From Halohasta salina (GTDB taxonomy: Archaea > Halobacteriota > Halobacteria > Halobacteriales > Haloferacaceae): 64,000 bases of DNA. Below, piece after piece: positions 1 to 64,000 of the stretch. The stretch covers positions 1 to 64,000 of the forward strand of contig NZ_JAMZIE010000008.1 of assembly GCF_024178165.1 (NCBI RefSeq). Reading direction: 5' to 3'. Numbering within the stretch: position 1 is the first letter of the stretch; each line of letters starts with the position of its first letter. The notes under the pieces were generated by a model. The model made no database searches, was not told the origin of the DNA, and saw only the letters and a list, made by a program, of their open reading frames with translations. Both the position numbers and the translations under genes were made by a program.

Positions 1-1
1 A

Positions 2-97
2 CTCACGCCGTACCTCAGAGCGTTTCAGCTTCGTCGCCGAGTCTACCGAAAATCAGGAGAAGAAGCTCTGAAAACCATCCTCGACGCTGCACTATGA
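2..97 (+). CDS. C-terminal fragment of an unidentified protein, possibly a transposase
   Basis: The window opens inside a reading frame of 31 codons that ends in TGA at 95-97. The visible tail is basic (LRRRVYRKSGEEALKTIL). Its codons (AGA, CGA, TCA, GGA, GAA, CTG, AAA) are far more A/T-rich at third positions than those of neighbouring genes. That composition and the basic tail suit the end of an insertion-sequence transposase, but I cannot assign a family. No stop interrupts the frame before the window edge. The gene body lies outside the window, so identity is only a guess. Confidence 0.35.
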   Translation, partial: LTPYLRAFQLRRRVYRKSGEEALKTILDAAL

Positions 98-145
98 CTC
101 ACCAACAATCTCCGCCACAAGAGCGAAAACCGAATCGCCCGTGGA

Positions 146-571
146 CTAATCCCCGCCGCCGGTGACTGTGGTGGGACGGTCGGTGGTGAGCAGGACCTCC
201 TGTGTGACCGAGCCGAACAGCACCTTGCCGGCGGGCGAGCGTTTGCGACCCCCGAGGACGATGAGGTCGACGTCGAGGGCCTCCGCCTCCTGAATAATGT
301 CGTCGGACACCTCGCCGCTGTCTTCGAGGAGCTGGTAGTCGACACCGGCGTCGTCGAGAGTTTCCTCCGCGCGACGGACCGACGCGACACGCTCGGCGGA
401 GTTGAATCGCTGCAACTCCGCGGGCAGCTCCTCCGAACCTGCCCCCTCGGTAAAGACGAACAGGAGGTGTGCTTCGACCTCTTCGGCAGCGTTCGGAAGG
501 CCGGCAACGAACGATGCTTGTCTGCGTGCGCGATCCTCGTTGTCGTCGATCGGAACAAGTACACGAAACAT
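146..571 (-). CDS. UspA-family universal stress protein
   Basis: This 141-residue protein has the single-domain Usp fold. It opens with the beta1 strand FRVLVPIDD and near the C terminus carries the nucleotide-binding glycine motif in the form [15 protein letters not shown], close to the G-2x-G-9x-G(S/T) pattern of ATP-binding Usp proteins. Length matches the family. It sits 41 bases downstream of the aldehyde dehydrogenase gene on the same strand, so the two may be cotranscribed. Usp proteins are cytosolic dimers with stress-linked but poorly defined roles; no ligand can be inferred here. A second, divergent Usp gene lies at 5130-5540. Confidence 0.9.
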
Positions 572-612
572 GTATTATTAGTTGTAAGAATGGATGTGTT
601 CGGCAGTTCGCG

Positions 613-2124
613 TCAGTCGTCGTCGGTCTTCACGTCGGCCGAGAGTCCCTGTGCCAACTCAATCTCGGGGGCGTTGTTGAGCGTCCACGCCGTCCGCTCG
701 GTGACGGCCTCGATGACTTCGCGGGCCGAGGGGTAGCCGTTCCCGGACTTCTTGACGCCGCCGAACGGCAACTGGACCTCCGCGCCGATACACGGGAGAT
801 TCCCGTAGGCCAATCCGAGGTCGGCGTGGTCGCGGTAGTAGTTGATCTGCCGGTAGTCCTCCGAGATGATCGAGCCCGCCAGTCCGTAGGGGGTCGCGTT
901 CTGGAGTTCGACGGCGCGCTCGATATCACCCTCGTACTCGATGAGGGCGACGTGGGGGCCGAACACTTCCTCTCGGATGCATTCGAGCGACTCGTCGTAC
1001 CCGATCTCGTAGACGAACGGGCCGGTCCAGTGGCCATCCTCGTGGCCCTCTGGGATCTCGTCGTCGTCGAGTTCGCCGCGGTCGACCAGAACGTTCGCGC
1101 CCTCCTCGCGGGCGCGTTCGTTGCCGGCCAGCACCTTCTCCTTGTGTTCGGCCTCGATCAGCGGGCCCATGAACGTGTCCTCGTCGAGCGGGTCACCAAC
1201 TGCCACCCGTTCGGCAGCCTCGACGTAGCGTTCCTTGAACTCCTCGTACACATCGGTGTGGACGATCAGCCGCTCGGCCGACACACAGCGCTGGCCCGTC
1301 GTTTTGAAGCTCGACAGCACAGCCGCCGGCACGGCGAGGTCGAGATCCGCCTCGTCGGTGATGACGACCGCGTTTTTCCCACCCATCTCACAGGCCGCGA
1401 GTTTGCCGGGCGTGCCGCCGACCTGATCGGCGATCTGGTGGCCGACCTCGGCCGACCCGGTAAACAGCACCGTCGCCACGTCGTCGTGGTCGACGATGGC
1501 GGCTCCGGCGTCGCCGTATCCCTGCACCATGTTGAACACGCCGTCCGGAATTCCGGCATCGACCATGAGTTCGGCGATGGCCTGCGCACAGCGTGGCGTC
1601 TGTTCGGCGGGCTTCCAGACGACCGTGTTGCCCTCGACGAGCGCGACTGCCATGTGCCAAAACGGGATGGCGATGGGGAAGTTCCACGGCGTGATACAGC
1701 CGACGACGCCGCGGGGTTTGCGGCGCATGTAGGCGTCTTTCGAGCCGATCTCGCTCGGCACCACGTCGCCGTGTGGATGTCGACCGTTGCCGGCGGCCCA
1801 CTCGACCATGTGGGCGGCCTCGACGATGTCGGCTTTCCCCTCGTTGATCTCCTTGCCACACTCGCGGGTGACGAGTTCGCCGAGTTCGTCGGTGCGGGCC
1901 TTCAGTTCCTCGTAGACGTCCCAGAGGTACTCCGCGCGGTTGGGGTACGACAGGTTCCGCCACTCGTCGGCTGCCTCGTCGGCCGCGGCGATCGCGCGGT
2001 CGACGTCCGCCTCGGTCCCGCGTGGGAACTCGCCTAACGCCTCGCCCGTCGCGGGGTTGGTACTGACAAACGTCTCGTCGCCGTCGATCCACTCGCCGTC
2101 GATATAGTGTGCAAACGTCTCCAT
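613..2124 (-). CDS. NAD(P)-dependent aldehyde dehydrogenase
   Basis: This full-length ALDH superfamily enzyme of 503 residues oxidises an aldehyde to a carboxylate. The cofactor-site stretch TPWNFP lies near residue 145. The general base Glu246 is in CEMGGKN, a variant of the usual LELGGKN, and the catalytic Cys280 is in GQRCVSAERL. It starts at an ATG with no alternative nearby. Overall features resemble the ALDH7/succinate-semialdehyde-type group, but the substrate cannot be read from sequence. A UspA gene follows 41 bases downstream on the same strand. Confidence 0.92.
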   Translation of the reverse strand: METFAHYIDGEWIDGDETFVSTNPATGEALGEFPRGTEADVDRAIAAADEAADEWRNLSYPNRAEYLWDVYEELKARTDELGELVTRECGKEINEGKADIVEAAHMVEWAAGNGRHPHGDVVPSEIGSKDAYMRRKPRGVVGCITPWNFPIAIPFWHMAVALVEGNTVVWKPAEQTPRCAQAIAELMVDAGIPDGVFNMVQGYGDAGAAIVDHDDVATVLFTGSAEVGHQIADQVGGTPGKLAACEMGGKNAVVITDEADLDLAVPAAVLSSFKTTGQRCVSAERLIVHTDVYEEFKERYVEAAERVAVGDPLDEDTFMGPLIEAEHKEKVLAGNERAREEGANVLVDRGELDDDEIPEGHEDGHWTGPFVYEIGYDESLECIREEVFGPHVALIEYEGDIERAVELQNATPYGLAGSIISEDYRQINYYRDHADLGLAYGNLPCIGAEVQLPFGGVKKSGNGYPSAREVIEAVTERTAWTLNNAPEIELAQGLSADVKTDDD

Positions 2125-2272
2125 ACACAGTGCTAGAGACTATATCGGTGAATAGGCCAGCCCGACCATGGAAGGGGGTTCGCGGTAGCCCGGGAGGCAT
2201 ACGGTATGCGGGGTTGCTGCTCGACCACCGCCCGGTAGGCGATCGATGCGGCAACAGCTACGACGAACAGTC

Positions 2273-2719
2273 TCAGTCGGCGGTGGCCTCGGCGACCCCG
2301 AGTTCCTCCAGTGCGACCTCGATCACCGTCGCCTCGACGAGATCGCGAGTCTCGGTCATGGGGTCGTCGGCTGACTCGAGGACCTCGCGACTCCGTTCGC
2401 GGAGCCGGGCTTCGAGTTCGGTCTGGTTCGGTTCCTTGGTCTCGTTCAACAGCGCCTCGAAGTCCTCCCGGAGATCGAAGGAGGCGTAGGCGACGTTACA
2501 CCGCGAGAGCGGATGGTGGCCCATCTCGAGGGCGAGATCGGCGACGAGCTCCCAGTCGTCGGCACAGAACTGGAGGGTTACCGGGCTGACGATGTCCTGC
2601 CACGCGATCGGGCCGCTGTTTTCCATCAGCGTCACTGCTCGCGGCGGGACCTCGATCCGGCTGTCGGTGTTGGCCTGTCCGCAGAGACAACAGGGGGTAT
2701 CGGTTCGCCCGGTGAACAT
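2273..2719 (-). CDS. Conserved haloarchaeal protein with N-terminal cysteine cluster
   Basis: I place the start at the ATG at 2719, giving 148 residues (MFTGRTDTPCCLCGQ); the open frame extends further upstream but runs into the ferredoxin gene. The N terminus has CCLCG and a further Cys appears in LQFCADDW and SRCNVAY, so a metal site is possible. The rest is acidic and helical with no recognisable domain. It follows the J-domain/ferredoxin gene by 41 bases on the same strand and may be co-expressed with it. Function unknown. Confidence 0.7.
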   Translation of the reverse strand: MFTGRTDTPCCLCGQANTDSRIEVPPRAVTLMENSGPIAWQDIVSPVTLQFCADDWELVADLALEMGHHPLSRCNVAYASFDLREDFEALLNETKEPNQTELEARLRERSREVLESADDPMTETRDLVEATVIEVALEELGVAEATAD

Positions 2720-2760
2720 ACGATCAGTAGGGACTCGCTGCCTATGGTCCTTGCGTCGAC

Positions 2761-3408
2761 CTACCGGCTCGTGGCCTTCTCGAAGCGATCCGGCGGCAGC
2801 CGCAGGTCGTCGAGGTCGGGACGGTGTTTGATGTTGTAGACGACCTGTAGCTCGTCGGCCGTCGGCCGCCCGTTGCAGGACAGCCGGATTCCCTGGTCGA
2901 GCATCTCCTCGGAGAGGATGTGGTCGACCAACTGCGAGAGTTCGCCCTCCAGCAGCGCGACCGCGCAGTTCGCACACGCCCCGCCCCGACAGGCGAACGG
3001 CCACGCGAAACCGCTGTTTTCGGCGGCCTCGAGGAGGGTTTCGTCGCCTTCGACCTCGAAGGATCCGTAGTCGGCCTCCGGGAGGTCGACCGCGGCGGCC
3101 TTTTCGAAGAGGTCGTCGTCTTCGAGGCTCCAGCCGTAGTCGTCGAACACCTCGTAGTTGAGGAAGTCGACGGTCGTCGGCTCCGGCTCGGGTGCGGTCT
3201 CCTGTTCGGCGACGACGGTCTCACCGTCGAGCTGGTCGGTGGCGCTGGCCTCCGAGAGTTGTTCGTAGGCCCGCTCGACCCGTTTGAACGCCGCCTCGCT
3301 CCCCCCGAGATCCGGATGGCACTCCTTGACCCGGTCGCGGTAGGCCTGTTTGATCTCCTCGGCGTCGGCATCCGAATCGACCCGGAGAATATCATACGGA
3401 GACGCCAT
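2761..3408 (-). CDS. J-domain / 2Fe-2S ferredoxin fusion protein
   Basis: The 215-residue product joins two folds. Residues 1-55 form a DnaJ-type J domain with the essential His31-Pro32-Asp33 loop. After an acidic linker, residues 115-205 form a plant-type [2Fe-2S] ferredoxin domain with the cluster ligands Cys140, Cys145, Cys148 and Cys178 in C-x4-C-x2-C...C spacing. No zinc-finger or substrate-binding DnaJ region is present. Ferredoxin domains carry electrons. The J domain suggests docking to DnaK, perhaps for cluster assembly or repair, but that is inference. Similar fusions are annotated in other haloarchaea. It is transcribed divergently from the hydrolase at 3522. Confidence 0.93.
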   Translation of the reverse strand: MASPYDILRVDSDADAEEIKQAYRDRVKECHPDLGGSEAAFKRVERAYEQLSEASATDQLDGETVVAEQETAPEPEPTTVDFLNYEVFDDYGWSLEDDDLFEKAAAVDLPEADYGSFEVEGDETLLEAAENSGFAWPFACRGGACANCAVALLEGELSQLVDHILSEEMLDQGIRLSCNGRPTADELQVVYNIKHRPDLDDLRLPPDRFEKATSR

Positions 3409-3521
3409 AGGGAAGAGTTCTGTTGGTCCAAACGAGGGGTTGAGGTAACCTTAACCCGTCGACTTCCGGCGTCGGCGGTGACAGTCATACCATTTAGGCA
3501 CCCCCGCCGCGAGCCACCAGT

Positions 3522-4295
3522 ATGAGCTACGCGGACGCCGACGGCTGTGCGATCTACTACGAGCGGACCGACGCCGCCCCCGACGCCGAGACTGTCGTTC
3601 TCATCGGCGAGTTGGGGTTCGGCGCGTGGCAGTGGGGCTGGCAGTACGCTGCCCTCGCCGGACTCTTCGAGACGATCGTCTACGACCACCGCGGCTGTGG
3701 CCGCTCGGATGCGCCGTCGCGGCCGTATTCGATGCGCGATCTGGTCGGCGATCTGGAAGCGGTCATGCGGGACGCAAACGTCCGCCGCGCCCACCTCGTG
3801 GGCTGTGGTCTCGGCGGCTGCGTCGCGCTGGCGGCGGCCCGTCACACCAGTCGCGCCGAGCGCCTGACGCTGATCGGCACCCCGGTTTCGGGTGCGGCGT
3901 TCGAGGCGTCCGACCTTCAGGCGGATCCTGCCGATACCGACGCGCTCCGGGATTCGACCGACGGGTTGCTGTCGACCGCGTTCCGCGAGGCCCACCCCGA
4001 CGTCCCCGACCGGATCGTCGACTGGCGGGCCGAGGAGGACGCCGATCCCGAGGCACAGGCCGCCCAGCAGGCCGCCATCGAGGAGTTCGACGCCGAGCCG
4101 CTGTACGAACTGACGCGACCGGCGCTCGTGGTCGGCGGGGGGAGGGATTCGGTGGTCGACGCCGCCGAGAGTCGGCGGCTGGCCGAGGAGTTACCCCGCG
4201 GCGAGTATCGCGAATACCCCGAGGCAGGCCACCTCCTGACCGTCGAGCGGTCGGCGGCACTCAACGACGAGTTGGTCGGCTGGCTCGGCGAGTAG
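3522..4295 (+). CDS. Alpha/beta-hydrolase fold protein with altered nucleophile elbow
   Basis: A 257-residue alpha/beta-hydrolase. It has the strand/oxyanion region VVLIGELGFGAW, the DHRGCGRSD loop typical of the fold, a late acidic residue in GGRDSVVD and the catalytic-type His in EAGHLL. The nucleophile elbow, normally GxSxG, reads G94-C-G-L-G98, so the nucleophile position 96 is glycine, and the codon GGT is clear in the DNA. It may therefore be a non-hydrolytic member, or use Cys95 in an unusual way. A TATA-like ATTTAGG lies about 30 bases before the ATG, consistent with leaderless transcription. The amidotransferase gene follows 71 bases downstream. Confidence 0.85.
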   Translation: MSYADADGCAIYYERTDAAPDAETVVLIGELGFGAWQWGWQYAALAGLFETIVYDHRGCGRSDAPSRPYSMRDLVGDLEAVMRDANVRRAHLVGCGLGGCVALAAARHTSRAERLTLIGTPVSGAAFEASDLQADPADTDALRDSTDGLLSTAFREAHPDVPDRIVDWRAEEDADPEAQAAQQAAIEEFDAEPLYELTRPALVVGGGRDSVVDAAESRRLAEELPRGEYREYPEAGHLLTVERSAALNDELVGWLGE

Positions 4296-4366
4296 CGCGT
4301 CGACGAGACCGGCAGCACCCGCAGGCGACGCAAGCCATTTCGTTCGGAGGTTCCTACCCGGTCGTA

Positions 4367-5080
4367 ATGGAACGGTTACGGTTCGGGCTCCTACAGGCGG
4401 CCCAAGACAATCCAGACACGACGCGGAACTTCAGGCGCGAACTCGACGCCGACCTTGTCGAGTTCGACGTGAACAACGGCGAGCTCCCGCCACACACCGA
4501 GTTCGACGCGCTGGTCGTCACGGGATCGCGGGCCTCAGTCTACTGGGACGACGAGTGGATTGACCCGCTCGTCGAGTACGTCGCCGCGGCCGCCGCCGAC
4601 GGCGTGCCGATCCTCGGGGTCTGTTACGGACATCAGGTGCTCGCCGAGGCGCTGGGCGGCCGCGTGGCGGGGATGGACGACTTCGAGTTGGGCTACAATA
4701 CGGTCGAGCGGATCGGCGACGACCCGCTGTTGGCGGGGATCGACGACCGGTTTACGGTCTTTACGAGCCACGGCGACACCGTCGTCGACCTCCCGCCGGG
4801 GGCGGAACTGATCGCCCGCAACGACCACGGCGTCCATGGCTTCCGCCGGGGGGACTGCTGGGGCGTCCAGTTCCATCCCGAGTACGATATGGGGACCGCC
4901 CGCCGGATCGCCGAGAGCAAACGCGAGCGGCTGGGTGATCCGCAGGTCGACCGTGTCCTCGAAGGGATCTCGCCGGCACAGTACGACGCCGCCTGTGAGG
5001 CCAAACGGCTCTTCGAGAACTTCACGGCGTACGTTCGACAGCGGGCCGACGGGCGGGCGATGCCGGAGCCGACCGCCTGA
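4367..5080 (+). CDS. Class I glutamine amidotransferase-like protein
   Basis: I chose the ATG at 4367 (MERLRFGLLQ), giving 237 residues; the open frame upstream overlaps the hydrolase gene and is not protein-like. It has the nucleophile elbow GVCYGHQ with Cys86 and the distal QFHPEYD containing the catalytic His-x-Glu pair, so the Cys-His-Glu triad is intact. It resembles the GuaA-like stand-alone amidotransferases and contains no synthetase domain. It would release ammonia from glutamine or act on a gamma-glutamyl compound; the substrate is unknown. Confidence 0.87.
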   Translation: MERLRFGLLQAAQDNPDTTRNFRRELDADLVEFDVNNGELPPHTEFDALVVTGSRASVYWDDEWIDPLVEYVAAAAADGVPILGVCYGHQVLAEALGGRVAGMDDFELGYNTVERIGDDPLLAGIDDRFTVFTSHGDTVVDLPPGAELIARNDHGVHGFRRGDCWGVQFHPEYDMGTARRIAESKRERLGDPQVDRVLEGISPAQYDAACEAKRLFENFTAYVRQRADGRAMPEPTA

Positions 5081-5129
5081 ATCGCTACCGCGGAGTCGCC
5101 TTTTTGTTCCGGCGGGACCGACGACCGGT

Positions 5130-5540
5130 ATGACAGTTCTCGTTCCCTACGACGGCTCCCGACCGGCACAGCAGGCAGTCGAGTACGCGGTCGACAACTG
5201 GGGCGACACGCGGATCGTCCTGTTGCGCGTCATCGAGTTCGCCGACGGCTCGCTGGAGGCGGGCCTCGATCTGATCAAAGAACGGCTCAAAGAGTCCCGC
5301 GAGGAGGGGGCCGCCGAGTTGACCGACGAGCTGTTGGAGACACTACACGACGTCGACTACGACGTCGAGACCGTCGTCGGCAAGCCGGCCCGCGAGATCG
5401 TCGGCTACGCCGAGGCCAACGACGTCGAGGGGATCGTCATCGGCAGTCACGGCCGAACCGGGGCCTCGCGGGTGCTGCTCGGCAGCGTCGCCCAGACGGT
5501 CGTCCGCCGGGCTCCGGTCCCAGTCACGGTCGTCCGGTGA
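5130..5540 (+). CDS. UspA-family universal stress protein
   Basis: This 136-residue single Usp domain starts at the ATG at 5130 (MTVLVPYDGS). The ATP-binding motif is a good match: GSHGRTGASRVLLGSV fits G-2x-G-9x-G-S. A TTTTTG tract and TATA-like sequence lie just upstream, so it may have its own promoter despite following the amidotransferase by 49 bases. It differs clearly from the Usp protein at 146-571 and is not a recent duplicate. Confidence 0.92.
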   Translation: MTVLVPYDGSRPAQQAVEYAVDNWGDTRIVLLRVIEFADGSLEAGLDLIKERLKESREEGAAELTDELLETLHDVDYDVETVVGKPAREIVGYAEANDVEGIVIGSHGRTGASRVLLGSVAQTVVRRAPVPVTVVR

Positions 5541-5606
5541 CACAAACGGGCGTTTGAGCCTTCCAAACAGGAAGGGTCACCCACACTCGAGTATCGGGTG
5601 ACAGTC

Positions 5607-6851
5607 ATGCAGCGACACAGACGAATCCTGATCGCGCTGGTGGTCGTCGGTGCCGTAGCGACCATCGGTGCGGTCACAGTGACCGCACAGAGTAGTTCAT
5701 CGACGAGTGCCGCGACCGCCGGCGAGCCGGTCGACCCCGGCAACTACACCCGGCTCTACGTCGAGGACGGCTACCGGAACGTCGAACTCAAACCCGGCGA
5801 GAGTGACACGGTCACAGTGACCGTCGAGAACGGCGAGGACGAATCGGTCGAACTCTCGCCGCAGGTCGCCTCGCCGCCGCCGCAGTCCCAGCGCCCGGTC
5901 GACCCCTCGTGGGTCTCGATCGACGCCGGCGACACCAGCCTCGACGCCGGCGAGTCCCGCGAGTTCGAGATCACCGTCGACGTCCCCGACGACGCCGAGA
6001 TCGGCGACTACCGCGGCGTCATCGCGTTCACCGACGAGACGGTTCGGTACCCCGGTCGGCCCCCACAGCCGGTCCACAGCGTCTCGCTGAGCACCACCGT
6101 CTGGCAGGAGCCGACCGTCCAGATCGACTCCGAGACACACGTCTACACCCAGCTACAGGCCGGCGAGACGTTCACCCGCGAGATCACCGTCTCGAACACC
6201 GGCGAGCAGGCAGTGCCGGTCGCCCCGCAGTTCGAGGCCGAGAACCAGCGTCGAGGCCGGCCCACCAGCCGCGATACCCTCGATCGGTCGTGGGTCTCGA
6301 TCGACGCGCCCAGCGAGGTCGGCCCCGGCGAGACCGACACGATCGAACTCACCGTCGAACCGCCGGCCGATGCCGACCGTGGCGACTACCGGGGCACCGT
6401 CGACCTCGGGATCACCGACCCCACCCGCGCCGACGACAACAACTACTGGCAGCAGGTCGACCTCAACTTCCAGCTGTGGACCGAACCGGACGAGCCCTTC
6501 GAGACGAGCTTCGACGTGAGCGAGTCGGCGACCAACGCCACGCTCGAACTCAGTGCCAACCGGCCGCGAACGCCGTCGGCAAGCGGGACCACTGACTTCG
6601 ACGTGACGTTCGTCGCCCCCGACGGCAGTGAGGTCGACGCCGAACGGAGCCGGGTGACCGACTCGGGCCGCGTCGGCCTCGGCGCACAGCGTCGGCCGAC
6701 CCAAGTCGACGATACCTACGCCGCACGCGGCAGCCAGCAGACGTTCACCTACGAGCTGTCGGATCCCGAAGCCGGCGAGTGGTCGGTCCGGATCATGCCC
6801 GAAAACACGATGGACTTCGAGTACGAGATCAGCCGCAGCGAGAAACCCTGA
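5607..6851 (+). CDS. Secreted beta-sandwich (COG1470/NEW3-like) protein
   Basis: With the ATG at 5607 the product has 414 residues; a GTG at 5598 is an in-frame alternative. The N terminus is a Sec-type signal: a basic MQRHRR stretch, then a hydrophobic run to about residue 28. The mature part has at least two Ig-like beta-sandwich units of the kind found in alpha-galactosidase NEW3 regions. Their repeated phrases are LKPGESDTVTVTVENGED, SWVSIDA (twice), EIGDYRG and DRGDYRG. A C-terminal region from about residue 300 looks like a further beta domain. There is no C-terminal membrane segment. It is probably an extracellular or cell-surface adhesion/structural protein; the ligand is unknown. Confidence 0.75.
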   Translation: MQRHRRILIALVVVGAVATIGAVTVTAQSSSSTSAATAGEPVDPGNYTRLYVEDGYRNVELKPGESDTVTVTVENGEDESVELSPQVASPPPQSQRPVDPSWVSIDAGDTSLDAGESREFEITVDVPDDAEIGDYRGVIAFTDETVRYPGRPPQPVHSVSLSTTVWQEPTVQIDSETHVYTQLQAGETFTREITVSNTGEQAVPVAPQFEAENQRRGRPTSRDTLDRSWVSIDAPSEVGPGETDTIELTVEPPADADRGDYRGTVDLGITDPTRADDNNYWQQVDLNFQLWTEPDEPFETSFDVSESATNATLELSANRPRTPSASGTTDFDVTFVAPDGSEVDAERSRVTDSGRVGLGAQRRPTQVDDTYAARGSQQTFTYELSDPEAGEWSVRIMPENTMDFEYEISRSEKP

Positions 6852-6961
6852 TCCGACATCGGACCGCGTTTGGCCGCTCCCGCCGACTGATCGATAGCTC
6901 GTCGGTCGACTCCCGCCGACGAATCAGCGGTTTTTAGGCCGTCTTCGCCAACTCGTAGTCA

Positions 6962-9061
6962 ATGAGTCACGACGAGTTCCCAACCGACGACCCCGCGGTG
7001 GTGACCTGTGGGCTGCCGTACGCCAACGGCGACCTGCACGTCGGCCACCTGCGGACCTACGTCGGCGGCGACGTGTATTCCCGCGCGCTGAAAACCCTCG
7101 GCCAGCAGACCGTCTTCGTCTGCGGTTCCGACATGCACGGCACCCCGGTCGCGGTCAACGCCGAACAGGAGGGTGTCTCCCCCGAGGAGTTCGCCCTCGA
7201 GTGGCACGAGACCTACAAGGAAACGTTCCCCCGGTTCGACGTCGACTTCGACAACTACGGCCACACCCACGACGCGACGAACGCCGAGACGACGAAATCC
7301 ATCGTCCGGGCGCTCGATGAGGCGGGTCACGTCTACGAAAAGGAGATCATGGTCGCCTACGACCCCGTCGAGGACCAACACCTTCCGGATCGCTACGTCG
7401 AGGGGACCTGCCCGTACTGCGGCGAAAAGGCACGCGGCGACGAGTGCGACGAGGGTTGTCAGCGCCACCTCGAACCCGGCGAGATCGAAGAGCCGGTCTC
7501 GACGATCACCGGCAACCCCGCCGAGTACCACGAGCGCAGCCACAAGTTCTTCGCCGTCTCGGCGTTCGAAGACTACCTGTCCGAATTCTTGGACCGCCTC
7601 GAAGGCACCTCCAACGCCCGGAACCAGCCGCGGGAGTGGATCGAATCGGGGCTTCAAGACTGGTGTATTACGCGGGATATGGACTGGGGGATCGACTACC
7701 CCGGAGAGGGGGACGACGATGGCGAGACCGACCTCGTGCTCTACGTCTGGGTCGACGCCCCGATCGAGTACATCTCCTCGACCAAGCAGTACACCGAGCG
7801 CGTGGGGAGCGACACCTACGACTGGGAGGAGCCGTGGCGCGAAGACGGCGAGATCGTCCACGTCATCGGCCGCGATATCATCCAGCACCACTCGATCTTC
7901 TGGCCGGCGATGCTCAACGGCGCAGGGTACAACGAGCCACGAGCCATCATGGCCTCCGGTTTTGTCACGCTGGGCGGCAAAGGGTTCTCCACGAGCCGCG
8001 ACCGGGCAGTGTGGGCCGACGAGTACCTCGACGAGGGGTTCCACCCCGATCTGCTCCGCTACTATCTGGCGACGAACGGTGGCTTCCAGCAGGACGTCGA
8101 CTTCTCGTGGGACAAGTTCCGCGACCGGGTCAACACCGAACTCGTCGGCACGCTCGGCAACTTCGTCTACCGTTCCCTCCTCTTTGCGGCGCGCAACTAC
8201 GGCGGGACGCCCGACGCCGAGGTCTCCGAAGAAGTCGACGACCGCATCGCCGAAGCCGTCGACGAGTTCACCGACGCGATCAACGACTACTCGATCCGTG
8301 AGGCGGGCAACGCCGCGATCCGACTGGCGCAGTTCGGCAACGAGTACATCCAGCGCAACGAGCCGTGGAAGCTGACCGATGAGGACCCCGAACAGGCCCG
8401 ACAGGTCATCTACGACTGTGTGCAGATCGCCAAAGCACTCGCGGTCATCTTCCAGCCGATCGCTCCCGAAACCTGTCAGCGGCTCTGGGACCAACTCGGT
8501 GAGGACGGCGAGGTGGCCAACACGACCGTCGACGCCGCCCACGAAGCGCCACAGGGAAGCTTCGAGGAACCCGACGAACTCTTCGAGAAGATCGAAGCAG
8601 AGCGCGTCGACGAACTCAACACGAAACTCGAACAGCGCGTCGAAGCAGCGACTGCAGACGAAGACGACGAGGACGAATCCATGACCGAAGACACCGACGA
8701 CGACGCGGACGCACAGCCAGCCGATCTCGAACCGGTCGTCGAAGACCGGATCAGCTTCGAGGAGTTCCAAGACATCGACCTCCGGGTCGGCGAAATCAAA
8801 GAAGCAGAGCCCGTCGAGGGCGCGGACAAGCTCGCCAAGCTCCAGGTCGACATCGGCGTCGAGGTCCGCCAACTGGTCGCGGGGATCAAACAGCTCCACG
8901 ACCTCGAGGAGCTACCGGGCACCCGCGTCATCATCGTCGCCAACCTCGAAGAGGCCGAACTGTTCGGCGTCGAGTCCAACGGGATGCTGCTGGCCGCCGG
9001 TGACGAAGCGGATATCCTGACGACTCACGACGACTCGGCCCTCGGGACGCGCGTTCAGTAA
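6962..9061 (+). CDS. metG: Methionyl-tRNA synthetase
   Basis: This 699-residue class I synthetase charges tRNA-Met. It has the nucleotide site HVGH near residue 22 and a KMSKS-equivalent loop KGFSTS near residue 340. The zinc knuckle is CPYCGEKARGDECDEGC. The anticodon-binding helical domain follows. After a very acidic linker near residue 560-590, a C-terminal EMAP/Trbp111-like tRNA-binding domain begins around ISFEEFQDIDLRVGEI. Length and order match archaeal MetRS with a fused C-terminal domain. It is convergent with the next gene, with only six bases between stops. Confidence 0.97.
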   Translation: MSHDEFPTDDPAVVTCGLPYANGDLHVGHLRTYVGGDVYSRALKTLGQQTVFVCGSDMHGTPVAVNAEQEGVSPEEFALEWHETYKETFPRFDVDFDNYGHTHDATNAETTKSIVRALDEAGHVYEKEIMVAYDPVEDQHLPDRYVEGTCPYCGEKARGDECDEGCQRHLEPGEIEEPVSTITGNPAEYHERSHKFFAVSAFEDYLSEFLDRLEGTSNARNQPREWIESGLQDWCITRDMDWGIDYPGEGDDDGETDLVLYVWVDAPIEYISSTKQYTERVGSDTYDWEEPWREDGEIVHVIGRDIIQHHSIFWPAMLNGAGYNEPRAIMASGFVTLGGKGFSTSRDRAVWADEYLDEGFHPDLLRYYLATNGGFQQDVDFSWDKFRDRVNTELVGTLGNFVYRSLLFAARNYGGTPDAEVSEEVDDRIAEAVDEFTDAINDYSIREAGNAAIRLAQFGNEYIQRNEPWKLTDEDPEQARQVIYDCVQIAKALAVIFQPIAPETCQRLWDQLGEDGEVANTTVDAAHEAPQGSFEEPDELFEKIEAERVDELNTKLEQRVEAATADEDDEDESMTEDTDDDADAQPADLEPVVEDRISFEEFQDIDLRVGEIKEAEPVEGADKLAKLQVDIGVEVRQLVAGIKQLHDLEELPGTRVIIVANLEEAELFGVESNGMLLAAGDEADILTTHDDSALGTRVQ

Positions 9062-9067
9062 CCCGGT

Positions 9068-9577
9068 TCAGCCCCACTTTTCGACGACGGCCTCCTCGAC
9101 CGGCGCACCCTTCAGCGAGAGCACCGCCACCGCTTCGCCGAGCGCCGCCTCGTCGGCGACGTCGACGGTCGTCGTCTCGGGGTCGCCGCCGTCGTCGGCG
9201 TACTGGATCGTGAGTTCGTGGTCATCGGCGTCGACGCTGACATCGGTCATATCGTAGATGTCGACGGTCGATGGTCGGCTCATGAACGGCAGACAGAGCG
9301 CGCCGAGAACGCTGAAGAGTGCAGCTACCGAGATCACGTCGATGGTCGACAACGCCCCACCGGAGCCGATGACGGCGTTAGTTACCTCCCGTACTGGGCC
9401 GAGTAGACTAATAGCGCTGACGCCGACGCCGAGGGCCCGAAACAGCGCGTGCCAGTTGCGCCGGGTGTAGTTTCCGACTGTGAGACCGCGGAGGGTAGTG
9501 CGCCGCCGGAGGCTTCCGTCGACGACGCGGGCGACGCCCGTGGCCGTTCGAAAGCTCCAGACGCCGGCCTGCTTCAT
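9068..9577 (-). CDS. Putative membrane protein of unknown function
   Basis: The most likely start is the ATG at 9577 (MKQAGVWSFR), giving 169 residues; the longer open frame upstream reads through non-coding DNA. Two hydrophobic helices are visible, roughly residues 45-70 and 80-102. A C-terminal acidic cytosolic-type segment follows, with VDIYDMTDVSVDADDHELTIQYADD. No known domain is recognised. It is divergent from cdc48 across a 424-base gap. A TTTATTAG element near 9680 could be its TATA box but would leave a leader of about 70 bases. Confidence 0.6.
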   Translation of the reverse strand: MKQAGVWSFRTATGVARVVDGSLRRRTTLRGLTVGNYTRRNWHALFRALGVGVSAISLLGPVREVTNAVIGSGGALSTIDVISVAALFSVLGALCLPFMSRPSTVDIYDMTDVSVDADDHELTIQYADDGGDPETTTVDVADEAALGEAVAVLSLKGAPVEEAVVEKWG

Positions 9578-10001
9578 GCGGAGGCATCGCCGTTCGTCCC
9601 GCAAAAACCCTCGCGTCGGTTGCTGGCCGTGAGACCGACCGCCCTCGACTGTCGCGGCCGTCGACTCTCGGCCAGAGGATTTATTAGTCGGTTCGACAAC
9701 CGATGAATGTACGCGACGGTGTGCCGCACACCAGGCCCCCGCTGGCAGCCCTGCCCTCTCCCCCCACCTCCCGTTGCTGTCAGTGGTGTCGTTGGCTACC
9801 GTCGGGTACCCGCCGTTTTTCGAGGTCGGTCCCGGTAGGGATTTGTACCCTCCGACGTGTACTGTGACACATGATGGCACAACCTCTTGGTGACGGCGCG
9901 TGGACGGCCGTCGTCGCCGGAATCGACGGACGTCGACCGCCGGGAGCAACACACTTATCCCCGGACCGAACCGACGCGTCGACCATTCCCGCGAGCAAAC
10001 T
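9578..10001. other. Intergenic region between a membrane-protein gene and cdc48
   Basis: This 424-base gap separates two divergent genes. On the minus strand the TATA-like element lies near 9680. On the plus strand CACTTATCC at about 9949 lies 50 bases before cdc48 and may be its TATA box. A GGG-TACAAAT-CCC stem-loop can be read on the minus strand near 9840-9852, but no tRNA acceptor stem or other known RNA motif surrounds it. Long open frames here have the codon pattern of noise. I see no gene. Confidence 0.5.
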
Positions 10002-12227
10002 ATGAACGAAGTCCAACTGGAGGTGGCGAAAGCCTACCCCAACGATTCGGGACGCGGAATCGCTCGCCTCGACCCCGACACCCTGCTGCATCTCAAACTG
10101 TCGCCCGGCGACATCATCGAGATCGAGGGCGGCGAAACGACCGCCGCGAAAGTCTGGCGGGCCGACCGACAGGACTGGAACACCGACACCGTCCGTATCG
10201 ACGGCTTCACCCGGCAGAACGCCGACGTCGGCATCGGCGAGCGCGTGACGATCCGTAAGGCCGAAGCCGAGAAGGCCGACAAACTCGTGCTCGCACCCCC
10301 CGAGGAGGCGAGCGTCCAGTTCGGCTCCGACGCCGCGGGCATGGTCAAACGGCAGATCCTCAAGCGACCGGTGGTCGAACGCGACATCGTCCCCGTGATG
10401 AGCAGTACGAACCACCCCTTCATGCGCTCGCCGGGACAGGCGATCCCCCTGATCGCGGTCGAAACCGAGCCCGAGGGCGTCTGTCTCATCACCGAGGATA
10501 CCGAGGTCGAACTCCGCGAGGAGCCCATCTCCGGCTTCGAAAAGACCGGGGGCGGTATCACCTACGAGGACATCGGCGGCCTGCAAAACGAGATCCAGCG
10601 CGTCCGCGAGATGGTCGAGCTGCCGATGAAACACCCCCAGATCTTCAAGAAGCTGGGGATCGAGCCGCCGCAAGGTGTGCTCCTCCACGGCCCGCCGGGC
10701 ACCGGCAAGACGCTGCTGGCGAAGGCGGTCGCCAACGAGACGTCGGCGAGTTTCTTCTCGATCGCCGGCCCCGAGATCATCTCGAAGTACTACGGGGAAA
10801 GCGAACAGCAACTGCGGGAGATCTTCGAGGACGCCAAAGAGGAGTCGCCGTCGATCGTCTTCATCGACGAACTCGACTCCATCGCCCCGAAACGCGAGGA
10901 CGTCACCGGTGAGGTCGAACGCCGGGTCGTCGCCCAACTGCTGACGATGATGGACGGGCTCGAAGCCCGCGGGCAAGTCATCGTCATCGCCGCGACCAAC
11001 CGCGTCGACAGCGTCGACCCAGCGCTGCGTCGACCGGGCCGGTTCGATCGGGAGATCGAGATCGGCGTCCCCGACGAGGTCGGTCGCAAGGAGATTCTCC
11101 AGATCCACACCCGCGGGATGCCGCTGTCCGACGACGTCTCGTTGGACCACTTGGCCGACGAGACCCACGGCTTCGTCGGCGCGGACATCGAGAGCCTCAC
11201 CAAGGAGGCCGCGATGAAGGCGCTGCGCCGCTACCTGCCGGAGATCGACCTCGACGAGGAGGACATCCCGCCGAGTCTGATCGACCGGATGATCGTCAAG
11301 CGCGACGACTTCAGCGGCGCGCTCAACGAGGTCGAACCCAGTGCGATGCGGGAGGTGCTGGTCGAACTCCCGAAGATCACCTGGGACGACGTCGGCGGGC
11401 TGGAATCGCCGAAACAGCAGGTCAAAGAAAGCGTCGAGTGGCCACTGACCAGTCCGGAGAAGTTCGATCGGATGGGCGTCGAAGCGCCCAAGGGCGTGCT
11501 GCTGTACGGCCCACCCGGCACCGGCAAGACACTGATGGCGAAGGCCGTCGCCAGCGAGACGAACGCCAACTTCATCTCGGTGCGAGGGCCACAGTTGCTC
11601 TCGAAGTGGGTCGGGGAAAGCGAGAAGGCCATTCGTCAGACCTTCCGGAAGGCCCGGCAGGTCAGCCCGACGATCATCTTCTTCGACGAACTCGACAGCC
11701 TCGCGCCCGCCCGCGGCCAAGACATGGGCAACAACGTCTCCGAACGGGTCGTCAATCAGCTCCTCACGGAGCTCGACGGCCTCGAAGAGATGGGTAACGT
11801 GATGGTGATCGGCGCGACCAACCGGCCGGATATGATCGACCCCGCCCTGCTTCGCTCGGGGCGGTTCGATCGCTTGGTGATGATCGGCCAGCCCGACGAA
11901 GAGGGCCGCGAGCAGATCCTCAAGATCCACACCGGCGAGACACCGCTTGCGCCCGACGTGAGCCTCCGGGAGATCGCCGAGATCACCGACGGCTACGTCG
12001 GCTCGGACCTCGAATCCATCGCCCGCGAGTCGGCCATCGAGGCCCTGCGGGAGGACGACGACGCCACCGAAGTCGAGATGCAGCACTTCCGCAAGGCGAT
12101 GGAGTCGGTGCGTCCGACCGTTACTGACGACATCATGACCTACTACGAGGAGGTCGAAGAACAGTTCCGCGGCGGCGGCCGCGACCAACTCGGCGAACGC
12201 CGCGACGGCCGGATCGGCTTCCAGTAA
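10002..12227 (+). CDS. Cdc48/VCP-type tandem AAA+ ATPase
   Basis: The start is the ATG at 10002 ([10 protein letters not shown]), giving 741 residues, the usual length for archaeal Cdc48. An N-terminal double-psi barrel region (about 1-185) precedes two AAA+ modules. D1 has Walker [15 protein letters not shown] near residue 229 and Walker [14 protein letters not shown]2 has [14 protein letters not shown] near residue 503 and [15 protein letters not shown]. Both sensor/arginine-finger regions ([21 protein letters not shown]) are intact. The hexamer unfolds proteins for degradation, probably with the proteasome. A CCGTCGACGG palindrome plus TTTT follows the stop. Confidence 0.96.
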
Positions 12228-12229
12228 GG

Positions 12230-12239
12230 CCGTCGACGG
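12230..12239. terminator. Palindrome plus T-tract after cdc48
   Basis: The perfect palindrome CCGTCGACGG begins three bases after the cdc48 stop and is followed by a CGTTTTAC tract, in a 34-base gap between convergent genes. Archaeal termination relies on U-tracts, so the TTTT is the more relevant element. GTCGAC is common in this genome, so the palindrome alone is weak evidence. Confidence 0.35.
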
Positions 12240-12261
12240 TCGTTTTACGGCAGTAGACGAG

Positions 12262-12936
12262 TTAGTAGATCAGTTCGTCGTTGTTCTCGATCATATACAG
12301 CGCCCGGGCGGCGATGTTGACCGAGTGGTCGCCGATGCGTTCGATGTCACGGATCGTCAGCAGGAACCGCGAGACGTCCTCCATGTAGGCCTCGATCTCC
12401 TCGTCGCCGTCGAGCTGGTCGTGTTCGATCAGCTCGCGGACGACCGTGTCGCTGGCGACCTCACAGAGGTAGTCGAGGTCGTCGTCGCGCTCGTCGACCG
12501 CGTAACACTGCTCGCGGTCCTCGTCGGCGTAGGCGGCCATCGACTCCGCCAGCATTTCGAGGGTGACGTCACCGAGCTCTTGGAGGTCGACCTCGGGGAA
12601 CAACGACGTTTCGCCCGCCTTAGCGTACTCGCCGAGATTGGTGGCCAGATCGGCGATGCGTTCGAGATCGGTGATGATCTTGAACGAGGCGGCGATGAAC
12701 CGGAGATCACCCGCGACCGGCTGCTGGAGGGCGATCAGGTCGGTACACTGCTTTTCGAGATCGAGGTACATCTGGTTGATTTCGGCGTCACCCTCGATGA
12801 CCGCCTCGGCTACCGCCTCGTCACCGGTTTCGAGGGCTTCGAGGCCCATCTCGAGCCGTTCGGCGACCGTCTCGCTCATGTCGACGACGTCGGCCCGCAG
12901 ATCGGCAAGCTGCGATTGATACTCGTTTCGGGGCAT
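12262..12936 (-). CDS. phoU: PhoU-family phosphate signalling protein
   Basis: This 224-residue protein has two PhoU three-helix repeats. The characteristic metal-binding E/D-rich patterns are visible as ITDLERIADLATNLGEY in the first repeat and RDIERIGDHSVNIAA in the second. PhoU couples PstSCAB activity to phosphate sensing. It lies 100 bases downstream of pstB on the same strand. A TATA-like TTATCTATTTT in that gap suggests it may also have its own promoter. Confidence 0.95.
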   Translation of the reverse strand: MPRNEYQSQLADLRADVVDMSETVAERLEMGLEALETGDEAVAEAVIEGDAEINQMYLDLEKQCTDLIALQQPVAGDLRFIAASFKIITDLERIADLATNLGEYAKAGETSLFPEVDLQELGDVTLEMLAESMAAYADEDREQCYAVDERDDDLDYLCEVASDTVVRELIEHDQLDGDEEIEAYMEDVSRFLLTIRDIERIGDHSVNIAARALYMIENNDELIY

Positions 12937-13036
12937 ATCCCCCTATGTGGAGAGCCGATAGAAAAGAATTGCCCACGGCACATCCGTCACGAAAATAGAT
13001 AACACATACTCCGGAAAAAACCAGCCGGCCGAGGGG

Positions 13037-13894
13037 TTAGCCGAACTTGCCGGTAATGTAGTCCTCGACGCGCTGATGCTCGGGGTTCTCGAAGATCTTC
13101 TGGGTGTCGTCGAACTCGACGAGCTCGCCGCCGGTGAGGAAGACGCCCGTCTTGTCGGAGATGCGGGCGGCCTGCTGCATGTTATGGGTGACGATGACGA
13201 CGGTGTAGTCCTCGGCGAGATCACTGATGAGGTCCTCGATCTTCGAGGTCGCCACCGGATCGAGCGCCGAAGCCGGTTCGTCCATCAGCACGACCTCCGG
13301 GTCGGGGGCGATAGCGCGAGCGATACAGAGCCGCTGTTGTTGGCCGCCGGAGAGTTCGAGGCCGGACTCGTCGAGTTGGTCTTTCACCTCGTCCCACAGC
13401 GCCGCCCCGCGGAGCGCCTCCTCGACGATCTCGTCGGTCACCTCCTGATCCTGTACGCGGAGCCCGTAGGCGACGTTGTCGTAGATCGATTTGGGGAACG
13501 GGTTCGGCTGCTGGAACACCATGCCGATCTTTCGCCGCAGCGCGACGGGGTCGACGTCGTCGTCGTAGACGTTCTTGCCGCCGAACAGCAGGTCGCCGTC
13601 GACGCGGGCTGCAGAGATCAGGTCGTTCATCCGGTTGATACACCGCAAAAAGGTGGACTTCCCACAGCCCGAGGGGCCGATCAGGGCGGTGACCTGCTTT
13701 TCGGGGATCGGCATCGAGACCTCCCGGAGGGCCTGTTCGTCGCCGTAGAAGACGTCGATGTCTTTCGACTCGATAATGGGTTCTTCGATGAGTGATCCCG
13801 ACGCCGACCCGGTGGCAGCGGCGAGGTCCGAGCCGGGTGTCGGTGACGATACTGCCTCGTCGGTCGCCTCTGGATCAGTGTCGGGTTCACTCAT
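13037..13894 (-). CDS. pstB: Phosphate ABC transporter ATP-binding protein PstB
   Basis: At 285 residues it is a PstB-type ATPase with a 35-residue acidic N-terminal extension common in haloarchaea. It has Walker [10 protein letters not shown] near residue 94, the phosphate-specific LRCINRMND following it, the ABC signature LSGGQQQRL, Walker [14 protein letters not shown] and the H-loop VTHNMQQA. It powers high-affinity phosphate import at the membrane. phoU follows downstream. No pstS, pstC or pstA is upstream here; the preceding gene encodes an unrelated membrane protein. Confidence 0.96.
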
Positions 13895-13971
13895 GAACGT
13901 ATCACGGTGTTATTTCGACCGCAAATAGCTGTTGCGGAACCGTTCGACCCAGCAGACCGGTTGTTTTCCTG

Positions 13972-15015
13972 TCAGCTCCGGTCTGACGACGGCTCGTCGT
14001 CCCCGTGAGTCGGCTCCGGATCGTCGCTGTCGGCCGATCTCTCGGCGGGGCTGTCGGTCGACGCCGCGTCACTGCTGTCGACCCCCTCCGGCGGCTGCCG
14101 GTCGGCGAGGAGGTCGAGCGTCGGGTCGGCATCGCCGAGGACCAACAGCCCGTAGTACCGCACGTAGCTCCGGACGGGTGCGGTCACCAGCGCGACGAGA
14201 TACTGATAGGCGAGGATAGCGACGAAGAGGACAACCACCACCACCGGCTCGAAGGCCGCGTGGAGTTCGGTCAGCGCCGTCGCGAGGAAGACGAAGGCCA
14301 ACAGGCCGATCACCGAGACGACGAACCCGATCCCGAGCAGCACGACCCAGAGGGTGATCCCGACGACCCACGCCACAAGCAGGAACGCCAGCCCGCCGCT
14401 CCAGTGGCCGGCCATCGCACCGCCCAGCCGCCGCCACCCGTCGATCGGTCCGCGGCCCTCTTGGAGCATGATCGGCACCACGAGCCCGTTGGTGAGGGTG
14501 TCGACGGCAGTTGCGCCGACGACGGCGACGAACGCGACGCTCCCGATGGCGACCCACTGGAGGCTCTCGACGGCGGCGGGATCGGAGACGCCGCCGGTGA
14601 GCAGCCAGCCGACGCCTCCCGCCACGGCGATGGTGGCCAGCCAGACGACCGTCCGGAACACCAAGAGCCGGACGCCCGGCCGGAGGTTCGTGCGGACCGA
14701 CGCCCACAGCGGGAGCCGCCGGGTCCGCAACGAGTCGACGAAGACGAACTCGAAGACGGCCGCGAGGAACCCGAAGACCGCGTAGATCGCCACGCCAGCC
14801 GCGACCGCCGCGGCGACGGCATCGAGCGCGCTGGGAGCGACCTCCTCCGAAAGCAACTCTGGGTTGACGGGGACGTTCGAGAGGACGTTCCCGGCACCGA
14901 TCCCCCCGAGGAACAGCACGACGATCCCGAGTTTGAGCCAGCCGCCGGCCCCCAGCGCGGCGAGATACGTCCGCGTGAGGCCGCCGGCCTCGGTGATGTT
15001 ACGTTGGAGCGACAT
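13972..15015 (-). CDS. Polytopic membrane protein (DUF7544-like)
   Basis: This 347-residue protein has about six to eight hydrophobic helices. The clearest are near residues 28-50, 66-92, 120-140, 155-178, 208-240 and 250-275. A hydrophilic acidic Ser/Asp-rich tail covers the last 45 residues. The layout and the phrase LTNGLVVPIMLQEG resemble a haloarchaeal family of uncharacterised membrane proteins. It lacks the conserved cytoplasmic loop of PstA/PstC permeases, so I do not think it is a Pst component even though it sits 77 bases upstream of pstB on the same strand. Confidence 0.65.
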   Translation of the reverse strand: MSLQRNITEAGGLTRTYLAALGAGGWLKLGIVVLFLGGIGAGNVLSNVPVNPELLSEEVAPSALDAVAAAVAAGVAIYAVFGFLAAVFEFVFVDSLRTRRLPLWASVRTNLRPGVRLLVFRTVVWLATIAVAGGVGWLLTGGVSDPAAVESLQWVAIGSVAFVAVVGATAVDTLTNGLVVPIMLQEGRGPIDGWRRLGGAMAGHWSGGLAFLLVAWVVGITLWVVLLGIGFVVSVIGLLAFVFLATALTELHAAFEPVVVVVLFVAILAYQYLVALVTAPVRSYVRYYGLLVLGDADPTLDLLADRQPPEGVDSSDAASTDSPAERSADSDDPEPTHGDDEPSSDRS

Positions 15016-15276
15016 CTATCGGCGTCCGAGGTGCGGGACGGTTCTGTCGACCGGATCGGTCGGCCGGGTCGGTGCGAACTGGACGGTGCCCGTGGCGTCG
15101 GCCATCGGGGACCAACCGCCGGACAGGCAGGCTGCACGTAACTCCATACCGACACGTCGACCGACCGGCAGGTAAGTCACCCCGCCGGTTTTCCGGACCT
15201 GAAACTGGGGTCGCCGCCGGCCGGCGTCGACGCCACGACTCGAACCATTGAAATCCCTGGTTGGTCAAGGGTCGGT
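15016..15276. other. Intergenic region without a recognisable gene
   Basis: These 261 bases separate a minus-strand membrane protein from a small plus-strand gene. A stretch near 15235-15260 contains a TTCGAGTC heptamer on the minus strand that resembles a tRNA T-loop, but no pairing stems surround it. I see no RNA gene or credible coding frame. Confidence 0.45.
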
Positions 15277-15384
15277 ATGGTTCCGCTCACATCCACACCG
15301 CTGCCGATCGGGCCGACCGCGGGCGTCGTCCTCGTGGTCAGTATCGTCGTGACGCTGCTGTGGGTTCGCTCGGTGTTCCAGTAG
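15277..15384 (+). CDS. Small single-pass membrane protein
   Basis: This 35-residue frame begins at an ATG at 15277 (MVPLTSTPLPIGPTAG). It is dominated by one hydrophobic helix, VVLVVSIVVTLLWVRSVFQ, and ends in TAG. The compact hydrophobic helix with a terminal Arg looks like a genuine small membrane protein of the type frequently found in haloarchaea, but homology cannot be checked here. It has no obvious partner gene. Confidence 0.45.
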   Translation: MVPLTSTPLPIGPTAGVVLVVSIVVTLLWVRSVFQ

Positions 15385-15478
15385 GGCCTCACGGCTCGAC
15401 GCGCCGGTCGACGTCCGTGGCGGCGTTCGAACACCACCGACCACAACGGTTTTACAGGCCGGATATGTGAACACAGTT

Positions 15479-15607
15479 ATGAGTCCCCAGCGACAGGATC
15501 CCGACCCGGTCGAGGATCGCCTCGAAGCGGCGCTGTCGGCCGCCGAAAACAGCCAAGTGAAGTATCACATCCGGGAAGCCCTCCAGTTGACCGACGAGTA
15601 CCGCTGA
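15479..15607 (+). CDS. Small conserved haloarchaeal protein (42 aa)
   Basis: A short frame from ATG 15479 to TGA 15607 encodes an acidic, helical protein beginning MSPQRQDPDPVEDRLEAALS and ending in LQLTDEYR. Codon usage is typical of the genome. A TATA-like GGTTTTACAG lies about 28 bases before the ATG, which fits leaderless transcription. I recall short proteins of this type across haloarchaea. Function unknown. Confidence 0.65.
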   Translation: MSPQRQDPDPVEDRLEAALSAAENSQVKYHIREALQLTDEYR

Positions 15608-15659
15608 CCCGAGAGCCGAGGCCGGCGTGTTTTTGCGTCCCCGGCCGGAAGCAGAGGTA

Positions 15660-15929
15660 ATGCGTCTCGGCATCCTCGATACGATCGGGCTGGCGCTGAC
15701 GGTGATTTTCGCGTTCCCAGTGGCGAACTTCGGCGTTAACCGACTGCTCGCCGGCGAACCGGTCACCGGGGTCGCGCTGATCGGCGTCGCAGTGGCGATG
15801 GTCGCCGTCCCTCACTACTTCACCGACCCCCGGACCGTGCTCCGTCGACTCCTCGGCGGACTACTCCCCGCCCGGTTGCGGGACGACCCTTCGACGCCCG
15901 CCGAGGTCGACGAGCCACCCGAGCGGTGA
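15660..15929 (+). CDS. Small two-helix membrane protein
   Basis: Starting at ATG 15660 (MRLGILDTIG), this 89-residue protein has two predicted membrane helices at about residues 8-25 and 36-53. A basic then acidic cytosolic tail follows. A GTTTTTGC tract 25-30 bases upstream could be the TATA box. No recognised function. The stop codon lies inside the left arm of the inverted repeat at 15919-15967. Confidence 0.65.
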   Translation: MRLGILDTIGLALTVIFAFPVANFGVNRLLAGEPVTGVALIGVAVAMVAVPHYFTDPRTVLRRLLGGLLPARLRDDPSTPAEVDEPPER

Positions 15930-15967
15930 TCGACGCGTCTGGAACCGCTGCCGAAGCCACCGCTCGG
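15919..15967. terminator. 10-bp inverted repeat between convergent genes
   Basis: CCGAGCGGTG at 15919-15928 is exactly complementary to CACCGCTCGG at 15958-15967, with a 29-base loop. The left arm covers the stop codon of the gene ending at 15929, and the opposing gene ends at 15976. The position suggests a bidirectional terminator or mRNA-stabilising hairpin; this is inference. Confidence 0.5.
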
Positions 15968-15975
15968 CCGGCAAG

Positions 15976-16359
15976 CTACGTCTCGACGAACTCGATCAAC
16001 ACGCCGCCGGTCGACGCCGGATGGAGAAACGCCACCTCGTGGCCCCACGCACCGGGCCGGGGCTCCTCGTCGACACGGTCGACGCCGAGTTCGCGGGCGC
16101 GGTCGAGCGCCGCGGTGATGTCGTCGGTGCCCAGCGCCAGATGATGAATACCGGGCCCGTGACGGTCTAGATAGTCGGCGATCGCTCCCTCGGTATGGGG
16201 TTCGAGTAGTTCGAAGTAACTCCCCTCGACGTCGAGAAAGACCACGTCCATCCCCTCGAACTGCTCTTCGTGGACGACCGGCGCGTCGAACAGCTCCGCG
16301 TAGCGCGTGGCGAGCCCCGAGGCGTCGTCGGTCGCGATCCCGGCGTGGTGGAAACGCAT
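15976..16359 (-). CDS. mce: Methylmalonyl-CoA epimerase
   Basis: This 127-residue protein consists of two VOC betaalphabetabetabeta modules. The metal ligands are readable as His5 in FHHAG, a Glu in YFELLEP, His in GIHHLALG and Glu in VLIEFVET. It interconverts the (S) and (R) forms of methylmalonyl-CoA in propionyl-CoA metabolism. The mutase catalytic subunit is encoded close by at 16752-18428 on the same strand, supporting the assignment. Confidence 0.93.
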   Translation of the reverse strand: MRFHHAGIATDDASGLATRYAELFDAPVVHEEQFEGMDVVFLDVEGSYFELLEPHTEGAIADYLDRHGPGIHHLALGTDDITAALDRARELGVDRVDEEPRPGAWGHEVAFLHPASTGGVLIEFVET

Positions 16360-16441
16360 ACCGACCTCTCGACCGCCGGGGAACTAAAATCACCGCGCCC
16401 GGAGCAGTCATATATCCAATACAATTAGTAGCCTTCGCCGA

Positions 16442-16690
16442 ATGTCGGTCGACATGATCGTGACGACGACGGATACGGTCCCCGGTCACAAGGTCACAAC
16501 GACCCACGGCATCGTCCGTGGCTACACGGAGTTGAGCACGGAGTCCCGCGAGCGCGCCGAGAAACGGATGAAAAAGGAGGCCCGGGCGATGGGTGCGGAC
16601 GCGATCGTCGCCGTCCGGTTTATGACCGGCAGCGACAGCGATGGTGCCGACGAGGTGCTGGCCTACGGGACGGCCGTCTCGCTGGGCTGA
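16442..16690 (+). CDS. Shortened YbjQ/UPF0145-family protein
   Basis: This 82-residue protein matches the ends of the YbjQ heavy-metal-binding-like fold. It has an N-terminal TTTDTVPGHKV strand and a GIVRGYTEL turn, and a C-terminal GADAIVAVRFMTGS...EVLAYGTAV. Typical members have about 105 residues and carry a central RARHIGRDI-like stretch; that segment is missing here between VRG and YTEL. A TATATCC element about 30 bases upstream of the ATG suggests leaderless transcription. The role of the family is uncertain. It lies between mce and mcmA on the opposite strand. Confidence 0.8.
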   Translation: MSVDMIVTTTDTVPGHKVTTTHGIVRGYTELSTESRERAEKRMKKEARAMGADAIVAVRFMTGSDSDGADEVLAYGTAVSLG

Positions 16691-16738
16691 TCCGGCCGAG
16701 CTGCGGTCGTGGCCCGCTACCGGACTCGACTATCAGCC
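16685..16738. terminator. Inverted repeat spanning convergent gap
   Basis: GGCTGAT at 16685-16691, which includes the TGA stop of the upstream gene, is complementary to ATCAGCC at 16732-16738. CCGG pairs (16692-16695 and 16720-16723) lie inside. The opposing mutase gene ends at 16752. Possible bidirectional termination signal; the 40-base loop makes this modest evidence. Confidence 0.35.
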
Positions 16739-16751
16739 GCGGCTCTGCCGG

Positions 16752-18428
16752 CTACACGCCAGGCTGATACTCGCCGAACTCCTCGCGGAACACGTCACAG
16801 ATCTCTTGGACCGTCGCGTAGGCCTTGACGGCCTCGATGGTCGGCGGCAGGACGTTGTCGTCGCCGGCGGCTGCAGCCGCAACCGCTTCCAGCGCCGCCT
16901 CAACGGCCGCCTCGTCGCGGTCGGCCTTCACGTCCTCCAGCCGGTCGACCTGCCGGGCTTCGTCGGCCTCGTCGACCGTCTCGATATCCATCTCGGGGTC
17001 GTCGTCGACTTCGAACTCGTTGACGCCGACGATGATCCGCTCGCCGGCTTCGATCTCCTGTTGGCGCTCGTAGGCGACGTCCTGGATCCGCTGTTGGACG
17101 TAGCCGGTGTCGACCGCGCGGAGCATCCCGCCACGCTCGTCGACCGTGTCGATGATCTCGCGAGCGTCGGCTTCGACCTCGTCGGTCAGCGACTCGACGT
17201 AATAGCTCCCCGCCAGCGGATCGATGGTGTCGGCCGCGCCCGACTCGTGGGCGAGGATCTGCTGGGTCCGGAGGGCGGTTCGGACCGATTTCTCGGTCGG
17301 CAACGAGAGGGCTTCGTCCTTGCCGTTCGTATGCAGGCTCTGGGTGCCGCCGAGCACCGCGGCGAGGGCCTGGTAGCCCACCCGGACGACGTTGTTTTCG
17401 ATCTGCTGGGCGGTCAGGGTAGAGCCACCCGTCTGAGTGTGGAACTTCAGCTGTTTGGATTTCGGGTTCTCCGCGCCGAACCGCTCGTCCATGATCGTCG
17501 CCCACAGCCGTCGTGCGGCCCGGAATTTCGCTACTTCCTCGAAGATATTGTTGTGCGCGTTGAAGAAGAAAGAGAGCTGTGGGGCGAACTCGTCGACGTC
17601 CTGGCCGGCTTCGATGGCCGCTTCGACGTACTCGATCCCGTTAGCGAGCGTGAAACCGATCTCCTGAGCGGCGGTCGACCCCGCCTCACGGATGTGGTAG
17701 CCCGAAATCGAGATCGTGTTGAAGTTCGGCACCTCGTCGGCGGCGAAGGCGAAGGTGTCGGTGATCAGCCGCATCGAGGGCTCCGGCGGGTAGATGAACA
17801 AGTTGCGGGCGATGTACTCCTTCATGATGTCGTTTTGGATCGTCCCGCGGAGTTGAGCGCGGTCGACGCCCTGCTTGTCACCCATTGCGATGTACATCGC
17901 CAGTAGGACGACCGCGGGGGCGTTGATCGTCATGCTGGTCGAGACCTCGTCGAGCGGGATCCCCTCGAAAACGGTCTCGAAGTCGGCCAGCGTGTCGATG
18001 GCGACCCCGGCTTTGCCGACCTCGCCGGCGGCCATCGCGGCACCGGAGTCGTACCCCATCTGCGTCGGGAGGTCGAACGCCATCGACAGGCCGGAAGAGC
18101 CCTGATCGATCAGGTACTGGAACCGGTCGTTGGTCTCGCTGGCGGTTCCCATCCCGGCGTACTGCCGCATCGTCCACAGCCGCCCGCGGTGCATCGTCGA
18201 GTAGACCCCGCGGGTGTAGGGCTCTTCGCCCGGAAAGCCCAGATCCTCGCCGTAGTCGAGATCGGAGATATCGGCCGGGGTATAGATCCGGTCGACCGTC
18301 TGACCGCCGGTATCGGTGTCGAAGCGCTCGCGTCGCTCGCCGAACCGGTCGAGGGTCGGCCCCAGCGTCTCGGCGTCCCACTCGGCTTTGGCCTCGCGGA
18401 TCGCCGCGAGGTCCTCCTCGTCGAACAT
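16752..18428 (-). CDS. mcmA1: Methylmalonyl-CoA mutase, catalytic (N-terminal) subunit
   Basis: I prefer the ATG at 18428 ([10 protein letters not shown], 558 residues) over a GTG four codons upstream. The sequence covers the TIM-barrel substrate domain: [20 protein letters not shown] near residue 75-90, [10 protein letters not shown], the [12 protein letters not shown] helix and [15 protein letters not shown]. It lacks the C-terminal cobalamin-binding DxHxxG domain, so it must pair with a separate small subunit, not found in this window. The reaction is (R)-methylmalonyl-CoA to succinyl-CoA. The epimerase gene lies just downstream on the same strand. Confidence 0.95.
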
Positions 18429-18463
18429 GTGCCGACCCACGCGGCGTGGCCTGTTAAACCCAG

Positions 18464-19351
18464 TTACGGTCCCGCCGCGAGCAGCCCCTCGTCGGTGCCG
18501 CCGTCGGCCCGCTCGCCGTCGACGGCGTCCTCGACGACGAGCAACTCGAAGGCCGCCTCCGAGCCCGCCCCGGCGGCCTCGGGGTCGACGTAGCCGATCG
18601 CAAACGCCGAGTAGACCGTCCCGCCGGCCGCCGAGAGGTCGACCGACGCGACGGGCTCGTCGCCGTCGGCCGGCAGGATATCGAGGGTGTAGTCGCCGGC
18701 CGGCACCGTCGCGGTCCCCGTCTCGCCGAAGGCGAGCCCCGAAACGAGGGGATCGGTCGACCCGCCGGCCGTCTCGTTGCCACCGCCGTCGGCGGGCTGA
18801 GGACTGACGTCGACCGGGCCGGCGTCGGGCGAGGCATGGAACAGCCGGAGCCGGCTGTCCTCCTCGCCGGGGTCGGCGATGTCGTCGTCGAGGATCTCGA
18901 CGGTGAACCCGGTCTCGGGGCCGCCGGCCGCCTCGCCGAAGGCGACGGCGGTGGCGGTGCGGTCGGCCTCGACAGTGATCTCCTCGTCGAAGACGACCGT
19001 GTCGGCGTCGCCGGCGGCGGTAACCTGCAGTTGGTAGGTGTTCGGTTCGACCGCCGCGTAGGGACTCACCTCGCCGAAAGCGAGGTCCTCGACGACCGCC
19101 TCCTCGTCGAAGTAGACGTCGACGTTCGGCGCGTCCGGCGAGGCGTGGACCGCGCGGAACGCCCCCTCGCCGCTCGGTTCGTCACCCTCACCACCGTTGC
19201 CCTCGTCGCCAGTGTCGTCATCCGCACCGCCGTCGGTGTCGTTGCCCGGTTGGCCGTTGCCGGTCCCCTGATCGGCACAGCCTGCCAATCCCCCGATAAA
19301 GAGGGTCGCCCCCGCCGTTTTGAGTAGCTCTCTACGTGGTGTGTGGCGCAT
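18464..19351 (-). CDS. Tat-exported lipoprotein with DUF4397 domains
   Basis: The 295-residue product begins with a twin-arginine RRELLKTAG followed by a hydrophobic stretch and the lipobox LAGC. After an Asp/Gly-rich acidic linker, two DUF4397 units follow: [18 protein letters not shown] near residue 65 and [15 protein letters not shown] near residue 175. Both have the RxxHASPDA signature. These are beta-rich surface domains of unknown role. It should be anchored outside the cytoplasmic membrane. It is followed by the mutase gene on the same strand. Confidence 0.88.
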
Positions 19352-19480
19352 GCGTGGCTACTACTCCGGAGACACGTGTAAGATTTTTTTCAAAAATGGA
19401 GACTATCAGTTCGGCCCGGCTGTCGACGGCGGTCGACGGGCTTCGCCACGCTTTTCGTCGTGCCCCGAGATCCACTAGGT

Positions 19481-19852
19481 ATGTTTGGAGGCGGCGGTAT
19501 GAACCCGCGGAAGATGCAACAGATGATGAAACAGATGGGGATCGACGTCACCGAGCTCGACGCCGAGACGGTCACCATCACCACGGCCGACGGCGAGCAG
19601 CTCGTCTTCGAAGCCCCGGAGGTCACCCGGATGGACGCCCAAGGCACCCAGACCTACCAGATCGTCGGCGAGCCCGAGACGACCGACGCCGACGCGCCGG
19701 CGGTCGAGGGCGACGCCGAAGCCGAGGAGGGCATCCCAGAGGACGACGTCGAGCTCGTCGCCTCGCAGGCCAGTGTCTCGAAAAGCGACGCTCGTGAGGC
19801 GCTCGAAGCCGAGGACGGCGATCTCGCCGCAGCGATCTCCCGTCTCGGGTGA
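19481..19852 (+). CDS. nac: Nascent polypeptide-associated complex protein (aNAC)
   Basis: Starting at ATG 19481 (MFGGGGMNPRKMQQMMKQMG), the protein has 123 residues. The NAC beta-barrel spans about 20-70 (VTITTADGEQLVFEAPEVT). A C-terminal UBA domain (EDDVELVASQASVSKSDARE) ends in AAISRLG. It binds nascent chains at the ribosome exit as a homodimer. The stop overlaps the GTG start of trmI by four bases, indicating translational coupling. Confidence 0.95.
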   Translation: MFGGGGMNPRKMQQMMKQMGIDVTELDAETVTITTADGEQLVFEAPEVTRMDAQGTQTYQIVGEPETTDADAPAVEGDAEAEEGIPEDDVELVASQASVSKSDAREALEAEDGDLAAAISRLG

Positions 19853-20577
19853 TCCTCCTCACACACGGCGATCGGGAGTACCTCCGTGCGCCGGGCGAGG
19901 AACTACAGACCGACCTCGGCGTGCTGACCGTCCCCGAGGACGTCGAGTCGGGCGACACCATCGAGACGCATCTCGGCACCGAGTTCGTCGCCCGCGAACT
20001 CCGCGGGCCGGACCTGTTCAACCACCTCGAACGCACCGGCGCGCCGATGATGCCCCGAGACATCGGGCTGGTCGTCGGCCATACCGGCGCGGCCGCCGGC
20101 GACCACGTGCTCGACGCCGGCACCGGCACCGGCGTGCTATCGGCGTATCTCGGCCGTCTGGGTGCCGCTGTCACCACCTACGAGCAGGATCCCGAGTTCG
20201 CTGAGGTAGCACGCGAAAACATGGAGACGGCGGACGTCACGGAGCAGGTCGACGTCCGGACCGGCGACATCGTCGACGAACTCGACGAACTCACGGCGGG
20301 CGAACCGTTCGATCTGCTGACGCTCGACACCGAGGACGCCCCCGAAATCGTCGCCTCGGCTCCCGAGTTGCTGGCCGACGGCGGCTTCCTCGCGGTCTAC
20401 TCGCCGTTCGTCGAGAACTCCCGGAAAACGGTGGCCGCCGCCGAAGAAGTCGGCCTCTCGGAGATCGAAACGGTCGAGACGATCCAGCGGGAGATGACCT
20501 TCGACGACCGGGGCTCCCGGCCCTCGACCGCAGGCGTCGGCCACACGGGCTATCTCACGTTCGCCCGGAACAGTTAG
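19849..20577 (+). CDS. trmI: tRNA (adenine-57/58-N1)-methyltransferase TrmI
   Basis: The start is GTG at 19849, overlapping the NAC stop (GTGA). The 242-residue enzyme has an N-terminal small barrel and a class I SAM-binding domain with motif I VLDAGTGTGVLSAYL near residue 88 and acidic motif II YEQDPEF. The phrases GPDLFNHLERTGAPMMPRDI and a C-terminal RGSRPSTAGVGHTGYL are typical of the family. It methylates N1 of adenine in the T-loop of tRNA. The adjacency to NAC is recurrent in archaea. Confidence 0.93.
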   Translation: MILLTHGDREYLRAPGEELQTDLGVLTVPEDVESGDTIETHLGTEFVARELRGPDLFNHLERTGAPMMPRDIGLVVGHTGAAAGDHVLDAGTGTGVLSAYLGRLGAAVTTYEQDPEFAEVARENMETADVTEQVDVRTGDIVDELDELTAGEPFDLLTLDTEDAPEIVASAPELLADGGFLAVYSPFVENSRKTVAAAEEVGLSEIETVETIQREMTFDDRGSRPSTAGVGHTGYLTFARNS

Positions 20578-20623
20578 GCCACGACGCCAGACTCTTTGTC
20601 GCAGCGGTTCTACTCGACGTACG

Positions 20624-20851
20624 ATGTCGACGAACGACACCAGTAGTGGGGCCGAGGAGACCGAAACGTGGTCGGAGCTCGCCATCGGGCTCTACGAGCG
20701 ACTCACGGGCCGGGGCGCGGAGATCACCTACGAGTTCGACGAGATGCGGATCGACGTCCCCGATCGGATCGGCGAGGACGCCGACCACGCCGAGTGGCGG
20801 CTCGACGGCACCGTCAAGATCCGGGCCCGCGAGCGCGACCCCGACCAGTGA
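20624..20851 (+). CDS. Small conserved haloarchaeal protein (75 aa)
   Basis: An acidic 75-residue protein from ATG 20624 with a central segment ITYEFDEMRIDVPDRIG followed by WRLDGTVKIRARE, which suggests a small beta-rich fold. No signal or membrane helix. The next gene starts ten bases after its stop, so the two probably form an operon. Function unknown. Confidence 0.7.
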   Translation: MSTNDTSSGAEETETWSELAIGLYERLTGRGAEITYEFDEMRIDVPDRIGEDADHAEWRLDGTVKIRARERDPDQ

Positions 20852-20861
20852 GCAGCAGCCA

Positions 20862-21209
20862 ATGAGCAACGGCGGGCTCCTGATCGACGCCGAGTTGACC
20901 GTCGACCTGGCGGGAACGACGCTCCGACTCCACACCGAAGACGACACGTTGTACGTCGAAGCCCCAGACTTCGCCGCGCTCCGCGAACTCCGGGCGACGA
21001 CCGACAGCGACGCCGTCGCGTCGCTCCGCGCGCTCGGCGTCGAGGGCCCGCTGGCCGTCGCAACGCCGGTGCTCGTTCGCGTTCGCGGGGTACCGGTGGC
21101 CCGCTACGACCCCTCGCTGGGTGGCGGCTGGCTCGCCGACCGGTTGGGGATCGACCCGTTTCGGGTCGACCTCGCGGGCGTCCTGCAGGCGGCGATAAGG
21201 CGGCGCTAA
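20862..21209 (+). CDS. Conserved hypothetical protein (115 aa)
   Basis: I choose the ATG at 20862 (MSNGGLLIDA) because the longer open frame overlaps the preceding gene. The 115-residue product has alternating strands (LLIDAELTVDLAGTTLRLHT, LYVEAPDF) and a C-terminal basic end ILQAAIRRR-like (VLQAAIRRR). No catalytic motif is recognised. It is likely cotranscribed with the 75-residue protein upstream. Confidence 0.7.
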   Translation: MSNGGLLIDAELTVDLAGTTLRLHTEDDTLYVEAPDFAALRELRATTDSDAVASLRALGVEGPLAVATPVLVRVRGVPVARYDPSLGGGWLADRLGIDPFRVDLAGVLQAAIRRR

Positions 21210-21267
21210 CACGGGGTCGGAAGCGTCTGACAAAGGGTTATACCGTTTCGTTGGTGAACCAGTAGCA

Positions 21268-21756
21268 ATGACAGACTGTACACGCCGTCGGCTGCTGGCG
21301 CTGGGCGGCGCGATCACGGCCGGTGCGGTGGCAGGCTGTTCGGGAGCGGACAACGCCGGGACGGCCGCCGAGGGTGGATCGGCCGAGGCGGGGACGGCCC
21401 TCGAAACGATCACGCTGGAGAACCTCGACGACACCGCCCGGACGGTCGACGTCATCGTTCAGTGGGGCGACGAGATCGAGTACTGGGAGACACACGAGCT
21501 CGGCGCGATCGACGATACCGGCGACAGCAGCCTCACCCTCGAGGAGGGCTGGCCGAGCGATCCCGGCGAGTTCCAACTGACCGTGCGACTCAGCGACGAC
21601 GACACGCGGGCCGGTGTCTCGTCGACGGCCCTCTCCGAACGGGACTGTCTGGATCTGGTCGTGTTGGTCTCACGGGAGGGCGAGCTGTCGATTCTAACCG
21701 ACGTGAGTGGCGGCGAGTGTGCGACCGACACGGCAGACGACGGGAGCGGCTCCTGA
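21268..21756 (+). CDS. Tat-exported lipoprotein, function unknown
   Basis: This 162-residue protein starts CTRRRLLALGG and has a lipobox VAGC at about residue 25, so it is a Tat lipoprotein. The mature region looks like a single beta-sandwich (ETITLENLDDTARTVDVIVQW, EFQLTVRLSDDD) with two late Cys residues (ERDCLDL, GGECATD) that could form a disulfide outside the cell. Similar small lipoproteins abound in haloarchaea; no function is known. Confidence 0.8.
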   Translation: MTDCTRRRLLALGGAITAGAVAGCSGADNAGTAAEGGSAEAGTALETITLENLDDTARTVDVIVQWGDEIEYWETHELGAIDDTGDSSLTLEEGWPSDPGEFQLTVRLSDDDTRAGVSSTALSERDCLDLVVLVSREGELSILTDVSGGECATDTADDGSGS

Positions 21757-21774
21757 CTCGGCGGCCGATTAGCC

Positions 21775-21805
21775 AACCGGTCGACGAGCGTGTTCGACGC
21801 CGGTT
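21775..21805. terminator. Inverted repeat over minus-strand stop codon
   Basis: AACCGG at 21775-21780 pairs with CCGGTT at 21800-21805, the right arm covering part of the stop codon of the opposing gene. The 47-base gap between convergent genes contains nothing else notable. Possible terminator hairpin. Confidence 0.35.
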
Positions 21806-22412
21806 ACTGGTCGCCACAGCCGTTGATCAGTGCCACCAGTTCCTCGCGGTCGGCCGTCGGGTCGACCTCGTCCCGGAGTTCAGCCACCAGCCCGTCGGGA
21901 CCGGCCTCCGGCGAGCCGGCCGGGTACGCACCCCCGGCGACGAGGTAGTCGTCGTCGGCCCAAACGGCCACCAGCGCCTCGACCGGAACCACAAGCGGGT
22001 CGCCCGTTTCGGCAGCCGGGTCGACGCGGAGCCGCGCCCGATACCGTTTCCGGACGCCCGCAGAGCCCGCGATCCGGAGCCGTCCGCGCTCCTGGTCGGT
22101 GATATCGGTGAGGCCGCGATCGGCGAGCCGGTCGACGAACGCCGAAAAGACCCGCGAGCGGAGCAGCGAACTCAACATCGGGTTCGGCGGTTGGGGCGGA
22201 TCGAGCCGTACTCGACTACTGAAAAAGAAGCGCCACGGGTGATCGAGACCGGTCGCCTCGCGGATCCGCTCACGCTGTGTCCGTTCCTCGTAGACGACCG
22301 TGTGTGTCTCGACCGACACTATCGGCGTCGAAAACGGTGCCTCGATCGTCCGATCGGTCTGCCGCCAGTCGGCCAGCCGGGAGTCGTCGACCGGTGGCGG
22401 CGGGATCGGCAT
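21804..22412 (-). CDS. Conserved haloarchaeal protein (202 aa)
   Basis: The 202-residue protein has no signal peptide or clear membrane helix. It includes HPWRFFFSSRVRLDPP, a basic RIAGSAGVRKRYRARLRVD segment and AVWADDDYLVAGGAYP. I recognise no catalytic motif. Its ATG begins immediately after the TFS stop (TAG then ATG), so it is cotranscribed with the transcription factor TFS. Function unknown. Confidence 0.75.
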   Translation of the reverse strand: MPIPPPPVDDSRLADWRQTDRTIEAPFSTPIVSVETHTVVYEERTQRERIREATGLDHPWRFFFSSRVRLDPPQPPNPMLSSLLRSRVFSAFVDRLADRGLTDITDQERGRLRIAGSAGVRKRYRARLRVDPAAETGDPLVVPVEALVAVWADDDYLVAGGAYPAGSPEAGPDGLVAELRDEVDPTADREELVALINGCGDQ

Positions 22413-22733
22413 CTAATGGTCGTCTTCCCGCCACTTGTGTTCGCACTCGGTACAGACGAAAAACCGCGTTTCGGACTCGTCGGCCGCCCGGATCTGCTGC
22501 ATATACCAGTAGGCCCGGTCGTTGTCACAGTTCGGACACTGGGCGGTCGTCGTCGGCAGCCCCTTATCCTCGGCATCGCTGACGTCGACGATCTCGGTGT
22601 CCTCTTGACCCTGCGTGGTGACCATCGCGGCCTCTTTGGCCTCGTCGCGCAGTCGCTCGAACCCACAGGAGCCACAGACCCATTTGTCGCCCTCGGTCTT
22701 CATCATCGAGCCGCAGTCGTCACAAAACTCCAT
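22413..22733 (-). CDS. tfs: Transcription elongation/cleavage factor TFS
   Basis: This 106-residue protein has an N-terminal RPB9-type zinc ribbon (CDDC and CGSC) and a C-terminal TFIIS-type ribbon (CPNC and CTEC). The C-terminal ribbon includes the acidic hairpin phrase RAADESETRFFVC, where TFIIS uses Asp-Glu to stimulate RNA cleavage. It rescues arrested RNA polymerase. Length and motifs are typical of archaeal TFS. Confidence 0.96.
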   Translation of the reverse strand: MEFCDDCGSMMKTEGDKWVCGSCGFERLRDEAKEAAMVTTQGQEDTEIVDVSDAEDKGLPTTTAQCPNCDNDRAYWYMQQIRAADESETRFFVCTECEHKWREDDH

Positions 22734-22784
22734 TAGCGGATCGAAAGACGACTGCGATACTTAAACAACGGGGTTCGGGACCGG

Positions 22785-23042
22785 TCAGGCGTCGCCCTCG
22801 GACTGTCCCGGCTCGCCGACGGCCTCGATCGGCATCACGTTGTTGAGTTCGGTGTCGAGATCGTCGGCCGAATCGAACTCCGCTCGGTCGCAGTTGGCGA
22901 TCAGTTCGCCGAGATTGGCCTCACCGTCGGCGAGGATCAGCGTCACGTCATCGAACTCGGCGGCAGCGGTCTCCCGGTCGAGCGGGTAGTCGACCCGGTC
23001 GAGGGCGTTTTTCACACGGTTGATTTTGATACGGGTAGTCAC
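22785..23042 (-). CDS. Small haloarchaeal protein (DUF5789-like)
   Basis: I favour the GTG at 23042 (TTRIKINRVKNALDRVDYPL), giving 85 residues; another GTG at 23054 is possible. The N-terminal basic helix is followed by AAEFDDVTLILADGEANLGELI and an acidic tail. The pattern resembles a haloarchaea-specific domain of unknown function. It lies on the same strand as tfs, 51 bases upstream of it. Confidence 0.7.
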   Translation of the reverse strand: MTTRIKINRVKNALDRVDYPLDRETAAAEFDDVTLILADGEANLGELIANCDRAEFDSADDLDTELNNVMPIEAVGEPGQSEGDA

Positions 23043-23153
23043 ACTATCCCTCACGGTTCCACACGACTTAGCCCCTCTGGAGGATTCCCTGACAGTATCA
23101 CCGACGAGTCGAACCCGGAACGCCGATATAGGCCGGCGCGGAACAGTCGGCCG

Positions 23154-23669
23154 ATGAGCCTCACGGACGAGGAGCTAGATCGGTTGGGCGACATCGTCGA
23201 ACTCCAGCCGACGAAGAACAAGGAGCTACAGGACCGGTGGGGGCTCGACAGCGGCAGCGAGGTCCATCAGTATCTGGAGGGCCACCTCAAGGAGTACTAC
23301 TTCAGGGACGACGACAGCCTCATTCGGTCGACCGCCGAGGCCGTCGAACTCACCGGCGTCGAACCGGGTGTCGAACCCCCCACAGAGGGACAGGGCACCG
23401 ACGAGCCGCCGAGTTCGATCCGCGTCTCGCCGCTCGAAGCGCAGGTGTTCGAGACCGTCGCCGGCCCCGCCGACCGCTCCGAGAGCGTCGTCAGCGTCCT
23501 CAACGGGTTGCGCGAGGTCTACGACATCGACCCCGAAGCCGGCGAGGTCCGGCGCGCCCTCCAGAGCCTCAAACGCAAGGGCGTCGTCGAAGTGATCTAC
23601 CGCACCGTGCCGACGTTCCGGCGCTGTGTCGAGCGGGATGCGGTCGACGTCGAGACCACCGACGAGTAG
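23154..23669 (+). CDS. DUF5797-family protein, possibly winged-helix
   Basis: This 171-residue cytosolic protein begins with a helical region (DEELDRLGDIVELQPTKNKE) in which LQDRWGLDSGSEVHQYLE looks like a helix-turn-helix. A flexible Pro/Gly linker spans residues 65-85. A second helical module (EVRRALQSLKRKGVVEVIYR) resembles a winged-helix tip. I infer a DNA-binding or transcription-related role, not proven. It is convergent with the nuclease-like gene at 23698. Confidence 0.75.
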   Translation: MSLTDEELDRLGDIVELQPTKNKELQDRWGLDSGSEVHQYLEGHLKEYYFRDDDSLIRSTAEAVELTGVEPGVEPPTEGQGTDEPPSSIRVSPLEAQVFETVAGPADRSESVVSVLNGLREVYDIDPEAGEVRRALQSLKRKGVVEVIYRTVPTFRRCVERDAVDVETTDE

Positions 23670-23703
23670 CCACCGACTACGGCAGCGTAGGCAGCGACTA
23701 CTC
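23664..23703. terminator. Nested inverted repeat joining two convergent stop codons
   Basis: GAGTAG at 23664-23669 contains the plus-gene stop, and CTACTC at 23698-23703 contains the minus-gene stop; they are exact complements. Inside, CTAC at 23677-23680 and GTAG at 23687-23690 form a second stem. The 18-base stretch from 23686 recurs with two mismatches at 25235-25252. Confidence 0.45.
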
Positions 23704-24672
23704 TCGATTCCAGCGCTCCGCGCGGTCGGCCAACAGCCTCGAGATTCCCTTCCCCGGCCCGCCCTCGATCGGCCAGCCGCGGGTGCGCCACGCCGGCGGC
23801 TCGGGCTCGAAATCGTCGCAGCCACTCCCACAGACCAGCGAGGACTGGTGTCGACCTTTGGCCGCACACCACGGCAACAGGGCGCGTCCCGCTCGACGCA
23901 GCTCGAAGTACCGACAGTCGGGCCGCATCGTCCGGTCGTAGTTGCGCCATCCCCGACCGTAGGCCCGCTCGGCGAGTTCGAGCCGCCGGGGGTGTCTGTC
24001 GTCGGCCTCCTCGACCGCCGAGAGCCGCGTCGGATACCACTCGACCGCGGCGCTGGCGACGTCGACACCGCCCTCGAAATCGGTCGTCAGAATCCCGGCC
24101 TCGACCGGCAGCGACTCCAGCAGGGCGGGCTCGACCCGTCGACCCGTCCGTTCGGTGGCAACCCACACCTCGTCAGCGAGGCCGGCCTCGACGTCGTGCT
24201 GTAGCTGATCGGCCAACTGCCGGGCAGCGCTGGCGTCGAGATCCGGCTTGTTCTCGACGGCGATCAGTCGGTCGACCCAGTCGGGAAACGGCGCGATTCG
24301 CCTGATCTGTATTCTATTGCCGTCCCGCCGCGTGTCGACGATTCCGCGGTCGTCGGCGCGGTGGATCGCCTCCCGGACGTAGCGCCACGGGTAGCCGGGC
24401 TCCGGAAGCACGTCGCGGTAAAACGTCCACTCCGCGGGGGCGTGGCGGACGATATGCAGAAGGTCGGAATCGAGTTCGCGGTCGCCGAACTGCCGGCGGG
24501 CCGCCAGCGCCTCCGAGGTGGTTTCGACGACGACGGTATCCCAGCGTCGCTGTTTGGTGCCGAGTTGGCGGGCGATGAGGAAGGCCGGCGTCTCACCGTC
24601 GGGTGGCCACCCGAGTTCGGCCCACCGACAGACCTGTAGTTCGTAGACGAACTCCGAGCGACCGGTCGACAC
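23698..24672 (-). CDS. DUF5787 protein: predicted PD-(D/E)XK nuclease with cysteine cluster
   Basis: The start is GTG at 24672 and the product has 324 residues. Near residue 130 the sequence FPDWVDRLIAVENK fits the PD-(D/E)XK catalytic signature (Asp131 or Asp134, Glu140, Lys142). A helix QLADQLQHDVEAG and strand DEVWVAT follow, as in restriction-endonuclease-like folds. Cys15 and four C-terminal Cys (253, 269, 281, 285) could bind an Fe-S cluster or zinc, an arrangement reminiscent of Cas4/AddB nucleases. The family is uncharacterised as far as I know. It follows the Nudix gene by three bases, so the two are cotranscribed. Confidence 0.75.
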   Translation of the reverse strand: MSTGRSEFVYELQVCRWAELGWPPDGETPAFLIARQLGTKQRRWDTVVVETTSEALAARRQFGDRELDSDLLHIVRHAPAEWTFYRDVLPEPGYPWRYVREAIHRADDRGIVDTRRDGNRIQIRRIAPFPDWVDRLIAVENKPDLDASAARQLADQLQHDVEAGLADEVWVATERTGRRVEPALLESLPVEAGILTTDFEGGVDVASAAVEWYPTRLSAVEEADDRHPRRLELAERAYGRGWRNYDRTMRPDCRYFELRRAGRALLPWCAAKGRHQSSLVCGSGCDDFEPEPPAWRTRGWPIEGGPGKGISRLLADRAERWNRE

Positions 24673-24675
24673 GGC

Positions 24676-25119
24676 CTACACGTACTCGCCGTCCTCGTCT
24701 TTCAGGTCTTCGAGGTACTCGTGGGCCGCTTCGAGGATCTCCCGGGGACCGTCCTGCGTAATGGTGTTGAGCGCCTGCTCGTAGTCGCGCCACTGGAGAT
24801 CGCGATGCTCCTTGGAGAGTTCGGCACTCGCCTCGAAGGAGTGGGCGATAAACAGGTGGACCGTCTTGTGGATGGTCTTCCCGTTGGCCTGAAACACGTA
24901 GTCGTAATCCTCGCGGAAGCCGTTGATGAGCCTGAACTCCTCGATGCCGGCCTCCTCGGTTACTTCTCGAATCGCGGTTTGCTGGAGCTCTTCGCTTCCC
25001 TCGACCCCGCCCTTGGGGAACTCCCAGTCCCCCGGTCGGCTTTTGAGGAGCAAATACTCCCGTCGGCCGCGGGTGTCGCGGAAGAGGATCGCCCCAGCAC
25101 TGGTCGCCTCTACCGTCAT
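24676..25119 (-). CDS. Nudix hydrolase (Ap4A-hydrolase-like)
   Basis: With the ATG at 25119 (MTVEATSAGAILF) the protein has 147 residues; an ATG two codons upstream is possible. The Nudix box is perfect: GGVEGSEELQQTAIREVTEEAG fits G-x5-E-x7-REUXEEXGU over residues 38-60 approximately. The context WEFPKGG just before it is typical of diadenosine tetraphosphate hydrolases. It would cleave a nucleoside diphosphate-linked compound. Confidence 0.92.
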   Translation of the reverse strand: MTVEATSAGAILFRDTRGRREYLLLKSRPGDWEFPKGGVEGSEELQQTAIREVTEEAGIEEFRLINGFREDYDYVFQANGKTIHKTVHLFIAHSFEASAELSKEHRDLQWRDYEQALNTITQDGPREILEAAHEYLEDLKDEDGEYV

Positions 25120-25392
25120 TAGCATCGGGTATGCGAGCCCGTGTTAAGAGGGTGTCGGAGGCTGTACTAGTCGACGGCCGTGAGTACCACGGTGCCTCCG
25201 GATCCCTGTGGCGATCCGCGACCATGACGGCGGCCGTAGGCAGTCACTACTCGGCAGTAGTCGGCTGCGACCCGACAGTAGCCGGCCACTACCCCGGGCT
25301 ATTGGCGGTCGACCCTGCGTGAGAGCGACTCCCACGCCAGCCAGCGGTAGATGCGTTTTTAGTGTTCGCGGTCCCAGTCGGTTGTAGTCATC
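25120..25392. other. Intergenic region with short imperfect repeats
   Basis: These 273 bases separate divergent genes. Around 25231-25310 there are several short CAGTAG/CACTAC-type units (for example CGTAGGCAGTCACTACTC, CAGTAGTCGGC and CAGTAGCCGGCCACTAC) that can pair with one another. A TTTTTAGTG element at about 25354 may be the TATA box of the uS10-like gene. No coding frame is convincing. Confidence 0.45.
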
Positions 25393-25725
25393 ATGGCGTT
25401 CGTCACGAAACTCACCTTTCAGTCGGGCGACCGGGCCGTACTCGAAGACACCGTCACCGACCTCAAGGAGATGGTCGAGCGCAAGGGTGCCGAGTGTAAG
25501 GGGCCCCACACCTCGCCGGCCGAACGGATCCGCGTCCCGCAGTACCGCACCCTCCAGCCGGGGTCGACCTTCGAGGGCTGGGATTACACCGTCTACGAGC
25601 GTCGCCTCGACATCCACGGCGCGGATCACATCGCCCGCGAGATCGGCCACCGAGAGTTCCACGATTCGATCCACGTCGAGATCGAGGTCGAACGGAAGAA
25701 ACCGCTCGGCCACAACCAGAACTAA
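25393..25725 (+). CDS. uS10-like ribosomal-protein-family protein
   Basis: The 110-residue product has the uS10 ferredoxin-like fold pattern. It has an initial strand FVTKLTFQSGDRAVLEDTV, the loop region CKGPHTSPAERIRVPQYRTL corresponding to the S10 hairpin, then RRLDIHGADHIAREI and a final strand IHVEIEVE. It differs from the standard haloarchaeal S10, which I expect to be encoded next to EF-1 alpha. I take it as a paralogue of the uS10/mL48 group. Whether it enters the ribosome is unknown. Confidence 0.8.
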   Translation: MAFVTKLTFQSGDRAVLEDTVTDLKEMVERKGAECKGPHTSPAERIRVPQYRTLQPGSTFEGWDYTVYERRLDIHGADHIAREIGHREFHDSIHVEIEVERKKPLGHNQN

Positions 25726-25785
25726 CCGGACGAGCGCCGACCGCAGTCAGCAGGCCTTTATTTTCGCTCCCCGCGTCGACGCGGT

Positions 25786-27078
25786 ATGCACGATCCAGCA
25801 GTCCATCCCGACGACGACCTCCGGGCCCTCCGCCGTGATCTCCACCGCCACCCCGAGCCCGCGTGGTGTGAGTTCTACACCACTGCCCGACTGATCGAGG
25901 AACTCCGGGCCCGCGAGGTCGACATCCAGTACGGCCCCGCGATCCACGCTGCCGACCAGCGACTCAACGTCCCCGAGGCGTCGGTCCGAAACGAGTGGCT
26001 CGACCGCGCCCGCGAGGCCGGAGCCGACGCGGAGACGTTGGAGGAGATCGGCGAGAGCTTCACCGGCGCGGTCGCGGTCGCCGAACGCGGGCCGGGGCCG
26101 ACGATCGCACTGCGGGTCGACATCGACGCCCTGCCCATCACCGAATCCGAGGGCGACGACCACCAGCCAGTCAGCGAGGGGTTCCGCTCCGAGAACGAGG
26201 GCTACATGCACGCCTGCGGCCACGACGCCCACGCGACCATCGGGCTGGGCGTTCTCGATGCCGTCCTCGATAGCGACTTTGCGGGCACGTTCAAACTGAT
26301 CTTTCAGCCCAGCGAGGAACAGATCTCCGGCGGCAAGCCGATGGCCGAGTCCGGGATCCTCGACGACGTCGACTACCTACTGGCTCTCCACATCGGCCTC
26401 GATCACCCTTCCGGACAGGTCGTCGCCGGCATCGACGACTTCCTCGCCGTCACACAGTTCCGCGTCGACTTCGTAGGCAAGTCGGCCCACGCCGGGGGCC
26501 GCCCCGAGTCGGGGGCGAACGCGGTGCAGGCGATGGCGGCGGCGGTCCAGAACCTCCATGCGATCCCCCGCAACTCCGACGGCGCGACCCGGATCAACAC
26601 CGGGCTCGTCGGCGGTGGGACGGCCAACAACATCGTCCCCGAACACGCCTTCATCGACGGCGAGGTTCGCGGCGAGACGACCGAGTTGATGGCCTACATG
26701 TGGGACCACGCCCAGCGCGTCATCGACTCGGCGGCCGAGATGCACGACTGCGAGGCCGACATCCAGATGCTCGGCGAGGCCCCAAGCGCCGAAAGCGACC
26801 AGCGGTTGGTCGACATCGTCGGCGCGGTCGCCCGCGAGACGCCGGGCGTCGAAAGCGTCCTCGACCGCGACAGCCTCGGCGGCAGCGAGGACGCCACCTA
26901 CCTGATGCAGCACGTCCAGAACCACGGGGGGCTGGCGGCCTACGTCGGCGTCGGCACCGACCACCCCGGCGGCCACCACACCCCGACGTTCGACGTCGAC
27001 GAACGCGACATCGCGGTCGGGATCGACGTGCTGTCGGCGTCGATCCGCGAGATCGCGGCGAGCGATCCAAACAGGTAA
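25786..27078 (+). CDS. M20-family amidohydrolase
   Basis: This 430-residue metallo-hydrolase starts with the LRRDLHRHPEPAWCE motif typical of M20D (N-acyl-amino-acid amidohydrolase/AbgB-like) enzymes. The metal site is in HACGHDAHATIGLG near residue 142-153, including the Cys ligand, with PSEEQISGG further on. A dimerisation lid lies roughly between residues 220 and 330 (KSAHAGGRPESGANA). C-terminal DHPGGHHTPTFDVDE supplies the last ligands. It hydrolyses an N-acyl or aminoacyl amide; the substrate is unknown. An insertion near residue 45-85 is longer than in bacterial enzymes. Confidence 0.9.
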   Translation: MHDPAVHPDDDLRALRRDLHRHPEPAWCEFYTTARLIEELRAREVDIQYGPAIHAADQRLNVPEASVRNEWLDRAREAGADAETLEEIGESFTGAVAVAERGPGPTIALRVDIDALPITESEGDDHQPVSEGFRSENEGYMHACGHDAHATIGLGVLDAVLDSDFAGTFKLIFQPSEEQISGGKPMAESGILDDVDYLLALHIGLDHPSGQVVAGIDDFLAVTQFRVDFVGKSAHAGGRPESGANAVQAMAAAVQNLHAIPRNSDGATRINTGLVGGGTANNIVPEHAFIDGEVRGETTELMAYMWDHAQRVIDSAAEMHDCEADIQMLGEAPSAESDQRLVDIVGAVARETPGVESVLDRDSLGGSEDATYLMQHVQNHGGLAAYVGVGTDHPGGHHTPTFDVDERDIAVGIDVLSASIREIAASDPNR

Positions 27079-27142
27079 CGAGACAGTCGATCGATCCGAC
27101 CGGTACGAACAGGGAAGCGTGGTCGGCCCGAAGGGCAACCGA

Positions 27143-27673
27143 ATGTCCTCCATGGAGCGTCTGGAGTCGGCCGACTGGCTCACCCTGTCGGCCGACGAAC
27201 GAATCGAGTGGACCGGTCGACCCTCGCTGTTCACCATCGCGCCACAGTTGGGCCTCGCGGTCGCGGTCGGCGTCGGCGGCGCGCTCGTCGTTGGGGCGGT
27301 CGGCGCGGCCGTCGATGGGCCGCTGCCGGCGGTCATCCGGCTGCTGCCGCTACTCGGCGCGAGCGTGTTGCTGGCGGTCGTCCTGCTGCGGTGGTACCGG
27401 GTCCGGTACGTGATCACCACCACGCAGGTCTACATCAAGCGAGGGTTCCTCTCGCTGGACGTCGACCGGATCCGGATCGCCCGCATCCAGAACACGCAAC
27501 TCTCCCAGTCGCTGGTCGAGCGGCTGCTGGGCTACGGCGACGTGACCGCCTACACCGCGGGCAGCGACACGCTGAACATCGAGTTTCGGGCCGTCCCTAC
27601 CCCCGCGCGGGTCGACGAGACGCTGTCGCGGCTGTTGAGCCGCCCGGAAAACGAGCCCACGGGAGTCCTCTAG
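27143..27673 (+). CDS. Membrane-anchored bacterial-PH-domain protein
   Basis: Using the ATG at 27143 (MSSMERLESA), the protein has 176 residues; a GTG at 27119 is a longer option. Two membrane helices lie at about 35-60 and 62-82. They are followed by a bPH2/YdbS-like domain with the conserved YVITTTQVYIKRGFLSLDVD stretch. Next come RIARIQNTQLSQSLVERLLGYG and DTLNIEF, all typical of DUF304 proteins. Function of the family is poorly known. The RCK gene follows 50 bases downstream. Confidence 0.88.
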   Translation: MSSMERLESADWLTLSADERIEWTGRPSLFTIAPQLGLAVAVGVGGALVVGAVGAAVDGPLPAVIRLLPLLGASVLLAVVLLRWYRVRYVITTTQVYIKRGFLSLDVDRIRIARIQNTQLSQSLVERLLGYGDVTAYTAGSDTLNIEFRAVPTPARVDETLSRLLSRPENEPTGVL

Positions 27674-27723
27674 GGGGGCTGCCGGGGACACACCTTTTTG
27701 CGCTGGCCGGTTGTACTGTGTGT

Positions 27724-28383
27724 ATGAAACTCATTGTCGTTGGCTACGGTCGCGTCGGCTCCCGCACCGCCCGCGTGCTCGCCGAAGAGGGGTACGAGGT
27801 CGTCGTGGTCGACAACGACCCCCTCAAGGCCGAACGTGCCAGAAAACAGGGGCTAACGGTCGTCGAAGGCGACGGGACCGACGAGGCGGTGCTCCGGGAG
27901 GCCGGCATCGAAACTGCCGACGCTGTCGGCGGGATCACCGGCGACGTCGAGAGCAACCACACCATCTGCCAAATCGGCAACGAGTACGGCTGCCGGACGG
28001 TGATGCGGATCAGCGAGGACGTCCCCGCCGAACGCTACGAGACCTACCGTGCCGACAGCGACGAGGTGATCTACCCCCAGCGGCTCGGCGCAGCCGGGGC
28101 CAAAACCGCCCTGCTGGGCGGAAGCCTCAACGCCATCGGCGACCTGACCGAACAGCTCCAGTTGACGGTCGTCACCGCCGACGACGATGCCCCCGTGGTC
28201 GGCAGCCGGATCTCCGAGATCGAACTGCCGGAGACGGCCCGGCTCTACGCCCACGGGGCCGACGATGAACCGATGACGATCCCGCTGCCGACAACTACGG
28301 TCGCGGCCGGCGACCGACTGGCGCTCGTGGTCGACCCCGAAGCCGTCGACGAGGTCCGCTCGCGACTGCTCGGCGAGCAATGA
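27724..28383 (+). CDS. TrkA-type RCK (K+ channel/transport regulator) protein
   Basis: ATG 27724 gives 219 residues. The N-terminal RCK_N Rossmann domain has GYGRVGSRTA (GxGxxG) near residue 8 and the acidic VVVDNDP at the end of beta2, so it should bind NAD(H). The C-terminal RCK_C domain spans about 145-219. Such cytosolic proteins gate TrkH-type potassium transporters, central to salt-in osmoadaptation. No membrane partner is encoded beside it. Its TGA overlaps the next ATG by four bases. Confidence 0.92.
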   Translation: MKLIVVGYGRVGSRTARVLAEEGYEVVVVDNDPLKAERARKQGLTVVEGDGTDEAVLREAGIETADAVGGITGDVESNHTICQIGNEYGCRTVMRISEDVPAERYETYRADSDEVIYPQRLGAAGAKTALLGGSLNAIGDLTEQLQLTVVTADDDAPVVGSRISEIELPETARLYAHGADDEPMTIPLPTTTVAAGDRLALVVDPEAVDEVRSRLLGEQ

Positions 28384-28982
28384 GTTGGGCCGACTGCTTT
28401 GCGGCCGTCCCCGACGTCAGCGTCGACGAAATCCGCGAGGCGCTCGCGGCCCGCCGTGCAGCCGGCGACGCCGGAAGCGACGCCGACGAGGGGGCCGTTC
28501 GTGAGCCGGCCGAACCGAGTCCGACGCGGATCGTCGCCGACGCGGACGTGCTGGCGGCCGACGTCTGTCTCGACGGCGAGGCGAGAGGCGCACTCGAACC
28601 GGTCTACCGCCACTCGTGGACGACACTCGTCGCCAGCGACCCCCTGATCGAGGACGCCGCGGCGGTCATCGAGTCGGTCGCCGACCGGTCGCTGGCGGCC
28701 GACTGGCGCGACTGCATCGACGACTGGCGCGAGCCGGTCGACCAGCCGGCCGGCGATCACCCGGCAGTAGCCTCGGCCTACCGAGGTGGGGCGATGCATC
28801 TGCTGTCGTTCGACGAGGAGCTGACGGCCTCGGGAACGGGGGTGGCGCTCCACGAGCGGTTCCCGGTCAGCATCCGCCAGCCGGACGCCTTCACGCTGCT
28901 GTTCGACCCCGAGAGCCTGTATGCGTCCGAACGCACCGACGCGTATCCCGGTCCGGACCGCGGGCCGCGGGGCTCGACGTAG
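28380..28982 (+). CDS. Predicted PIN-like-fold protein (DUF7384-like)
   Basis: The 200-residue frame overlaps the RCK gene (ATGA). After a helical N terminus, TRIVADADVLAADVCLDG near residue 50 looks like the first PIN strand with Asp-x-Asp. Near residue 140, AMHLLSFDEELT resembles the later acidic strand of PIN nucleases. The overall order (acidic strand, helices, H..LL..D) fits a PIN-like domain. Activity is unproven and the central acidic residues are hard to place. Translational coupling to an RCK protein is notable. Confidence 0.65.
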   Translation: MSWADCFAAVPDVSVDEIREALAARRAAGDAGSDADEGAVREPAEPSPTRIVADADVLAADVCLDGEARGALEPVYRHSWTTLVASDPLIEDAAAVIESVADRSLAADWRDCIDDWREPVDQPAGDHPAVASAYRGGAMHLLSFDEELTASGTGVALHERFPVSIRQPDAFTLLFDPESLYASERTDAYPGPDRGPRGST

Positions 28983-29048
28983 CTGTACCACCCAAACGGC
29001 CGTTTGACCCTTGCGAGGCTCTTTTAAATCGAACGTCGTACTGACAGT

Positions 29049-29720
29049 ATGCGCCGACGAACGCTGCTGGCGGCGATCCCTGCGGGGGCGGTTTCGGTTG
29101 CAGGCTGTCTGTCGACCGGCTCCGAGGGAGCCGATTCCGAGTCGGCCGACGGCGACGACCGTCGCTACGAGGAGTGTAATCGCGAGATCGTCCCGTACGA
29201 CATGTTGCCCGACCCGATTCGGACGGAGGTCGACGCGGCCCGCGAGGACGGGTACGAAGCCGCCCGCATCTATCTGGCCGAGGCGATGGACATCGAGGGG
29301 TCGTACGTCTCGGTCGACGGCACCTACTACGACCCGTCGGTGACCGAGACGGACGACCGCAAGCGGCTGACACTCCGGGCGGTCGAACCCAAAGCGCTTC
29401 CGACGGAGCGGCCCGTCTACGTCGAACAACTCCGCGACGGCGAACGAACCATCACCGTCTCGCTCACCGCCGAAGACGGGACGACCCTCATCGATGCGAC
29501 GCGGGACCTCCACCCCGGCGGCGAGGTCGAGTTCGGTACGGTTCGACGTGTCGGGAGCCACGACCTCAGGGTCACAGTCGGCGACGAAGCCGAGGCCGAA
29601 CTCTCCGAGTCGGTCACGATCAACGAGTCGCGGTTCGATATCCGCGTCGTTATCGAGGACACGGAGAGCTACGTGACCGGAGCTGTCGCTGATATCGGTC
29701 GCTGTCAGTTCGACGAGTAG
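29049..29720 (+). CDS. Lipoprotein of unknown function
   Basis: The protein has 223 residues. It begins MRRRTLLAAIPAGAVSVAGC, a Tat-type signal with lipobox VAGC. The mature part starts with an acidic linker and a helical region (LPDPIRTEVDAAREDGYEAA). A beta-sandwich-like domain follows (RTITVSLTAEDGTTLIDAT, HDLRVTVGDEAEAE). It has a Cys pair (EECNRE near 40 and GRCQFDE at the end) that could form a disulfide. Exposed on the outer side of the membrane; ligand unknown. Confidence 0.78.
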   Translation: MRRRTLLAAIPAGAVSVAGCLSTGSEGADSESADGDDRRYEECNREIVPYDMLPDPIRTEVDAAREDGYEAARIYLAEAMDIEGSYVSVDGTYYDPSVTETDDRKRLTLRAVEPKALPTERPVYVEQLRDGERTITVSLTAEDGTTLIDATRDLHPGGEVEFGTVRRVGSHDLRVTVGDEAEAELSESVTINESRFDIRVVIEDTESYVTGAVADIGRCQFDE

Positions 29721-29742
29721 GCCGCGAGACGGCTGCGTCGAC

Positions 29743-30153
29743 CTAGAGGCCGACGTTCAGTGCGTAGGGCCACGGGACGCTGGCGGCGACGAGGAAGGCG
29801 ACGGCGGCGCCCGTCCCGTAGACGTTTTTGAGGAACTGGGTTAGCTCGGTCTGGACGTCCTCCTCTACGGCCCAGAAATCGTGCATCGTGACGCCAGAGG
29901 CCAGCAGGAAGACGGCGAGCGCGCCCGCGCCGATCGTGGGGTAGATCCCGGCGACAACCGAGAGCCCGCCGAAGACCAGCAGCCCGCCGCTCAGTAGCAC
30001 CGAGGCCCGTGGGGCTGGCAGCCCTTTGAACTCGGCGTAGCCCGCCATCGAGTCGGTGTCGGTGAAGTGGTTCAGACCGGTAAAAGCGAGGACGCCGCCG
30101 AACAGCAGCCGCGCGAGCAAAAACAGTTCGCCCGCGCCTGCAGCGTCCAACAT
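29743..30153 (-). CDS. DoxX-family membrane protein
   Basis: This 136-residue protein has four hydrophobic helices, approximately 10-28, 48-68, 72-92 and 112-132. It carries the DoxX features LLFGGVLAFTGLNHFTD and GSVLLSGGLLV-type helix (ASVLLSGGLLVFGG). DoxX proteins are associated with quinone or thiosulfate redox functions in some organisms, but most haloarchaeal copies are uncharacterised. A near-palindrome lies about 50 bases upstream of its start. Confidence 0.85.
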   Translation of the reverse strand: MLDAAGAGELFLLARLLFGGVLAFTGLNHFTDTDSMAGYAEFKGLPAPRASVLLSGGLLVFGGLSVVAGIYPTIGAGALAVFLLASGVTMHDFWAVEEDVQTELTQFLKNVYGTGAAVAFLVAASVPWPYALNVGL

Positions 30154-30203
30154 CAGGCACTCACCGCCGAAAATGTCGTGTTTACGATGCGATTCTGCCC
30201 GGT

Positions 30204-30220
30204 TGTAGTACGATAGTACA
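30204..30220. promoter_or_regulatory. Near-palindrome upstream of doxX, possible operator
   Basis: TGTAGTACGATAGTACA reads as a 17-base interrupted palindrome (TGTA.TA...TA.TACA), 51-67 bases before the doxX ATG and just upstream of a plausible TATA element (minus strand CGTAAAC near 30183). The location suits an activator or repressor site. No regulator gene is adjacent, so this is speculative. Confidence 0.35.
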
Positions 30221-30324
30221 TCGTGCGTCGACCGTTAGGCAGCCACTAATATATCGTTTCCCGGACATAAATGCCACCAGCTTACCCTTGTGTCACCGAC
30301 TCAGAGGCGAAAAACCGTGGAAGA

Positions 30325-30906
30325 TTACTGTCGGTCGTGCCACTCGGCGAACGACGCCAACGCGCGGCCGCGATGGGAAAGTTCGTTTTTTGCCTCGGAG
30401 CTACGTTCGGCGAACGTCGACCCGTCGTGTTCGAAGATAGGGTCGTAGCCGAAGCCGCCGTCGCCCCGCGGTGCGACGATCGTCCCCGCGACGTCGCCGA
30501 CAAACAGCCGCACCGGGAGCTCGCCGTCATCGACTCGCCCTGGCCCCGTCGGGTCGTCGACAGCGCCACCGTCGCAGTAGGCCATCACACACCGGAAGGC
30601 AGCGCTCCGGTCCTCGACAGTTTGGGCGAGTTCCCAGACGGTCTCGACGCCGAGGGTGTCCTCGACGTACGCGGAGTAAGGGCCCGGAAAGCCGTCGAAG
30701 GCGTCCAGAAACAGTCCCGAATCGTCGACGACGACCGGTTCGCCGACCTCACGGTAGGCCTCGCGGGCCCCTGCGGCGGCGATCGGCTCCAACGAAGCGT
30801 GCTGGATCTCGGTGTAGTCGTAGTCGTAGTCGGTGATCGTTTCGTCGCCGAGATACTGGCGGGCCTCCCGGAGTTTGCCGGGATTGGTCGTCACGTAGTG
30901 GAGCAT
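30325..30906 (-). CDS. HAM1/RdgB-type XTP/dITP pyrophosphatase
   Basis: A 193-residue house-cleaning nucleotidase. The substrate-binding TTNPGKLREA is at residues 6-15, the catalytic acidic loop is VVVDDSGLFLDAFDGFPGPY near residue 58, GDGGFGYDPIF is near residue 150, and KNELSHRGRAL is at the C terminus. It hydrolyses non-canonical purine nucleoside triphosphates to monophosphates, protecting nucleic acids. It is the tail of a long minus-strand gene series. Confidence 0.95.
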   Translation of the reverse strand: MLHYVTTNPGKLREARQYLGDETITDYDYDYTEIQHASLEPIAAAGAREAYREVGEPVVVDDSGLFLDAFDGFPGPYSAYVEDTLGVETVWELAQTVEDRSAAFRCVMAYCDGGAVDDPTGPGRVDDGELPVRLFVGDVAGTIVAPRGDGGFGYDPIFEHDGSTFAERSSEAKNELSHRGRALASFAEWHDRQ

Positions 30907-30971
30907 ACGCGTCGGTTCGACCGGCGGGCCAAAGCGCCGTCGGTTCGGCGACCCGACGCGCGTCTCGCGGC

Positions 30972-31256
30972 TCAGTCGTCGACGATGACCTCGACGGGCT
31001 CGTCGGCCTCGGAGACGTCCTCGGCGTCGTCTTCGGAGCCCGAAGAACGCTCCTGGTAGTAGAGTCCGCCGGCGACCAGCAGGACGACCAGCGACCGCCA
31101 GTTGGCGAGGTTCAGCGTGTAGCCGACGCCGAACGGTTTCTTCACGAGCATCCCCTTGCCGGGCTGCCAGTAGGCCGACAGCATGCGGCCGATCGAGGGC
31201 CGCTCGAAGTTGTACGGAATGCCGAAGATCTGACCGGTGTCGGATTTGTCTGCCAT
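30972..31256 (-). CDS. DUF5808-family membrane protein
   Basis: This 94-residue protein has the DUF5808 pattern: GQIFGIPYNFERPSIGRML, a Trp/Pro/Gly stretch with KKPFGVGYTLNLAN, then one hydrophobic helix (RSLVVLLVAGGLYY), and a very acidic tail. In other proteins this domain accompanies membrane segments; here it is a stand-alone version. Role unknown. Confidence 0.85.
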   Translation of the reverse strand: MADKSDTGQIFGIPYNFERPSIGRMLSAYWQPGKGMLVKKPFGVGYTLNLANWRSLVVLLVAGGLYYQERSSGSEDDAEDVSEADEPVEVIVDD

Positions 31257-31297
31257 ACTACCCCTAACAGGCTTTGGCGTAATGAAAATTCGCCTTC

Positions 31298-34204
31298 TCA
31301 GGCCGGCGGCTCGTTGTCGACCGCGTCCGTCTCGTCGCTCGTCCCGTCGCCCGCGTCGTCGACCCCGCCTGCCTCGGCTTCCCCGCCCTCGCTATCGGTC
31401 GGCCCGTCTTCGGCGTCGACCCCCTCGTCGTGGCTCCGACGTTCGATCTCGCCGGTCTTCGAGAGCACGCCCGCCTCGCGGTCGTACGCGACCCCGGTGA
31501 GGTTGTAGGCGGCGACTTCGAGGAGGTCGGGGGAAAGCTGGTTGGCGTCGACCTGTCCCCGGTCGTCGAGAACGGTCCGGAGGCGGTCTTCGAGCGCGGC
31601 GAAGCCGTCGACCGCCGCCGCCCGCCGCTCGGCGGTGTCGGCGGCCTCGGCCACCGCCGTCGCCCGGTCGGCCCACGTCTCCGCGAGGGTATCGATCCCC
31701 TCGGCGGTCGGCAGCGTCGTCACCGAGGCGTCCTTGAGGATCGCCGGCGGCTCGTCGAACGCCGGCGGGACCGCGACCTCGCTGGCGTCGATCCGGCGGC
31801 TGTGCTCGCTGGCCGCCGTGACCGCCGTCGACAGCGCGTCGGTCGACAGCTTCGAGAGCCACTCCCGGAGGGCCCCGACGTCGGGCTCGGTGTAGATGGG
31901 ATCGAGACTCGACAGCGCCATCTCCGCGGCCCCGAGCAGATCGGGGTAGGGCTCGCCAGCCACCTCGAGCACCGGGTGGTCGGCCGCCTCGCCGACGAAC
32001 TCCCAGACGCCGACGAAGCCGGGATCACAGAACGTCCGCCGGAGCCGTCGGCTGACGGGAGCGACCTCCGGGGCCCGGTTGTCGGTCGTCTCGGGGACCG
32101 ACAGCGGCGGCCGCTCGTCGACCGCCTCGGGGGAGGGGTCGTCGGCCAGCTTGGCGACCGCGACCTCCGCGTCCAGCAGTCGGCGGGCGAGTTCGCCGAG
32201 TCCGGCGGTCCCCGCGCGGTTGCCGAGAACGTTCAGCCGGTCGGCGACCCGCTCGTAGTGGTCCGCGGCGGCCTCGGGATTGCCCGCTTCGACCATCCCG
32301 TCGGCCGTCGAGAGATGCCGGCGGAGTCGGGCGACCGACCGGCCGATCTCGGCGTGCTGGTAACGGTCGTCGGCGAGATCGACCGGCGGTACCGTCGCGT
32401 CGATCCGGGTCCGAGTCTCCCGGAGCGTCCGCAGCGTCCGGATGATCGTCCGCCGGGCGTCGGTGTCGACGGTCGGCGGGGGCTGGGCGCCGTAGAGGTC
32501 TTCGACGGCGGCGATCACCACCGCCGCGGTGTCGTGACAGACGGCTTCGAGGGCGGTGGCGATCCGGTCGGCTTCGGCGGCGTAGGTCGACGCGTCGGCC
32601 TCGACCGTCCGGTCGCCGTCGGTCGTCGCCGGCTCGTCGTCGGGGGCCGCGCGCTCGGCGGTCGCAGTCTTGGCGGCGTCAGTGGCGACGTCGTAGGCCC
32701 GGCGGTAGGCCTCGATCGCCCCGACGTAGGCCGTCAGCGCGCGCTGGTAGTTGCCGTCTTCGAGCGCCCCGTCGCCGGCCTGCACCGAGTACCAGCCGTC
32801 GGCCGCCGCCGCCCGGATCGTCGACAGCGCGGTGTCGAACCCTTCGCTTTCCTCGCCGATGAGGCGTTCGAGCATCTGCTGGATGTACTGGTACTGGTCG
32901 AGGTCATCGGGGTCCTCGGGCGGCGGCTCCTCGGCCAGCAACTGGTCGAGCCGGGCCAGCAGCGGGGCCAGCGCGTCCAACAGTCCCTCGCCGGTCTCCC
33001 GCCGGCCGCGGACGATCGCTGCGGCGACCGACCCGATCGTCGGCGCGGCGAGTTCGAGGGCGGCGTCGACCCGCGAGCGGGCGGTCTCGGGATCGTCCTC
33101 GCGGCCCGCCTCCTCGGCGGCCGACAGCTGGAGGGCTGCCCCGGCGGTCAGCCCCTCGCGGACGACCGCGCCTTTGAACCGGCCCCAGAAGGCCTCCATC
33201 CGTCCGGTGAGTTCCGGTCCGCCGTCGGTCAGTGTTTCGAGCCGCTCGGCGGCCTCGATCACCAGCCCGTGGTCGGCCACCCGGTCGGCCGCGCGGTTGA
33301 CAAGGTCGCTGGCGGCCGCCAGCGACCCCTCCTCGCCTGCGGCGGCTGCGGGCTCTTCCTCGCTTCGCGCTTCGTCGGCCGACTCCTCGGGGTCGCGCCG
33401 GGACCCCCCCTGTCGACGCTCCAACCATCCCCGGATCCGGCTGCCGAGCTGTGAGACCCGCTCGACGTACCGGTCGCGGAGCGCGACGAGCCGGTCGGCG
33501 TGGCCCGCCGCGAGCGTCGTGAGCCCGAGGCTGAGCAGCCCGCCGCCGGCGAGCCCGACCGGGAAGCCGGCCGGCCCCCCGTAGCCGAACAGCGCCACCG
33601 CCCGCGAGCCGAACGGGACCGTGATCGCCAGCAACGCGATCACCGTCGCCTCGACCCCGAACCGGGTGGCCACACTCATCGAGTCGTCGGCCGCTCGGGC
33701 CGACCCGGCCCGGAACAGCGCCGCGACTCGGCCGGACAGCGGGATGACAACGCCGGCGGCCAGCCCGGCGACCAACAGCGCCAGAAACAGCACCGCGTCG
33801 TCGACGATCAACAGCCCGACCCCGCCGCCGACGACGGCGAGGCCGAGGCCGCCGACGGCGGCGAACGAACCGAGTTCGTCGAGCGAGACCCCGCTCACCA
33901 GCAGCCACGTGGCGAGGATTCCGACGGCGTACCCCAGCGCCGCCGTCGAGATCGCCGGCAGCCACCGGGTGGCCACGACCGTGATCGAGACGGTCGAGAC
34001 GATCACGCCCGTCGAAAGCGTGACGGCTGCGGTCGGCAGCCGGACCCCCGAGAGGCGGGTGGTGGCGGTGTAGAGCCCGCAGACGGCGACCCCCGCCAGC
34101 AGCCCGAGGGCGACGGTCGTGTAGGCGATCATCGTGATCCAGACCGCCGTCGCCGCCAGCCCGCCGATGACGACCCAGACGGCCCCTTCGATGCGCCCGG
34201 TCAT
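31298..34204 (-). CDS. Large membrane-anchored helical protein, function unknown
   Basis: The 968-residue protein has about seven or eight hydrophobic helices in residues 5-240. A long, almost entirely helical and acidic cytoplasmic region follows, beginning after LVALRDRYVERVSQLGSRIR. Two stretches look TPR-like: GALEDGNYQRALTAYVGAIE near residue 490 and GMVEAGNPEAAADHYERVAD near residue 640. The last 60 residues are Asp/Glu/Gly-rich. I recognise no catalytic domain. It starts one base after the stop of the upstream lipoprotein gene on the same strand, so it is in an operon with it. A scaffold or envelope-linked role is a guess. Confidence 0.7.
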   Translation of the reverse strand: MTGRIEGAVWVVIGGLAATAVWITMIAYTTVALGLLAGVAVCGLYTATTRLSGVRLPTAAVTLSTGVIVSTVSITVVATRWLPAISTAALGYAVGILATWLLVSGVSLDELGSFAAVGGLGLAVVGGGVGLLIVDDAVLFLALLVAGLAAGVVIPLSGRVAALFRAGSARAADDSMSVATRFGVEATVIALLAITVPFGSRAVALFGYGGPAGFPVGLAGGGLLSLGLTTLAAGHADRLVALRDRYVERVSQLGSRIRGWLERRQGGSRRDPEESADEARSEEEPAAAAGEEGSLAAASDLVNRAADRVADHGLVIEAAERLETLTDGGPELTGRMEAFWGRFKGAVVREGLTAGAALQLSAAEEAGREDDPETARSRVDAALELAAPTIGSVAAAIVRGRRETGEGLLDALAPLLARLDQLLAEEPPPEDPDDLDQYQYIQQMLERLIGEESEGFDTALSTIRAAAADGWYSVQAGDGALEDGNYQRALTAYVGAIEAYRRAYDVATDAAKTATAERAAPDDEPATTDGDRTVEADASTYAAEADRIATALEAVCHDTAAVVIAAVEDLYGAQPPPTVDTDARRTIIRTLRTLRETRTRIDATVPPVDLADDRYQHAEIGRSVARLRRHLSTADGMVEAGNPEAAADHYERVADRLNVLGNRAGTAGLGELARRLLDAEVAVAKLADDPSPEAVDERPPLSVPETTDNRAPEVAPVSRRLRRTFCDPGFVGVWEFVGEAADHPVLEVAGEPYPDLLGAAEMALSSLDPIYTEPDVGALREWLSKLSTDALSTAVTAASEHSRRIDASEVAVPPAFDEPPAILKDASVTTLPTAEGIDTLAETWADRATAVAEAADTAERRAAAVDGFAALEDRLRTVLDDRGQVDANQLSPDLLEVAAYNLTGVAYDREAGVLSKTGEIERRSHDEGVDAEDGPTDSEGGEAEAGGVDDAGDGTSDETDAVDNEPPA

Positions 34205-34205
34205 A

Positions 34206-34607
34206 CTAGAAGACGTCCGTACACCAGCCCCGGTAGACCGCGACCAGTAGCTTCCACTGGCCGCTGTCCGCGTTCGACTCGTTGCGGGTCACCACGGCGT
34301 ACCGTCCCGGTTCGTCGACCTCGATGATCTCTTCGAGTCGGTCTACGTCCTGCCGCCGGAACACGGGTTCGTCGGCTCCGTCGAAGACACCGACCGCCGC
34401 CGCCGGGCCGTCGAGCCGGCGGAACTGGAGATAGAGCCGCTGGCCGGCCGCGACCTCGGCGTCGTAGACGCGCATCTCGCCGGCGGCGACGCGCTCGGTG
34501 CCGTCGAAGACGCTCCGACACTCGCCCCCGCCGACACAGCCGGCGAGGGCTGCGGTGCCGGCCGTAGCGGTAAGCAGCGAACGACGGGAGACTAAACGAC
34601 GGCGCAT
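34206..34607 (-). CDS. Tat-exported lipoprotein, small
   Basis: The 133-residue protein has a twin-arginine signal (SRRSLLTATAG) and lipobox LAGC near residue 24. The mature part is a small beta domain (MRVYDAEVAAGQRLYLQFRR, GRYAVVTRNES). It has Cys near residue 29 and close to the C terminus (GWCTDVF) that may form a disulfide. Its stop is one base before the start of the 968-residue membrane protein, so the two products may act together at the envelope. Confidence 0.78.
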   Translation of the reverse strand: MRRRLVSRRSLLTATAGTAALAGCVGGGECRSVFDGTERVAAGEMRVYDAEVAAGQRLYLQFRRLDGPAAAVGVFDGADEPVFRRQDVDRLEEIIEVDEPGRYAVVTRNESNADSGQWKLLVAVYRGWCTDVF

Positions 34608-34670
34608 ACCGACTCACGACGGCCGACCGACTTAACCCTCCGACATCCAACAATCAGTTCTGATACTCGA

Positions 34671-36305
34671 TCAGCGGTAGCGACCGCGGTCCTCGACGGC
34701 CGCCAGTCGGTCGACGACCGCCTCGTCGCCGGCCTCGCGGTAGCCCGCCAGCATCGCCCGTTCGAGCGGTGCCGGGTCGTCGGCGGTGGCCGCGAGGCTC
34801 TGCCGGAAGACGTGGAGGTCCATCGCGTGGTCCTCGACGTGGCCCGTGTGGAAGCCGAGACCGAAATCGATCAGCCACGTCCGGTCGCCGATCCTGACGT
34901 TTCGCGTGGTCGGATCGCCGTGGACGAATCCCGCGTCGTGGATCGCCGCAAGATGGCGGCCGACCGCCCGAACGGGCCCCGTCGAGAGGGCGGCCGCCAG
35001 ATCGGTCTCGCCGACGTGTTCGAACCGGATCGTCGACTCGGCGGTGTCGACGTCCCACACCAGCGGTGTCGGCACGCCCGCCCGGCGGGCCTCGGCGGTG
35101 AGTCGGGCCTCGGCGGTCGTCCGCTCGGCCCGGAGCGTCTCGTCGAGTGCGGGGTGGCGGTAGGCCTTCGGCAGCCGACGCTTGCGGACGTACGTCGACG
35201 GCAGGCTCACGTCCTCTTCGCCGGGGTCGACCACGTCGACGACCGCCTCCGCGCCGCGTTGGGTGACCGTTCCCTGATCCAATCCACGCGCGACCGAGGG
35301 CTCGTCGTCTCGCCACGTCACCGGCACCTGATCGGGCCGGAAGTTGGGGTCGACCGTCGACTCCGCGATGGCGAGGGTATCACCGGCGGCGAACTGTTTG
35401 GCACCCAGCACGGCGATCATCCCGGCGTTGTCCCGGAGGAATCGCGGCTCGGGGGCGTGGAACGCCGCACCGCGGGACTCGCACATCGTATCGAGCATCT
35501 CCCGAAGCCGGGCGTTCTGCCCGACGCCGCCACCGAGGACGAGTTCGTCGGTGCCGGTGAGCGACAGCGCGCGCTCGGCGACTTCGGTCAGCATCGCGAA
35601 GACGTGTTCCTGCAACGAAAAACAGATATCGTCGATCGCCTCGCCGTCGTCCGCCGCCTGCTTGGCGGCGCTCATGATCCCGGAAAACGAGAAGTCCATC
35701 CCCTTGACGACGTACGGGAGGTCGATGAACTCTCCTTCGGCGGCCGCTTCCTCGACTTTCGGCCCGCCGGGGTGGCTCCAGCCGATGTGGCGGGTGAACT
35801 TGTCGATGGCGTTGCCGACGCCGGTGTCCATCGTCTCGCCCAGCACGCGGTACCGACCGTTGTGGAACCCCAGCAGGTGGGCGTTCGCGCCCGAGGCATT
35901 GAGGCAGACCGGCGACTCGAAGCCCGACTGGTGTCGACCGATCTCCAGATGGGCGACCATGTGGTTGACGCCGACGAGCGGGACATCCAGCGCTTGGGCG
36001 GCCGCCCGCGCGGCGGTGCCGACGGTCCGCAGACAGGGGCCGAGTCCCGGCCCCCGCGAGAAGGCGACGGCGTCGACGTCGTAAGGGGCACTGGCGCCCT
36101 CGGGGGCCGTCTCGGCGGCGTGGCGCAGGGCGCGGTCGACGACCTGCGGCAGGGCCTCGCCCATGTGTTCGGCGGCTTCACGCGGGTGAAGGCCGCCGCT
36201 GTCGGGCTGGTAGGGGTCGCTTTCGATAAAAACGGACTCCTCGGCATCGTCGTACACGGCCGCGCTGGCGGCCCACGCGGTGCCTTCGATGCCGAGAACG
36301 CGCAT
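34671..36305 (-). CDS. KEOPS Kae1-Bud32 fusion, tRNA t6A synthesis
   Basis: The 544-residue protein fuses Kae1 (about 1-325) and Bud32 (about 340-544). Kae1 shows the ASKHA fold with SRGPGLGPCLRTVGTAAR, the metal site NHMVAHLEIGRH and the late GGGVGQNARLREML. Bud32 shows the atypical kinase/ATPase motifs HDAGFVHGDPTTRN and WLIDFGLGFHTGH. The complex adds threonylcarbamoyl to A37 of ANN-decoding tRNAs. The fusion is known in several archaeal lineages. It lies eight bases after the eS24 gene. Confidence 0.96.
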   Translation of the reverse strand: MRVLGIEGTAWAASAAVYDDAEESVFIESDPYQPDSGGLHPREAAEHMGEALPQVVDRALRHAAETAPEGASAPYDVDAVAFSRGPGLGPCLRTVGTAARAAAQALDVPLVGVNHMVAHLEIGRHQSGFESPVCLNASGANAHLLGFHNGRYRVLGETMDTGVGNAIDKFTRHIGWSHPGGPKVEEAAAEGEFIDLPYVVKGMDFSFSGIMSAAKQAADDGEAIDDICFSLQEHVFAMLTEVAERALSLTGTDELVLGGGVGQNARLREMLDTMCESRGAAFHAPEPRFLRDNAGMIAVLGAKQFAAGDTLAIAESTVDPNFRPDQVPVTWRDDEPSVARGLDQGTVTQRGAEAVVDVVDPGEEDVSLPSTYVRKRRLPKAYRHPALDETLRAERTTAEARLTAEARRAGVPTPLVWDVDTAESTIRFEHVGETDLAAALSTGPVRAVGRHLAAIHDAGFVHGDPTTRNVRIGDRTWLIDFGLGFHTGHVEDHAMDLHVFRQSLAATADDPAPLERAMLAGYREAGDEAVVDRLAAVEDRGRYR

Positions 36306-36313
36306 TCGGCCGG

Positions 36314-36619
36314 TTAGGCTTCCTCGACTTCGGCCTCGGGCTCGTCGATCTTGTTGCGGTCGAGCATGTGTTCCTGTTCGACCTCGCGGGCGAACTCGGG
36401 GGAGTCGTAGACCTTGGCGTAGCCGACCGTCTTGCGCATGCCGAAGGCCGTATCGAGTTCGTGAACCACGACCTCGTCGGAGTCCTTGTCGAGTTTGGCC
36501 GCGAGGCTGTCACGGACCGACAGCCGGGAGGGCGTGGTCTCGTCGTGAACCGTCTCGAACCGGATATCTGTGCGGTGCAGCATCGGATTGTCCTCCTCCG
36601 AAATGATGGTAACGTCCAT
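36314..36619 (-). CDS. rps24e: Ribosomal protein eS24
   Basis: This 101-residue protein begins MDVTIISEEDNPMLHRTDIR and contains KTVGYAKVYDSPEFAREVEQ, both typical of eS24. It belongs to the 30S subunit. The C terminus is acidic as expected for halophiles. In many archaea eS31 (S27ae) follows directly; here the next start, kae1, is only eight bases away and no eS31 is present. Confidence 0.96.
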   Translation of the reverse strand: MDVTIISEEDNPMLHRTDIRFETVHDETTPSRLSVRDSLAAKLDKDSDEVVVHELDTAFGMRKTVGYAKVYDSPEFAREVEQEHMLDRNKIDEPEAEVEEA

Positions 36620-36692
36620 GGTCAGTTGCTCATAACTCCACGGGAACGCTGTAAAAGGATTTCGAAGCCCCCGCTCGCCGGCAGGCGGACCC

Positions 36693-37265
36693 TCAGTCGA
36701 CGATCGCCAGTGCGCTCGCGGTGTCGCCGTCGAAGCGGGAGAGCAACGACCGGGCCTCGTCGGTGGCCGCCGCGGTCACCGCGACGTGGACCATCCCGTC
36801 GCCGGGCTGCCCGTAGACGACGCTCGCCCCGCGGGGGGCGGCGACGATCGCCGGCAGCGTCGCCAGATCCTCCTCGCCGTCAACGACGAGTCGGATCGGC
36901 TCCGGGGAGTCGATCGCTGCGGCCAGCGCCGACAACAGCGCCCGCGAGAGCGTTCCCGGCGGGTTCTCGATTTCGCGGGTGGCGGCATCGGGATCGGCGA
37001 GGGTCGAGGCGGTGGTCTCGTCGACCACCTCGCGCTCGGTCTTCCCGTCGACCACCGCCACATCGGGCTGGCGGTCGGCCGCCAGCAGGTGGTGGGTGAC
37101 GACATCGCCGACAGCGATAAGTGGCGGCTCGTCGGCAGGGGCGTCCGTCACGGCGGCATCCGCCGCGGCCGAGTCGACCGCTGCCAGCAGCTCGTCGGTG
37201 TCGGTGTAGACGGGCCCGAACGGCTCTTTAAAAGCATCGCGGAGCGAGTCGGGCAGCCGGAGCAC
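36693..37265 (-). CDS. GTP-dependent dephospho-CoA kinase (DUF359)
   Basis: The best start is GTG 37265 (LRLPDSLRDAFKEPFGP), two bases after the Spt4 stop, giving 190 residues. The DUF359 features are visible: GPVYTDTDELL, the GDVVTHHLLA loop near residue 60, and DGKTEREVV. A C-terminal strand VVYGQPGDGMVHV follows. Members phosphorylate dephospho-CoA with GTP in CoA biosynthesis, as shown for Thermococcus. Its position between spt4 and eS24 is conserved in archaea. Confidence 0.9.
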   Translation of the reverse strand: MLRLPDSLRDAFKEPFGPVYTDTDELLAAVDSAAADAAVTDAPADEPPLIAVGDVVTHHLLAADRQPDVAVVDGKTEREVVDETTASTLADPDAATREIENPPGTLSRALLSALAAAIDSPEPIRLVVDGEEDLATLPAIVAAPRGASVVYGQPGDGMVHVAVTAAATDEARSLLSRFDGDTASALAIVD

Positions 37266-37267
37266 GG

Positions 37268-37465
37268 CTATCGGACCTTGAGGGCGTAGCTGCCGGGCTC
37301 GGTGACGTTCATCTCGGTGGCGATCTCGCTTTCCTCGGGATGGGGGATGATGACGTACCCCGCCCAGTCCTCCGTGAGGCTCGAGGAGCCGCAGTTGACG
37401 CAGTTCTGGACGTCGGCGTCGTTGACGTAGTGGCACTCACGGCAGGCGAGCCGTGATTCGACCAT
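37268..37465 (-). CDS. spt4: Transcription elongation factor Spt4 (RpoE2)
   Basis: A 65-residue zinc-ribbon protein with CRECHYV and CVNCGS supplying four Cys ligands, then the hallmark DWAGYVIIPHPEESEIA. It pairs with Spt5 on RNA polymerase to aid processivity. The ATG directly follows the rpoE stop, indicating cotranscription. Confidence 0.95.
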   Translation of the reverse strand: MVESRLACRECHYVNDADVQNCVNCGSSSLTEDWAGYVIIPHPEESEIATEMNVTEPGSYALKVR

Positions 37466-38044
37466 TTAGCTCCCCTCCGAGGTGGCTTCCTGGCTCCGCT
37501 TTCGGCGGTCGCTCTCCAGCCAGTCGTGTTTGCCGAGGCCGGGCTGTTTGGCCGTCAGGCCGATCTTCGAGTCGCGGGGATTCCGCTCGTCGATACTTTT
37601 CGTGACGATTCGCACCCGAACGGGGTCGTCGACGCCGAGGGTCTGGTTCGATTCGGTCGAGGCCAGCTGCTGATTCTCGCCGTCATAGGCGAGGTATTCG
37701 TCCGAAATCTGGGAGACGTGGAGCAACCCGTCGACGGGGCCGATCCCGACGAACGCGCCGAACTCGACGACCTCGACGACCGTCCCGTCGACGACCTCCT
37801 GCATGTCGGGGTCGAAGGTGATCGCGTCGAACTCCGCTTCGTAGTAGACGCCGGGACGGTTGGGCAGCACCGTTCCCTCCCCGATGTCGTGTACCTCGGC
37901 GATACTGACGACACTGCCGACGTCTTCGTCCATCCGTCCTTCCAACTTGTCCTGCAGCAGGTGTTTGACCCGCTGTGGCGTCACGTCCGCCAACTGCTGT
38001 GGCGGCACTTCAACCGTGTCTTTGAGTCGTACCCGTTTGTACAT
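37466..38044 (-). CDS. rpoE: DNA-directed RNA polymerase subunit E' (Rpo7)
   Basis: This 192-residue protein is the Rpb7/RpoE' stalk subunit. It starts MYKRVRLKDTVEVPP and has an RNP domain to about residue 80. The C-terminal S1 domain begins with VVDGTVVEVVEFGAFVGIGP and GLLHVSQISDEY. It binds emerging RNA with Rpo4. Its neighbours (aIF2 gamma, PIN, Spt4) form the canonical archaeal cluster. Confidence 0.96.
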   Translation of the reverse strand: MYKRVRLKDTVEVPPQQLADVTPQRVKHLLQDKLEGRMDEDVGSVVSIAEVHDIGEGTVLPNRPGVYYEAEFDAITFDPDMQEVVDGTVVEVVEFGAFVGIGPVDGLLHVSQISDEYLAYDGENQQLASTESNQTLGVDDPVRVRIVTKSIDERNPRDSKIGLTAKQPGLGKHDWLESDRRKRSQEATSEGS

Positions 38045-38045
38045 G

Positions 38046-38432
38046 TTATGGTTCCGTTATCCCGAGTCTGTTTCGGCCCCGAAGGCCGACCACGCGCACG
38101 CCGCGGGACAGCAGGCGGTCGCGCAGGGGGCGGTCGTTCGTGACGACGGCCGCGAGGTCGCCGTCAACCGCGAGTTCGACCACCGCATCGTCCGCATACG
38201 ATTCGTTCGTTTCGACTACACGACACCGATCCGCAAGATCTTTTCCCACGCTGGCAGCTTTCGCTGCCTCGCCGCTGCCGGCCGCCAGCGCATCGAGTTC
38301 GTCGACGACGGCCCGTGGCACGAGATATTCCGCCGCGCCGGCTCCGAACAGCCGGTCGAGCTCGTCGAACACTCGTACGCCGAGTTCGACCGGCATCATC
38401 AGCGCGTTCGTATCCATGCCAACAGCCGTCAT
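38046..38432 (-). CDS. PIN-domain protein (Fcf1/Utp24-like)
   Basis: The 128-residue protein has the PIN acidic residues in order: Asp7 in GMDTNALM, Glu in VVDELDAL near residue 46, Asp in SYADDAVVELA near 82, and Asp in VVTNDRPLRDRLL near 98. A Fcf1-like end (GVRVVGLRGRNRL) follows. In archaea this conserved gene between aIF2 gamma and rpoE is thought to be an rRNA-processing nuclease. Start and stop are within two bases of its neighbours. Confidence 0.92.
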   Translation of the reverse strand: MTAVGMDTNALMMPVELGVRVFDELDRLFGAGAAEYLVPRAVVDELDALAAGSGEAAKAASVGKDLADRCRVVETNESYADDAVVELAVDGDLAAVVTNDRPLRDRLLSRGVRVVGLRGRNRLGITEP

Positions 38433-38433
38433 C

Positions 38434-39666
38434 TTACTCCGTCAGCGTGCCGACGCCGATCAGCCGCCACCGCGCGCCGACACGGCGGTTGATAGCGATC
38501 TTGGCGCCTGCGGGCGCACAGACCGGCCGTTTGAGGTTGACCTCACACTCGCCGGTCCGCGCGCTCGTCACTGCCCCCACCGTGGTCGCGGTGCCGACAG
38601 TGAGCATCAGCGGCTCGCCGGTCGAGATCTCCTCGACCTCGTCGTTTTCGCCGACCACCCGATCGAGGAGGTCGACATCCATCTCGAAGGCCTCACGGGT
38701 CGGTGGCAGGCTGCCGGGCGTGCCGGCGACCTGCCCGCCGAGGGCATCACCCTTGGCGAGACTTGGGTCGAGGCCGGTGCCGACGCCGACGAGGCCGCCG
38801 GGGGTCACCGAGTCGACGCTCTCGCTGCCGGCCTGCAGCGACCGGATCGAGGTCTCGATCGACTGCCACTCGGTTTTGCCGCCCTCCTCGACCTCGCGGC
38901 CGGGACGGAGTTGGATCTCGTCGTCGACCTCGAACTCGCCGGCGACGAGACTCCCGCCGACGACGCCGCCGGAGAGGTTCTCCCACGTCGTGCCGGGGCG
39001 ATTGATGTCGAAGCTCCGAGCGACGTACATCCGGGCGTCCTCGCCCGCCGTGCGCTCGGGCGTCGGGATCTCGTCTTCGATGGCCTCGATCAGGAGATCG
39101 AGGTTGACCTCCTGTTGGGCGCTGATCGGGACGATCGGGGCGTCCTCGGCGACCGTTCCCTCGACGAACTCCTGGATCTGTTCGTAGTTGTCGACCGCCC
39201 GGTCGCGGTCGACGAGGTCGACCTTGTTCTGGGCGATGACGATGTTCTCGATGCCGATGATATCTAGCGCCATCAGGTGCTCTTCGGTCTGCGACTGGGG
39301 GACGTCTTCAGTCGCACTCACGACGAGCACCGCGCCGTCCATCAGCGAGGCGCCCGACAGCATCGTTGCCATCAGCGTCTCGTGGCCGGGCGCGTCGACG
39401 AACGACACCGTCCGCAGCGGTTCGCTTTCGGTGCCGTCGGGACCGCTCTCTTCGACGGTATAACAGGCGGGCGCGTCGACGCCGGGTAGTTTGCGGAACG
39501 TGGTGTCCGCATACCCCAGCCGGATCGAGATCCCGCGTTTCATCTCCTCGCTATGCTGATCGGTCCACGACCCACTCAACGCCTGGACGAGCGTCGTCTT
39601 ACCGTGGTCGACGTGGCCGACGAGTCCGATGTTCACCTCCGGTTGTGTTGTCTCTTGTGTCACCAT
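38434..39666 (-). CDS. eif2g: Translation initiation factor aIF2 gamma
   Basis: ATG 39666 ([15 protein letters not shown]) gives 410 residues; the longer frame upstream is not protein-like. The G domain shows G1 [11 protein letters not shown], the switch region [10 protein letters not shown]3 DAPGHE, G4 NKVD and G5 SAQQ. Two beta-barrel domains follow. It lacks the zinc-knuckle Cys set seen in some archaea. It delivers Met-tRNAi to the 30S subunit with aIF2 alpha and beta. Confidence 0.96.
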
Positions 39667-39833
39667 TGACCTCCTGGAAGTAATCTTGTGAGAAATTCGC
39701 CCCGAACGCCTGATAAAGGTGCTGTTCTCCCGGCGGACCGTCACGGTGTGACGTGGGACGGCGGCGACTGTGAGCCACAGCCACACGACCGCGGGAGGTT
39801 CATATCCACGGAAACTGATAGGCGAACGATACC

Positions 39834-40055
39834 ATGACACGCTGGATCCGGACGGGCGACGACGGCGAGATACGCGCGGTCACCGACGAGGCATCCGACG
39901 ACGAGGGGTGGATCGAGATCTCCGAGCTGGCCTACATGAGCGACGCCGCCCCCGACGGCAAGCAGTCGACGCGCTACTACAAACCCGAAGCCGACGAACC
40001 CGACGGCGGCTGGGATATCGACTCCGAGACGATCGGCAAGGTATTCCACGCCTAA
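39834..40055 (+). CDS. Small acidic conserved protein (73 aa)
   Basis: A 73-residue protein beginning [18 protein letters not shown]. It is acidic and Trp/Tyr-containing ([33 protein letters not shown]). No membrane helix or Cys. A TTCATATCC element about 35 bases upstream may be the TATA box. I recognise no family. Its stop lies inside a strong hairpin shared with the opposing gene. Confidence 0.7.
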
Positions 40056-40076
40056 CGCGCCGCAAGCGGCGTTAGG
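40051..40076. terminator. Hairpin containing both convergent stop codons
   Basis: CCTAACG (40051-40057) pairs with CGTTAGG (40070-40076), and inside CCGC-AA-GCGG completes an 11-bp stem with a two-base bulge and an AA loop. The TAA of the plus gene (40053-40055) and the TAA of the minus gene (40072-40074) are both in the stem. It is the strongest hairpin I saw in the window and a good candidate for bidirectional termination or 3' end protection. Confidence 0.6.
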
Positions 40077-40497
40077 TGTCGCCTACCTCCCCGCGGTAGT
40101 GTCGACCGAACGCCCGCCGGCGGACGGTCGCGGCCGCAGCCTCGGGTTCGTGCTGGTAGCTGGCGGCGACGACCGTCTCGGCGAAGCCGACCGGATGCCA
40201 GACGACCGACGCGACCGACTCGCTGCCGGCGAGGTCGACCGAGTAGTCGGGATTGTCGTCACACCACTCGTCAAAATCCCCTCGGGAGCCATCGTAGGTG
40301 GTCAAAAGCGAGGCGAACATCGCGTCGCGCGCGGTCTCGATCACCGCACCGGTGACCCGTTCGTCGTACTCGGCGTTGTCGAACGCCATTGCCTTCGTGG
40401 CCTCCTTGATCACGACCTGCGCGGCTGGCCCGGCAGCCTCGTAGGCCTCGCGGGCAGCGTCGACCGACTCGAACTCGTAGACGCCTGCGGTCTCCAT
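40072..40497 (-). CDS. DUF5809-family protein
   Basis: The 141-residue protein begins METAGVYEFESVDAAREAYE and contains AMAFDNAEYDERVTGAVIET and DYSVDLAGSESVASVVWHPV. The pattern matches a haloarchaeal DUF5809-type family. It is soluble with a compact alpha/beta composition. It follows the zinc-finger gene at 40520 by 22 bases on the same strand; this pair is likely an operon. Function unknown. Confidence 0.8.
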   Translation of the reverse strand: METAGVYEFESVDAAREAYEAAGPAAQVVIKEATKAMAFDNAEYDERVTGAVIETARDAMFASLLTTYDGSRGDFDEWCDDNPDYSVDLAGSESVASVVWHPVGFAETVVAASYQHEPEAAAATVRRRAFGRHYRGEVGDT

Positions 40498-40519
40498 GCG
40501 TCGACACCAATGCGACGGA

Positions 40520-40963
40520 TTAGGACTCTTTTCCTTCGTCGTCGGGACCGCGCTGCTGCATCCGTTCGGTTAGCTCCCGGGCTTCGTCGAGGATCGCTTC
40601 CGCGTCGGCGTCCAGTTGGGCGGTCTCGGCCGCCGACTCGGTGATCGCCGGCCGGCCCTGCGTGGTGTCCTCGTGGCTCCCGTCGACCGGGTGGGTGTGG
40701 CTGTGCTCGCCGGGATGGTCGTGGTCGGTCGTCTCCTCGGCGCGGTCGGCGACCAGATCGGCGAGTTCGGAGCGGGGGATCGACTCCCAGTCGCCGGCCC
40801 CCTCGTCGACCGTGTCAACCCCCCCATCGACCGCCTCGTCGACCGCGTCGGCGAGCCACGCATCGTGGTCCTCGCCGTGGAGGATCGCCGTCACTGCCAG
40901 ATGGTTCGCACACGCTGCCGCGTCGCCGAACGGTTCGGCACACACCGGACAGAGGTAGCCCAT
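40520..40963 (-). CDS. DUF5810-family zinc-finger-like protein
   Basis: This 147-residue protein starts MGYLCPVCAEPFGDAAACANHLAVTAILH, a C2H2-like arrangement (Cys-x2-Cys...His...His) that probably binds zinc. The rest is acidic and His-rich (DHDHPGEHSHTHP) with a C-terminal helix. The His cluster could bind metal. Likely a nucleic-acid- or protein-binding factor; no function known. Cotranscribed with the DUF5809 gene downstream. Confidence 0.8.
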   Translation of the reverse strand: MGYLCPVCAEPFGDAAACANHLAVTAILHGEDHDAWLADAVDEAVDGGVDTVDEGAGDWESIPRSELADLVADRAEETTDHDHPGEHSHTHPVDGSHEDTTQGRPAITESAAETAQLDADAEAILDEARELTERMQQRGPDDEGKES

Positions 40964-41021
40964 TGGCCCCCAGTAGGGAGGAGCTAACTAAAACAGCAGT
41001 GGTCGGCCGACCCCCGACCGA

Positions 41022-41498
41022 TCACCGGCGCGACTCGTAGACCAACACGAGGGCGGCCTCGCCGTCGTGGTAGTACCGCGGGATCCGCTTGCGCGGCTCG
41101 AACCCCTCTTGGGCGTAGAGGCGTCTGGCGGCGGTGTTGTGCTCGCGAACTTCGAGTTTGATCCGGACGACCCCCTCGACGAGTAGCCGCGAGACGGCCT
41201 GCCGCAGCAGCAGCCGTCCGATCCCGTTCCGTTGGGCTTCTGGGTCGACCGCGAGATCCTTGACGTGGCCGAAATCCCGGCCGTTGTTGGCGGTCCGGTC
41301 GGCGACGACGTAGCCGAGCAGCCGACCGTCGAGGTCGGCGACGAGGAAGGCGGGCTCGCCGAGGAACTCCTCGAACACTGCGTAGGACCACGGCTCGTCG
41401 AACACGCGTTTTTCGAGCCGGTGGATCGACAGCAGATCCGGACGGGTCGCCTGCCGGACCGTAACTGTCTCGGCGTCGACCGTCGGGCTCGGGACCAC
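41022..41498 (-). CDS. RimI-type GNAT N-acetyltransferase
   Basis: The start is GTG 41498, no ATG being near the fold boundary; the product is 158 residues. The GNAT motif A is clear as VKDLAVDPEAQRNGIGRLLL (Q-x-x-G-x-G/A-type site near residue 100). KLEVREHNTAARRLYAQEGFE and a Tyr in RYYHDGEAALV follow, as in RimI/Ard1. It acetylates protein N termini, in archaea post- or co-translationally. Confidence 0.9.
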   Translation of the reverse strand: MVPSPTVDAETVTVRQATRPDLLSIHRLEKRVFDEPWSYAVFEEFLGEPAFLVADLDGRLLGYVVADRTANNGRDFGHVKDLAVDPEAQRNGIGRLLLRQAVSRLLVEGVVRIKLEVREHNTAARRLYAQEGFEPRKRIPRYYHDGEAALVLVYESRR

Positions 41499-41547
41499 GG
41501 GCAGAGTAGGGAGTGCGGGAGGAAAAGCCCGTGGGGTTCGCCGCCAG

Positions 41548-42774
41548 TCAGCGTCCCTCGGCGTAGGCGGCGACTAACTTCCGCTCGGCCGCCCGGAGGT
41601 GCTGGTGGAACGTCTGGCGGGTGATGTCCATAGTCGCAGCGATCTCGCTGCCGTCGACCGGTCGGGGCCACTCGAAGTAGCCGTTGAGCCGGGCGGCTCG
41701 AAGGGCGGCTCCCTGGCGGTCGGTCAGCCGCTCGTCTACAGCCGCGGCGAACTCGGTGTGGTGCCGGTCCCGGCGGTCGCGTTCGGTCCGCCTCCGGAGG
41801 TCGACGGTGTCGTACCGCGTCCGGAGGGCCTCTAGCAGGCAGCGAACGTCCTGCTCGGGCGGGACCTCGACGGTGAACTCGGCGGCCTCGGGGGTGGCGC
41901 TCGCCGCAGTCACGGTCGCGCCGAACGCCGCGAGTTCGTCGTCGGGATGGACGGTCGACACCGTGACCGAGAGCGTCAGCCGCCGGTCGGTTGCGGCGAC
42001 GACACGGGTCGACTCGACGAGCGGCAGTTCGCCGACGGTCTCGGGGTCGGTGTCGGCCGCGGTCGCCAGATACAACTCACAGTCGTCGGCACCGGCGGCA
42101 GTCGTTCCACACCGCTCGACGCGCCCGCCGGCCGCGGCGGCCAGCCGCGCGAGGCGGGTCTCGGGGTCGCTGACCGTGATCTGCAGCTCGGTGACGTGGT
42201 CGGTCGTCAGGATCCGAGCGGTCTCGGCGGCGTGGAGCCCGGCGGCGACGGTCGTCCCCACGGCCGCCAACAGCCCTTCTTCGCCGCCGATGGTCGAGTC
42301 GCCGTAGACGCCACACAGCCCGTAGCGCCGGTCGCCGTACCGGAGCGGGACGACCACCAGCCGATCGGCACCGACCGCCGCCGGCGCGACCGTTCCCTCG
42401 CGGTCGGCGGCGACACACTGCTGGAGACTGCCGGCCTCGGCGGCCGCCGTCACCGCTGTTGGGAGCGCCTCGGACGACACCGTCTCGGTCGACACCCTCT
42501 CGGCAGTCGACAGCCGGAGCGTCCCGTCGTCGAAACGACCGACCCATGCCGCCGCGTAGCCCCCCGTCTCGACGAGCGTCTCACAGATCCCTCGCTCGAT
42601 CGCCGGCCGGTCGGTCGCGGCCGCGAGCACGCCCGACACCGACTGCAGGAGGTCGGTCGTGTGGGTCGGCACCGACGCGACCCCTCGGTCGGTTGGCAGC
42701 GCGACCAGCGGCAGGCTCTCCTCGCCGGCCGGTCGACCCGACGGGCGCACCAACAACACTCGTGGGACGGTCAT
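41548..42774 (-). CDS. Bat-like (GAF / HTH-10) transcriptional regulator
   Basis: ATG 42774 (MTVPRVLLVRP) gives 408 residues. A GAF-like sensor region spans about 35-190 (LLQSVSGVLAAATDRPAIER, VVPLRYGDRRYGLCGVYGD). A bacterioopsin-activator-type linker follows, and a C-terminal HTH_10 domain covers 350-405 (LTDRQGAALRAARLNGYFEW, ATMDITRQTFHQHLRAAERK). This is the Bat architecture, without an obvious PAS domain. It is divergent from the halorhodopsin gene. The TATA-like AATATTTAA near 42804 fits a leaderless start. I infer that it controls halorhodopsin and perhaps itself. Confidence 0.9.
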   Translation of the reverse strand: MTVPRVLLVRPSGRPAGEESLPLVALPTDRGVASVPTHTTDLLQSVSGVLAAATDRPAIERGICETLVETGGYAAAWVGRFDDGTLRLSTAERVSTETVSSEALPTAVTAAAEAGSLQQCVAADREGTVAPAAVGADRLVVVPLRYGDRRYGLCGVYGDSTIGGEEGLLAAVGTTVAAGLHAAETARILTTDHVTELQITVSDPETRLARLAAAAGGRVERCGTTAAGADDCELYLATAADTDPETVGELPLVESTRVVAATDRRLTLSVTVSTVHPDDELAAFGATVTAASATPEAAEFTVEVPPEQDVRCLLEALRTRYDTVDLRRRTERDRRDRHHTEFAAAVDERLTDRQGAALRAARLNGYFEWPRPVDGSEIAATMDITRQTFHQHLRAAERKLVAAYAEGR

Positions 42775-42822
42775 AGCCGGCTGTTGGCACGTAACTGTGT
42801 TAAATATTTCCGCAACATAAAA

Positions 42823-42839
42823 ATACATATATTATGTAT
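42823..42839. promoter_or_regulatory. Perfect palindrome in the bat-hop intergenic region
   Basis: ATACATA-TAT-TATGTAT is a perfect 17-base inverted repeat lying 49-65 bases upstream of the Bat-like ATG, just outside its AATATTTAA box. The position equals where an activator site would sit for that gene. It is AT-rich in a GC-rich genome, so it may partly be promoter DNA. Confidence 0.5.
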
Positions 42840-42868
42840 GAACTGCCGACCGGTTGGTCAGCACGCAT

Positions 42869-42883
42869 ACCGTACCAGTTAGG
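42869..42883 (+). promoter_or_regulatory. Bat-type upstream activator sequence of halorhodopsin
   Basis: ACCGTACCAGTTAGG matches the bop-regulon UAS consensus as I recall it (ACC-c-n-actag-TT-n-GG): all upper-case positions and four of the six lower-case ones agree. If its first base is -52, the transcription start falls near 42921, a few bases before the hop ATG, just as in bop. This is strong positional support. Confidence 0.7.
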
Positions 42884-42890
42884 TCATGCG

Positions 42891-42896
42891 TTTTAG
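42891..42896 (+). promoter_or_regulatory. Probable TATA-like element of halorhodopsin
   Basis: TTTTAG lies 8 bases after the UAS and about 30 bases upstream of the inferred start near 42921. A better-looking TATAAATC at 42912-42919 is too close to the ATG to serve the first start codon, though it could direct a shorter product from the ATG at 42971. Confidence 0.45.
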
Positions 42897-42925
42897 AGGC
42901 CGGGTTGTTAGTATAAATCCAGATT

Positions 42926-43756
42926 ATGATATCGACAGCCGTCGCCGACCTCTCGGTAGCATCGGTAGCCATGACACAGGGAGAACTGTTCCAAGAGATC
43001 GCCGCCAACCAGTCGTTGGCACTATCGTTCTGGTCGAACATCGCCCTCGCGGGGCTCTCGATCCTCCTGTTCGTCTATATGGGGCGTAACGTCGAGGATC
43101 CACGCTCCCAGCTGATCTTCGTGGCGACGTTGATGGTGCCGCTGGTGTCGATCTCCAGCTACACCGGGCTGGTATCGGGACTGACAGTCGGCTACGTCGA
43201 CGTTCCCTATCCGGGTGGAGGAACCGAGGAGGCGCTTATCATGTGGGGTCGCTACCTCACGTGGGCGTTCTCGACGCCGATGATCCTCACGGCGCTGGGG
43301 CTGTTGGCCGGTTCGAACCTGACGAAGATCTTCACCGCGGTGGCCATGGACATCGGGATGTGTGTCACCGGGCTCGCAGCCGCCCTGACCACCTCCTCGC
43401 TCGCGCTGCGGTGGTTCTGGTACTTCATTAGCTGTACGTTCTTCCTGGCGGTCATCTACGTCCTCCTCTACGAGTGGCCCGACGACGCGGCCGCCGCCGG
43501 AACGTCGGAGATCTTCGGCACGCTGAAGACCCTGACCGTCGTGCTGTGGTTCGGCTACCCGATCTTCTGGGCGCTCGGCTCGGAGGGGATCAACGTCCTC
43601 ACGACCACCCAGACCTCGTGGGCCTACAGCCTGCTCGACATCGGCGCGAAGTACTTCTTCGCGTACCTGCTGCTGCGATGGGTTGCGGCCAACGAATCGA
43701 TCATCGGCAGTGTCGCCTCGGGCGGCCTCGGCTCGGCGACGCCGGCCGACGACTAA
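42926..43756 (+). CDS. hop: Halorhodopsin, light-driven chloride pump
   Basis: The 276-residue protein has seven membrane helices. In helix C, R109-Y-L-T112-W-A-F-S116-T-P places Thr at the bacteriorhodopsin Asp85 site, Ser at the Thr89 site and Ala123 at the Asp96 site: the TSA signature of halorhodopsins. The retinal Schiff-base Lys242 is in DIGAKYFFAYLLLRW. AMCVTGLAAALTTSS-like helix D (MCVTGLAAALTTSS) and the ending ATPADD also match. It imports chloride on illumination, aiding osmotic balance. The first ATG gives a short leader as in other halorhodopsins; ATG 42971 is an alternative. A T6 tract follows the stop at 43779. Confidence 0.96.
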   Translation: MISTAVADLSVASVAMTQGELFQEIAANQSLALSFWSNIALAGLSILLFVYMGRNVEDPRSQLIFVATLMVPLVSISSYTGLVSGLTVGYVDVPYPGGGTEEALIMWGRYLTWAFSTPMILTALGLLAGSNLTKIFTAVAMDIGMCVTGLAAALTTSSLALRWFWYFISCTFFLAVIYVLLYEWPDDAAAAGTSEIFGTLKTLTVVLWFGYPIFWALGSEGINVLTTTQTSWAYSLLDIGAKYFFAYLLLRWVAANESIIGSVASGGLGSATPADD

Positions 43757-43805
43757 TCCCGACGACTCCGCCCTCGGTTTTTTGTGGGCTCCGACTCCCG
43801 AAGCC

Positions 43806-43985
43806 TCAGCGTTCCGCCCGGTACCAGTGGTCGACCATGACGGCGGCGACGACGACCACCGGAACGACTCCGAGCGTGTAGACGCCCGAGACGAACAGCA
43901 GCCCGAACAACAGCACCGTCGAGACAACTTGCATCGGAAGCTGCTGGTCGCCGAACCACGCGAGATACCGACTGAGAACGGACAT
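43806..43985 (-). CDS. Small membrane protein (59 aa) beside halorhodopsin
   Basis: From ATG 43985 to TGA 43806 lies a 59-residue frame beginning MSVLSRYLAWFGDQQLPMQV. It has two hydrophobic stretches, VVSTVLLFGLLFVSGVYTL and VVPVVVVAAVMV, and ends VDHWYRAER. The positively charged end and helical hairpin are typical of genuine small membrane proteins, and codon use fits the genome. It is convergent with halorhodopsin. Function unknown; a link to the pump is speculative. Confidence 0.6.
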   Translation of the reverse strand: MSVLSRYLAWFGDQQLPMQVVSTVLLFGLLFVSGVYTLGVVPVVVVAAVMVDHWYRAER

Positions 43986-44134
43986 ACTCCACCGAGGGGC
44001 GTCGGTGACAAAGCTCCAGCGGACGAATCGACTGGCGAAAAAATACGGAATCGATCGGCCGAACGGGCGTGATCGATGGTCGACAGCGGGACGGGGCTCA
44101 GCAGTGGGTCAGTGTGGGTAGGCTGTGACCGGCT

Positions 44135-45823
44135 TCACATTGCGCCGCCCATGCCACCCATACCGCCCATGCCGCCCATGCCGCCGCCCATACCGCCGGC
44201 AGGCATATCGCCGTCGTCATCGTCGTCGCCGACCTGGCCGCCTGCCAGATCGCCGGCGGCGATCACGTCGTCGATCCGAAGGATCATCACGGCGGCCTCG
44301 GTGGCCGACTCGACGGCCTGGGATTTGACCGCCAGCGGCTCGACGACGCCCTCGGCTTCCATGTCGATCACGTCGCCGGTGTAGGCGTCGAGGCCGGCGC
44401 CGAACTCGCCGCCGTCGTGCTGCGAGCGGAGTTCGACCAGCGAGTCGATCGTGTCGAGGCCAGCGTTCTCAGCGAGTGTGCGCGGGATGACTTCCAGCGC
44501 GTCGGCGAAGGCCTCGACGGCCAGCTGTTCGCGACCCCCGACGGAGTCGGCGAAGTCCCGGAGCTGGAGAGCGAGTTCGGTCTCGGGTGCGCCGCCGCCG
44601 GGCAGGACCTGCCCGTCGAGCAGCGTCGACCGAACGACACCCAGCGAGTCTTCGATGGCGCGTTCGACCTCGTCGACGACGTGTTCGGTGCCGCCGCGGA
44701 CGATCAGGCTGACGCTCTTGGCGTCCTCGACGTCCTCGACGAACAGGCGCTGGTCGCCGCCGACGTCCTTCTGGGCGACGCTCCCGGCGTAGCCGAGGTC
44801 GTCGCTGCTGAGGTCGTCGAGGTTCGAGACGACGCGGGCACCGGTCGCGCGGGCGACGGCTTTGAGCTCGGAGCTCTTGACGCGCCGGGCGGCGATGATG
44901 CCTTCCTGGGCGAGGTAGTGCTGGGCCATGTCGTCGATCCCGTCGCCGACGAAGACGACGTCGACGTCGGCCGCGACGAGTTGGTCGACGAGCTCTTTGA
45001 GCTGTTCTTCTTCCTTGTCGAGGAACTCCTGGAGCTGTTCGGGGTCCGAGACGTTGACCTCGGCGTCGATCTCGGTCTCGGCGACCTCAAAGGCCCCGTC
45101 GAAGACGGCGACGTTGGCGTCCTCGGCGAAGTACGGCATGTTCTCGTCGACGCGCTCCTTGCCGACGATGACGCCCTCGACGAGTTCCGACTCGTCGATC
45201 GAGCCGCCGACGACCGTCTCGACGGCGACGTTGTCCAGATCGATTCCGTCGTCGTCGTGGACGGCGACGACGGCGTCGACGACGAGGTTGGCCAGCAGGT
45301 CCTTTGCGCCTTCCGCGCCCTTACCGGTCATCGCCGTCTCGGCGATCTCGACGAGGGTATCGCGGTCCTCGGTGGAGACGTCGATCGCCCCGTCGTCGAG
45401 GATCTCTTTTGCTTTTTCCGCGGCCTGTCGATAGCCTTGGGCGACCGTGGTGGCGTGGATGTCCTGCTCGATGAGCTCCTCGGCCTGATCGAGGAGTTCA
45501 CCCGCGATAACGACCGCGGAGGTGGTGCCGTCGCCGACCTCGGTCTCCTGTGTCTCGGAGACCTCGACGATCATGTTGGCGGCGGGGTGGTCGATATCCA
45601 TCTCTTTGAGGATGGTGACACCGTCGTTGGTGACGACGACCGACCCGCCCGAATCGACGAGCATCTTGTCCATTCCTTTCGGACCGAGCGTGGTCCGAAC
45701 AGACTCGGCGACGGCCTTGCCGGCCGTGATGTTCATCGATTGTGCATCCTTTCCGGAGGTCCGCTGGCTGTCCTCGGAAAGTACGATCATCGGCTGGTTA
45801 CCCATGCGCTGTCGCTGAGACAT
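44135..45823 (-). CDS. Thermosome (group II chaperonin) subunit
   Basis: ATG 45823 ([18 protein letters not shown]) gives 562 residues; an internal Met six codons in is possible. It has [15 protein letters not shown] near residue 47, the ATP-binding GDGTTSAVV near residue 94, [11 protein letters not shown]-type apical and [11 protein letters not shown] near residue 408, and a C-terminal Gly-Met tail with four GGM repeats. It folds proteins in a hetero-oligomeric double ring. A strong promoter lies upstream: TTTATATA at 45850-45858 and a GGAGGT ribosome-binding site seven bases before the ATG. Other thermosome genes are probably elsewhere. Confidence 0.96.
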
Positions 45824-45849
45824 ATACACCTCCGGATTGTTTGTGATTC

Positions 45850-45858
45850 TATATAAAA
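45850..45858 (-). promoter_or_regulatory. Strong TATA box and Shine-Dalgarno of the thermosome gene
   Basis: On the minus strand TTTATATAG is followed 26-30 bases later by GGAGGTG (complement at 45828-45833) and the ATG at 45823. Most genes here are leaderless, so an SD this good is unusual and suggests a short leader with high translation, in keeping with a heat-shock-type chaperonin. Confidence 0.65.
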
Positions 45859-46015
45859 CTTGTGAGTGCAGTCGACCGATCCGCTCCCCGTCCGACGGAT
45901 TTTCGCATGTGAACGTATGACAATACCCTGTTTTAAATACGCATACAGCGAGGAGTGACAGTCCTCGAAACCGGTATAGGTCGTGGCCGCGTCGTTCCGG
46001 TCGAGTCGACCGACG

Positions 46016-46618
46016 ATGATGTTGCCTACACACGCGGTAGTCGGGGTGGCGATCGCGGTCCCGCTGGTCACGTTCGCACCCGAGTTCGCCCCGGCGGCGC
46101 TGGCCGGCGGTCTCACCGGCGGGATCCTGCCCGATCTGGACCTGTACGCCGGCCACCGGCGGACGCTCCACTACCCGACGGGCTACCTGCTGGCGGCGGT
46201 TCCGGCCGGCCTGCTCGCGGCGGCGGTACCGATGGCGCTGACGGTCAGCCTCGCGTTCGCGCTGTTCGGTGCGACCGCTCACTGTCGGATGGACCGCTAC
46301 GGCGGCGGCCTCGAACTCCGGCCGTGGGAGAAAAGCTCCGAGCAGGCGGTCTACGACCACGTCCGCGGCGAGTGGCGCGCTCCTAAACGTTGGGTCCCCT
46401 ACGACGGCTCGCCACACGACCTGCTGTTGCTGTCCGCGATGGCCGTCCCCCTGTGGTTCGTCCTCGACGACCCGTTCCGACTCGTCGTCGGCTGTGCGCT
46501 GGTCGTCGGCGTCGTCTACGCCGCTCTCCGGCAGTGGTTGGCGTCGATCGCGCCGATCGTCTTCGGCCACGTCCCCGACTGGCTTGCCGACTACGTACCG
46601 GACCGATACCGAAACTGA
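46016..46618 (+). CDS. Membrane-bound metal-dependent hydrolase (YdjM/DUF457-like)
   Basis: Two adjacent ATGs at 46016 and 46019 start a 200-residue polytopic protein. The [14 protein letters not shown] start with His, then [22 protein letters not shown], provide the His/Asp residues characteristic of LexA-binding inner-membrane hydrolase-like YdjM proteins. About four helices follow. Late HDLLLLSAM helices also fit. The substrate is unknown. Preceded by a GGTATAGG element near 45973 that may be its promoter. Confidence 0.85.
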
Positions 46619-46684
46619 CCGGTTGCTCACGAATGGTTTGGTAAGCAAGTGTATTTATCGGGTGCAAACAATACTAGCCGACAG

Positions 46685-47347
46685 ATGGATTCAGACGGGA
46701 GCGAGTCGACCGCCCGGATCGAGCCGTGGCCGGAGGACGTTCTCGCGCGGCTGTTCAGAAGCGGCCGGTACAACGCCGTCGTCTCGTGGCTACTGGTCGG
46801 GATCCTGTGTTCGGTTATCGTCGAGAGCGTCCTCGACGTCGACCGGCTGTGGATCCTGTTTACGGCCGCAACGGCGGTGATCGTACTGCTGCCGCCGGTG
46901 GCCGCCCGTGACTGGCGGATGATGCTGCCGTGGGAGCTACTCACGCTGGCGCTGTTGCCGATCCTCGTGCGCACGCTGGCCGGCGGCGAACTCGGCACCT
47001 TCGGCTACTTCCTGTCGGTTGCGGGGCTGGCACTGCTGGTGACGGTCGAACTCCACATGTTTACCCAGCTCACGCTCACCCACTGGTTCGCGGTCCTGTT
47101 GGTCGTGTTGACGACGATGGCCTCGGGGGCGGCGTGGGCGGTCGTCCGGTGGAACCTCGACCAGCAGTTCGGTACCAGCTTCCTCCTACAGTCGGGAGTC
47201 ACACAGGACATGGCCAACGAAGCGCTGATGTACGAGTTCCTGTGGATCATGCTGGCGGGACTCGTCGCCGGCGTGCTGTTCGACGCCTACTTCAGGGGTC
47301 GTGGCCGTCAGCTTCGCCGGCGGCTCCGACGGGTGGTGCGGCGATGA
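46685..47347 (+). CDS. Polytopic membrane protein
   Basis: ATG 46685 (MDSDGSESTARIEPWPEDVL) gives 220 residues with about six helices, beginning VSWLLVGILCSVIVESVLD. A TATTTATC box lies near 46650, about 30 bases upstream. The last four bases overlap the ATG of the next gene (ATGA). The protein has no known catalytic motif and may be a partner of the following DUF2238-like membrane protein. Confidence 0.75.
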   Translation: MDSDGSESTARIEPWPEDVLARLFRSGRYNAVVSWLLVGILCSVIVESVLDVDRLWILFTAATAVIVLLPPVAARDWRMMLPWELLTLALLPILVRTLAGGELGTFGYFLSVAGLALLVTVELHMFTQLTLTHWFAVLLVVLTTMASGAAWAVVRWNLDQQFGTSFLLQSGVTQDMANEALMYEFLWIMLAGLVAGVLFDAYFRGRGRQLRRRLRRVVRR

Positions 47348-47973
47348 GACTACTGCCGCGGCCCTCGGTGCGCAGCCAACGCCGGCTCACCCGTGGAATG
47401 CAGTTGGTTCTGGCGGGGATCGTCGTCTACGGGATCGGCTTCGGTGCGCCGAAGGCGATCACCAACGGGAGTATGGGGCTGTTTATCACGCTCGTCCCGG
47501 CACTGATGGAACGGAAGTACGACTTTCCGCTCGATCCGTGGCTGGGGCTGTGGATCACGCTGGCCGTCTTCCTCCACACGTTGGGATCAGCCGGACTCTA
47601 CGCCCAGATCGACGGCTGGGATCACATCACCCACGCCATGTCGGCCTCGCTGATCGCCGCCATCGGCTACACCTTCGTCCGGGCGGTCGACCTCCACAGC
47701 GACGAGATCCACATTCCAAAAGAGTTCGCGTTCGTCTTCATCCTGCTCGTGGTGATGTCGTTCGGCGTGGTCTGGGAACTGTTCGAGTTCGGCCTCGATA
47801 TCGCCTCGGAGACGACCGGGATCACGATGCCGCTGGCCCAACACGGCCTCGACGATACGGTTCGAGACATGATGTTCAACACCCTCGGCGCGATCCTAGT
47901 GGCCACCTTCGGCCAAGCCCACCTGCTGGGGGTCGCCGAAAGGGTCGGAGATCGACTGGCAGCAGTCGAGTAA
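47344..47973 (+). CDS. DUF2238/YjdF-like membrane protein
   Basis: At 209 residues with about five helices, it carries the family pattern DHITHAMSASLIAAIGYTF, then VWELFEFGLDIASETTG. The C-terminal QHGLDDTVRDMMFNTLGAI also fits. These conserved His, Asp and Glu in the membrane suggest a metal or proton site, but the family function is unknown. It overlaps the upstream membrane-protein gene by four bases, indicating coupled synthesis. Confidence 0.82.
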   Translation: MRLLPRPSVRSQRRLTRGMQLVLAGIVVYGIGFGAPKAITNGSMGLFITLVPALMERKYDFPLDPWLGLWITLAVFLHTLGSAGLYAQIDGWDHITHAMSASLIAAIGYTFVRAVDLHSDEIHIPKEFAFVFILLVVMSFGVVWELFEFGLDIASETTGITMPLAQHGLDDTVRDMMFNTLGAILVATFGQAHLLGVAERVGDRLAAVE

Positions 47974-47985
47974 AAACGAGGGCGC

Positions 47986-48519
47986 TCAGGCCAGATCGGG
48001 ACCGCTGGTCAGCTCGCGGTGTTTCCGTTCGAGATACGAGTAGACCGCACCATGTGGCGCGCCGTCGAGGATCATCCCCGTCGCCCGCCGAACCGCCTCG
48101 ACCTCCTCGGGGTCGCCGATCATCCCGATTGTCGACCCGTAAATCACGACGTCCGCGCCCGACAGCTCCTCCATCAACTCGCGGGTGCGGCCGTTCTCGC
48201 CGATGAGTCGACCCTTCTGGCGGCGGAGATCGTTGTCGTTGCGCGTTTTGTCGCCCAGATCGATCAGGTCGAACATCCGCATCTCGTCGTCCAGAAGCGA
48301 GAGGGCGGCCTCGGGTTTGAAGCCGCGGCCGATCGCCCGGACGATATCAGGTGCCACAAGCGCCGTGACCGGATCACCGACCGACTCGATGGCGACCGAA
48401 CCCGATTCGGAGTCGATGTCGAGCCGCACCTCCGAGCGGGATTCGATCTCCCGCATCGTCTCGCCACCTTCGCCGATCAGGACCCCGATCCGGTCCTGTG
48501 GAACCTTTACGTGTTGCAT
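47986..48519 (-). CDS. KH-domain protein, Dim2/Pno1-like rRNA processing factor
   Basis: The 177-residue protein has two KH domains: VPQDRIGVLIGEGGETMREI near the start (GxxG is GEGG) and QKGRLIGENGRTRELMEEL near residue 105 (GENG). The length and the paired KH layout match archaeal Dim2 homologues, which act in small-subunit maturation and bind aIF2 alpha in some species. It is the third gene of the aIF1A-rio1-KH series, conserved in archaea. Confidence 0.9.
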   Translation of the reverse strand: MQHVKVPQDRIGVLIGEGGETMREIESRSEVRLDIDSESGSVAIESVGDPVTALVAPDIVRAIGRGFKPEAALSLLDDEMRMFDLIDLGDKTRNDNDLRRQKGRLIGENGRTRELMEELSGADVVIYGSTIGMIGDPEEVEAVRRATGMILDGAPHGAVYSYLERKHRELTSGPDLA

Positions 48520-48565
48520 ACCACTGCTACCGGGTGGACGTTTTTAAGCGTGTTCCTCGGAGGGC

Positions 48566-49429
48566 TCAGCGACTCGGATCGGCCTCGACGTCGGTCACGA
48601 AGCCGTGGAGTTCGTCGTCGGTCACCTCGAGCCCCTGTCGACGGAAAAACGACGCCACGTTCGTACAGTCCCGCTGGAGGAAATCGTCCGAGTTGGGGTG
48701 GTGGACCGTGACCGCTTGGCCGAGGTCGATGATCACGAGTTCGCCGTCGTGGATGATCATGTTGTACTCCGAGAGGTCGCCGTGGACCAGCCCCGCGCTG
48801 TAGAGTCGACGCATGTACTCCCGGACCACCTCGTAGGCCGTCTGGGGGTTTTCGACTTCGACCTCGGCGAGCCGGCGGGCCCGATCATCTACGAGCCCGA
48901 CGAGTTCCATTACCAGCACGTTGCGTTCGACGGCAATCGGAGTCGGAACCCGGACCCCGGCCCGCTGGGCGCGTTCGAGGTTGGCGTACTCCTTGCGCAC
49001 CCACGCGAGGACGACCTGCCCCTTGTCGTTGCTGATCCCCTCGAATCGGGGGTCGCCCTCCAAGTAGTCGCGCATCTGTTTGAACGCCGAAGCGTTGATC
49101 CGGTAGACTTTGACCGCGACCTCCTCGCCCTCACCGCCGAGGGCCTCGTAGACGTTGGCTTCTTTGCCAGTGGAGATCGGGCCGCCGAAGGCCTCGATGT
49201 GGCCGTCGCCGACGAGTTTGTAGAGGGCTCCGAAGGTGGCGTCGTCGAAGACTGACTGTTCGACCTTGAACTGGTCGGCGTCGGTGATCCGCTCGCGGAA
49301 CTGCTCGAACTCCCGGTCGCGCTTCCGGGCGATGCGGTCGGCCTCGGTGTCGCTGACGTCGATCTGCTCCCACTCGTCGCCGGGTGGGGCCGTTACGTCG
49401 GTGTCGACCAGGCCGAACTCGTCGGTCAT
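48566..49429 (-). CDS. rio1: Rio1-type serine protein kinase/ATPase
   Basis: ATG 49429 (MTDEFGLVDTD) gives 287 residues. The RIO fold shows the nucleotide loop GPISTGKEANVYEAL near residue 80, Lys in VAVKVYRI, hinge VLVMELVG, catalytic HGDLSEYNMII near residue 220 and metal-binding VIIDLGQAV. The C-terminal DFLQRDCTNVASFF matches Rio1. It acts in 30S maturation. It sits between aIF1A and the KH protein. Confidence 0.94.
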   Translation of the reverse strand: MTDEFGLVDTDVTAPPGDEWEQIDVSDTEADRIARKRDREFEQFRERITDADQFKVEQSVFDDATFGALYKLVGDGHIEAFGGPISTGKEANVYEALGGEGEEVAVKVYRINASAFKQMRDYLEGDPRFEGISNDKGQVVLAWVRKEYANLERAQRAGVRVPTPIAVERNVLVMELVGLVDDRARRLAEVEVENPQTAYEVVREYMRRLYSAGLVHGDLSEYNMIIHDGELVIIDLGQAVTVHHPNSDDFLQRDCTNVASFFRRQGLEVTDDELHGFVTDVEADPSR

Positions 49430-49479
49430 TGTCCGGTGTAGGAACCGAACGCGGAAAAGTCTCGTCGGTCGCGGCGGCG

Positions 49480-49764
49480 TTACTGGAGATGGCCTTCGTC
49501 GCGGAGCTGTTCGGCCTCGGACTTCTCGTAGCGCCAGGTGATGTCGGCCTTCTCGTCCTGCCAGTCCCACGGTTCGACCAGCACGATGTCGTCTTCGCGG
49601 ATCCAGATGCGTTTTTGCATCCGGCCGGGGATGCGAGCGGTCCGTTCGACGCCGTCCGCACAGCGAACGGTGACTCGGTTGGCCCCGAGCATGTTCGTGA
49701 CTTCGGCGAACACCTCGTCGTCGTCCGGCATTCGGAGATCGCGTCGACTCTCGTTTTCGCTCAT
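49480..49764 (-). CDS. eif1a: Translation initiation factor aIF1A
   Basis: ATG 49764 ([13 protein letters not shown]) gives 94 residues. The S1-like OB fold shows [37 protein letters not shown] and [11 protein letters not shown], all conserved in the family. It binds the 30S A site during initiation. The 50-base gap to rio1 suggests an operon. Confidence 0.95.
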
Positions 49765-49851
49765 AATTTGGGGTTGGGAATCGTCCACTGTAAAAACGTG
49801 GGTTTGTGGTCCGGAAACGACGAACCTGCCGGATCAATCGATTGTCGACCG

Positions 49852-52800
49852 CTACGGAACACCACCTGGACCCTCGGTTTGGACCTCGACTTTGTCACCA
49901 GTATTGACGATCGTTGTATTGTCGACCCGTCGTTCAGCGTACGTACGAACGGTATAGTTCCGTTCAAACTCCGCGAGGATGTCCGTCGAGTAGGTGGTGT
50001 TTTCGGTAACACCCGTTTCGACATCGACTCGTTGAGTCTCACTAGCTTCGTAGATATCGGTGAGACGGATACTGTCGGAGCCAATGGCACCACCGTAGGG
50101 TTCTGTCGAGAAGTAGACATTCCCACTACGGGTAGGGACGTCCGTCTCAACGAAGTCCGTTTCGTCCCCAATAGCGTTCTCGTAGAGGATCACGTCGACC
50201 GTTGATTCGTCCTCACTGAGTGTGACCTCGATTCGGAACTCACCTTGGGGGAAATCATGATACCACGCCCCACCACGGTAGTAATCACTGCCTACGTAGC
50301 CAGTTTCCTCTTCAGCATCTCGAAGATACCAAAGATACCCAGCATTGATTCCCGGGTTGTAGTAGTAGTACGTGCGTGTCTCACCCCCGACGAGCGGTCT
50401 GTTATCATGGATGAAGTCGCTATCGTGAGTGTATCCCTCCGGATCGGTTCGCCACTCCCCATCGGTCGTGACGTTGTCACCGTTGTCCGTTTCCAGTTCG
50501 TTGAATTTACGATATGGTGTGTATTCGAAAGAGAGATTTGTCTCTTGCAGTGCGCCAATATCGACGAGTTCACCCTCGGCCTCAATTCGGTTGCCGTTGG
50601 GATGGGCACTGACAGTTTCGACGGTCGCGGTTTCGGTTCTTGCCGTAACTTCAGCACCGCTGTCGGTGATTGTGACGTTGTCGGCTATCCGTTCGGAGTA
50701 CGCACGTATCGCGTACTTGTGATCCGGTTTGAGGTTATTTATCTCCGCCGAGTAGTTGGTACTACCAGTGACACCTGTTTTGGCTTCGTGTTGTTCGGAG
50801 TCACTGGGTTCGTAGATGTCGGTGAGACGGATGCTGTCGGAGTCGGTGGCCCCTCCGTAGGGATGTGTCGAGAAATAAACGTTCCCGCTGCGGGTAGGGA
50901 CATCCGTCTCAACGAAGTCCGTTTCGTCCCCAGTGGCGTTCTCGTAGAGGATCACGTCGACCGTTGATTCGTCCTCACTGAGTGTGACCTCGATTCGGAA
51001 CTCGCCTTGGGGGAAATCATGATACCACGCCCCACCACGGTGGTAATCACTGCCTACGTAGCCAGTTTCCTCTTCCGCATCTCGAAGATACCAAAGATAC
51101 CCAGCATTGATTCCTGGGTTGTAGTAGTAGTACGTGCGTGTCTCACCCCCGACGAGCGGTCTGTTATCATGGATGAAGTCGCTATCGTGAGTGTATCCCT
51201 CCGGATCGGTTCGCCACTCCCCATCGGTCGTGACGTTGTCACCGTTGTCCTCGCGGTCTTTATTGAACGCACGGTATGGGACGGTTTCGAACCACAGGTC
51301 CGTCTGGTGTAGATCACCCAAGTCGACGAGTTCACCCTCGGCTTCAACCGAGGTACCGCCGGTTGCGTTTGCTTGGAGTGTCGTGATAGATGGACCGTTG
51401 AGATAGGTAGTGTATCGTTCACCAGTGTCGACGATTTCCGTCCCGTTGACCATCTCTTCGGCATAGGCACGGACAGTGTAGTTCCGTCCCGGTCTGAGGC
51501 CTGTGATATTCGTGTTGTAGCCGGTCGGTTCGGTAACGTCTCTTTCGGCCGTAACGAATTCAATCTCGGCAGTATCATAAATGTCGGTCAGCCGAATGCT
51601 GTTCTCACCGCTGGTTCCGCTCGTGTGCGTCGTGAAGTAGACATCCCCAGATCTCGTAGAAACATCAGTGTCTGCAATGTGTACATCGTCACCGGTCATA
51701 TTTTTATACGAGATCACGTCGACGGTCGAGCCGTCCTCACTGAGTGTGACCTCGATTCGGAACCCGCCGTCCGGCCAGTCACCATAATAGTACCCACCTC
51801 TATAGTAATCGTGATACATAGATCCGGAATCTTCCGGTGCGTCTCGAAGATGCCAAAGATAGTTCCCCCCAACACCGGCAGAGTTATTGTAGTAATATGT
51901 ACGTGTCTCCCCCTCAACAAGTGGTTTGTTGTCGTGGACGTATCTCCCTGCGTGGGTGTAGCCGGTGGGGTCCGTTCGCCACACACCACTGGCAGTGATG
52001 TTGTCCCCGTTGTCATTGCTGTCTTTATTGAAAAACCGGTGTGGGATGTATTCGAACAGTAGATCCGTGCTGTCAAGACTTCCGATGTCAACCAACCGAC
52101 CAGTCGAATTGATTCTAGTGCCACTGGCTGGCGGGGCACCGACTGTCTCAACGACCTGACTCTCAGTACTGTTCGTGAGTCGATCCCCAGTCGCAGTCAC
52201 CGTTTCCCCACCGATCTCCGCCCGTGCGTATGCACGAGCGGAATACGTCTGGTCGACGTTGAGGCCGGTAATCTCGGCTGAATAGTTCTTCTCTTTTGTC
52301 ACATCCGTTTCGGCCTCGGTGAGTTCAGCTTCGCCGGGTTCGCGGATATCAGTGAGTCGGATGCTATTCTCACCGCTGGTTCCACTCGTGTGCGTCGTGA
52401 AGTAGACATCACCGTTTCTGGTTGAAACACCCCGATCTGCAATGTGTACGTCATCTCCAGTGACATCCTTGTAGGAGACCACGTCGACGGTCGAGCCGTC
52501 CTCACTGAGTGTGACCTCGATTCGGAACCCGCTGTCCGGCCAGTCACCGTAATAGTACCCACCTCTATAGTAATCGTGATACATAGAACCGGAATCTTCC
52601 GGTGCATCCCGGAGATGCCAAAGATAATTCCCCCCAACACCGGCGGAGTTATTGTAGTAATATGTACGTGTCTCTCCCTCAACGAGTGGTTTGTTGTCGT
52701 GGACGTATCTCCCTGCGTGGGTGTAGCCGGCGGGATCCGTTCGCCACTCTCCGCTGGCAATGATGTTGTCCCCGTTGTCTTCGCTGTCGTTGTTGAACGC

Positions 52801-52900
52801 TCGGTATGGGATGGTTTCGAACAGCAGATCTACTTCTGGGAGACGACCCATATCAGTCAGCTCACCTTTCGCCTCAATCGAGGTCGGACCTGTTGTGGAG
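49852..52900. repeat. Four tandem ~765-bp coding repeats
   Basis: Unit boundaries lie near 52895, 52125, 51360 and 50595. Equivalent points recur at 762 bases (50197 and 50959) and 765 bases (51721 and 52486), that is 254-255 codons. Near-identical DNA blocks join units 1-2 (about 51717-52010 with 52482-52775) and units 3-4 (about 50190-50475 with 50952-51240). Similarity between the pairs is lower. This suggests two rounds of duplication followed by gene conversion within pairs. Confidence 0.85.
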
Positions 52901-53601
52901 GCGTCATGCGTCTCCACCTCCAAAACCGGTGGATTCTCTAGGATGATGATCTCGGTTTCGTTGGTCGCGTCGTCGACCTCGGCGGTCGCGTTCACCACGG
53001 TATCCGCTTCCGTGCCGGTGATCGTCGACGCACCCTCGTCTACACTGAGTTTCGAGCTATCCTCGACAGTGATGTTTGCCTCATTGGTCACGGTTCTGTT
53101 GATCTCGCGGTCGCCAAATTCAAAGACTTCCTTGACCGTGTAGTTGGCTGGGTTGTCCTTCAGCACGTAGGCCGGATCGCTCTCGTTGGCGATCTCGAAT
53201 ACCAACCTGTCGGCCGTGGAGTCGAAGTCGTAAGTTTCGCTGTGGACGACCGTCTCGGTCGGATCATGGATCACCAGCAGCTCGAACTGCCCATCGAGAA
53301 TCGGATCGTCGAACGTCTCGTTGGAGCTGGTTCCTGGAGCGAGGGGACTCTCAAGGCTGATATTCTCGTCGACACCCACCAGCCGGATCGTCGTCTCGTT
53401 CGGAGACAGCGTGTCGCCGCCCCGGTGGTCCAGCGTCACATTGATTGGCGTGGCATCGGATTCGATATCGGCGATCGGTCCCTGTTCGAGGTCGGCCTGC
53501 CACTCGGTCAACACGACGGCTCCCGCCCCGGTAACCGTGAGCGTGATCACGGCCGTCAGGAGGATGACACCGACGCTCTCGCTTTGGGCACGCTCGAACA
53601 T
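49852..53601 (-). CDS. Giant pilin-like surface protein with four tandem FN3-like repeats
   Basis: The start is ATG 53601, overlapping the stop of the upstream gene by one base; the product has about 1249 residues. The N terminus RAQSESVGVILLTAVITLTV is an archaeal type-IV-pilin (class III) signal. A beta domain to about residue 235 precedes four units of about 255 residues starting near 237, 490, 745 and 1000. Each begins with a GELTDMG/GELVDLG strand. Next come a Tyr-rich core (EGETRTYYYNNS, HDYYRGGYYYGDW) and FRIEVTLSED. Each closes with an FN3-like NYTVRAYAE end. Many N-x-S/T sequons are present. I infer an external fibre or adhesin. No known domain covers the core. Confidence 0.85.
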   Translation of the reverse strand: MFERAQSESVGVILLTAVITLTVTGAGAVVLTEWQADLEQGPIADIESDATPINVTLDHRGGDTLSPNETTIRLVGVDENISLESPLAPGTSSNETFDDPILDGQFELLVIHDPTETVVHSETYDFDSTADRLVFEIANESDPAYVLKDNPANYTVKEVFEFGDREINRTVTNEANITVEDSSKLSVDEGASTITGTEADTVVNATAEVDDATNETEIIILENPPVLEVETHDASTTGPTSIEAKGELTDMGRLPEVDLLFETIPYRAFNNDSEDNGDNIIASGEWRTDPAGYTHAGRYVHDNKPLVEGETRTYYYNNSAGVGGNYLWHLRDAPEDSGSMYHDYYRGGYYYGDWPDSGFRIEVTLSEDGSTVDVVSYKDVTGDDVHIADRGVSTRNGDVYFTTHTSGTSGENSIRLTDIREPGEAELTEAETDVTKEKNYSAEITGLNVDQTYSARAYARAEIGGETVTATGDRLTNSTESQVVETVGAPPASGTRINSTGRLVDIGSLDSTDLLFEYIPHRFFNKDSNDNGDNITASGVWRTDPTGYTHAGRYVHDNKPLVEGETRTYYYNNSAGVGGNYLWHLRDAPEDSGSMYHDYYRGGYYYGDWPDGGFRIEVTLSEDGSTVDVISYKNMTGDDVHIADTDVSTRSGDVYFTTHTSGTSGENSIRLTDIYDTAEIEFVTAERDVTEPTGYNTNITGLRPGRNYTVRAYAEEMVNGTEIVDTGERYTTYLNGPSITTLQANATGGTSVEAEGELVDLGDLHQTDLWFETVPYRAFNKDREDNGDNVTTDGEWRTDPEGYTHDSDFIHDNRPLVGGETRTYYYYNPGINAGYLWYLRDAEEETGYVGSDYHRGGAWYHDFPQGEFRIEVTLSEDESTVDVILYENATGDETDFVETDVPTRSGNVYFSTHPYGGATDSDSIRLTDIYEPSDSEQHEAKTGVTGSTNYSAEINNLKPDHKYAIRAYSERIADNVTITDSGAEVTARTETATVETVSAHPNGNRIEAEGELVDIGALQETNLSFEYTPYRKFNELETDNGDNVTTDGEWRTDPEGYTHDSDFIHDNRPLVGGETRTYYYYNPGINAGYLWYLRDAEEETGYVGSDYYRGGAWYHDFPQGEFRIEVTLSEDESTVDVILYENAIGDETDFVETDVPTRSGNVYFSTEPYGGAIGSDSIRLTDIYEASETQRVDVETGVTENTTYSTDILAEFERNYTVRTYAERRVDNTTIVNTGDKVEVQTEGPGGVP

Positions 53602-54746
53602 CAGCAAGCCCCCGTCGCGTTGATCCGCTCGTAGGCTTCCGTCGTACCGATGTTGTCGTCGAGTGCGATCCCACAAGGGGAGTCGACTCCAGTGAGCCGT
53701 ACCGATCTATTGCTCGCTGGGTTTTCCAGTTCCGCAGTCGATTTCTCATCGACGTCTCCAGAGGCGTTGAACACCCAGACGTCGACCCCTTCATCGACAG
53801 GATCGTGGAACCTGTCCCGAATTTTAAACTTCAAATCCGTGCCACTGTACGAAACGTTCTGGAGATACGTCGGTTCCGGCTCGGTGGGTCCCGATCCGAC
53901 GTCGACTTTGTGGATTGTCAGGGTGTAATTCGTCGAACTATTGAGCCGGATCGTGGCGTTCCCGTCGTTCACCGAGACGTTTTCGACCTCCTGCTCACTG
54001 TGGAGGATATCGTCGGGATCAGTCGTGTTCCACTGCTCCTCGCCCAGTCCGGTCGGGAGTTCGAGCGTGATCAGGCCGGTGTTCGAATCGTTCGTGACCT
54101 CGATTTCGGTCGACTCGGTCACTCGCTCAGGGATGACCGACTCGGCGTCGGTGTCGACCGACTGGAGATCGCCGTCGATGACGACGAGTTCGATCTCGTC
54201 GCCGTCGATGATCGGCTGGTGGTTCTCGGCCAGTCGAAGTTCGGTAGTGTTCGATTCGTCGTACTCGGCCGCGAGCATCCCGTACTCGATCCGGTAGTCG
54301 GCCGTCCCGCGAAGGACCCGGTAGTTCGGACTGTAGGTGATCGCCTGCGCCTCGTAGCTCCGCGTGGTGTTGTCCCAGTAGTTGTCGAACGACTGGTTGG
54401 TGTCGGTGACTGCCGTCACGTTGTGAAGTCGCACCGGCTTATCGGCGGTCGTCTGTAGCGTTCCGCTGGCCGGCGGCGGATAGATGAAAAACAGTCGGTT
54501 GTTGTACTCCGTGCCGAGGGTAATCGTCGCCGGCTGTGGCTCGCCGTCGACGACCGTCTCGAAGACGGCCGTATACAGGTCGACCATCTCATCGCCGACC
54601 TGCTGGCTGTGCTCGAACTCGACCTGCCTGTTTTCCTCCGGCACGCCCTGTGCCTGATAGAGCGTGAGAGCGATGATCAGAAACCCGAACAACAGTACGG
54701 CTCCGACCTGAATCGACTGGGCTCGGTTGTCGGAGCAGAAATTCAT
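53601..54746 (-). CDS. Pilin-like secreted protein (DUF7289-like)
   Basis: ATG 54746 (MNFCSDNRAQSIQVGAVLLF) gives 381 residues. The RAQSIQVGAVLLFGFLIIAL start is a class III signal plus helix. EFEHSQQVGDEMVDLYTAVF and FFIYPPPASGTLQTT follow, as I remember from a haloarchaeal DUF7289 family. The rest is beta-rich with many sequons. A Cys pair near the end (PCGIALD, NATGAC) could be a disulfide. A TTTTTAAT box 27 bases upstream implies a leaderless mRNA. It forms an operon with the repeat protein and likely shares an assembly pathway. Confidence 0.85.
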   Translation of the reverse strand: MNFCSDNRAQSIQVGAVLLFGFLIIALTLYQAQGVPEENRQVEFEHSQQVGDEMVDLYTAVFETVVDGEPQPATITLGTEYNNRLFFIYPPPASGTLQTTADKPVRLHNVTAVTDTNQSFDNYWDNTTRSYEAQAITYSPNYRVLRGTADYRIEYGMLAAEYDESNTTELRLAENHQPIIDGDEIELVVIDGDLQSVDTDAESVIPERVTESTEIEVTNDSNTGLITLELPTGLGEEQWNTTDPDDILHSEQEVENVSVNDGNATIRLNSSTNYTLTIHKVDVGSGPTEPEPTYLQNVSYSGTDLKFKIRDRFHDPVDEGVDVWVFNASGDVDEKSTAELENPASNRSVRLTGVDSPCGIALDDNIGTTEAYERINATGAC

Positions 54747-54836
54747 TTCTGCGGAGGTATTTTCTACATGATTAAAAATGTATTGAAACCGGTGTCGGTC
54801 CCGCACCGGTGAGTCGAGTTGAAACGGGGGTCGATT

Positions 54837-55823
54837 TCAGGCGTCGAGTTGTTGTCGACCGGGTGCGATTAGGGCGTCGAGCTCCGACGCGAGGGCACCT
54901 TTGGCGTCCATCGGGTGGAGTTCGCCGGATTCCATATCTGCCTCTAGGGCCTCGTAGCTCTCGTATTCGAGATCGCCGCCGTACTCTTCGGGGCGCTCGA
55001 CCACGACGGTGTCGACCCGCGGGAACACATGGTACTTGAACAGTTGCAGGACGGGGTTCTCGCGTTCGTTGCCCTCGTCGTCGGGGTCGGGATCGGCCGT
55101 CGGCGGACAGAAGGCGTCGTTGACTTTCTCGGCGATCTCCTTGCTGGAGTCGTCCATCGAGATCGTCACCCCGTCGCTGGAGGACATCTTGCCGACACCA
55201 GTAGAGAGGTCGGCAATGATCGGCGTGTGGAGCGCGGGCCGGACGTCGTAGCCGAGCTCGGGCAGCGTCTCGCGTGCCAGCATGTGGACCTTCCGCTGGT
55301 CGAGCCCGCCGACCGCGAGGTCGACGTCGAGATATTCGATATCCAGCGCCTGCATGAGGGGGTAGACCATCTGGGAGACCTTGGCGTGGTCGCCGCGCTG
55401 GATCTCGGCCATCGACCGCTTGGCGCGGGAGAGCGTCGTCTCCAACTCGGCGGCGTGCAGATCGAGGGTGTACTCCTCGTCGAGCTGGAACTCCGAGCCG
55501 AGGACGAACTCGGTTTGTTCCTCGTCGAGGCCGTAGGCGATGAACTGCTCCTGCATTCGCTCGGCAGTTTCGCGGATTTCCTCGAAGGTGCCCTTGTCGT
55601 TCAGGTAGGCGTGAACGTCGGCCAGCAGGACCGTGACTTCGAAGCCCGCCTCTTGGAGGTCGATCAGTTTCGTCGCGGTCAGCATGTGGCCGATGTGGAG
55701 GACGCCGGAGGGTTCGTAGCCGACATAGGCTCGCTTGCCCTCGGGGCTGTTGGCTAGCGTGCGAACCTCGTCGTCGGTGACCACCTCATCGGCATTCCGG
55801 GTGATCAACTCGTAGGCGTCCAT
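54837..55823 (-). CDS. tyrS: Tyrosyl-tRNA synthetase
   Basis: At 328 residues this class I synthetase has HIGH in GVLHIGHMLTATKLIDLQ near residue 40, the tyrosine site LADVHAYLNDKG near 70, GGLDQRKVHMLARE near 172 and the KMSKS loop GKMSSSDG near 210. The overall size and DVHAYLN favour TyrRS over the related TrpRS. It charges tRNA-Tyr. Confidence 0.94.
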   Translation of the reverse strand: MDAYELITRNADEVVTDDEVRTLANSPEGKRAYVGYEPSGVLHIGHMLTATKLIDLQEAGFEVTVLLADVHAYLNDKGTFEEIRETAERMQEQFIAYGLDEEQTEFVLGSEFQLDEEYTLDLHAAELETTLSRAKRSMAEIQRGDHAKVSQMVYPLMQALDIEYLDVDLAVGGLDQRKVHMLARETLPELGYDVRPALHTPIIADLSTGVGKMSSSDGVTISMDDSSKEIAEKVNDAFCPPTADPDPDDEGNERENPVLQLFKYHVFPRVDTVVVERPEEYGGDLEYESYEALEADMESGELHPMDAKGALASELDALIAPGRQQLDA

Positions 55824-55874
55824 ACACCTCCGTCGGGTCAGCGCTGTAAAATGACTTCTGAATGCGGGTCGGCC

Positions 55875-57851
55875 CTAGCTCCCGCCGGATTTCGTATCGG
55901 CGCGGTGTTCGCTGATCAGTTCGTCGACCATGCTCGCTTTCTGTTCGCGTTCGCGCTCTTCGGCTCGCTGTTCCCAGTCGGCGATCACGGCCTCGATTTC
56001 CTCGTCGTCCACAACTGCCAACTCGTCGATCTCCTGAATCGACACGTCCTCGGCTGACCCGACCGGAATCCCGGCCTCGAAGAGGATCTCGTCGGCCGCA
56101 TCCGACAGCCCACCCTCCCGCAGGACGACCCGTGGCTCGATGTCGACTACCATTTCTGCCGTACTGCGTCCGGCCCCCGAGGCGTCCCGGAAGTAGATGA
56201 TGTCGCCGCTTGTGAGGCCGATCTCCTCGTCGGTCTCCTCGATAGCACGTTTGGTGAACTGCTCGACCATCTTCACCGAGACGAGATTTCGGTCGCCCGC
56301 CACGTCGTCGACGTTCGAGTGGTCGAGCTTCCAGAGTTCCTTCAGGCGATCTAACTTCGATTCGAGTTCGTCGGCCCGCTCGATAGCTTCGTCGCGCTCC
56401 CGCTCCAGGCGATTGATCTCGCGGTTACGCTGAGAGATCTCCCGGCGCTCCCGTGCCTCCCGTCGCTCCTCGCGGCGGGCCTCCGAGAGCTCCTGTTTGT
56501 ACTCCTCGATCGTCTCGTCCCGTTCGTCGAGTTTCGCTTCGAGTTCGTCGGTGTGGGCCTGGAGTCGGTCGACCTGATCCTCCAACTCCTTGATTCGCCG
56601 TTCCTCTGCCGAGAGTTCCCGCACCTCGTGGGTCGACTCCTCGTCGTCGGCCTCGGGCTCGTCCGACAGCTCTCGCAGGGCGGCCTCGACGGACGCGCCG
56701 CCAGCGACGACGTGGGCGATCACCTCCTCGCGGTCGAACTGCCGGGGGGTCTTCTCGGCGATCCGGTCGAACTGATCCTCGTGGTCGTCGTAGGCATAGA
56801 GGGCTGCGGCCATCGCGTCCCGTTCGTGGTCGTTTTCGTACTCGTGATCGCGTGTCCGGTGGACCTTCTCGTCGACCGGAATATCGCTCGGCGGGACCCA
56901 CCGGGTCGCATCGAAGCTCCGCCGGAATTTTTCCACTGTTTCGGGCATCGGCGTCACGTCGGCGGCGACGATCAGGGGTCGACCGCGGTCGATGAGCCAC
57001 TCGATGAGTTCGGCGGTGTCGGCCGTCCGGCTCGAAAAGCGGTCCAACACCCGGCCGTCCAGCGAGACGACCGCCGCCGCGGTGGTCGTTCCGGGATCGA
57101 TCCCGACGATCACGCGGTCCCGCCGCTTGACGAGCGGTTCGTAGCTGATCCCGTCGCGCTGCTCGCGTTCGATCTCGATCCGGGTATCACCCGACCGGTG
57201 GGTCGACACCGGTAGCTCCGAGGGGGTCGCCTCGACGGTAAAGACGGCGTTCGCAAGGCCGCCGTACTTCTCGGTCACGTCCTTTTCGAACTCCAGATTC
57301 GCCTCCGTGAGCTTGGACTCGACCTTCTTGGCCATCCGCTTGACGCTGCCGTGAATCCGGCGGGTGTAGCGGTCTTGGCTCCAGCCGCCCTTGCCGGTCG
57401 ACCGCCCGCGGGCGACCTTGACGGTCGTCGTGTTCGTAAACGCCGAGACCTCACAGCCGACGTTGGCCGCCGCGAGTCGGGCGGCGGCCTCGGCCTCTTT
57501 CATCGGCTTCTTGCCGTAGGGAACGCCGTGACGGGCGGCGACCCGCGACAGCGGTTCGGGCCGCTCGTCGCCGGTCACCTGTACGAGCGTCGTTGCCGAG
57601 GGGAGTCGACGCAGAAACCCCACGAGGGCGTCTTTGTCCTCGGCGAGTTCGTAGGCGTTGTCGGTCGCCAACAGCCCCGGCTCCTCGGATTTGATCAGTC
57701 GACAGAGTTTGCGGAACGAGACCACGTCCCGTTCGATCTGGCCGTCGTCGAGGACGGCGAGCGCGTAGGAGGGTGCATCGCCGCGAATGTCACCGCTCTG
57801 GATGTCGACGCCGAACACCGGCCCGTCGAGTGCGTTCGTCCGGACGGTCAC
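55875..57851 (-). CDS. DUF460 protein: RuvC-like fold plus coiled coil
   Basis: A GTG at 57851 starts a 658-residue protein. An N-terminal RNase H-like region (VFGVDIQSGD) is followed by a second one with VIVGIDPGTTTAAAVVSLDG near residue 248, typical of RuvC-like folds. Acidic residues follow in VAADVTPMPE and the C-terminal HERDAMAAALYAY. A long charged coiled coil runs about residues 415-520, then a C-terminal domain with TSGDIIYFRDASGAG. Members of this archaeal family are predicted nucleases of unknown role. No direct substrate evidence here. Confidence 0.85.
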   Translation of the reverse strand: MTVRTNALDGPVFGVDIQSGDIRGDAPSYALAVLDDGQIERDVVSFRKLCRLIKSEEPGLLATDNAYELAEDKDALVGFLRRLPSATTLVQVTGDERPEPLSRVAARHGVPYGKKPMKEAEAAARLAAANVGCEVSAFTNTTTVKVARGRSTGKGGWSQDRYTRRIHGSVKRMAKKVESKLTEANLEFEKDVTEKYGGLANAVFTVEATPSELPVSTHRSGDTRIEIEREQRDGISYEPLVKRRDRVIVGIDPGTTTAAAVVSLDGRVLDRFSSRTADTAELIEWLIDRGRPLIVAADVTPMPETVEKFRRSFDATRWVPPSDIPVDEKVHRTRDHEYENDHERDAMAAALYAYDDHEDQFDRIAEKTPRQFDREEVIAHVVAGGASVEAALRELSDEPEADDEESTHEVRELSAEERRIKELEDQVDRLQAHTDELEAKLDERDETIEEYKQELSEARREERREARERREISQRNREINRLERERDEAIERADELESKLDRLKELWKLDHSNVDDVAGDRNLVSVKMVEQFTKRAIEETDEEIGLTSGDIIYFRDASGAGRSTAEMVVDIEPRVVLREGGLSDAADEILFEAGIPVGSAEDVSIQEIDELAVVDDEEIEAVIADWEQRAEEREREQKASMVDELISEHRADTKSGGS

Positions 57852-57895
57852 ACTCCTGATAGAACCGCAGGCAGTAAATACTCCACGCCGCGGGG

Positions 57896-58306
57896 CTACT
57901 CGATGGTCGCCGAGGCGGTGTCGTCGACCACCCCTGCGGCGGTCAGCACCCGCGCTGCGTTCGCGACTCCGGCCCCCATCTCGGGGCCCTCCTTCTCGAC
58001 GAAGGCGTGGTACGACAGCGCCGCCGGAAGTTCGGCGCTGGGTCGGCCGGCCGCGAGAATCACCGGCAGCGTCGGATGCTCACGCCGGAGCGACTGGTGG
58101 AAGATTTCGACACGGTCGGGCGAGAGTTCCGTATCGAGGACAACGCAGTCGATCCCGCCCTCCATGATCGACTCGCGGGCTGCCGCCAGCGTCGACACCG
58201 ATCGGACGTCCATCGCGGACGACCGACGCACCGCTGCGGCGGTATACTCGTCGAACAGGCTGTCGTCGGTGACCACGAGCAGTCGAACCGCGGGAGCAAC
58301 CGTCAT
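57896..58306 (-). CDS. Response-regulator-receiver-like protein
   Basis: ATG 58306 (MTVAPAVRLLVVTDDS) gives 136 residues with the CheY-like order: acidic pair DD in LLVVTDDS, the candidate phospho-acceptor Asp in CVVLDTELSPD near residue 54, LPVILAAG, and a Lys in HAFVEKEGPEM near 107. It has no output domain. Phosphorylation is likely but unproven. Confidence 0.75.
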   Translation of the reverse strand: MTVAPAVRLLVVTDDSLFDEYTAAAVRRSSAMDVRSVSTLAAARESIMEGGIDCVVLDTELSPDRVEIFHQSLRREHPTLPVILAAGRPSAELPAALSYHAFVEKEGPEMGAGVANAARVLTAAGVVDDTASATIE

Positions 58307-58394
58307 ATATAGCCGATGGCTACCACGGCCAAAAGACACTGCTAAGAGAGCTATTGTGGGCACTATAGACGTCCCAACACCGGGTAGTCGACGC

Positions 58395-59324
58395 CTACTC
58401 GTCGGGGAACGGCACCTCGACGGTCTGGCCGTCGGTCGCGACGAAGGCCTCGCCGTCGAAGGCGGCGGCGGCCTCCTGCTCGATAGCCGAGGAGTCAGCC
58501 CCGTACCGCGAGGAGATATGTGTCAGTGCGAGCCGTTCGACGCCGGCGCGGGCGGCGATGTCACCGGCTTCGCCCCCGGTCGAGTGGGCCGTCGACCGGG
58601 CGCGCTCTCCGTTGTCGGCCGCGAAGGTGGCGTCGTGGATCAACAGATCCGCGTCCTCGCCGATCTCGACGGTGGCGTCGACCGGCCGGGTATCGCCCGT
58701 GTACACCACTTTTCGACCGGGTCGGGGGTCACCGACGACTTCCTCGGGCTCGATGACCCGGCCGTCGTCGAGTTCGACCGCCTCGCCCGCGTGGAGTCGA
58801 CCGTAGGCCGGTCCCGGCGGGATTCCGAGTTCTTCCTCGGCTTTCTGTCGGTCGAACCGACCGGGGCGGTCGTCCTCGATCAACGCGTAGCCGACCGCGT
58901 TGGTCTGGTGGTGGGTCTGGAAGGCCCGCACTTCGTACTCGTTGGTCTCGCGGGCGACGTCACCGGCACTGATCTCGACGATCTCGACCGGAAACGCCGG
59001 GCTGTAGTCGCCGACGGTGAGCAGCGTCTCGATGTCGTGGCCCGTCCCCTGCGGGGTGTAGATCGTCAGTGGGGCCTCCCGACCGTTGAAGCTCCAACTC
59101 TGGACGAGGCCGGGAATCCCGAGGATGTGGTCGCCGTGGAGGTGGGTGACGAAGATGGCCGCGACGTCGAAGCCGGTGCCGAACCGCATCATCTGGCGCT
59201 GTGTGCCCTCCCCGCAGTCGAACAGCAGGCCGTCGCCCTCGCGGTTAATAAAGATCGCACTGGGTGCCCGATCCGTGGTCGGGACGGCCCCGCTGGTGCC
59301 GAGAAAGGTCACACGTAACGACAT
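58395..59324 (-). CDS. rnz: Ribonuclease Z
   Basis: ATG 59324 (MSLRVTFLGTSGAVPTTDR) gives 309 residues. It is a metallo-beta-lactamase-fold endonuclease: the metal motif THLHGDHILGIPGL near residue 60, the LGTSGAVPT start, a later DTRP Asp in VYTGDTRPVD, the extra helical arm near 150-190, and the closing LTHISSRY His. It removes tRNA 3' trailers. Confidence 0.95.
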   Translation of the reverse strand: MSLRVTFLGTSGAVPTTDRAPSAIFINREGDGLLFDCGEGTQRQMMRFGTGFDVAAIFVTHLHGDHILGIPGLVQSWSFNGREAPLTIYTPQGTGHDIETLLTVGDYSPAFPVEIVEISAGDVARETNEYEVRAFQTHHQTNAVGYALIEDDRPGRFDRQKAEEELGIPPGPAYGRLHAGEAVELDDGRVIEPEEVVGDPRPGRKVVYTGDTRPVDATVEIGEDADLLIHDATFAADNGERARSTAHSTGGEAGDIAARAGVERLALTHISSRYGADSSAIEQEAAAAFDGEAFVATDGQTVEVPFPDE

Positions 59325-59413
59325 GGACAGTGGTCGACTGCGGGCGATTAAACGCCCTTCGGAACGTCCGTCGGGCGGCGGCCAGATGGACGGCGTCTCG
59401 ACCGGTCGACGCC

Positions 59414-60211
59414 TCAGACGTACCGAAGGGGTAGCATCAGGAGGATCCCGAAGACGATCCCACCGACGAGTTCCGGCTTCCCACCGCGGGGGACGTTGTT
59501 GCCGAGATCCAGCGCTTCGGGGATGAACTCCGAGACGACGAGATAGATCATCGCCCCCGCGGCGAAGCCGAAGCCAAAGGGGAGGAACTCCCGGGCAACC
59601 CGGACGAAGCCGAAGGCGATGACCGCGCCGATCGGTTGGGGGAGACTCGAAAAGACGGCCCACCAGACCAGCTTCCAGTTTTCGACGCCCATCGATTTGA
59701 GGGGGATCGAGATCGCCGTCCCCTCAGGGATGTTGTGGATCGAGATGGCGACGGTCATGAAGATCGCCAACACGGGGACGGTCGCCCCGAGGATCTGCGT
59801 GCCGCCCTCCAGCCCCAGGTCGGCGAAGGAGACTCCGACAGCGACGCCTTCGGGGAAGCTATGGACGGTCAGGATGCCGAGAATGAGGACGAGTTTCTTG
59901 AAGTCCGCCTCCTCGTACTCTTGGGGGTCGATCTCGGCGTCGACCAACACCTCGTGGGCGACGATGACGAGCACCACGCCCGCGGCCATCCCGGCGGCGA
60001 TCTCCCAGCCGCTGCCCTCGGCGAGTCCCTCTTCGATGAGCCCGAACAGCGACGCCGAGACCATGATCCCCGAGGCTAGCCCCCACAGGACGATGTTCCG
60101 CCGGTCGCTGATCGTCTCGAAAAAGAAGAACGGGAGCGCGCCGATCCCGGTCGCCAAGGCGGTGATGAACCCGGCGACAAAGACGAACGTGAGGTTCCCG
60201 AGTAATTCCAT
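59414..60211 (-). CDS. ZIP-family metal transporter
   Basis: The 265-residue protein has eight predicted helices. The two signature motifs are HSFPEG near residue 117 and HNIPEG near 160. They supply the binuclear metal site for zinc or related cations. A charged loop (DAEIDPQEYEEADFKK) follows helix 3. It moves divalent metal into the cytoplasm. Start ATG 60211. Confidence 0.93.
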   Translation of the reverse strand: MELLGNLTFVFVAGFITALATGIGALPFFFFETISDRRNIVLWGLASGIMVSASLFGLIEEGLAEGSGWEIAAGMAAGVVLVIVAHEVLVDAEIDPQEYEEADFKKLVLILGILTVHSFPEGVAVGVSFADLGLEGGTQILGATVPVLAIFMTVAISIHNIPEGTAISIPLKSMGVENWKLVWWAVFSSLPQPIGAVIAFGFVRVAREFLPFGFGFAAGAMIYLVVSEFIPEALDLGNNVPRGGKPELVGGIVFGILLMLPLRYV

Positions 60212-60318
60212 TACCGGACACTACTCTACGCTGAAAAATAAAGCATCCGACAGCCGGGCGTACTGCTGTCGGTCGACCAGGTGAACGGACCGGCGAACAC
60301 CGGACAGCGGACGCCCAC

Positions 60319-61398
60319 TCAGTCCGCACTTGTACCGACGACAGTCGACTGGTCGCCGCTGTGCAGTTGGTACTGCTTGCGGAGTCCCAGTGCGAGCGCG
60401 CCGAGGCCGACTAGCAACACGAGGAGGTCAACGAGGCCGCCGAAGATCGGGATTGCACCGAGAAGCGCGACCGCGACGAGACCGACCACCAATGCCAGCC
60501 AGCGGTTGTCGACGCCGACGAGGTCAAGCGCCCACGCGCCGACGGCGTACTGGCCGAGAACGACCGCGATCCAGATCGCCGCGCCGAAGCCGGCCGCGCC
60601 GAACAGCGACAGCGGGATGCCGACGAGGCTGATCGCAACCACCACCAGCAGAATCGGCACGGCGATCAGCAGTAGCAGCCCGATCCCGCCCGATCGAGCC
60701 GGGGAGTCGACCACGCGGGCGGCGACGCCGGTGGCGAACGACGGGAACACCGCGAGGAGGATCGCGCCGAGCAGCAGGTTCGCCAGCAACCCGTAGACGA
60801 TGCCGAGCCACGACGGCACGGTGAAATCGCTGGTGTCGCCACCGAGATCGGAGTCTTCGACGACACCGCCGTCGACGATTGCGGCCGGATCCTGACTGAA
60901 GCTCGGCGCGTCGTAGCGGAACTCCCCGCCAACCACTGCGTTCGGGCCGAGAGCGATCCGCTCGGCACCCGCCCGAACGTCGCCGTCGACCTGCCCGTCG
61001 ACGAGGAGATACCCCGTCCCAAGGTCGAGATTGCCGCCGATCCGGGCGGTGTCGGTGATCTCGGTGTGGCCGCTCCCGGTAGAAACGTCGCCCGCCACCG
61101 TTCCATCGATACGGATCGCGCCAGCCGCGGCCTCAACCGAGCCGTCGACCTGTCCACTCTCGGTAACGTGGACGTGGCCGGCGACGCCGCTGATATCGCC
61201 GGTTACCGTGCCGCGAACGACGATCGAGCCGGCAACGGTGTCGATCCGGTCGACCGTCTCGTCGGCCTCGACGACGACGACACCCGAGGGCGTGTCGGTC
61301 GACTGTCCAGCCACGACACCGATCGACCCCGAGAGGACCAGTACCGAGACGACGGCGAGGACGACGACCCGTCGACTCGCGGAGAACCGTGCGTTCAT
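60319..61398 (-). CDS. Membrane protein with bactofilin-like beta-helical domain
   Basis: The 359-residue protein has a Sec signal (RRVVVLAVVSVLVLSG, cleaved perhaps after VAGQ). The region of about residues 40-150 reads as repeating short beta strands: GSIVVRGTVTGDISGVAG, HVHVTES, GAIRIDGTVAGDVSTG, GYLLVDGQVDGDVRAG, as in polymer-forming cytoskeletal bactofilins. Here it is extracytoplasmic. About five helices follow. The role in envelope organisation is inference. Confidence 0.85.
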   Translation of the reverse strand: MNARFSASRRVVVLAVVSVLVLSGSIGVVAGQSTDTPSGVVVVEADETVDRIDTVAGSIVVRGTVTGDISGVAGHVHVTESGQVDGSVEAAAGAIRIDGTVAGDVSTGSGHTEITDTARIGGNLDLGTGYLLVDGQVDGDVRAGAERIALGPNAVVGGEFRYDAPSFSQDPAAIVDGGVVEDSDLGGDTSDFTVPSWLGIVYGLLANLLLGAILLAVFPSFATGVAARVVDSPARSGGIGLLLLIAVPILLVVVAISLVGIPLSLFGAAGFGAAIWIAVVLGQYAVGAWALDLVGVDNRWLALVVGLVAVALLGAIPIFGGLVDLLVLLVGLGALALGLRKQYQLHSGDQSTVVGTSAD

Positions 61399-61489
61399 AC
61401 ATCAGTTAGTCGCCGTTTACCACTAAATACTAATTCAGCAACACCGGGAGATCTGCCGTACTGGATCTCTACCGGTCGGTGTCGACGAC

Positions 61490-62191
61490 TCAGAACTCCT
61501 CGACGTGGGGGCGGAGGTCGACTTCGAGCGACCACGCCGAGCGGTCCTGCTCGACGAGATCCCAGTAGGTCTCGGCGATGGCATCGGGGTTGAGAAACTC
61601 CTCGGCGTCGCGGTCAGGTTGCTGTCGCTTGGCGGCGGGAGTCAGAATCTGGCCGTCGATCACGACGTGGGCGACGTGGATCCCCTCAGGCCCGAGTTCG
61701 CGGGCCATCGACTCGGCCATGCCGCGGTTGGCGAACTTGGCCGCACTGAACCCGAGTGCGCCGTCGCGGCCGCGGACCGCCGAGGTCGCGCCGGTGAAGA
61801 GGATCGTCCCGCCGTCGCCATCGAGCATGTCGTCGACGGCTTCCTGCGAGCAGCATAGCGCCCCGTACGACGACACCCGCCATGCCGCTTCGAACTCCTC
61901 GTGGGAGATCTCACGCAGCCCCTTCCACGAGCCGCCGCTGGCGTGGTTGACCAGCACGTCGACGGGGCCGAAGGCCTCTCGAACCGTCTCGAATCCAGCC
62001 TCGACCTGCTGTGGGTCGGTGATATCAGTGGGGACCGCCAGCGCGTCGTCGCCGAGATCGGCCGCCAGTTCGTCGAGATAGTCGCCCGATCTGGCAAAGA
62101 GACCGACCTGACACCCTTCGTCGACGAACTTGCGTGCGATCGATTCACCGAGCCCCGGACCGACGCCAGCGATGACTGCCGTTCGTGCCAT
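61490..62191 (-). CDS. SDR-family oxidoreductase with altered catalytic tyrosine
   Basis: ATG 62191 (MARTAVIAGVGPGLGESIAR) gives 233 residues. The cofactor loop GVGPGLGESIA is a TGxxxGxG variant. DVLVNHAS replaces the usual NNAG. Ser137 in TGATSAV and Lys152 are in place, but the catalytic Tyr is Phe148 in GFSAAKFA (TTC in the DNA). ELGPEGIHVAHVVIDGQ is typical of an atypical SDR subgroup. Activity may be non-redox or altered. Confidence 0.87.
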   Translation of the reverse strand: MARTAVIAGVGPGLGESIARKFVDEGCQVGLFARSGDYLDELAADLGDDALAVPTDITDPQQVEAGFETVREAFGPVDVLVNHASGGSWKGLREISHEEFEAAWRVSSYGALCCSQEAVDDMLDGDGGTILFTGATSAVRGRDGALGFSAAKFANRGMAESMARELGPEGIHVAHVVIDGQILTPAAKRQQPDRDAEEFLNPDAIAETYWDLVEQDRSAWSLEVDLRPHVEEF

Positions 62192-62288
62192 AGTAGAGCG
62201 ACGACCGCCGACCCAAAAACCGTGTGCGTCGACCGCCCGAAACACCGTAACCGACCGATTCTTAGCCACGGAGTCGGTAGGACCGCCA

Positions 62289-63320
62289 ATGGACGCGCCG
62301 CTGTGGATCGACACCTACGCGCCGGCCCTCTCGGACCTCCCGCAGCCGGAAGTCCGCGAGCGCCTTGACCGGACCGTCGGCGAACCGATGAACCTCGTAG
62401 TACAGGGGCCGCCGGGAGCCGGGAAAACCGCCGCCGCGCGGGCGCTGGCCCGCGAGGTCCACGACGACACTGAGGCCGATCTGATCGAACTCAACGTGGC
62501 GGACTTCTTCGACCGCACAAAAAAGGAGATCAAATCCGACCCCCGATTCGAGCAGTTCCTCACCGGGCGGAGCCGGATGTCGAAACGCGATATGATCAGC
62601 CACGTCCTCAAGGAGTCGGCGAGCTACGCGCCGGTCTCCGGCGAGTTCAAAACGATCCTGCTGGACAACGCCGAGGCGATCCGCGAGGACTTCCAACAGG
62701 CCTTGCGGCGGGTGATGGAACAACACCACCGGACGACCCAGTTTGTCTTTACGACGCGGCAGCCGGCCAAGCTCATCGCCCCCATCCAGTCGCGGTGTTT
62801 CCCAGTGCCGATGCGCGCGCCGACGACCGACGAAACGATCGGCGTACTAGAGGATATCTGCGAGGCCGAAGGCGTCGACCACGACGAGGCGGGGCTCGAA
62901 TTCGTCGCCAGCGCCGCGGGCGGGAACCTCCGCCGGGCGATCCTCACCGCCCAGACCACCGCCACACAGAACGACGAACTCACGATGCAGACGGCCTACG
63001 AAACGCTGGGCGACATCGGCGACGACGACCGGATCCTGAGTGCGCTCGAAGACGCGCGCAGCGGCGAGCTCAAATCGGCCCGGAAGACGGTCGACGACCT
63101 CCTTTCTGACGAGGGGTACGACGGCACCGAACTACTGAGTGAACTCCTGCGGGTCGCCCGCTCGCGGTCGGAGTTCGGGACCGACGACATCACCCGCCTG
63201 CACGCGCTGGCGGGGGAGGTCGACCTCGAACTCACCGAGGGACTCGATGACCGCCTCCACCTCACCCACCTGCTGGCCGCGTGGGGCGAGGGCCGAACCG
63301 AACTCCGGTCGACCGCGTAG
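62289..63320 (+). CDS. Replication factor C small subunit (RfcC-type clamp loader)
   Basis: ATG 62289 (MDAPLWIDTYAPALSDLPQ) gives 343 residues. It has Walker A GPPGAGKTAAARALA near residue 41 and the RFC box QSRCFPVPMRAPT near 183. A C-terminal helical collar follows. The Walker B region is ILLDNAEAIRED, with Asn in place of the usual Glu in DExx. It forms a clamp loader with other RFC proteins to place PCNA on DNA. The PSD-type gene follows two bases after its stop. Confidence 0.92.
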   Translation: MDAPLWIDTYAPALSDLPQPEVRERLDRTVGEPMNLVVQGPPGAGKTAAARALAREVHDDTEADLIELNVADFFDRTKKEIKSDPRFEQFLTGRSRMSKRDMISHVLKESASYAPVSGEFKTILLDNAEAIREDFQQALRRVMEQHHRTTQFVFTTRQPAKLIAPIQSRCFPVPMRAPTTDETIGVLEDICEAEGVDHDEAGLEFVASAAGGNLRRAILTAQTTATQNDELTMQTAYETLGDIGDDDRILSALEDARSGELKSARKTVDDLLSDEGYDGTELLSELLRVARSRSEFGTDDITRLHALAGEVDLELTEGLDDRLHLTHLLAAWGEGRTELRSTA

Positions 63321-63322
63321 CC

Positions 63323-63937
63323 ATGCCCGACATCCCCTACGCCGTCGCTCCCGGTGGCTGGCGGTACGCACTCGCCTGCTTCGCCCTCGCGCTGCCCGCC
63401 GCCGTCGTTGCCCCACCGCTCGCAGCCGCCGCGCTGGCCCTCGGCGTCGGCTCGCTGTGGTTCCACCGCGATCCCGACCGCCAGCCACCCGACTCAGGCA
63501 TCATCGCGCCCGCGGACGGCCACATCTCGGTTATTCGTGAGGAGGACGACCGACTCCGCGTTGGCACCTTTATGAACGTCACCGACGTCCACGTCAACCG
63601 CGCGCCGACCGCCGGAACCGTCACGTCGGTCGACCACCGTCCTGGAGCCTACAAACCCGCCTTCTCGAAGGATTCGGACCGCAACGAGCAGGTGGTCGTC
63701 GACTGTGGCGAGTATCAAGTCATCCAGATTGCGGGCTGGTTCGCCCGCCGGATCCATCCCTCCGTCGAACCGGGCGACGAACTCGTTGCTGGCCAGCGAA
63801 TCGGCCACATCTCGTTTGGCAGCCGGGTCGACGTGGTGTTACCCGCCGCCTACTCGCGGGACGACCTACTGGTCGAGGAAGGCGAGGCGGTTCGGGCTGG
63901 CGAGACGCGACTCGTCGAAACAGCCACGGAAAAGTAG
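63323..63937 (+). CDS. asd: Phosphatidylserine-decarboxylase-family protein (archaetidylserine decarboxylase-like)
   Basis: ATG 63323 (MPDIPYAVAPGGWRYALACF) gives 204 residues. Two N-terminal hydrophobic segments (about 14-45) are followed by WFHRDPDR, PADGHISVI near 62, NVTDVHVNRAP near 85 and the processing site FGSRVDVVLP with Gly166-Ser167. Self-cleavage there forms the pyruvoyl cofactor. It probably makes archaetidylethanolamine at the membrane. The gene is two bases after rfc. Confidence 0.9.
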   Translation: MPDIPYAVAPGGWRYALACFALALPAAVVAPPLAAAALALGVGSLWFHRDPDRQPPDSGIIAPADGHISVIREEDDRLRVGTFMNVTDVHVNRAPTAGTVTSVDHRPGAYKPAFSKDSDRNEQVVVDCGEYQVIQIAGWFARRIHPSVEPGDELVAGQRIGHISFGSRVDVVLPAAYSRDDLLVEEGEAVRAGETRLVETATEK

Positions 63938-63948
63938 TCGCCGACTAC
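63934..63948. terminator. Palindrome containing both stops of convergent genes
   Basis: GTAGTCG-C-CGACTAC is a perfect 7-bp inverted repeat. The TAG of the decarboxylase gene (63935-63937) is in the left arm and the complement of the opposing TAG (63945-63947) is in the right arm. With only seven bases between the genes it is probably a shared 3' end signal or a by-product of symmetric stop codons. Confidence 0.4.
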
Positions 63949-64000
63949 CACGGCTCGTCTTTCGCGCCGATCTTGAACGCAACGACGTTGGTGCTCACGT
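63945..64000 (-). CDS. C-terminal end of a gene running off the window
   Basis: The minus strand shows an open frame from the window edge to TAG at 63945, ending STNVVAFKIGAKDEPW. Codon use is normal for the genome. Only 17 or so residues are visible, so no function can be given. Confidence 0.55.
   Translation of the reverse strand, partial: VSTNVVAFKIGAKDEPW

Follow-up and report, generated by a model that had tools for sequence, protein, structure and literature searches.

Organization of the locus

The window, i.e., the whole 64,000-nucleotide stretch of Halohasta salina DNA that was analysed, carries on its minus strand two adjacent genes, A and B, which lie between the gene for tyrosyl-tRNA ligase (54837-55823) on one side and those for an eIF1A-like protein (49480-49788; named from its own sequence) and Rio1 (from 48566) on the other:

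53601-54746, minus strand: gene A, 381 residues, class III signal; from the open reading frame and its homologs
49852-53601, minus strand: gene B, 1249 residues, pilin and four nested units; from the open reading frame and Pfam
54764-54780, minus strand: CATTTTTAATCATGTAG, a possible TATA-type promoter element 18-34 bases upstream of A, with a putative function

The two frames overlap by one base (TGATG), and both the pairing and the coordinates given in a preliminary description of the window proved correct. A second Halohasta species (G068) has a string near-identical to CATTTTTAATCATGTAG ahead of its decayed A. The gap between tyrS and A also holds short repeats of the type CAACTCGACGCCTGAA (window 54811-54850), with more copies in G068 (L061 ~7550-7620). 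The eIF1A-like gene marks a local rearrangement: it lies between B and rio1 here, but in Halohasta litorea (L081 ~4780-5080) tyrS and B flank it. No pilus assembly genes adjoin A or B at the locus, and no carbohydrate-enzyme genes were recognised next to B.

Signals, sequons and the gene A family

The N-termini read MNFCSDNRA/QSIQVGAVLLFG in A and MFERA/QSESVGVILL in B, the slash marking the predicted processing site. Both sites (NRA/QSIQVGAVLL and ERA/QSESVGVILL, respectively) follow the class III pattern: K or R before A or G, then Q or L, then a hydrophobic stretch. Each protein has a single hydrophobic segment, which starts near residues 8-17; no second segment is present in either, and B is devoid of cysteine. 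B has 31 sequons, all beyond residue 40, where 1000 shuffles of the same composition gave 12.3 ± 3.1 and never more than 23; A has 14, against 3.8 ± 1.6. The preliminary description had reported type IV pilin signals on both proteins and a high density of N-glycosylation sequons; the signals are there, and the sequons exceed those in shuffled sequences two- to fourfold in A and B alike.

Homologs of A are found in 336 of 391 genomes of the class, yet neither Pfam nor NCBIfam has a match for A. In a hand count over 35 sampled loci, the homolog is near DUF2150 and/or HMG-CoA synthase in 32, with a pilin-signal gene coming next in 15; no literature on this neighbourhood was found under the presumed Haloferax locus tags. 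The C-terminal part varies among homologs and elsewhere bears PKD or other Ig-like domains. Halohasta has A paralogs without B at the usual site of the family and, at the tyrS/rio1 site, this second copy paired with B. In the window's own genome, two A paralogs lie in tandem beside DUF2150 and near HMG-CoA synthase (L156 3642-6809), with no pilin partner. Two further genomes (G066 and G231) have A without B at the tyrS/rio1 site, with 48-49% identity. A would be a conserved haloarchaeal pilin-signal partner, probably either a minor pilin or a scaffold. B is independent of this copy of A because it persists where A has decayed or is absent: in G068, only ~114 residues of A remain, immediately ahead of an intact B (L061 ~7050-7450), and in H. 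litorea A is missing from the tyrS/rio1 site while B is present.

A complete pilin at the N-terminus of B

B is divided as follows:

53221-53601, minus strand: residues 1-127, a whole small pilin with signal, hydrophobic helix and beta head; from PF07790 (residues 6-74) and end-to-end alignment
52918-53220, minus strand: residues 128-228, linker of 101 residues, rich in sequons (6); from the sequence
52153-52917, minus strand: unit 1 (residues 229-483), FN3 with inserted core; from repeat analysis
52339-52803, minus strand: core insert of unit 1 (residues 267-421); from profile matches
51388-52152, minus strand: unit 2 (residues 484-738), FN3 with inserted core; from repeat analysis
51574-52038, minus strand: core insert of unit 2 (residues 522-676); from profile matches
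50623-51387, minus strand: unit 3 (residues 739-993), FN3 with inserted core; used for the whole-unit model
50809-51273, minus strand: core insert of unit 3 (residues 777-931), predicted lectin-like fold; from the structure model
49855-50622, minus strand: unit 4 (residues 994-1249), FN3 with inserted core; from repeat analysis
50044-50508, minus strand: core insert of unit 4 (residues 1032-1186); from profile matches

Residues 1-127 align over their full length with stand-alone pilins of other genera (~130-144 residues), and the head that follows the helix (residues 40-127) aligns with complete stand-alone pilins. The Pilin_N family (PF07790) is narrowly missed by B itself (24.8 bits, E 4e-5, cut-off 25.2) and is matched over the cut-off by its orthologs, at 30.5 bits in G068 and 26.7 bits in the other. 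Judged by these alignments, this part of B is an ordinary complete small haloarchaeal pilin.

The view that a giant protein with a pilin signal would be unusual is not supported. The size of B alone is not new because, according to a review, archaeal proteins predicted to carry type IV pilin signals span fewer than 150 to well over 1000 residues (PMC4371748); in other haloarchaea, pilin-signal genes of ~490-860 codons adjoin the homologs of A.

Repeat units are FN3 domains interrupted by a core

The four units of ~255 residues noted previously are located at residues 229, 484, 739 and 994. In each, the first ~38 and the last ~62 residues are halves of one FN3 domain (Pfam fn3, E 5.4e-7, 30.2 bits, cut-off 25), separated by an insert of ~155 residues, which is the Tyr/Gly-rich core of the preliminary description. 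That description had the core closed by FN3-like strands: the FN3 elements are real, the capping is not. The core is an insert rather than a capped domain because FN3 strands flank it on both sides, and a separate core with FN3 caps is ruled out by relatives (G165 and the B of H. litorea) in which uninterrupted FN3 copies, found among interrupted ones, align with the joined flanks of a unit. A model of the whole of unit 3 (pLDDT 69, pTM 0.57) matches an FN3-fold chain with a VIA Z of 11.3 over 95 residues (rmsd 2.3), in an alignment that extends to both termini of the unit. Alignments and model thus place the core inside a single FN3 domain in every unit. Solved structures related to B by sequence comprise FN3 matches only, all weak.

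Predicted fold of the core

By sequence, the core matches no Pfam family over its cut-off, in line with the earlier remark that it lacks a named domain, but it is of a known kind if its predicted fold is right. The best of five models of the core alone (pLDDT 70.9, pTM 0.74) has a PRYSPRY domain as its first Foldseek match (E 1.1e-4, probability 1.00, TM 0.47), followed by galectins, ERGIC-53 and glucanases, and reaches VIA Z scores of 8.8 to galectin-14 (105 residues) and 8.2 to ERGIC-53 (136 residues). Structure prediction and search, proposed earlier as a check, returned FN3 for the unit and, for the core modelled alone, a likeness to SPRY domains, galectins and L-type lectins with moderate confidence. 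The core probably has the concanavalin A-like lectin/glucanase fold; the assignment is probable rather than proven because a VIA Z of 8.8 is just above the usual background of 7-8.

That the fold is new, and the lectin-like match an artefact of a poor model, is doubtful. The alignment behind the model has six sequences, the five models disagree widely (pLDDT 71 to 40), and the Z scores are borderline; against this, nearly all top matches of the core, as well as many Foldseek matches of the whole unit, fall into the one superfamily, and faint sequence hints agree, with Gal-bind_lectin (E 0.12) and, for a core of H. litorea B, Alginate_lyase2 (E 0.0016, 18.7 bits, under the cut-off of 29.7).

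The invariant positions of the core are G, P, H, H, N, Y and R; no sugar-binding residues were identified in it, and the concanavalin A-like fold is also used by enzymes and by protein-binding SPRY domains. The core model also resembles viral tail proteins, most likely owing to a common fold and not to sequence kinship. As a viral or plasmid-borne domain the core was rejected: searches of phages, plasmids and viral contigs gave no match.

Distribution of the core

An HMM search across haloarchaea, likewise proposed earlier, was run with the unit profile and found strong core matches in only 5 of 382 genomes of the class (three Halohasta, G165 and G285), as judged from profile matches; the other genomes listed show short FN3-like stretches or weak matches only. 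The idea of a common domain of the phylum was discarded, as a profile search of 393 phylum genomes returned Halohasta only. The three Halohasta species have 4, 3 and 2 copies of the unit, and a fourth, incomplete genome of the genus has no core match. In H. litorea, the expected last FN3 strands of B seem to continue in another frame (L081 7600-7872): the last unit seems to be shortened, or the record is in error.

In G165, from another family, the core is part of a 2141-residue protein with a different N-terminal signal (L063 5476-11901), in which plain FN3 domains alternate with core-carrying ones; its GC3 of 0.40 is low for a haloarchaeon and suggests recent import. In G285, from a more distant family (L064 6316-8628), the core lies outside FN3 and seems to be interrupted by ~100 residues.

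Composition and probable concerted evolution

The region had been described as less GC-rich than its surroundings, and it is: GC is 0.52-0.58 across the repeats versus 0.61-0.68 in most of the flanking sequence. GC3 is 0.47-0.65 in the repeat parts, 0.79 in the pilin part and 0.78-0.87 in neighbouring genes. The repeats may be of foreign origin, but this is not established because the GC3 gap between repeats and pilin part, strong here, is smaller in G068, where the repeats are somewhat lower, and slight in H. litorea. Elsewhere in the window, the frame at 43022-44011 has the lowest GC3 of the 36 larger frames (0.57), below that of B.

Within B, protein identity is 90% between cores 1 and 2, which agree at 49 of 66 shared fourfold sites, and 94% between cores 3 and 4, which agree at 59 of 67; cores 1 and 3 agree at only 36% of such sites. 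By contrast, the FN3 halves of the same pairs of units have 35-51% protein identity and a fourfold identity of 0.40-0.50. The trees conflict: cores group as 1+2 and 3+4 (96% for 3+4), FN3 halves as 2+4 (80%). The simplest reading, drawn from one genome and with moderate tree support, is that a block of two units was duplicated and that adjacent cores then underwent gene conversion. These patterns point to concerted evolution of the cores, the presumed binding modules.

A candidate pilin-anchored adhesin

Taken together, the signals, the pilin part, the nesting in FN3, the repeats, the rarity of the core and the homogenised cores, all read from sequence, make B probably a modular surface adhesin that is anchored by a pilin and carries lectin-like modules on an FN3 rod. 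We infer that prepilin peptidase cuts B at the class III signal and that residues 1-127 hold the protein in the membrane at the cell surface and/or make it a minor subunit of a type IV pilus-like filament. The linker, presumably glycosylated, and the four FN3 modules would form a rod, each module displaying a predicted concanavalin A-like beta-sandwich inserted in its middle; these inserts may bind a ligand, most likely cell-surface glycans. The genome of the window has one match to Peptidase_A24 and four to secretion ATPases (PF00437) over the cut-offs. Against this reading stand the modest confidence of the core model, the lack of pilus assembly genes next to either gene, and the persistence of B where A has decayed or is missing.

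Alternatively, B could remain unassembled, as a monomeric, membrane-tethered protein associated with the S-layer, with the pilin part as its anchor and the units engaged in S-layer packing or in interaction with viruses. The lack of assembly genes at the locus would fit, as would the difficulty of packing a 1249-residue subunit many times into a helical filament; fast divergence and changing copy number suit a surface under viral pressure, which has been inferred for haloarchaeal surface proteins (PMC6011602). We consider this somewhat unlikely: B retains a complete pilin head, more than an anchor helix, and archaeal assembly ATPases appear to work commonly with pilins encoded elsewhere (PMC4858521). 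It is improbable that B is a pilin-anchored enzyme whose four cores degrade exopolysaccharide as polysaccharide lyases or glycoside hydrolases, a role hinted at by the weak Alginate_lyase2 match and the glucanases among the Foldseek matches, since no core passes the cut-off of any enzyme family, carbohydrate-enzyme genes were not recognised next to B, and four near-identical copies in a rod would suit avidity better than catalysis.

A further reading can be offered tentatively, as a speculation that we would not favour at present: B may belong to a haloarchaeal pilin-borne recognition system in which gene conversion repeatedly homogenises the lectin-like modules nested in FN3 and whole units come and go, giving each species its own set of binding modules for kin recognition or mating.

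Relation to known systems

To our knowledge, a complete pilin bearing nested FN3/lectin-like units, a core of this kind without a Pfam entry, and concerted evolution of such cores have not been described before. The nested build and the concerted evolution confined to the insert would illustrate how surface receptors are built and diversified in archaea. B, a pilin with four modules that may bind glycans, is a concrete and testable candidate for mutual recognition of haloarchaea ahead of aggregation or mating, in a genus of the same family as Haloferax volcanii. Surface glycans are known to matter in Haloferax (discussed in PMC7064770).

Residues 1-127 of B share with archaeal type IV pilins (PF07790, PilA-like) the class III signal, the hydrophobic helix and the head; the linker and adhesin-like units of B add a further 1120 residues. 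The concanavalin A-like superfamily (galectin, SPRY, L-type lectin, GH16 and PL7) gives the best structural match of the predicted core, yet none of its Pfam member families matches over the cut-off, and the core is found only as an insert in FN3 or, in G285, outside it. The second FnIII domain of the insulin receptor (FnIII-2), like the units of B, is a discontinuous FN3 whose halves flank an insert, and chains of the insulin and IGF1 receptors are in the VIA list of the whole-unit model; the receptor insert is largely disordered, whereas that of B is predicted to be a folded domain.

Two systems of Sulfolobus come close in other respects. The bindosome proteins GlcS and AraS are sugar-binding proteins with pilin-type signals that are handled by a pilus-like machine (PMC4187195). 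They share this type of signal with B but serve ABC sugar transport. We know of no concanavalin A-like or FN3 units in bindosome proteins. The UpsA pilin, which has species-specific regions, has been proposed to bind N-glycans of the S-layer (PMC7064770) and is a precedent for glycan recognition by an archaeal pilin; the site of UpsA is in the small pilin itself, whereas that of B would reside in the added lectin-like modules.
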